From a virus: a DNA stretch of 20,218 bases. The translations under genes were made by a program, and so were the position numbers. Shown one piece after another: positions 1 to 20,218 of the stretch (position 1 is the first letter of the stretch; each line of letters opens with the position of its first letter). The stretch is from the IMG/VR virus record IMGVR_UViG_3300029319_000678, positions 1-20,218 of that record; one strand, written 5' to 3'. The notes beneath the pieces are model-generated. The model was not told the origin of the DNA. It searched no databases and was given only the letters and a program-made list of their open reading frames with translations.

Positions 1-2
1 AA

Positions 3-635
3 AACGCTAGAAGAACATTAAATATATTACTTCAAGAGTGGGGTAATAGAGGTATTCACTATTGGGAAATAGATGAACTTAATATGGACTTGATTGAAGG
101 ACAATCAGATTATGATTTCTTTAGATCAGCTGCGGATGGCACAAGCGCTGTGTCTACACCAGCAAGTGTATTTGGAATGTCCGATGTCCTTGAGGCACAG
201 TTAAGATCTAATAGAACTCAAACAGATCAATCAGATAGTCCGATGACAAAAGTAGATAGATCTACTTATGCAGGATTTTCAAATAAATTATCAAAGGGCA
301 CACCTAATCAATATTGGGTAGAAAGATTTATTGATAAGGTAAGAATACATATTTACCCAACACCAGATTCAACTAACGCATCTAAAGATATGCATTTTTA
401 TTACATAAAAAGAATACAAGATGTGGGTGATTATACAAATGCAACTGATGTTCCATTTAGATTTATACCTTGTATGGTATCAGGATTAGCGTATTATTTA
501 TCCATGAAATATATGCCACAAATGACTCAAGCAACAAAATTAATTTATGAGGATGAGTTTGCAAGAGCGCTAGCAGAAGATGGTTCTGCATCTAGCACAC
601 ACATTACTCCTAAAGCATACTATCCAGGAGCATAA
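3..635 (+). CDS. Neck/head-tail adaptor-like virion protein (5' partial)
   Basis: The reading frame is already open at base 3. The residues before the first internal ATG (base 84) continue sensibly (ARRTLNILLQEWGNRGIHYW, then EIDELN), so the gene begins upstream of the window and the ATG at 84 is not its start. The visible 210 codons are mixed alpha/beta with no signal peptide or membrane segment. The pattern of N-terminal ARRTLN..LQEW, a central FWVER/IHIYPTP-like stretch and a C-terminal helix (LAYYLSMKYMPQ, then YEDEFARALAED) resembles the gp4-like head-completion/adaptor proteins of podoviruses, which dock under the portal. I infer this from pattern and context only: a second protein of similar build lies at 1461-2165, and fibres follow. 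The stop codon overlaps the next start (TAATG), so the two are translationally coupled. Neck-type structural role is fairly likely; the exact homologue is uncertain. Confidence 0.7.
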   Translation, partial: NARRTLNILLQEWGNRGIHYWEIDELNMDLIEGQSDYDFFRSAADGTSAVSTPASVFGMSDVLEAQLRSNRTQTDQSDSPMTKVDRSTYAGFSNKLSKGTPNQYWVERFIDKVRIHIYPTPDSTNASKDMHFYYIKRIQDVGDYTNATDVPFRFIPCMVSGLAYYLSMKYMPQMTQATKLIYEDEFARALAEDGSASSTHITPKAYYPGA

Positions 636-1249
636 TGGCAAAGTACGCAACAGGTAAATATTCAAAAGCAATATCAGATAGATCTGGTATGGAGTTTCCA
701 TATAAAGAAATGGTTAGAGAGTGGAATGGTTCTTTTGTTCATGTATCTGAGTTTGAACCAAAACAACCACAATTAGAACCAAAACCTATGAATGGTGATG
801 CAATATCATTACGACATATTAGACCAGATCGAACTGAACCAGCTGTTTTAATAGCACTTCAAGATAATCCTTTTGAAACGTTTAAAGCAGGATCTGCTGT
901 TATAAATGTTTTTGCACCAGGCCATGGATTAACAAATTCATCGACACAAAGATTTAGAGGTAGTATCACGACACCTCCAGGCACAGGTAGTATAAGTAAT
1001 CCCGTAACAGCGTTTGCAAATATACAAGATTTTGATGGAATATCAGGATCAAATATTCAAAGATCAGCGGGATACACCATAACCACAGGATTATTTAAAA
1101 CTGTTAATGGCGTTGATCAAAGAATTACAACAGATTATTCTTTAAGTAATTTTTTTCATTTTACTGTGGTTACAAATACTGCTACAGTAGGACAAATTAA
1201 AGGAGGTGGGATTGGTTGCTCAGTAGGACCAGTTACGTTAGAGTCATGA
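635..1249 (+). CDS. Conserved marine-phage virion protein, function unknown
   Basis: This 204-residue protein starts at the ATG overlapping the previous stop. The N-terminus (MAKYATGKYSKAISDRSGME, then FPYKEMVREWNG, then a Pro/Glu-rich EFEPKQPQLEPKP stretch) is one I recognise as recurrent in uncultured marine phage contigs, always next to adaptor-like genes. Residues about 75-130 are Gly/Ser/Thr-rich and probably beta-structured. No catalytic motif, transmembrane helix or signal peptide is visible. Its place between two adaptor-like proteins suggests a neck or connector component. That is inference from position, and no fold can be named. The TGA stop lies inside an ATGA overlap with the next small gene. 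Confidence 0.65.
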   Translation: MAKYATGKYSKAISDRSGMEFPYKEMVREWNGSFVHVSEFEPKQPQLEPKPMNGDAISLRHIRPDRTEPAVLIALQDNPFETFKAGSAVINVFAPGHGLTNSSTQRFRGSITTPPGTGSISNPVTAFANIQDFDGISGSNIQRSAGYTITTGLFKTVNGVDQRITTDYSLSNFFHFTVVTNTATVGQIKGGGIGCSVGPVTLES

Positions 1250-1461
1250 TTAAAAAAATAAAAAATTTTATATCTAATTTATTTGGTATTAAACAATGTG
1301 CGTGTCCTGAAAAGGATGAACACCTTCAATTATACGAAGATCCAGCTGAATTAGAAACTCCAATTTACGAAGATGTAAATGGAAAAGCTGTAAAGTGTCA
1401 TACGCACAATAGGTACAAAAAAAGCTGTTCTATTTGTAGAGAGGTAGCGGGGATAATATAA
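1246..1461 (+). CDS. Small Cys/His-motif phage protein
   Basis: This 71-codon gene starts at the ATG that overlaps the preceding TGA (ATGA). An in-frame TTG at 1216 would add ten residues but lies deep inside the upstream gene, so the ATG is preferred. The protein begins with a Lys-rich amphipathic helix (MIKKIKNFISNLFGIK). It then has a CACP pair at residues 18-21, an acidic Glu/Pro middle, and a C-terminal CHTHNRYKKSCSICRE block. The four Cys and nearby His residues could bind a metal as a minimal zinc ribbon, though zinc binding is inferred, not shown. Similar tiny proteins sit at this position in related marine phages, as far as I recall. The stop codon overlaps the next start (TAATG). 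Role unknown; it could be a virion component or a small regulator. Confidence 0.65.
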   Translation: MIKKIKNFISNLFGIKQCACPEKDEHLQLYEDPAELETPIYEDVNGKAVKCHTHNRYKKSCSICREVAGII

Positions 1462-2165
1462 TGGCAGGATTAAGTGCATCGGGTTTAAAAACACAAATAA
1501 GAAGTTACACAGAAGTTGATTCAAATGTATTAACAGATGCTGTTTTAGAAAATATTATTTTAAATGCACAGTATAGAATCATGCGAGAGGTTCCTATTGA
1601 TGCAGATAGGAAACAACAGATAGGTAATTTTGTGGTGGGTCAAGATCAAGTAAACGCTCCAGCAGGATGTTTATTTATAAGAAGTATACAAGTTTATGAT
1701 TCAACATCAGCTGTTACAGGTAGTAATTCATATTTAGAAAAAAAAGATTACTCATATTTACAAGAATATGTTCCATCCACAGAGTCTGCAAAAAGAGGTA
1801 AACCTAAGTATTACGCTATGTATGGAGGAGCAACAGGAGAATCTGACACTACTTCAGGACGTATAGCTTTGGCTCCTACTCCAGATCAAAATTATAAATT
1901 TAGAGTACACTTTAATTTTATGCCTGTTTTATTAGAAAATAATGATACTAACTATATTAGTTTAAACTTTCCAAATGGGCTATTATATTGTTGTTTATCA
2001 GAAGCATATGGCTTTTTAAAAGGCCCAATGGATATGTTGACTTTGTACGAAAATAAGTATAAACAAGAAGTACAAAAGTTTGCTAGTGAGCAGGTTGGTA
2101 GAAGACGAAGAGATGACTATACCGATGGCACTGTTCGAATACCAATACCCTCACCAAACCCGTAG
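1461..2165 (+). CDS. Head-tail connector/adaptor-like virion protein
   Basis: This is a 234-residue protein whose start overlaps the previous stop. The N-terminal helical region (LKTQIRSYTEVDSNVLTDAV, then LENIILNAQYRIMREVPID) followed by a beta-rich middle with GQDQVNAPAGCLFIRSIQVY is typical of adaptor or tail-tubular-A-like proteins, which bind below the portal ring. A C-terminal helix (PNGLLYCCLSEAYGFLKGP) and an Arg-rich patch (GRRRRDDY) follow. It is similar in general build to the protein at 3-635, so the pair may form two stacked rings of the neck. It has no signal peptide. The stop TAG is fused with the Shine-Dalgarno of the next gene (TAGGAG). Assignment rests on remembered family patterns plus gene order. 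Confidence 0.7.
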   Translation: MAGLSASGLKTQIRSYTEVDSNVLTDAVLENIILNAQYRIMREVPIDADRKQQIGNFVVGQDQVNAPAGCLFIRSIQVYDSTSAVTGSNSYLEKKDYSYLQEYVPSTESAKRGKPKYYAMYGGATGESDTTSGRIALAPTPDQNYKFRVHFNFMPVLLENNDTNYISLNFPNGLLYCCLSEAYGFLKGPMDMLTLYENKYKQEVQKFASEQVGRRRRDDYTDGTVRIPIPSPNP

Positions 2166-2175
2166 GAGATAAATT

Positions 2176-2604
2176 ATGGCAAATACATCAGCAATTTGTA
2201 ATAGCTTTAAACAAGAGCTTTTAGTTGGAACACACGATTTTACAGCTACAACTGGAGATCAATTTAAACTAGCTTTATTTACTAGCTCTGCAACTTTAGG
2301 AGCAGGAACTACGGCTTTTGGTACTGGTAACGAAGTAACTGGAACTGGTTATACATCAGGAGGTGTAAACTTAACAAGTGTAACTCCAGTTTTAGATTCA
2401 TCAACTGCAGTTTGTGATTTTGCTGACGTAAGTTTTACCTCTGCGTCTTTTACAGCGAACGCTTGCTTAATATATAATTCAGATAAATCAAATAAAGCAG
2501 TTGCTGCGGTTGCCTTTGGTGGTGACAAATCAGTTTCTTCAGGAACTTTTACAATTCAATTTCCAGACGCATCAGCAAGTGCTGCAATCATAAGATTAGC
2601 ATAA
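2176..2604 (+). CDS. Conserved small phage structural protein
   Basis: This 142-residue protein is preceded by TAGGAG at 2163-2168, a good Shine-Dalgarno about 7 bases from the ATG. It is rich in Ser, Thr, Ala and Gly with alternating hydrophobic residues, as expected for a beta-sandwich virion protein. It contains FKLALFTSSATLGAGTTAF and then VTGTGYTSGGVNLTSV, a pattern common in small proteins encoded next to tail-fibre genes in marine phages. No enzyme motif or membrane segment is present. Its final codons and stop fall inside a perfect hairpin that also carries the ribosome-binding site and start codon of the next gene, so its translation probably controls that of its neighbour. Likely a minor tail or decoration protein; exact role unknown. 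Confidence 0.65.
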   Translation: MANTSAICNSFKQELLVGTHDFTATTGDQFKLALFTSSATLGAGTTAFGTGNEVTGTGYTSGGVNLTSVTPVLDSSTAVCDFADVSFTSASFTANACLIYNSDKSNKAVAAVAFGGDKSVSSGTFTIQFPDASASAAIIRLA

Positions 2605-2620
2605 GGAGGTTCTCCTTATG
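2600..2620 (+). promoter_or_regulatory. Perfect hairpin holding stop, Shine-Dalgarno and start codon
   Basis: Bases 2600-2608 (CATAAGGAG) and 2612-2620 (CTCCTTATG) are perfect reverse complements around a 3-base GTT loop. The 5' arm contains the TAA stop of the upstream gene and most of the Shine-Dalgarno (GGAGG at 2605-2609). The 3' arm ends in the ATG of the 2618 gene. When folded, the site would hide both the ribosome-binding site and the start codon. A ribosome finishing the upstream gene would melt it, giving strict translational coupling. The pairing is directly visible; the regulatory effect is inferred. It could also work as a transcript-stabilising hairpin, but there is no U-tract to make it a terminator. 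Confidence 0.7.
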
Positions 2621-3625
2621 GCAAACACTTGGAATCAATCAGGAACAACCTGGGGCACAGGTCGTTGGGGAACGACTGAAGCTTTTACAAGTGGTTGGGG
2701 TGTTGATGCATGGAATACAGGTGGATCGTGGGGAAAAGCTACTGACGAAGTAGTACAACTAACTGGTCAAGCCATAACTATATCTTTAGGAGATCCTATA
2801 TCAGGGGCAAATCAAGGTTGGGGTAGAGCAGCATGGGGTGAGGAACCATGGAGTGAAAGTAATAACCCAGTAGTTACATTATCAAGTCAATTAATTACAT
2901 CATCAGTTGGAACAGCTTCAGCTTTTAATGAACAAGGTTGGGGTAGAGATACTTGGAACTTTGAGTCATGGGGCTTTAGTGGTTTAACAATAGAGTTAAG
3001 TGGTCAATCAATTACATCAAATTTAGGTGCTAACGGTTGGAGTAATGCATCTTATGGTGACAATGGTTGGGGTATGTTTACTCTAAATCCCGCAGATGTA
3101 GTGGGAGTAACTGGACAAGCAATAACATCAGCGGTACCAGTTCAATTAGATATACCAGAACAAATTCAAGGCATTTCTATAACTAGCTCAGTAGGATCAA
3201 TATCACCTGCAGATGTAGTTGGATTATCTGGTCAATCAATAAATTCTTCAGTGGGTTCTATTTCACCTGCAGATGTAGTTGGATTATCTGGTCAATCAAT
3301 AACTAGCTCTAATGGAACGATCAATGTAACAACTGCACAACTTGTGAACGTTAGTGGTGTAGCAATAACATCAGCCGTAGGATCAATAAGTCCAGATGAT
3401 ATGTCAGTAGGATTATCTGGTCTTTCAAGAACTTTATCTGTGGGTTCAATAACACCTGCAGATGTAGTAGGATTAACAGGGCAACAAATAACGTCCTCTG
3501 TTGCAGGATTTGGTGTATCAACAGGGTTTGGAATACAAGCATATCAAGATGTTGACACGGGATCAAATATTTCGTATTCTAATGTTGCAACAGGTTCAAA
3601 TATAACATATAGTGACGTCGCATAG
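2618..3625 (+). CDS. Trp/Gly-rich repeat virion protein, probable tail fibre or adhesin
   Basis: This 335-residue protein has two interleaved repeat types. The first half has WG-type motifs (GTGRWG, QGWGRAAWGEEPW, QGWGRDTWNFESWG, DNGWGMF), giving 14 Trp in residues 1-151 and none after. From about residue 47 to 310 there are ten copies of a unit like GLSGQSITSSVG, often followed by SISPADVV, with about 20-residue spacing in the second half. Alternating hydroxyl and hydrophobic residues suggest a beta-solenoid or a shaft of short beta-strands. The family resembles proteins seen in fibre modules of marine phages, and the neighbours are a fibre and a glycine-rich adhesin. No catalytic motif is visible. 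Translation is probably coupled to the upstream gene through the hairpin at its start. The stop TAG is fused to the next Shine-Dalgarno (TAGGAG). Virion location is likely; receptor binding is inferred. Confidence 0.65.
   Translation: MANTWNQSGTTWGTGRWGTTEAFTSGWGVDAWNTGGSWGKATDEVVQLTGQAITISLGDPISGANQGWGRAAWGEEPWSESNNPVVTLSSQLITSSVGTASAFNEQGWGRDTWNFESWGFSGLTIELSGQSITSNLGANGWSNASYGDNGWGMFTLNPADVVGVTGQAITSAVPVQLDIPEQIQGISITSSVGSISPADVVGLSGQSINSSVGSISPADVVGLSGQSITSSNGTINVTTAQLVNVSGVAITSAVGSISPDDMSVGLSGLSRTLSVGSITPADVVGLTGQQITSSVAGFGVSTGFGIQAYQDVDTGSNISYSNVATGSNITYSDVA
3203..3302 (+). repeat. Exact 40-bp direct repeat at 60-bp period within the repeat protein gene
   Basis: Bases 3203-3242 and 3263-3302 are identical over 40 bp and are offset by exactly 60 bp, which is one 20-residue protein unit (SPADVVGLSGQSI...). 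A third, diverged copy of the core (CACCTGCAGATGTAGT) begins at 3453, and a further diverged one lies near 3089. The DNA-level identity of two neighbouring units while the others have drifted suggests a recent unit duplication. Such repeats allow gain or loss of in-frame units by recombination or slippage. Confidence 0.8.
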
Positions 3626-3634
3626 GAGAAAATT

Positions 3635-5014
3635 ATGGCATCAACATTCACGGGATTAGGTGTAGAACTTCAAGCAACTGGTGAAAATGCTGGTACATGG
3701 GGTACGAAAACTAATACAAATTTACAACTTTTAGAACAAATAGTAGGTGGATTTACACAACAGTCAATTGCTGGTGGTGCACAAACAACTGCTTTAACTG
3801 TAAATGATGGATCAACTGGTGCTACTCTTGCACACAGAATGATAGAATTTACAGGTACAATCTCAGGCAATCAGATTGTAACTATACCAAATGATGTTCA
3901 AACTTTTTATTTTTTAAGAAACTCAACTTCTGGGTCACATACTGTACAATTTAAATACGCTACAGGATCAGGGGATAGTTTTACTTTCACAGCTACTGAT
4001 AAGGGCGATCAATTAGTATTCGCTTCTGCTAATGATGGTTCAAATCCTGACATTATTACTTTAGCCTTTGGTGATGGTGACGTAACACTTACAGGGACAC
4101 AAACTTTAACAAATAAAACATTAACTTCACCTGCGATAGGGACAGCCATTTTAGATACTAACGGTGCTGAATCAATTAAATTTACAGCTACAAGTTCTGC
4201 AACTAATGAATTTACAGTGACAAACGCAGCTAATGGTAGTGCTCCAACTCTTTCAGCAACAGGAAGTAGTGACTCTAACGTAAATATTAATTTTGCACCA
4301 AAAGGAACAGGTGAAATCGTTATTGGTACAGGAGCTGCAAATGCTACTCTAACAACAAGTGGTGCTCACGATCTTATATTAGATACAAATTCAGGCACGA
4401 ACTCAGGTTCAATTACAATCACAGATGGTGCGGATGGTAATATTAACATTGCACCAAATGGAAATGGTGTTGTTCAAGCTGGTGGATCAGCAGTAAAAGT
4501 AGCTGGTAAAGAAACCATGTACGTGCCAGCTCAAGCCATGTATGCTGCAACTACAAATGGTGCAGCGGCTGGTCAAGCAGAATTAACAGCTGGGAACCCA
4601 GAGTTAAAAACTTTTGATTTTGATGCATCAACAGCAGAATCAGTACAGTTTAACGTATGTTTTCCAAAATCTTGGAATGAGGGAACTATCACATATCAAA
4701 CTTTTTGGTCGGCATCTGGAACAAATACAGGCACAGGTGGATACAAATTATCTGGTGTATCAATAGGAGACAACGTCGACTATGATACAGCTTTTGGAAC
4801 AGCGGTTGCTAATACAGCTAAAGCAGCTAGTGGAACTCAAGATGATTTAATGATTAACGATGAAAGTGGTGCTGTAACAATTGCAAGTGCTGCAGCAGAC
4901 ACAAACACAGTTTTTAAACTAGAAAGAAATGTTGCAACAGATACAAATACTGGAGATTTAAGGTTAGTTGGAATTAAATTATTCTTCACTACTGATGCAG
5001 CAAACGATGCATAG
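3635..5014 (+). CDS. Tail fibre-like virion protein
   Basis: This 459-residue protein has its ATG 6 bases after a TAGGAG Shine-Dalgarno. It has an N-terminal segment (FTGLGVELQATGENAGTWGT, then KTNTNLQLLEQIVGG) that in phage fibres usually attaches to the tail. This is followed by long Thr/Ser/Gly/Asn-rich beta repeats. The motif LTGTQTLTNKTLTSP at about residues 151-165 is a widespread phage tail-fibre shaft signature. Further down are INFAPKGTGEIVIG and INIAPNGNGVVQAGG, two related beta-helix-like units. The C-terminal 160 residues form a more globular beta domain (ETMYVPAQAMYAA to the end), which could be a capsid-distal tip. It lacks signal peptide, chaperone-cleavage and lyase motifs. 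Fibre function is well supported by motif and neighbours; the receptor is unknown. Confidence 0.8.
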   Translation: MASTFTGLGVELQATGENAGTWGTKTNTNLQLLEQIVGGFTQQSIAGGAQTTALTVNDGSTGATLAHRMIEFTGTISGNQIVTIPNDVQTFYFLRNSTSGSHTVQFKYATGSGDSFTFTATDKGDQLVFASANDGSNPDIITLAFGDGDVTLTGTQTLTNKTLTSPAIGTAILDTNGAESIKFTATSSATNEFTVTNAANGSAPTLSATGSSDSNVNINFAPKGTGEIVIGTGAANATLTTSGAHDLILDTNSGTNSGSITITDGADGNINIAPNGNGVVQAGGSAVKVAGKETMYVPAQAMYAATTNGAAAGQAELTAGNPELKTFDFDASTAESVQFNVCFPKSWNEGTITYQTFWSASGTNTGTGGYKLSGVSIGDNVDYDTAFGTAVANTAKAASGTQDDLMINDESGAVTIASAAADTNTVFKLERNVATDTNTGDLRLVGIKLFFTTDAANDA

Positions 5015-5026
5015 GAGGAATAAGAG

Positions 5027-5893
5027 ATGTTTGGATATCAAGTTTTAGGATTCGGAGCTGGTGGTAGAGAACCTACTGTTGAAGCAACAGGTGGAAATAC
5101 CATAACTGATAATGGAGATTTTAAAGTCCACACTTTTACATCACCTGGTCAAATTACTTTTAGTAAAATACCTGCTACTGCTTCTGTAGAATATTTACTT
5201 GTCGCTGGAGGCGGCGGAGGTGCAGATGGCGGGGGGGACGCAGGCGCGGGTGGCGCGGGCGGACTTGTTGAGGGTTCTTCAACAAATTTTACAGCTGCAT
5301 CTTTTGCAATAGCTGTTGGATCTGGTGGAGCTGGAAGAGGAAATCCACAAAACAATCAAGGTGGTAGTTCAGGTGGTCAAACTACTTTTGATATATCTCC
5401 TACGACAGGAACACAAATGACCGCTCAAGGAGGTGGAGCGGGAGGTCCCTTCCCTGGTGGGGGAGGCTCAGGCGGCTCAGGCGGAGGAGGCTCAAGAAGC
5501 ACCTCAGGTGGGTCGGGAACTCAAGGTAATCAAGGACAAGGTCAAGGTTTTGGAAATAATGGTATGGGTTCAGGAATGTTTCACCACTCTGGAGGAGGTG
5601 GTGGCGCCGGCGGGGCAGGAATGCAATCTGCGGGCGGTGTAGGAAGACAAAATGATATCACAGGATCACAAGTATTTTATGCCGGAGGCGGTGGCGGATC
5701 ACGACAATCAGGTCCCTCTGTTAATGTTCAAGGTGGACAAGGAGGCGGAGGTCAAGGAAGCCCAGGAGGTGGGCTATGTACGTCTGGCACTGATGGCTTA
5801 GGTGGAGGCGGAGGAGGGTCGTCTGACTCACCTCAACCTGGAAATGGAGGATCTGGAGTTGTAATTGTAACTTACGATCAATTTGCATCATAA
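5027..5893 (+). CDS. Glycine-rich tail adhesin-like protein
   Basis: This 288-residue protein is preceded by TAGGAGGAA (stop of the upstream gene fused to the Shine-Dalgarno). Residues 1-65 form a beta domain with FKVHTFTSPGQITF and then VEYLLVAGGGGGADGG, the hallmark of glycine-rich-domain phage proteins. Most of the remainder is polyglycine with Ser/Gln/Ala, ending in a short GNGGSGVVIVTYDQFAS strand. Gly-rich loops of this kind form the receptor-binding tips of T4-like gp38 adhesins, where polyglycine helices pack together. Here that is an analogy by composition. The polyglycine codons make local islands of high GC, including a G7 run at 5231-5237, in an otherwise AT-rich genome. It lies directly after the fibre gene, as expected for a fibre tip or adhesin. 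The stop overlaps the next start (TAATG). Confidence 0.75.
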   Translation: MFGYQVLGFGAGGREPTVEATGGNTITDNGDFKVHTFTSPGQITFSKIPATASVEYLLVAGGGGGADGGGDAGAGGAGGLVEGSSTNFTAASFAIAVGSGGAGRGNPQNNQGGSSGGQTTFDISPTTGTQMTAQGGGAGGPFPGGGGSGGSGGGGSRSTSGGSGTQGNQGQGQGFGNNGMGSGMFHHSGGGGGAGGAGMQSAGGVGRQNDITGSQVFYAGGGGGSRQSGPSVNVQGGQGGGGQGSPGGGLCTSGTDGLGGGGGGSSDSPQPGNGGSGVVIVTYDQFAS

Positions 5894-6288
5894 TGAAAAC
5901 TTTAGCTAAAATGGATGGAAACACAGTAGTCAATATAGAGGCTATTGATGAGTGGAGATGCACTAACGATAATGGTCAAATTGATGAATCAGTTGCTAAA
6001 AATCATTTAATCAAAACAGGAGCTAATCCTGACGAATACATTTTATATATGCCAGATATACATATAAATGCCCCAGAGATTGGTGGCACTTACGACAGTG
6101 TTAATAATAAATTTATAAATAAAAAACCTCATTCTTCTTGGGAATTAAATACAACTAATTGGTTATGGCAACCAGTAGGTGGTTGGCCTGCAGATTCAAA
6201 ACATAATGGTGGCACAAAAGCATATTTTTGGAACACAGAAACTGAATCAATAGAACCTGTAATAGACGGCGAACCCGAAGAAGAATAA
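5893..6288 (+). CDS. Small fibre-associated phage protein
   Basis: This 131-residue protein starts within the previous stop (TAATG). The central and C-terminal pattern (IGGTYDSVNNKFINKKPHSS, then WELNTTNWLWQPVGGWPAD, then YFWNTETESIEPV) matches a small protein found beside tail-fibre genes in many cyanophages and pelagiphages. In those proteins a GxxYD..N..FI..KP..SW.L....W.W..P..YP motif is conserved. No function is established to my knowledge; a fibre component or fibre-assembly factor fits the position. The C-terminus is strongly acidic (GEPEEE). It is the last gene before the halogenase-oxygenase cassette and has a 50-base gap after it, large for this window, which contains the promoter described separately. 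Confidence 0.7.
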   Translation: MKTLAKMDGNTVVNIEAIDEWRCTNDNGQIDESVAKNHLIKTGANPDEYILYMPDIHINAPEIGGTYDSVNNKFINKKPHSSWELNTTNWLWQPVGGWPADSKHNGGTKAYFWNTETESIEPVIDGEPEEE

Positions 6289-6295
6289 ATCTACA

Positions 6296-6323
6296 TTGAC
6301 TTAAAATAGGTTTCTGTTATAAG
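6296..6323 (+). promoter_or_regulatory. Sigma-70-like promoter with extended -10 in front of the halogenase cassette
   Basis: TTGACT at 6296-6301 (5 of 6 to the -35 consensus) is followed after 16 bases by TATAAG at 6318-6323 (5 of 6 to the -10 consensus). A TG one base upstream of the -10 (6315-6316) makes an extended -10. Transcription would begin near 6330, only about nine bases before the likely ATG at 6339, so the message would be nearly leaderless. The elements are visible; activity is inferred. The gap is just 50 bases long in a genome where genes otherwise abut, which supports a functional role. Confidence 0.6.
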
Positions 6324-6338
6324 TGATCATTGAAAGAT

Positions 6339-7850
6339 ATGAACTTAGTAGATTTAGATAAAATTCTAGTTATTGGCGGTGGAAGTGCTGGTTTAATATC
6401 TGCCCTGATGCTAAAAAAAACTTTTGTTACAAAAGCAGTTTCCATAATTAAATCTGAAAAATTAGGTATCATAGGAGTTGGAGAAAGCACCACGGAACAC
6501 ATGGCTAGGTTCATGAAACACATTGGTATATCTAGAGAGGACTTAATTAAACATTGTGGGGCAACATTAAAAGCGGGAGTGTTCTTTCAAGGTTTTGGTA
6601 AAGATGATTTTATGCATTCTATTTCTCCTCCGTATGCTAATACACACAATGCATATTATTACATATATGGTCAATTAATTGGGTATAAAAAAAGAAAGTA
6701 TAATCTTTATCCTGAATTTTTTAATTATTCTGAAATGCCTGTTGAAGCTTTAGAAAATGAAAATTGGATATATCAATATCATTTAAATACTTTTAAGTTT
6801 AATGAGTATTTATTAAAACTTTGTACAGAGAGAGGTATTGAAATAATAGATGATGATTTGCAAGAAGAGGACATTATTTTAAATGATAATGGAGATGTAG
6901 AAAAAATAATAGGAAGAAATCCTGTAGATAAAAATTTAACCAGAGAACATAAAGCTGATTTATATATAGATTGCACGGGTTTTAAAAGATTATTAGCTAA
7001 TAAATTAAAATTTAAATGGGTATCTTACAAAGAGTATCTACCTTTAAACTCTGCGGTTGCATTTCCTACAGAAGAAACCAGTGAATATAATTTATATACT
7101 TTAGCAAAAGCTATGAAACACGGTTGGCTTTGGAGAATACCAACTCAAACTAGAACAGGTAATGGTTATGTATTTAACAAAGATTTTGCATCTCTTGATG
7201 ATATAAGAAAAGAAATTAATTCTACGTATAACAAAGAAATAGAAATACAAAGATCTTTTGAATTTGAGCCAGGTTATTACGAAGAAATGTGGAAAAATAA
7301 TGTTGTAGTGGCAGGTTTAGCTAGTAGTTTTATAGAGCCTTTAGAAGCTACTTCTATAGGCAGCACTATTCAACAAATGTTTATATTAATGCATTTTTTA
7401 CCGTCAGAGGATAAGGTTAGTAACAATAAACAATATCACTATTTAATGGAAAATATATTTAGTTTTGTTTCACTGCATTACAAACTTCAACGAGAAGATA
7501 CTCCTTTTTGGAAACACGTAAAAAATTTAAAAACCACTGATTTTTTAAAACACTATCTTCCAATATGGAAAAACAGATTACCCCAAGACTCAGATTTTAA
7601 TGGAAGCTGGAATATGTTTTATGCACCTAATTTTATAAATGTTTTGTTTGGTCTTGATTTATTTGATTTAAAAAAGATAGTAAAAGAAGCTAGATTATAT
7701 CCATTTGTATTAAGAGCAAATGCAACTAAAATATTTAGAAATCAAAGAAACTGGGAAAAAAATTGTCTCAAAATATCACATAAAAAATTTATTGATATGA
7801 TTTATAAAAATAAACCTAAAAATTTAGAGGAAGAAAATGTCATCTATTAA
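6339..7850 (+). CDS. Flavin-dependent (tryptophan-type) halogenase
   Basis: This is a 503-residue protein from the ATG at 6339. A TTG at 6330 adds three residues but lies at the predicted transcription start. Family enzymes use FADH2 from a separate reductase, O2 and halide to make hypohalous acid, which halogenates an aromatic substrate through an active-site lysine. All hallmarks are present: FAD-binding GGGSAG at residues 13-18, GVGEST at about 46-51, the putative catalytic Lys78 in ATLKAGVFF, DCTGF at about 211-215, WLWRIP at 263-268 (the WxWxIP signature) and SFIEPLEATSIG at about 330-341 with the active-site Glu336. These match the PrnA positions (K79, W272-P277, E346) closely. A halogenase of cyanophage Syn10 (VirX1) is the precedent in phages; its substrates are not tryptophan, so the substrate here is open. 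No flavin reductase is in the window; the host or another phage gene must supply it. Confidence 0.93.
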   Translation: MNLVDLDKILVIGGGSAGLISALMLKKTFVTKAVSIIKSEKLGIIGVGESTTEHMARFMKHIGISREDLIKHCGATLKAGVFFQGFGKDDFMHSISPPYANTHNAYYYIYGQLIGYKKRKYNLYPEFFNYSEMPVEALENENWIYQYHLNTFKFNEYLLKLCTERGIEIIDDDLQEEDIILNDNGDVEKIIGRNPVDKNLTREHKADLYIDCTGFKRLLANKLKFKWVSYKEYLPLNSAVAFPTEETSEYNLYTLAKAMKHGWLWRIPTQTRTGNGYVFNKDFASLDDIRKEINSTYNKEIEIQRSFEFEPGYYEEMWKNNVVVAGLASSFIEPLEATSIGSTIQQMFILMHFLPSEDKVSNNKQYHYLMENIFSFVSLHYKLQREDTPFWKHVKNLKTTDFLKHYLPIWKNRLPQDSDFNGSWNMFYAPNFINVLFGLDLFDLKKIVKEARLYPFVLRANATKIFRNQRNWEKNCLKISHKKFIDMIYKNKPKNLEEENVIY

Positions 7851-8520
7851 ACACCCTGGGGATGCATGTTTATATGATCCAGTAAATCATGAAAAACAAA
7901 TGGCAACTCATGTTCCAAATTTTGGACTTTTATCAGGTAAAATGCCTGACGATCTTTTTTCAAAAGTAGTAGAAGAAGTTAACACTATTTATTCTGATTT
8001 TAACAATTCTAGATTTTATGGACATAAATTAGCTGGTAATATGAAAAACGAATATGGACTAGATAAATGTAAAAAAGATCTTGAAAAGTTTATGATTAAT
8101 CAAGCAGTTGAGTATGACAAAGCTTTTGATTATGGACGTCAAATTATAATAGCAGATAAGGATATGCCTTATATGATGAAAGATCTTTGGGTTAATTTTC
8201 AAGCTAAGCATGAATTTAATCCTTTTCACACACACTCAGGTATATATAGTTTTGTTTTATTTGTAAATATACCCTACACTGAAGAAGATATAAATAAATC
8301 TCCAGGGGCTAAATCAAATAGTAATTGTGCTGGTGCATTAACATTTTATTATACTGATATTCTTGGAGGCATGAGGGACTTTACTTATAAAGCTACTAAA
8401 AAAGATGAACAATCTTTTATTTTTTTTCCTGCTAAGCTGCCTCATTGTGTTCATCCTTTTTATGACACAGATAAATATAGAATTACTATATCTGGAAATA
8501 TAATTTATAAAAATGATTAA
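7837..8520 (+). CDS. Putative Fe(II)/2OG oxygenase 1 (HxH type)
   Basis: This 227-residue protein overlaps the end of the halogenase by 14 bases and has no Shine-Dalgarno, so it is probably translated by re-initiation. The oxygenase-like core is in the C-terminal half. It has DLWVNFQAKHEFNPFHTHSG with His131 and His133, a strand IYSFVLFVNIPY, then SFIFFPAKLPHCVHPF with distal His203 (or His206), and RITISGN with Arg215 as the likely 2-oxoglutarate anchor. NPxHxHSG and FPAxLPHxVxPF are patterns I associate with cyanophage 2OG-Fe(II) oxygenases. The usual HxD carboxylate ligand is replaced by HxH, so iron binding needs confirmation. Family enzymes hydroxylate or otherwise oxidise C-H bonds using O2 and 2-oxoglutarate. 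The N-terminal 110 residues are of unknown function. Confidence 0.7.
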   Translation: MSSIKHPGDACLYDPVNHEKQMATHVPNFGLLSGKMPDDLFSKVVEEVNTIYSDFNNSRFYGHKLAGNMKNEYGLDKCKKDLEKFMINQAVEYDKAFDYGRQIIIADKDMPYMMKDLWVNFQAKHEFNPFHTHSGIYSFVLFVNIPYTEEDINKSPGAKSNSNCAGALTFYYTDILGGMRDFTYKATKKDEQSFIFFPAKLPHCVHPFYDTDKYRITISGNIIYKND

Positions 8521-9085
8521 TCTTTTTAGTAAGGTAGTAGGTGTTTATAAAAATTTAAAACATTCTAACGTACAAGAATTTTTAGTTAATAGATGTTTAA
8601 ATATAAAAGAAAACGTGGCTACAAATAAAAACGGTTGGCTTAGTAAAGACATATATACCACACATAATAAACACGACATCACATTAGATTCAGAATTTAA
8701 ATCTTTAAATGAATGGGTTGATTATAGCATAATAAATTATTGTAATGATTTATCATATTCTAACAAAATAAAAGTAAAAGAAGGATGGTTTAATATTTAC
8801 AATAAAGGTGACTTTCAAGAATGTCATGAACATGCTAATTCTCATTTAAGTTGTATTTATTGTCTTAAAGGTGATGAGGGTTCTTCTAGAATTTTTTTTA
8901 AAAAAACAATAAGTATGTTTCCAATACCAGTGAAAGAGTACACGGAAACTAATTGTGAATATCATTGGGTTCCATTTGTTCCAGGAACTTTATATGTGTT
9001 TGAAAGTGCTCTTACCCATTATGTAGAAAAACATAATTTAAATACTGCTAGATATAGTTTAGCATACAATTTTATTTTACAATGA
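8513..9085 (+). CDS. Putative Fe(II)/2OG oxygenase 2 (HxH type)
   Basis: This 190-residue protein overlaps the previous gene by 8 bases. The core begins with EGWFNIYNKGDFQECHEHAN (His105, Glu106, His107), followed by SHLSCIYCLKGDEGSSRIFF, and ends with FVPGTLYVFESALTHYVEKH (His169) and NTARYSLAYNF (Arg180). The order is a W-N strand, HxH, G-rich turn, PG-LYVF, distal His, and Arg 11 residues later. It is that of the PF13759-type 2OG-Fe(II) oxygenases. No substrate can be named. It differs clearly in sequence from its neighbours, so it is not a simple recent tandem duplicate. The N-terminal 85 residues are mostly helical, as is usual in the family. It is a tailoring-enzyme candidate in the halogenase operon. 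Confidence 0.72.
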   Translation: MINLFSKVVGVYKNLKHSNVQEFLVNRCLNIKENVATNKNGWLSKDIYTTHNKHDITLDSEFKSLNEWVDYSIINYCNDLSYSNKIKVKEGWFNIYNKGDFQECHEHANSHLSCIYCLKGDEGSSRIFFKKTISMFPIPVKEYTETNCEYHWVPFVPGTLYVFESALTHYVEKHNLNTARYSLAYNFILQ

Positions 9086-9624
9086 ATCAAAAAATATTTA
9101 TAGATGATCAAAATAATATTAAAGTAGTTCAAAATTTTTTATCTAAACCCTATTTTGAAGATTTACAAAAAATACTTATGGGTTATCATATGCCATGGTT
9201 TTTTAATGAAAATAGTCTAACAGATGTAAATGATAACAGTTTTTTATTTACGCATGCAATTTTTTATAAAGAACACGGTTGGGTAGGAACTGAACTTATT
9301 AATAATATAATTAGACCCATGTTGTGGAATATTAAAGAACATTTGAATTATAGCACAGTATCTAGAATAAAAGCTAATTTAACCACTAATCAAAACAAAC
9401 AAGTTGTACACCCTACTCATCGTGATTGGAAAGGCACAGACGAAGATAAATATAAAATAGCAGTATTTCATGTTAACACATGTAATGGGTTTACAAAAGT
9501 AAAGGATAAAAAAATAGAAAATGTAGAAAATCAGTTAGTCATTTTTAATAATGTTGAACATTGTTATGCTACAGCAACTGATTGCTCATCAAGAGTAGTA
9601 ATTAATTTTAATTTTATTGTATGA
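9082..9624 (+). CDS. Putative Fe(II)/2OG oxygenase 3 (HxD type)
   Basis: This 180-residue protein starts in an ATGA overlap. It has a canonical facial triad: His113 and Asp115 in HPTHRDWKG, distal His160 in VIFNNVEHCYAT, and Arg171 in SSRVVINFNF, 11 residues after the distal His. Between them lies the strand YKIAVFHVNTCNGFTKV. This short form, with VENQLVIFNN before the distal His, is common in T4-like cyanophage oxygenases. The complete triad makes it a good candidate for an active dioxygenase, more so than the HxH neighbours. Substrate unknown. The N-terminal region (IKVVQNFLSKPYFEDLQKIL) resembles the entry helix of this group. Confidence 0.78.
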   Translation: MNQKIFIDDQNNIKVVQNFLSKPYFEDLQKILMGYHMPWFFNENSLTDVNDNSFLFTHAIFYKEHGWVGTELINNIIRPMLWNIKEHLNYSTVSRIKANLTTNQNKQVVHPTHRDWKGTDEDKYKIAVFHVNTCNGFTKVKDKKIENVENQLVIFNNVEHCYATATDCSSRVVINFNFIV

Positions 9625-10202
9625 AAATAATGTCTTCAGAAGAAACTGTGAAATGGGAAATATCGGGCACGATACACAAAGTTTTAATTGACGATGAAGA
9701 ACTTTTACAAAAATTAGAAAATAAAATAAGATATAACATCGACGATAAAATTTCTTATGAAACAAATGTAAAAGGAAGAATGACACATTGGGATACATTT
9801 AAAAAAGATGATACTTTTAAAAAGATGATATCTAAGTTTTTTCATACATGTTCTTATTATGGATTATTTCAAGGAGCAAAATCAAAAGATAATTTATTTC
9901 ATTTTTTTATTAATAATGCTTGGGGCAACATTTTAAAAAAAGAAGAAAAGGTTGTTAGACATCATCACTTGGGTGTAGATTATGCGAGTGTTTTATATTT
10001 TGATGACTATTCTCCCCTTTGCACAGATGCTGGAAAAATAGAAACTAAAAGAGGTTTGGTAGTGACGATACCTTCATATTTATATCATTGGGTAGAGCCA
10101 TTAGATAAAGATATTGAAAGATGCACAATAGCTTGGAATTGGTCGTTTACTAAAAAATGGGATTTGCCACATGTTCAACATCAAGAGGAAATTTTAAAAT
10201 AA
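9621..10202 (+). CDS. Putative Fe(II)/2OG oxygenase 4 (HHH type)
   Basis: This 193-residue protein starts in an ATGA overlap. Its core has NNAWGNILKKEEKVVRHHHL with His114-116, the strand YASVLYFDDYSPL, then GLVVTIPSYLYHWVEPLDK with distal His156 and RCTIAWNWSF with Arg167, 11 residues later. The layout is that of the PF13759-like 2OG oxygenases, with an HHH stretch where HxD would be. Which residues bind iron is not obvious. The N-terminal half (residues 1-95) is Lys/Asp/Glu-rich and helical with no recognised domain. The stop overlaps the next start by one base (TAATG). It is the fourth oxygenase-like member of the operon; function inferred from the pattern only. Confidence 0.62.
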   Translation: MKIMSSEETVKWEISGTIHKVLIDDEELLQKLENKIRYNIDDKISYETNVKGRMTHWDTFKKDDTFKKMISKFFHTCSYYGLFQGAKSKDNLFHFFINNAWGNILKKEEKVVRHHHLGVDYASVLYFDDYSPLCTDAGKIETKRGLVVTIPSYLYHWVEPLDKDIERCTIAWNWSFTKKWDLPHVQHQEEILK

Positions 10203-10804
10203 TGCAACATATAAATATACCAGTAGTTTTTAAAAAAGCTTTTTCAAAAGATTTTTGTCAAAAAATAATAGACATACAAAAAAATACATCTTTCAAAAAA
10301 GGAACAGTGTCAGAGGCTAACAATGTTAATTTTAATATACGAGACTCTAATATTATTTTTACTGATGAACAATGGATTTACGATGCAGTGGTGCCTTGGT
10401 TTGAAAAAGCAAATAAAGACGGAAAATATAACTTTAAATTAGATTGGTATGAAGCTGCACAAGTTACTAAGTATGATAAAAATGGTTTTTATGGATGGCA
10501 TCAAGATGAACATAGCATAGTTTATCCTAACGATCACCATAACGTTAATTTTAGAAACAAAATTAGAAAATTATCCTGTAGTGTGTTGTTGTCTGAACCA
10601 AATACTTATGAAGGCGGTGATTTTGATTTTGCAATTCCTATGGCTAAACACGCTAATTTAATGTATAAAAAAATAACTTTAAAATCTTTAGAAGTTGGAA
10701 CAATGATTGTTTTTCCATCTTTTACATTACATAGAGTAAATCCAGTAACAAAAGGAACTAGATATTCTTTAGTAGTGTGGGCACTAGGACCTACGTATGA
10801 TTAA
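10202..10804 (+). CDS. Fe(II)/2OG oxygenase 5, prolyl-4-hydroxylase/PKHD-like
   Basis: This 200-residue protein starts at the ATG overlapping the previous stop. An upstream in-frame ATG at 10157 would overlap the previous gene by 46 bases and adds residues unlike the family, so it is not used. This is the clearest oxygenase in the cassette. YGWHQDEHS gives His100 and Asp102, FPSFTLHRVNPV gives His177, and GTRYSLVVWALGP gives Arg187, exactly 10 residues after the distal His. YEGGDFDF before them is the typical GG-D-F strand of prolyl-4-hydroxylase-like (P4Hc, PF13640-type) enzymes such as the PKHD (PiuC/YbiX) group. The fold usually hydroxylates proline, other amino-acid side chains or small molecules. 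A peptide or protein substrate is possible but unproven. Confidence 0.85.
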   Translation: MQHINIPVVFKKAFSKDFCQKIIDIQKNTSFKKGTVSEANNVNFNIRDSNIIFTDEQWIYDAVVPWFEKANKDGKYNFKLDWYEAAQVTKYDKNGFYGWHQDEHSIVYPNDHHNVNFRNKIRKLSCSVLLSEPNTYEGGDFDFAIPMAKHANLMYKKITLKSLEVGTMIVFPSFTLHRVNPVTKGTRYSLVVWALGPTYD

Positions 10805-11321
10805 AAAAATTATAAATTTTTTAAATAGAGACGAAATAAAAATTTTGTCACAATATTGGAAATTTAATAAAAAAAATATGATTGATTGCGATCAATCAAT
10901 AGGCTCACTGAAAAAATATGGAGATCCTATAAGTGAATCTATTTTATTAATTAAAAAAACGCTTTTAGAAGAAGTAGTAGGTGAACCATTACTACCTACA
11001 TGTTCATTTAGTAGAATGTATTTTAATGGAACAGAATTAATTAAACATAGTGATAGACCATCTTGTGAAGTTTCTGTAACTTTAAATATTTATGCAGATA
11101 AAGATTGGAAAATATTTTTTTGTCCTAAAAATTCAGATAAACAACCTTTGAGTTTAATTACTGAACCTGGAGAAGGTTTATTATACGAAGGTATGAAATA
11201 TGATCATTGGAGAGAGAAGTACGAAGGTCAAGAATGCATGCAAGTTTTTTTACACTATGTTAGAAAAAATGGACCTTATAAATCTTTTTATAAAGATGGG
11301 AGACCTAGCATTGGATATTAA
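10797..11321 (+). CDS. Putative Fe(II)/2OG oxygenase 6 (HxDR type, Arg anchor altered)
   Basis: This 174-residue protein overlaps the previous gene by 8 bases. The core is FSRMYFNGTELIKHSDRPSC with His84, Asp86 and Arg87, then VSVTLNIYADKDWKIFF, then GEGLLYEGMKYDHWREKYEG with distal His137 and CMQVFLHYV. This matches a cyanophage oxygenase group in which H(S/T)DRPSCE and EHWRE..F....VFLHYV recur. The residue aligned with the usual 2OG-binding Arg (10 after the distal His) is Cys147, so Arg87, Arg139 or Lys141 would have to bind the co-substrate. The iron triad (H, D, H) is complete. It ends with a charged tail (KSFYKDGRPSIGY). Oxygenase identity is likely; the co-substrate site is unusual compared with the textbook family. 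Confidence 0.75.
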   Translation: MIKKIINFLNRDEIKILSQYWKFNKKNMIDCDQSIGSLKKYGDPISESILLIKKTLLEEVVGEPLLPTCSFSRMYFNGTELIKHSDRPSCEVSVTLNIYADKDWKIFFCPKNSDKQPLSLITEPGEGLLYEGMKYDHWREKYEGQECMQVFLHYVRKNGPYKSFYKDGRPSIGY

Positions 11322-11880
11322 TAAATTATCCGTATTTCCAAGTTTAATTTTACAAGTATCTAAATATATTAATGAAACCGAGTGTAATCAAATATACCAA
11401 AAACTTCTTGAAGAAGATACACATACCCATGAGGCTTTTGCCCCTCTAAAAGATAAAGCTAAATCCTCACATAAAATAGACTCTGACATATTAAAAAAAG
11501 TAAAAATAAATTTTAAAAATATTTTAAATCAATACAGTGAGCTCACAGGTTTTACTTTTAAAAATGAAATAACAAATTCTTGGTTTAACATTCAACAAAA
11601 GGATAGTGTTTTAAAAGATCACACTCATCCTTTGACTGTGGTTGCAGGTGTTTTATTTATTAACGTTGATGATAAAGCCAGCCCCATTTATTTCCAAAAT
11701 CCAAATCCACATATTAATTATACGGCTATAGAAAAAAATACTCCATATTCATTTGAATGGGTGAAATGCATTCCTAAAAAAGGCGATTTATATCTATTTC
11801 CTGGGTGGTTGAAACACGGCTCATTTAATGATAAAAATATGTGTGAAAATAGAACGGTTATAAGTTTTAACGCCATTTAG
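11296..11880 (+). CDS. Putative Fe(II)/2OG oxygenase 7th cassette gene (HxH type)
   Basis: This is the seventh gene of the cassette and its sixth oxygenase-like protein, 194 residues from the ATG at 11296. That start overlaps the previous gene by 26 bases. An earlier ATG at 11200 would overlap it by 122 bases and is less likely. The core has NSWFNIQQKDSVLKDHTHPL with His109 and His111, then VVAGVLFINVDDKASPIYF with an NPNP turn, then GDLYLFPGWLKHGSF with distal His174 and RTVISFN with Arg186, 12 residues later. The arrangement (N-x-W-F-N, HxH, S/A-G-V-L strand, PNP, FPGWLxH, R-T/S-SFN) is the signature of PF13759/TIGR02466-type 2OG-Fe(II) oxygenases. Such proteins are frequent in cyanophages; substrates are mostly unknown. 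It is the last gene before the structural genes resume. Confidence 0.75.
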   Translation: MGDLALDINKLSVFPSLILQVSKYINETECNQIYQKLLEEDTHTHEAFAPLKDKAKSSHKIDSDILKKVKINFKNILNQYSELTGFTFKNEITNSWFNIQQKDSVLKDHTHPLTVVAGVLFINVDDKASPIYFQNPNPHINYTAIEKNTPYSFEWVKCIPKKGDLYLFPGWLKHGSFNDKNMCENRTVISFNAI

Positions 11881-11905
11881 TATTAGGTAGATTTTTAAAT
11901 AAGTA

Positions 11906-11914
11906 TGGTATAAA
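11906..11914 (+). promoter_or_regulatory. Possible extended -10 element before the nozzle-like gene
   Basis: TGG at 11906-11908 followed by TATAAA at 11909-11914 forms an extended -10 (TGnTATAAA) in the 43-base gap after the oxygenase cassette. I see no good -35 at the usual distance. The same region supplies the Shine-Dalgarno AAAGG at 11912-11916, about 7 bases before the ATG at 11924. If used, transcription would restart the structural genes just after the cassette with a very short leader. Tentative. Confidence 0.35.
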
Positions 11915-11923
11915 GGTTAAATT

Positions 11924-14131
11924 ATGCTACAAAAAATAGGATTTCAGCCAGGAATTAATAAACAAATTTCAGAAACCACAGCAGAGGGTCAGTGGGTCGA
12001 CTGTGATAATGTTAGATTTAGATACGGATCTCCTGAAAAAATAGGGGGATGGAATCAATTAGGCACTATAAATGAAAACGAGCTAACAGGGGCTGGACGT
12101 GGTCTTCATCACTTTGTTAATAGTTTAGGTAGAAGATATGCCATAATTGGCACAAACAGAATTTTATATGCTTTTTCTGGGGGTGTGTTTTATGACATAC
12201 ACCCTATTAAAACTACAACAACTCTTACAAGTGCTTTTAGCACGACCAACGGATCACCAACTGTTACAATAACTTTTCCAACAGGTCACGGGATTAATCC
12301 ACAAGATATTATTTTATTAGACAATTTTACTACAATTACAGGATCTAACTTTAGTGCATCAGATTTTAACGATAAAAAATTTATGGTAACCACTGTCCCA
12401 ACAACAGAAACGTTAACAATTACGATGCCATCAAATGAAACAGGATCTGGCGCGACAACGTCTGGTGGTATTAGAGTACAACATTATTTTCCGGTTGGAT
12501 CTGCTGTTCAAGAAAAAGGATTCGGTTGGGGTCTTGGATCTTGGGGTGGAGAAGCCTCTAACCCAGTAACAACCACTTTGAATGGAGCATTATTAGATGA
12601 TGCTAATGGTACAGGTGGATCTGGAACATCAATCGTTTTAGCGGATGCTACACAGTTTCCAAGCTCTGGTACAAATTTTATTCAAGTGGGTAATGAAGAG
12701 ATATCTTACACTGGAGTTACAGGTGGCACTACATTAACTGGCATTACAAGAGCTGTAAGAGGCTCAACTAGATCAGGACATAGTGATGGTGCTTCAGTTA
12801 AAAATAGCACAGATTATGTTGCTTGGGGTGAGGCAGCATCTGGTGACTTAGTTTTAGAACCAGGTATGTGGTCATTAGATAATTTTGGTGATAAAGCTAT
12901 TTGTTTAATTCACGATAGTTCTGTATTTGAATGGGATTCTTCTTTATCAAATGCAACAGAAACAAGGTGTAATATTATATCTGGAGCACCAACTGCATCT
13001 AGACACATGGTTGTATCAACACCAGATCGTCACTTAGTTTTTTATGGAACAGAAACAACTATTGGAGATGTTACGACACAAGATGACATGTTTATTAGAT
13101 TCTCGGATCAAGAGGATATAAATACGTATACACCTACAGCAACCAATACAGCTGGTACACAAAGACTGGCTGATGGATCACAGATTAGAGGAGCTATCAG
13201 AGGTAGAGATGCAATCTATGTTTGGACTGATACGGCATTATTTACACAACGTTTTGTTGGATCACCTTTTACATTTGCCTTTTCACAAGTAGGAACTAAC
13301 TGTGGATTAGCAGGTCAGAATGCATGTGTAGAAGTTGATGGTGCTGCGTATTGGATGTCAGAGAATGGTTTTTTTAGATATGCAGGTAAATTAGAATCAC
13401 TACCGTGTTTAGTTGAAGACTTTGTGTTTGATGACATAAATATGGAATCAGGTAATCAAATGATTTCAGCAGGATTAAATAATTTGTTTGGTGAAGTTAT
13501 ATGGTTTTATCCACAAGCTACATCTAGTGTTGTTAATAGAATGGTTACATTTAATTATTTTGATTCATCACCACAAAGACCAGTTTGGACTGTCGGTAGT
13601 TTATCTAGAACAATGTGGCAAGACTCGGCGGTATTTAGTAAACCACGTGCTTTAGAGTATGATGCATCAAATGATTCATCTCATGACGTCGTTGGAAACA
13701 CTGAGGGTAGAACAAGTTACTATGAACATGAAACAGGAACTGATCAAAATAGAAATGGAACGATAACAGCTATAACTGCTAACATACTATCTGGAGATTT
13801 TGATATAACACAAAGAATAGTAGGTAATCAAATGACAGGGATAGCGGATACTAGAGGAGATGGTGAATTTATAATGAAGATAAGAAGATTTATACCAGAT
13901 TTTATATCTCAAACAGGTAACACTAGAATTACTTTAAATTTAAGAAATTTTCCAAACGACACTGCTGCTAGCTCCTCTTTAGGTCCTTTTGATGTAACTA
14001 CATCAACACAAAAAATAGATACTAGGGCAAGAGCTAGAGCCATAGCATTAAAAGTAGAAAATACATCAACCAGTCAAAACTGGAAGTTGGGCACTTTTAG
14101 ATTAGACATACAACCAGATGGAAGAAGATAA
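11924..14131 (+). CDS. Large tail nozzle/tubular-like virion protein
   Basis: This 735-residue protein has an AAAGG Shine-Dalgarno. The N-terminus (QPGINKQISETTAEGQWVDC, then DNVRFRYGSPEKIGGW) and a following beta-propeller-like stretch (RYAIIGTNRILYAFSGGVFYD) recur in marine podovirus-type phages at a tail nozzle position. By analogy they compare with P22 gp10 or T7 gp12, which close the tail below the adaptor. About residues 215-300 are a beta-rich insert (LADATQFPSSGTNFIQVGNE, then YTGVTGGTTLTGITRAVRGS), a unit seen in several phage structural proteins. The middle and C-terminal thirds keep the alternating beta pattern (AYWMSENGFFRYAGKLESLP, then TRARARAIALKVENTS near the end). It has no enzyme motif. 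Structural role is well supported; nozzle identity is inferred. Confidence 0.65.
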   Translation: MLQKIGFQPGINKQISETTAEGQWVDCDNVRFRYGSPEKIGGWNQLGTINENELTGAGRGLHHFVNSLGRRYAIIGTNRILYAFSGGVFYDIHPIKTTTTLTSAFSTTNGSPTVTITFPTGHGINPQDIILLDNFTTITGSNFSASDFNDKKFMVTTVPTTETLTITMPSNETGSGATTSGGIRVQHYFPVGSAVQEKGFGWGLGSWGGEASNPVTTTLNGALLDDANGTGGSGTSIVLADATQFPSSGTNFIQVGNEEISYTGVTGGTTLTGITRAVRGSTRSGHSDGASVKNSTDYVAWGEAASGDLVLEPGMWSLDNFGDKAICLIHDSSVFEWDSSLSNATETRCNIISGAPTASRHMVVSTPDRHLVFYGTETTIGDVTTQDDMFIRFSDQEDINTYTPTATNTAGTQRLADGSQIRGAIRGRDAIYVWTDTALFTQRFVGSPFTFAFSQVGTNCGLAGQNACVEVDGAAYWMSENGFFRYAGKLESLPCLVEDFVFDDINMESGNQMISAGLNNLFGEVIWFYPQATSSVVNRMVTFNYFDSSPQRPVWTVGSLSRTMWQDSAVFSKPRALEYDASNDSSHDVVGNTEGRTSYYEHETGTDQNRNGTITAITANILSGDFDITQRIVGNQMTGIADTRGDGEFIMKIRRFIPDFISQTGNTRITLNLRNFPNDTAASSSLGPFDVTTSTQKIDTRARARAIALKVENTSTSQNWKLGTFRLDIQPDGRR

Positions 14132-14763
14132 TGATACCATTTTATAATTTAGCGGATCAAGAAATTTATCGTAGAGGTTTGTCATTTATACCTCAAGAAA
14201 GATTTAGATTGGCTGATCCATTTTTTGGAGTTACTCCGAATATTAGTAGCAGCCCTAGTGGACTTATGAGTATTGTTGATAGAAATAGGGCAGCTTTAAA
14301 TCAAGCAGCTTTACGTCAAGCATCACCTATGGCTTTTATAATGGGTGGTGAACAAGGTAGGGAAGATGACGATATTGATAGAACAGATAATTTAGGAATT
14401 ACTTCTCTCGCTGATTTAAGAGGAGCAATTACTAGTAACATTCCGGGAACAATTGGATTTAACGTAGCTGGCATACCTGGAGCTTTAATTGGAAGAACTT
14501 TAGGACAAGCATTTGAAAATATTAGAAATCCATACACAGATGTGTTTGGAAGATTAAATGCAAGAACACAAACAGCAATTCAAAAAGATTTACAAAGAGA
14601 CTTTATGGATAGAGTAGGTAGAGGTGAAGTGGACTTTAGTGGTGGTATTACTGCAGCACAAGATGCAGCTAGAGGTAGAAAGGGTAGAGAAGGAAATGGT
14701 CCTTCTTCAGGCGGACCTCCATCAGGACCAGGTGAATCTTCATCAGATGCAGGATTTGGATAA
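14131..14763 (+). CDS. Virion protein with glycine-zipper segment, function unknown
   Basis: This 210-residue protein starts in the previous stop (TAATG), with a GGAAG-type ribosome site upstream. The N-terminal 80 residues are polar and helical. Residues about 108-134 (SNIPGTIGFNVAGIPGALIG, then RTLGQAFENI) have small residues at regular spacing, like a glycine-zipper helix able to pack in or against a membrane. The C-terminus (GREGNGPSSGGPPSGPGESS) is disordered and Gly/Pro/Ser-rich. No family with a known function is recognised, though the protein type recurs next to nozzle-like genes in marine phages. It could be an internal protein released with the DNA. The stop overlaps the start of the small gene at 14763. 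Confidence 0.6.
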   Translation: MIPFYNLADQEIYRRGLSFIPQERFRLADPFFGVTPNISSSPSGLMSIVDRNRAALNQAALRQASPMAFIMGGEQGREDDDIDRTDNLGITSLADLRGAITSNIPGTIGFNVAGIPGALIGRTLGQAFENIRNPYTDVFGRLNARTQTAIQKDLQRDFMDRVGRGEVDFSGGITAAQDAARGRKGREGNGPSSGGPPSGPGESSSDAGFG

Positions 14764-14927
14764 TGGCTAAGATAGTACAGGTATTAACGAGACCCTCTCA
14801 AGAGTATGATTATACTGTAGCTGAAGCTCAGACTAGAGATTTAGATGGTGTAATTGAAAAATTAAATACAACGTATCAACAAGAATTAAAAGAGGAGCTA
14901 GAAGCGTTTAACTTCTTTTTAAATTAA
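14763..14927 (+). CDS. Small conserved phage protein (54 residues)
   Basis: This short gene fills the gap between its neighbours exactly. The ATG overlaps the upstream TAA, and its own TAA overlaps the next ATG, both as TAATG. The product begins MAKIVQVLTRPSQEYDYTVA and continues EAQTRDLDGVIEKLNTTYQQ, then ELKEELEAFNFFLN. It is a predicted short beta strand followed by a long amphipathic helix with heptad-like hydrophobics, probably a small coiled coil. I recall similar 50-60 residue proteins beside such genes in other marine phages. Function unknown; a virion-assembly helper or minor structural component is possible. Confidence 0.75.
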   Translation: MAKIVQVLTRPSQEYDYTVAEAQTRDLDGVIEKLNTTYQQELKEELEAFNFFLN

Positions 14928-15265
14928 TGGCTAATAGTTTTATAAATAAAAAAGCAGATTTAACTACAACTGACCTTACAACACTATATACTGTGCCTAC
15001 AGCAAAAACAGCTGTTATTAAATCTTTGTTAGTTGCTAACGATTCAGGATCTGGTTGTAACATAGATATTACTTTAGTAGATGCTTCTACTAATATCTTT
15101 ACTTTATTTAAATCAAAAACTGTTGCAACTAATACTACAACAGAACTATTAACTCATCCTCTTGTAATGGAGGAAAGTGAAGCATTAAAGGTACAAGCTA
15201 GTGACTCAGATGAGCTACACGTTATAGCTTCAATATTAGAAATACAACCAAGGGAGGTTACGTAA
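14927..15265 (+). CDS. Small beta-rich virion protein
   Basis: This 112-residue protein starts in the previous stop (TAATG). It shows the pattern of a small beta-sandwich: LYTVPTAKTAVIKSLLVAND, then CNIDITLVDASTNIFTLFKS, then LTHPLVMEESEALKVQASDS, then LHVIASILEI. This type of about 110-residue protein, often opening with a TVPTGKTAVIKS-like stretch, recurs in the structural modules of marine phages and may be a tail or decoration protein. No catalytic residues or membrane segment are seen. It ends with an AGGGAGG ribosome-binding site for the next gene, placed inside its last codons. Confidence 0.7.
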   Translation: MANSFINKKADLTTTDLTTLYTVPTAKTAVIKSLLVANDSGSGCNIDITLVDASTNIFTLFKSKTVATNTTTELLTHPLVMEESEALKVQASDSDELHVIASILEIQPREVT

Positions 15266-15435
15266 TGCAACAAATAACACCAGAAAAGATAATAGAGGAG
15301 ATATCTAATATTAAAACAGGTGAAAAATACATGAGTGATCAAGAGTGGAAAGCTAAAGGTATACCAGAATCTGACATAAGAAGAGATATTACCGTCGTAA
15401 TGCCTAGCCTTGATTTATTTGGAAAAACAAAATAA
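15265..15435 (+). CDS. Small hypothetical phage protein (56 residues)
   Basis: The start ATG overlaps the previous TAA, and a strong Shine-Dalgarno (AGGGAGG at about 15250-15256) lies 8 bases upstream, which argues that this short frame is translated. The product begins MQQITPEKIIEEISNIKTGE and contains YMSDQEWKAKGIPESDIRRD, followed by ITVVMPSLDLFGKTK. It is mostly helical and charged, with no recognised domain. Stop to next start is 12 bases. The large open frame on the opposite strand here is a shadow. Function unknown. Confidence 0.7.
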   Translation: MQQITPEKIIEEISNIKTGEKYMSDQEWKAKGIPESDIRRDITVVMPSLDLFGKTK

Positions 15436-15447
15436 GATAGATAAATT

Positions 15448-16536
15448 ATGGCAATTTCAAGACCACAAATAAATAGACAACTTCGAAAAGACGGCGGTAT
15501 TTTAACAATAGCTGACGCTAGAAGAATGGCCCCTCCTGGTGAGGATCTAGCATATATCAATAAAGATGAGGCAGCTCTTTTAAAGTCACTAGGTGGTGCT
15601 GGTGAAGATATTAATGGGACTGGTATTAAATCATATTTTATAAAAAAAGTTTTTAAAAAAGCTGCTAAAGCAGTTAAAAAAGTTGTTAAAAGTCCTGTTG
15701 GTAAAGCTGCAATATTAGGAGCTTTAACATTTGGTATACCAGGGACACAGTTTAGTGGACTTGCTGGTGGCAAAGGTTTAGGGTCTTTTTTCGGTAAAGG
15801 TAGTTTTAATCCATTTTTAAGAAAAGTTGCTGGAGATACAGCATTCAGTGGATTAGGTTCTATATTTAGTAAAGCAGGTTTAGTCGGCTCAGGAGGGGGA
15901 CTTACAGGTCTTGGCAAATTAGCAACGATTGGTGGTATATCAGGTCTTGGTGGATTACTAGCTGCTAAAGAAGCAGAGGATGAAGAAGAAATAGATTTTA
16001 GTAAATTAGATAGAGGTGAAGGTTTAGATATCGCAGACATAGTTAGACGTGCAAAACAAGGGGATCCTGAGTTTAGATTTTTACCAAGCGCTATATATCA
16101 AAACTTAGCAGAGGGCGGTGAGGTTGGATCATTAGCCATGAACAAAGAAAATGTCCCACAAATGTATGTATCTGATGAAGCAGGTGCGTTACCTAAAAAA
16201 ATGAAAGATGGTGAAGGCGGAGTATTGCCATCAGATATGGGTAAATTAAAAAGAAGTGATTTTGAAACTGAAGAAGATTATAAAAGATATTTAAGACAAT
16301 TAAACAAGAAAGCTGAAGGAGGGATCATGGACCTTGGAGGCATGGAGATGGATCTTAGAGGTGGTGGATTTGTGCCACTAGGAGCCAAAGAAAAGGCCGA
16401 TGACGTGCCAGCTAGATTAAGTAAGAATGAATTTGTAATGACCGCTGATGCTGTAAGAGCAGCAGGTGGAGGAAGTATTGATAAAGGGGCAGATAAGATG
16501 TATAACCTTATGAAAGATTTGGAGAGTAGAGTATAA
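15448..16536 (+). CDS. Internal virion protein with cationic amphipathic segment
   Basis: This is a 362-residue protein. Residues 61-86 hold ten lysines among Val, Ala, Phe and Ile (KSYFIKKVFKKAAKAVKKVV), a cationic amphipathic helix. It is followed by a Gly-rich hydrophobic stretch at about 87-171 (AAILGALTFGIPG, then GLTGLGKLATIGGISGLGGL). Such a pair could insert in membranes. Residues from about 178 are acidic and charged, and the C-terminus has VPARLSKNEFVMTADAVRAA and then GGGSIDKGADKMYNLMKDLE, a tail that recurs in marine phage structural genes. The family is usually uncharacterised. Position among nozzle and ejection-type genes suggests a protein ejected to cross the cell envelope. 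The Shine-Dalgarno is weak. Function inferred, not shown. Confidence 0.6.
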   Translation: MAISRPQINRQLRKDGGILTIADARRMAPPGEDLAYINKDEAALLKSLGGAGEDINGTGIKSYFIKKVFKKAAKAVKKVVKSPVGKAAILGALTFGIPGTQFSGLAGGKGLGSFFGKGSFNPFLRKVAGDTAFSGLGSIFSKAGLVGSGGGLTGLGKLATIGGISGLGGLLAAKEAEDEEEIDFSKLDRGEGLDIADIVRRAKQGDPEFRFLPSAIYQNLAEGGEVGSLAMNKENVPQMYVSDEAGALPKKMKDGEGGVLPSDMGKLKRSDFETEEDYKRYLRQLNKKAEGGIMDLGGMEMDLRGGGFVPLGAKEKADDVPARLSKNEFVMTADAVRAAGGGSIDKGADKMYNLMKDLESRV

Positions 16537-17420
16537 TGGCAGTACAAGAAACACGTAATTTACCCGCACAGTTTATAGAAGATCTTGGTAAAGATTATGC
16601 AAAGCAGTTAACAGCTACAACTGCTATACCAATAGATACTTCTAAATTTGCACCACAAGTAGCAGCACAGGATGCATTGCAAACTAGAGCTGCAACATTA
16701 GCAGGAACTGGTGTTGGATCTTTTGCACCTTTTATACAAGCGGCACAACAAGCAGCGGCAACAGCTGGTACAACTTTAGGTGGTATAGCTGGTTTAACAG
16801 GAGCACCTACAGCAGCACAAACAGCAGCATTTACATCACCATTTCAACAACAAGTTATTGATACAACATTAGCTGAGTTTGACAGACAACAAGCTATCAA
16901 CGAACAAAATATCAGGGACCAAGCAGCACAACTTGGGGCTCTTGGAGCAGGTAGAACTGGTGTACAACTATCTGAGTTTCAAGCTCAGTCTGGAAGAGAT
17001 AGAGCTGCATTAGAGGCTCAACTAAGACAACAAGGCTTTCAACAAGCGCAAGCAGCTAGACAACAAGATATTCAAAATAGATTTGGTTTAGCTCAAGCAC
17101 AATCAGGTCTAGGACAATTTCAAACTGCTTTAGCTCAACAAGTCCCAGCATTACAAAGAGCAGATATTTCAACTCTTGGTCAAGTAGGTGCAGCCCAACA
17201 AGCACAAAGACAAGCGGTGCTGGATGCACAAAGACAAGCAGCAAGAACCGCGGCCTATGAACCATTAGAAAGATTAGGATTCTTTGGTCAAGGTGTAACT
17301 GGATTAATGGGTGGTTATCCTGCACAATATCAATTCCAAGCAACACCACCAGCATCACCATTACAAACAGCGTTAGGATTAGGAACAGGTATAGCAGGAA
17401 TATTCGGAGCATTGAGATAA
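16536..17420 (+). CDS. Gln/Ala-rich internal (ejection-type) virion protein
   Basis: This 294-residue protein starts inside the previous stop (TAATG) with GGAG about 11 bases upstream. It is very rich in Gln and Ala. It has a long helical region with QQ and AQ runs from about residue 100 to 250 (DRQQAINEQNIRDQAAQLGA, then RAALEAQLRQQGFQQAQAAR), likely coiled coil. A Gly-rich C-terminus (LQTALGLGTGIAGIFGALR) looks like a short hydrophobic tail. The composition is like DNA-ejection proteins of podoviruses such as P22 gp7/gp16/gp20, which form a conduit across the cell envelope, but no homology can be claimed from composition. Antisense frames here are shadows. Confidence 0.6.
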   Translation: MAVQETRNLPAQFIEDLGKDYAKQLTATTAIPIDTSKFAPQVAAQDALQTRAATLAGTGVGSFAPFIQAAQQAAATAGTTLGGIAGLTGAPTAAQTAAFTSPFQQQVIDTTLAEFDRQQAINEQNIRDQAAQLGALGAGRTGVQLSEFQAQSGRDRAALEAQLRQQGFQQAQAARQQDIQNRFGLAQAQSGLGQFQTALAQQVPALQRADISTLGQVGAAQQAQRQAVLDAQRQAARTAAYEPLERLGFFGQGVTGLMGGYPAQYQFQATPPASPLQTALGLGTGIAGIFGALR

Positions 17421-17421
17421 G

Positions 17422-18507
17422 ATGATGAACCGTATTTTAAAAAGACCTATGTTTAGAATGGGAGGTCGAAGTGACGATGGTATCATGTCATTAAGAGCTG
17501 GATATCAAAACGGTGGAAGTCCTTTGACAACACCAGATTTATTTTTACAAGCTCAAAAAGTTCAACAAAAACCTTTTTTAACTTTAGAAGAAATAAATAA
17601 ACAATATGATGATGCTGTTAAAAGAGCAGATGAAGATTTAATGTTTGCTGATGTTGAGGATTTAGCTATGGGTCCTGGTAGTTTTTTTGAAAAACAAGAG
17701 GGAATCACTCAATTTTTAAAAACACCAGAGGGTGAAAAATTTTTTAAAAAACCTTTGCTTGAAGAAAGGGACAAACAAATTACTGAAAGAAAATCTTTAG
17801 GTTTAGAAATTCCAGATCCTATAAAATTACCTGAGGCTAGAGATACTGAAAAAACCGACGTTAAAACTGAAACACCTAAAACCGCAGCTAAGACAGAGGC
17901 TTCAGATAAAGATACTATAGATAGCTATATAAAAATGTTTTCAGAGGCTTTTGGAGACTCACCAGAGGATGCGGCTAGAGAAAGATATTTACAGCTTGCT
18001 AAATTTGGTGCTAATCTTTTAGCACAACCTGGAGGCGATCTAGTGGGTGCTATTGGTAGAGCAGCAGCCCCAAGTATTGAAGGACTAGCAGCCTTAGAAG
18101 CATCCAGAAGAGCGGGCGATAGAGATGTTAAACTTGCAGCGGTTAAAACTGCTATAGAAAAAATGGATGATCCGACAGCAGATAAAATAAAAACACTAGC
18201 TAGATTATCTGGAGTATCAGAAGATGAAGTAGCTAAATTAATGATTGCAGGTAGTGGTGATAATAAGGCGGATAGAATTAACGTTACAGCAAAAGCTTTA
18301 GAAGGAACTGTTGGTGCAGAACCAGCTTTAAAAATAGCACAAGCTTTAGAAGAAGAAGGAGCAGTTTTAGCACAAGCAAGTCCAATAGAAATAGATCCAA
18401 AAACTAAAAAACCCAAAGAAGGTGTTGCTGACGGACTTTATTATGATCAAGACGGAAAAGTTTACAAAGTAGAAGATGGAAAACCCTCTATCATAAAAAT
18501 TAAATAG
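17422..18507 (+). CDS. Virion protein with MFRMGG motif, function unknown
   Basis: This 361-residue protein begins at an ATGATG pair (17422 or 17425). The N-terminus has the short RPMFRMGG motif followed by DDGIMSLRAGYQNGG, a signature I know from uncultured marine phage genes in this position. Residues about 50-165 are strongly charged, Lys/Glu/Asp-rich, with ETPKTAAKTEASDKDTIDSY. A helical region (RYLQLAKFGANLLAQPGGDL, then VGAIGRAAAPSIEGLAALEA) follows. The C-terminus has a YYDQDGKVYKVEDGKPSI beta hairpin. No catalytic motif. The TAG stop is fused with the AGGAGG Shine-Dalgarno of the next gene (18506-18511). Probably an internal or minor virion protein. Confidence 0.6.
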   Translation: MMNRILKRPMFRMGGRSDDGIMSLRAGYQNGGSPLTTPDLFLQAQKVQQKPFLTLEEINKQYDDAVKRADEDLMFADVEDLAMGPGSFFEKQEGITQFLKTPEGEKFFKKPLLEERDKQITERKSLGLEIPDPIKLPEARDTEKTDVKTETPKTAAKTEASDKDTIDSYIKMFSEAFGDSPEDAARERYLQLAKFGANLLAQPGGDLVGAIGRAAAPSIEGLAALEASRRAGDRDVKLAAVKTAIEKMDDPTADKIKTLARLSGVSEDEVAKLMIAGSGDNKADRINVTAKALEGTVGAEPALKIAQALEEEGAVLAQASPIEIDPKTKKPKEGVADGLYYDQDGKVYKVEDGKPSIIKIK

Positions 18508-18515
18508 GAGGTCTC

Positions 18516-20218
18516 ATGGCTGTTATATACCAACAGGGAGAATCTTTTGCAGATCTTCAAAATAAATACTCACCTGAAAGTCAAGAAGATGATGTAGGAT
18601 TTTTTGAATCCGCACTAGCAGGTGTTGCAACTGGTATATGGAATATACCAAAAGGTTTTGTATCTTTAGGTGCAGAAATATTTGATTTAGTCGGAGACAC
18701 TGATACAGCTAGAGATGTTGAAAAATGGTTTGATGATGTTAATCCATTTGATGATGAAGCAGAGGCAAGAACTGTTGGTAAAATAACTCAAGCGCTTACT
18801 CAGATTGCACCACTTGCTGTTTCTGGTTTTGCTTTAGGTGCAAGAGCAGGAACAAAAATTGCAAGAGGTTTAACAAAAAGAGCAACTCTATTAGAGGCAA
18901 AAAAATTAGGTGTAAAAGAAGGAGATAAAATAGCTAGAAGTATCGCTAGAAGAGCAATAGCCGCTAGAAAAGCGGGGAAAAGTCTTAATCTAACAAACGT
19001 TGGTAGAAAGATTATGGGTAAAACCACTGGTGGTGTCATAGGCGGTGGTATAGGAGAAGCAATTGTTGCTGATGAGGATATAGGAACATTAGCTGATATA
19101 GCAAAAGGCACATCATTAGAACCTTATGCAATTACTATGATGGATAGAAGTGTTGATAAAGAAGGTAGAGATGAAGCATTTAGAAGATTAAAAAATAGAT
19201 TAAAGTTTGGAACTGAAGGTGCATTATTTAATTTAGCTTTAATAGGTGCAGGTAAAGGTGTTCAAAAAATTAGAAAAGTAGATCCAAATGGTATTGATGA
19301 ATATGCACCAGGTTTTATTGAAAGACAAGTTCAAAAAATAAGATTAGGACTTTCTCCACAAGGAGGAGGTAGTAGATTTACACTCGAAGCGTTAAAAGGT
19401 TCAGAAGATACGATAAGAGCCATAGAATTTTCAGCATTAGAATCAGCAAAAGAATTGGATAGATTAAGTAAAGACATGATTGATCCTATTAATAATTTTT
19501 TACAGAAAAAAGCTGTTGATGGAAAATTTACTGAAGTTACCCAAAAACAAGTTTTAGAAAGATTACAAGATATTTTAGAAGGTAAAGTAAATCAAAAATT
19601 TATAGGGCCTTTACCAAAAAACAAAAAAGATTTGTTGTTAAGACCTGACAGAGCAGAACAGGCACTTGCAAAAATAAAAATAAATAAAGGTCATCAACAA
19701 CTATTATCTAAGGCTCCTGATTTAAAAAATCAAATAAAAAATATAGATGATCAATTAAAAGAAATTAAAGCTCTTGAAATAGATGATCAAGCTAAACTTT
19801 TAAATCAACCTAGAAAACAAACTTTATTAAAACAAAGAGCACAGCTTAGTAATCAATTAAAACAAATAGATCAAAACCTAAAAGGTTCTGCTAGAATAAA
19901 ACAAAATATTTTTACAAGAGATGATTATCAAGTTAATGACTCACTTAGACGTTTAACTACTTTAATGAAAGAGTCAGGAATAGATAACAAAACTATAAAA
20001 CAATTAGAGGATAGTGTAATAAATATGCGCCTTGGAATAGATAATCTTTCTGGTGTATTAATGCAGGGTGGTAAACTAACCGATGATCAATTTAAAACTT
20101 TTAGTGATGAGATTGGTAGTTATATAAATTATAGATTTAAAGCTTTTGATAAATTACCACTTTTACAAAAATATAAAGTAACTAATCAAATTCAAACAAA
20201 AGCATTTAATTTATTAAA
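18516..20218 (+). CDS. Very large internal virion protein (3' partial)
   Basis: The ATG at 18516 lies 4 bases after AGGAGG. The frame stays open to the end of the window (567 codons seen, no stop), so the protein is longer. It begins MAVIYQQGESFADLQNKYSP and has hydrophobic Ala/Gly segments (about residues 98-118 and 172-186, IAPLAVSGFALGARAG and TTGGVIGGGIGEAIVA) flanked by Arg/Lys-rich helices. From residue about 400 it is a Lys/Gln/Leu-rich coiled coil (NQIKNIDDQLKEIKALEIDD). No lytic transglycosylase or peptidase motif appears in the visible part. Marine podoviruses often end their structural operon with a giant internal protein ejected with the DNA; this fits by position and composition, but function is not shown here. 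Confidence 0.7.
   Translation, partial: MAVIYQQGESFADLQNKYSPESQEDDVGFFESALAGVATGIWNIPKGFVSLGAEIFDLVGDTDTARDVEKWFDDVNPFDDEAEARTVGKITQALTQIAPLAVSGFALGARAGTKIARGLTKRATLLEAKKLGVKEGDKIARSIARRAIAARKAGKSLNLTNVGRKIMGKTTGGVIGGGIGEAIVADEDIGTLADIAKGTSLEPYAITMMDRSVDKEGRDEAFRRLKNRLKFGTEGALFNLALIGAGKGVQKIRKVDPNGIDEYAPGFIERQVQKIRLGLSPQGGGSRFTLEALKGSEDTIRAIEFSALESAKELDRLSKDMIDPINNFLQKKAVDGKFTEVTQKQVLERLQDILEGKVNQKFIGPLPKNKKDLLLRPDRAEQALAKIKINKGHQQLLSKAPDLKNQIKNIDDQLKEIKALEIDDQAKLLNQPRKQTLLKQRAQLSNQLKQIDQNLKGSARIKQNIFTRDDYQVNDSLRRLTTLMKESGIDNKTIKQLEDSVINMRLGIDNLSGVLMQGGKLTDDQFKTFSDEIGSYINYRFKAFDKLPLLQKYKVTNQIQTKAFNLL

Follow-up and report, generated by a model that had tools for sequence, protein, structure and literature searches.

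Genes for halogenases and 2OG oxygenases abound in the phages of the ocean, and the literature examined treats them as metabolic genes or as biocatalysts without a known native substrate. In jumbo cyanophages, a 10-gene cluster of halogenase, 2OG, cupin and carbamoyltransferase genes has been predicted (PMC7824862). HTVC023P-type pelagiphages carry multi-2OG sets together with 'ferrochelatase' auxiliary metabolic genes (AMGs; Wittmers 2022, PMC9599517), and arrays of 10 2OG genes in cyanophage S-CREM1 (PMC9964418) and 24 in S-SCSM1 (PMC9602691) have likewise been described as metabolic genes. The phage halogenase VirX1 has been studied as a biocatalyst; no statement on its native substrate or genomic context was found in the literature examined, the primary VirX1 paper lying outside that scope.

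We analyzed a stretch of 20,218 nucleotides, positions 1 to 20,218 of IMG/VR record IMGVR_UViG_3300029319_000678 (the window), and studied the region 6339-11880 within it. This region holds eight consecutive, overlapping ORFs on the same strand with zero intergenic bases: one flavin-dependent halogenase (HAL) and seven Fe(II)/2OG-oxygenase-type genes (OX1-OX7). The first-pass annotation had counted six oxygenase-like genes in a set of seven, one too few within the same interval; its description of a single tight, operon-like run inside phage structural genes agrees with both the ORF list and the families of the neighboring genes. The features are as follows.

2618-3625: g335, Trp-rich structural protein, not favored as halogenase substrate (see below)
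5027..5893, + strand: Gly_rich_2 (PF21722) tail-tip/adhesin-like protein; PF21722 E 2e-18, phrog_2295, 34% Gly
5893..6288, + strand: 131-aa protein (g131), phrog_7759; co-travels with tip and island
6339..7850, + strand: HAL, class A flavin-dependent (tryptophan-type) halogenase by profile and motifs, 503 aa; PF04820, phrog_2928
7837..8520, + strand: OX1, PF13759 / phrog_81 2OG-Fe(II) oxygenase-type; H131-x-H133..H203..R215
8513..9085, + strand: OX2, PF13759 / phrog_81 2OG-Fe(II) oxygenase-type; H105-x-H107..H169..R180
9082..9624, + strand: OX3, phrog_274, predicted 2OG oxygenase fold; H113-x-D115..H160..R171
9621..10202, + strand: OX4, PF13759 / phrog_81 2OG-Fe(II) oxygenase-type; H114-x-H116..H156..R167
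10202..10804, + strand: OX5, PF13640 / phrog_61, PKHD/PiuC-like 2OG oxygenase; H100-x-D102..H177..R187
10797..11321, + strand: OX6, phrog_2954, predicted 2OG oxygenase fold; H84-x-D86..H137
about 11296..11880, + strand: OX7, PF13759 / phrog_81 2OG-Fe(II) oxygenase-type, variable last gene; H-x-H..H..R (the ORF opens at 11200; the start is taken as about 11296)
11924..14131, + strand: g735, virion structural protein of phrog_3287; backbone anchor on the downstream side of the island

The genes around the block are phage structural genes. The window shares with HTVC023P-type pelagiphages a homologous structural block with a phrog_3287 gene and 2OG genes, and g735 is 45-48% identical to its homologues in HTVC023P, HTVC027P and 023Pt_psg01. 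Judged by this block, the window phage is related to the HTVC023P-type pelagiphages; PolA and primase genes are missing from this 20-kb fragment, and the placement is one by structural genes.

The claim that no described phage system has this composition does not hold, because the sets in PMC7824862, PMC9599517, PMC9964418 and PMC9602691 and those of Pelagibacter phage HTVC008M precede it. Halogenase/2OG clusters and HTVC023P-type multi-2OG sets are already known; the window differs from them in composition. The jumbo-cyanophage cluster (S-SSM6a) also groups a halogenase with several 2OG/cupin double-stranded beta-helix enzymes, but the window lacks its carbamoyltransferase, HemK-like methylase and HAD phosphatase, and the authors propose metabolite or capsule chemistry where our reading is the tail tip (PMC7824862). 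The HTVC023P-type sets come from the same phage group and have several distinct 2OG genes and the same 'ferrochelatase' family; PMC9599517, however, mentions no halogenase, takes 'ferrochelatase' at face value and draws no link to the tail tip. Among its structural genes, HTVC008M carries a 2OG-halogenase pair, several 2OG genes and a member of phrog_2954, but it is a T4-like myovirus with the genes in two groups and no Gly-rich neighbor found nearby. The S-CREM1 and S-SCSM1 arrays resemble the window in their many diverged PF13759/PF13640 genes and differ in belonging to cyanobacterial myoviruses; in S-CREM1, a PF21722 protein and a halogenase precede eight genes with a 2OG or JmjC annotation. 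In cyanophage Syn10, VirX1 itself (CPUG_00131; 1271 bits to PDB 6qgm) has another halogenase next to it. Two PF21722 proteins and a third Gly-rich protein are encoded upstream, and downstream comes a series of overlapping genes, at least eight of them 2OG genes and one of these of OX6 type. Like HAL, VirX1 belongs to the class A flavin halogenases, comes from a marine phage and lies inside a tip-adjoining island, but the two are only distantly similar (PDB profile match of HAL to VirX1 at E 1e-67, to the PyrH type at 2e-91) and Syn10 is a different type of phage.

HAL matched PF04820 with 298.8 bits (E 9.5e-89; cut-off 21 bits) and phrog_2928 with E 6e-106. The FAD-binding GxGxxG (G13/G15/G18), the catalytic K78 and E336, and the WxWxIP motif at W263-P268 (W263/W265/I267/P268) are conserved in 10 phage homologues and also across an alignment of about 167 rows. 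Profile and motifs place HAL among the class A flavin-dependent halogenases, and the first-pass annotation was right that the first gene carries every motif of these enzymes.

Of the oxygenases, OX1, OX2, OX4 and OX7 pass the Pfam cut-off as PF13759 (phrog_81), and OX5 passes it as PF13640 (phrog_61) and matches PDB PiuC at E 2e-6. The canonical HxD/E...H triad is present in OX3 (H113/D115/H160), OX5 (H100/D102/H177) and OX6 (H84/D86/H137); the alignment shows it to be absent from OX1, OX2, OX4 and OX7, which have an invariant HxH...H...R instead. Because PDB entry 3bvc, which is PF13759-like, shows the same HxH pattern, the membership of these four in PF13759 stands, with iron ligation and activity putative. 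OX2 also has weak PDB similarity to 3bvc/2rg4. OX3 matched phrog_274 (E 4e-33) with a sub-threshold Pfam match, and OX6 matched phrog_2954 (E 3e-48) with no significant Pfam match. A PDB sequence search with these two gave no convincing match, and we therefore turned to structure prediction, a check that the first-pass annotation had proposed for all seven of its proteins. The AlphaFold2 model of OX3 (pLDDT 94.7) found PHD/P4H in Foldseek at E 2e-7 and aligned to 6n1f in VIA with Z 16.7 and rmsd 2.7 over 168 residues; that of OX6 (pLDDT 95) found P4H/PHD2 at E 1.5e-7 and aligned to PiuC 9qn4 with Z 17.3 and rmsd 3.0 over 154. Both are confidently predicted to fold as prolyl-hydroxylase-like 2OG double-stranded beta-helix enzymes, and their best structural matches are mostly protein hydroxylases.

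These models bear on two PHROG labels. For phrog_274, the label is 'DNA endonuclease V'. The DenV-type fold is helical, whereas OX3 is modeled as a 2OG beta-helix carrying HxD..H..R, and we rejected the label for OX3. For phrog_2954, it is 'ferrochelatase', a function rejected for OX6 on its modeled 2OG fold; no ferrochelatase Pfam match appeared at E<=1, and ferrochelatases are absent among the fold matches shown. On this model, the phage 'ferrochelatase' annotation is a misnamed 2OG oxygenase. In two papers, a phage ferrochelatase and 2OG genes are discussed together in terms of metabolism linked to iron or to season; that story would give way to one more recurrent 2OG-type family.

The order HAL-OX1..OX6 is kept in five other viral contigs (L001-L005) at 53-90% identity, as a search proposed at the outset revealed. 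OX7, the last gene, is variable: it is absent from L001, L002 and L005, and an OX2-type gene takes its place in L003 and L004. With dN/dS of 0.12-0.35 and no stops, HAL and OX1-OX6 are under purifying selection. Since E-values lie far under threshold, gene order is kept and dN/dS is purifying, the block is not a product of chance, and degraded or chance ORFs are ruled out. Recent tandem duplication was also rejected, because pairwise identities among the oxygenases are mostly undetectable and otherwise below 30%; active-site residues are conserved in each. A scan for promoters and terminators found nothing above shuffled sequences. Families, motifs, dN/dS and the lack of stops thus bear out the original view of a genuine, intact set of a halogenase and several distinct 2OG oxygenases, which looks like one modification module.

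In HTVC023P-type loci, the island lies between the tail-tip and phrog_3287 genes. Among 31 such loci sampled by backbone gene, 29 have at least two oxygenases at that site, 27 have OX6 and six (about one in five) have HAL. Some islands in other marine phages are larger, with up to 5 halogenases and 10-13 oxygenases; the one around VirX1 in Syn10 belongs to these. Further tailoring enzymes occur in islands: sulfotransferase, APS kinase, and carbamoyl- and methyltransferases.

Of 60 islands, 53 have a Gly-rich ORF no more than 4 kb away, although none was found near the HTVC008M genes or some other islands. In a non-redundant set, the Gly-rich share of ORFs was 31% at 0.3-1 kb from the island, compared with 0 of 139 at 4-8 kb. 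Islands are larger where the Gly-rich tip is present (5.1 v 2.6 oxygenases, p 0.0018); in the same test, presence of g335, g459, g142 or g234 did not predict island size. Mantel tests correlated island content with tip sequence (r 0.40, 0/500 permutations) and with the 131-aa protein (r 0.37, 0/500 permutations), and found no correlation with the backbone or other structural neighbors, namely g735, g459 and g335 (r -0.06 to 0.04). Gly-rich alignments are of low complexity; however, the outcome is the same with the 131-aa protein, and the link with the tip survives removal of similar islands. The island-adjoining protein is PF21722 in pelagiphages, in multi-halogenase contigs and in the cultured cyanophages Syn10, S-RIM44 and S-CREM1. 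One PF21722 neighbor carries a sub-threshold match to the tropism determinant Mtd_N.

Where a halogenase is present, the His content of the tip is raised in two phage groups, and other ORFs show no rise. This signal is post hoc and small: His content is 1.12 v 0.69% in podoviruses (p 0.013, uncorrected), and in the second group the difference is confounded with lineage. The Trp-rich g335 is not favored as halogenase substrate: W-rich ORFs occur in 15 of 28 halogenase loci v 29 of 67, no clear excess, and g335 similarity is unrelated to island content.

The first-pass annotation had named a metabolite, a peptide or a virion protein as possible substrates; position and co-inheritance with the tip now favor the last. 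Our preferred reading, to which we give roughly even chances, is that the island post-translationally modifies the phage's own Gly-rich tail-tip adhesin (PF21722, 5027-5893). An FADH2-dependent halogenase and seven Fe(II)/2OG oxygenases would form a tailoring island among the late structural genes, probably expressed together with them. The tip would be the substrate and the 131-aa protein would help or partner it, possibly as a chaperone; a Tfa-type chaperone was rejected, as g131 does not resemble the L112 tail-fibre assembly protein. The enzymes would each have a site or type of residue of their own, acting by hydroxylation and by halogenation of electron-rich side chains (His/Tyr/Trp), and an altered enzyme set may change the chemistry of receptor-binding loops and so host recognition or particle durability. 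The active site of VirX1 is unusually large and accessible (PMC8407142), which we count for a protein substrate.

It is unlikely, though less so than the other alternatives, that the island instead produces or modifies a small molecule or a glycan of the capsule or LPS, such as a halogenated, hydroxylated secondary metabolite, to the benefit of the infected cell. This was predicted for the jumbo-cyanophage cluster (PMC7824862). Glycan or metabolite chemistry would also suit clusters in which carbamoyltransferases and sugar enzymes occur: some islands hold carbamoyltransferases, sulfotransferase and APS kinase, and in S-SCSM2R genes for sugar biosynthesis lie several kb away from the halogenase. 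However, no scaffold-building enzyme is found among the 25 commonest island families or in the window cassette, and island content follows the tail tip, not the backbone, with the island adjoining tail-tip genes in several phage lineages.

We find it improbable that the target is a surface protein or the envelope of the host (a receptor or an outer-membrane protein), modified at a late stage of infection to block superinfection or shield progeny. Enzymes acting on the tip's receptor would also be co-inherited with the tip, PiuC, a relative of OX5, is named as an iron-uptake factor, and halogenases of the same family exist in bacteria. Yet the island is set inside the late structural gene block, and 74 of 80 related bacterial halogenase loci have none of these oxygenase families nearby. 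The halogenase-oxygenase combination is therefore phage-side rather than of bacterial origin; the exception, L331, resembles a phage contig in a MAG.

About as improbable is a set of independent AMGs at a recombination hotspot, in which 2OG oxygenases lower host 2-oxoglutarate, as proposed for cyanophages (PMC3037559), and the halogenase makes free chlorotryptophan, in line with the PrnA-type chlorination of free tryptophan proposed in PMC9964418. Island content is variable and G+C is low (29.5 v 37.4%), as such a hotspot would have it, but lowering one metabolite needs no seven diverged enzymes with conserved active-site residues, and the kept HAL-OX1..6 order and the specific co-variation with the tail tip also argue against it. 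Least probable of all is passive linkage, with the true target some different protein of virion or host. Tip, 131-aa gene and island are contiguous and can be inherited as a single recombination block even if tip and island products do not act on one another, and breakpoints at its borders would yield the same Mantel signal. However, g735, about 40 bp downstream, shows no coupling (r 0.04), islands are larger where the tip is present, and the tip-island pairing recurs in cyanophages of different genome layout.

Comparison with hundreds of relatives suggests that the block chemically decorates the host-recognition tip. Position and co-inheritance lead to a specific claim, that a tail-tip adhesin is modified, and it concerns phages that are available in culture, among them Syn10, from which VirX1 comes. 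Forecasts of host range for these abundant viruses may accordingly need to take post-translational chemistry into account. More tentatively, marine phages might in general diversify their receptor-binding tips chemically, pairing an exchangeable Gly-rich tip with a matching halogenase/hydroxylase module, sometimes with sulfo- or carbamoyltransferase, to yield a halogenated, hydroxylated adhesin whose recognition is set by enzyme content as well as sequence. If so, the native substrate of VirX1 would be the adjoining His-rich tip protein.

The window, a virus record of 20,218 bases, carries phage structural genes on the plus strand, and among them lie eight mutually overlapping ORFs, one halogenase (HAL) followed by seven oxygenase-type genes (OX1 to OX7), bordered by a Gly-rich tail-type protein (the tip) and its 131-aa follower on one side and by a phrog_3287 virion protein (g735) on the other. 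The first-pass annotation had described one halogenase and six overlapping oxygenases; the halogenase and the overlap stand, and the count becomes seven in the ORF annotation. Positions of six of the oxygenase-type genes are:

7837-8520, plus strand: OX1, PF13759-type
8513-9085, plus strand: OX2, PF13759-type
9082-9624, plus strand: OX3, of phrog_274
9621-10202, plus strand: OX4, PF13759-type
10797-11321, plus strand: OX6, of phrog_2954
11296-11880, plus strand: OX7, PF13759-type

The halogenase has GxGxxG, the catalytic Lys K78, the catalytic Glu E336 and WxWxIP, all kept across phage homologues, and its profile match to tryptophan 5-halogenases (E 2e-91) is closer than that to VirX1 (E 1e-67). 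OX1, OX2, OX4 and OX7 score above the cut-off of PF13759, and OX5, which is similar to PiuC, scores above that of PF13640. The identity of OX3 and OX6 was established by structure prediction (AlphaFold2, Foldseek, VIA): their models have a pLDDT of about 95, and structure comparison places them with 2OG enzymes, prolyl hydroxylases included (E about 1e-7 in Foldseek; Z 16.7-17.3 over 154-168 residues in VIA). For these two the oxygenase assignment holds, with 2OG folds rather than non-beta-helix ones. The canonical HxD...H triad is present in OX3, OX5 and OX6. The PF13759-type genes have an invariant HxH...H...R instead of the HxD/E...H triad, as does 3bvc, a solved PF13759-like protein; this pattern may represent a three-His iron site or altered chemistry.

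The family of OX6, phrog_2954, is labelled "ferrochelatase", and at least 156 phage records contain a relative. A domain search with OX6 gave no ferrochelatase match; as modelled, it is a 2OG oxygenase fold with intact HxD...H, and the marine-phage label is wrong. Because its gene has been treated as a ferrochelatase adjoining 2OG genes (PMC9599517, PMC11561400), a misannotation underlies the published ferrochelatase and iron interpretations. By its model, the OX3 family, labelled "DNA endonuclease V", also covers a 2OG oxygenase fold.

HAL and OX1 to OX6 occur in the same order and position in five relatives (L001-L005) at 53-90% identity, and the OX7 slot varies. Pairwise dN/dS is 0.12-0.35 in every conserved gene, with zero stops. 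The island, as we call such a block, is real and conserved and appears functional. In the window (6000-12000), G+C falls to 26-30% across the eight genes. Islands have less G+C than their flanks (29.5 versus 37.4%; 141 of 142 islands), in part because the Gly-rich flanks are G+C-rich.

Profile scans with HAL, OX6 and OX3 gave about 240 loci, annotated by iterated HMMs. In this query-biased sample halogenases often lie within 2OG clusters, and a stretch of about 15 kb can contain as many as five halogenases, diverged to 25-48% identity, together with 10-13 oxygenases. In each of five loci (L112, L114, L109, L140 and L107, about 2-18 kb) a single island combines four or five diverged flavin halogenases with 10-13 oxygenases; where flanking sequence is present, as many as three Gly-rich tail proteins stand in tandem next to it, and a GroEL gene adjoins the island of L112. 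A second sample, drawn by g735 rather than by the enzymes, comprised 31 loci: 29 had at least two OX genes, 27 had OX6, 29 had OX5 and six had a halogenase. Among bacterial halogenase relatives, 74 of 80 are without such oxygenase neighbours. One 13-kb contig binned as bacterial (Verrucomicrobia MAG, NHDJ01000130.1; L331), with two halogenases and five 2OG-type genes, looks like phage DNA.

Islands also contain sulfotransferases, APS kinases, Nol-type carbamoyltransferases, methyltransferases, JmjC and DUF6445 proteins, and the 25 commonest families of such further genes include no scaffold-building enzyme, consistent with a set of tailoring enzymes whose substrate, a macromolecule, is produced elsewhere. 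In locus L173, sulfotransferase and APS-kinase-like genes (4334-5469) within a two-halogenase island hint at sulfation of hydroxylated residues.

Several comparisons connect the islands to the tail tip. A Gly-rich ORF lies beside 53 of the 60 islands with both flanks, and the enrichment is zero beyond 4 kb; the association holds in 24 of 28 loci with g735 and both flanks and is weaker elsewhere (3/10, at a 25% Gly cut-off). The Gly-rich neighbour was PF21722 (Gly_rich_2) in all those tested (the window, L112, L148, L168, L173, L240 and L117), with an additional sub-threshold match to Mtd_N, a tropism-determinant domain, in L148. In the g735-drawn sample, all 13 islands of at least five OX genes had a Gly-rich tip, and none of nine loci without a tip reached five; the relation to island size was absent for other structural neighbours, the 131-aa gene excepted. 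Across 63 loci, similarity in island content correlated with that of the tip (r 0.40, unchanged at 0.40 as a partial correlation with g735 controlled) and of the 131-aa protein (r 0.37), each with 0/500 permutations, and showed no correlation with that of g735 or of the structural proteins g459 and g335. Both correlations persist once similar islands are dropped. In locus L003 the island (0.60) and the tip (0.76) resemble those of the window although the backbone has diverged (0.65); L254-L261 show the reverse, a shared backbone (about 0.9) with a different island (0.10-0.15) and a different tip (0.1-0.3). Separately, the structural protein at 2618-3625 has N-terminal Trp-Gly repeats that bear no relation to the presence of a halogenase.

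In two phage groups, tips beside halogenase-bearing islands contain more His than those beside islands that lack a halogenase (1.12 versus 0.69%, p 0.013; 2.24 versus 0.65%, p 0.004; a test picked post hoc, p values uncorrected), and the His content of other ORFs is unchanged; we take this as no more than a lead. Histidine and tyrosine are known in halogenated form in nature, and the marine peptide styelin D is brominated and multiply hydroxylated (PMC8659048).

Three cultured phages share this design. In Syn10 (L410, 103017-126591), two PF21722 proteins and another Gly-rich protein precede VirX1, identified by a full-length match to PDB 6qgm, and a second halogenase; next come overlapping genes of which at least eight are recognisably 2OG genes, an OX6-type gene among them. 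S-RIM44 and S-CREM1 are arranged likewise, and the tips of all three have His-rich loops. In its genome, VirX1 belongs to an island of two halogenases and multiple 2OG genes, next to tail-tip proteins rich in Gly and His.

A halogenase/2OG/cupin/carbamoyltransferase cluster was predicted in jumbo cyanophages, with metabolite or capsule chemistry proposed (PMC7824862); HTVC023P-type phages were reported to have eight non-orthologous 2OG genes, with no mention of a halogenase (PMC9599517), and 2OG drawdown has been proposed (PMC3037559). Our search, which covered a minority of subscription journals, found no paper tying these enzymes to tail tips. The kind of cluster is already known, and the reading of what it does is new and testable; the enzymes' catalysis, substrate and effect are inferred, and we give roughly even chances that the substrate is the tail tip.
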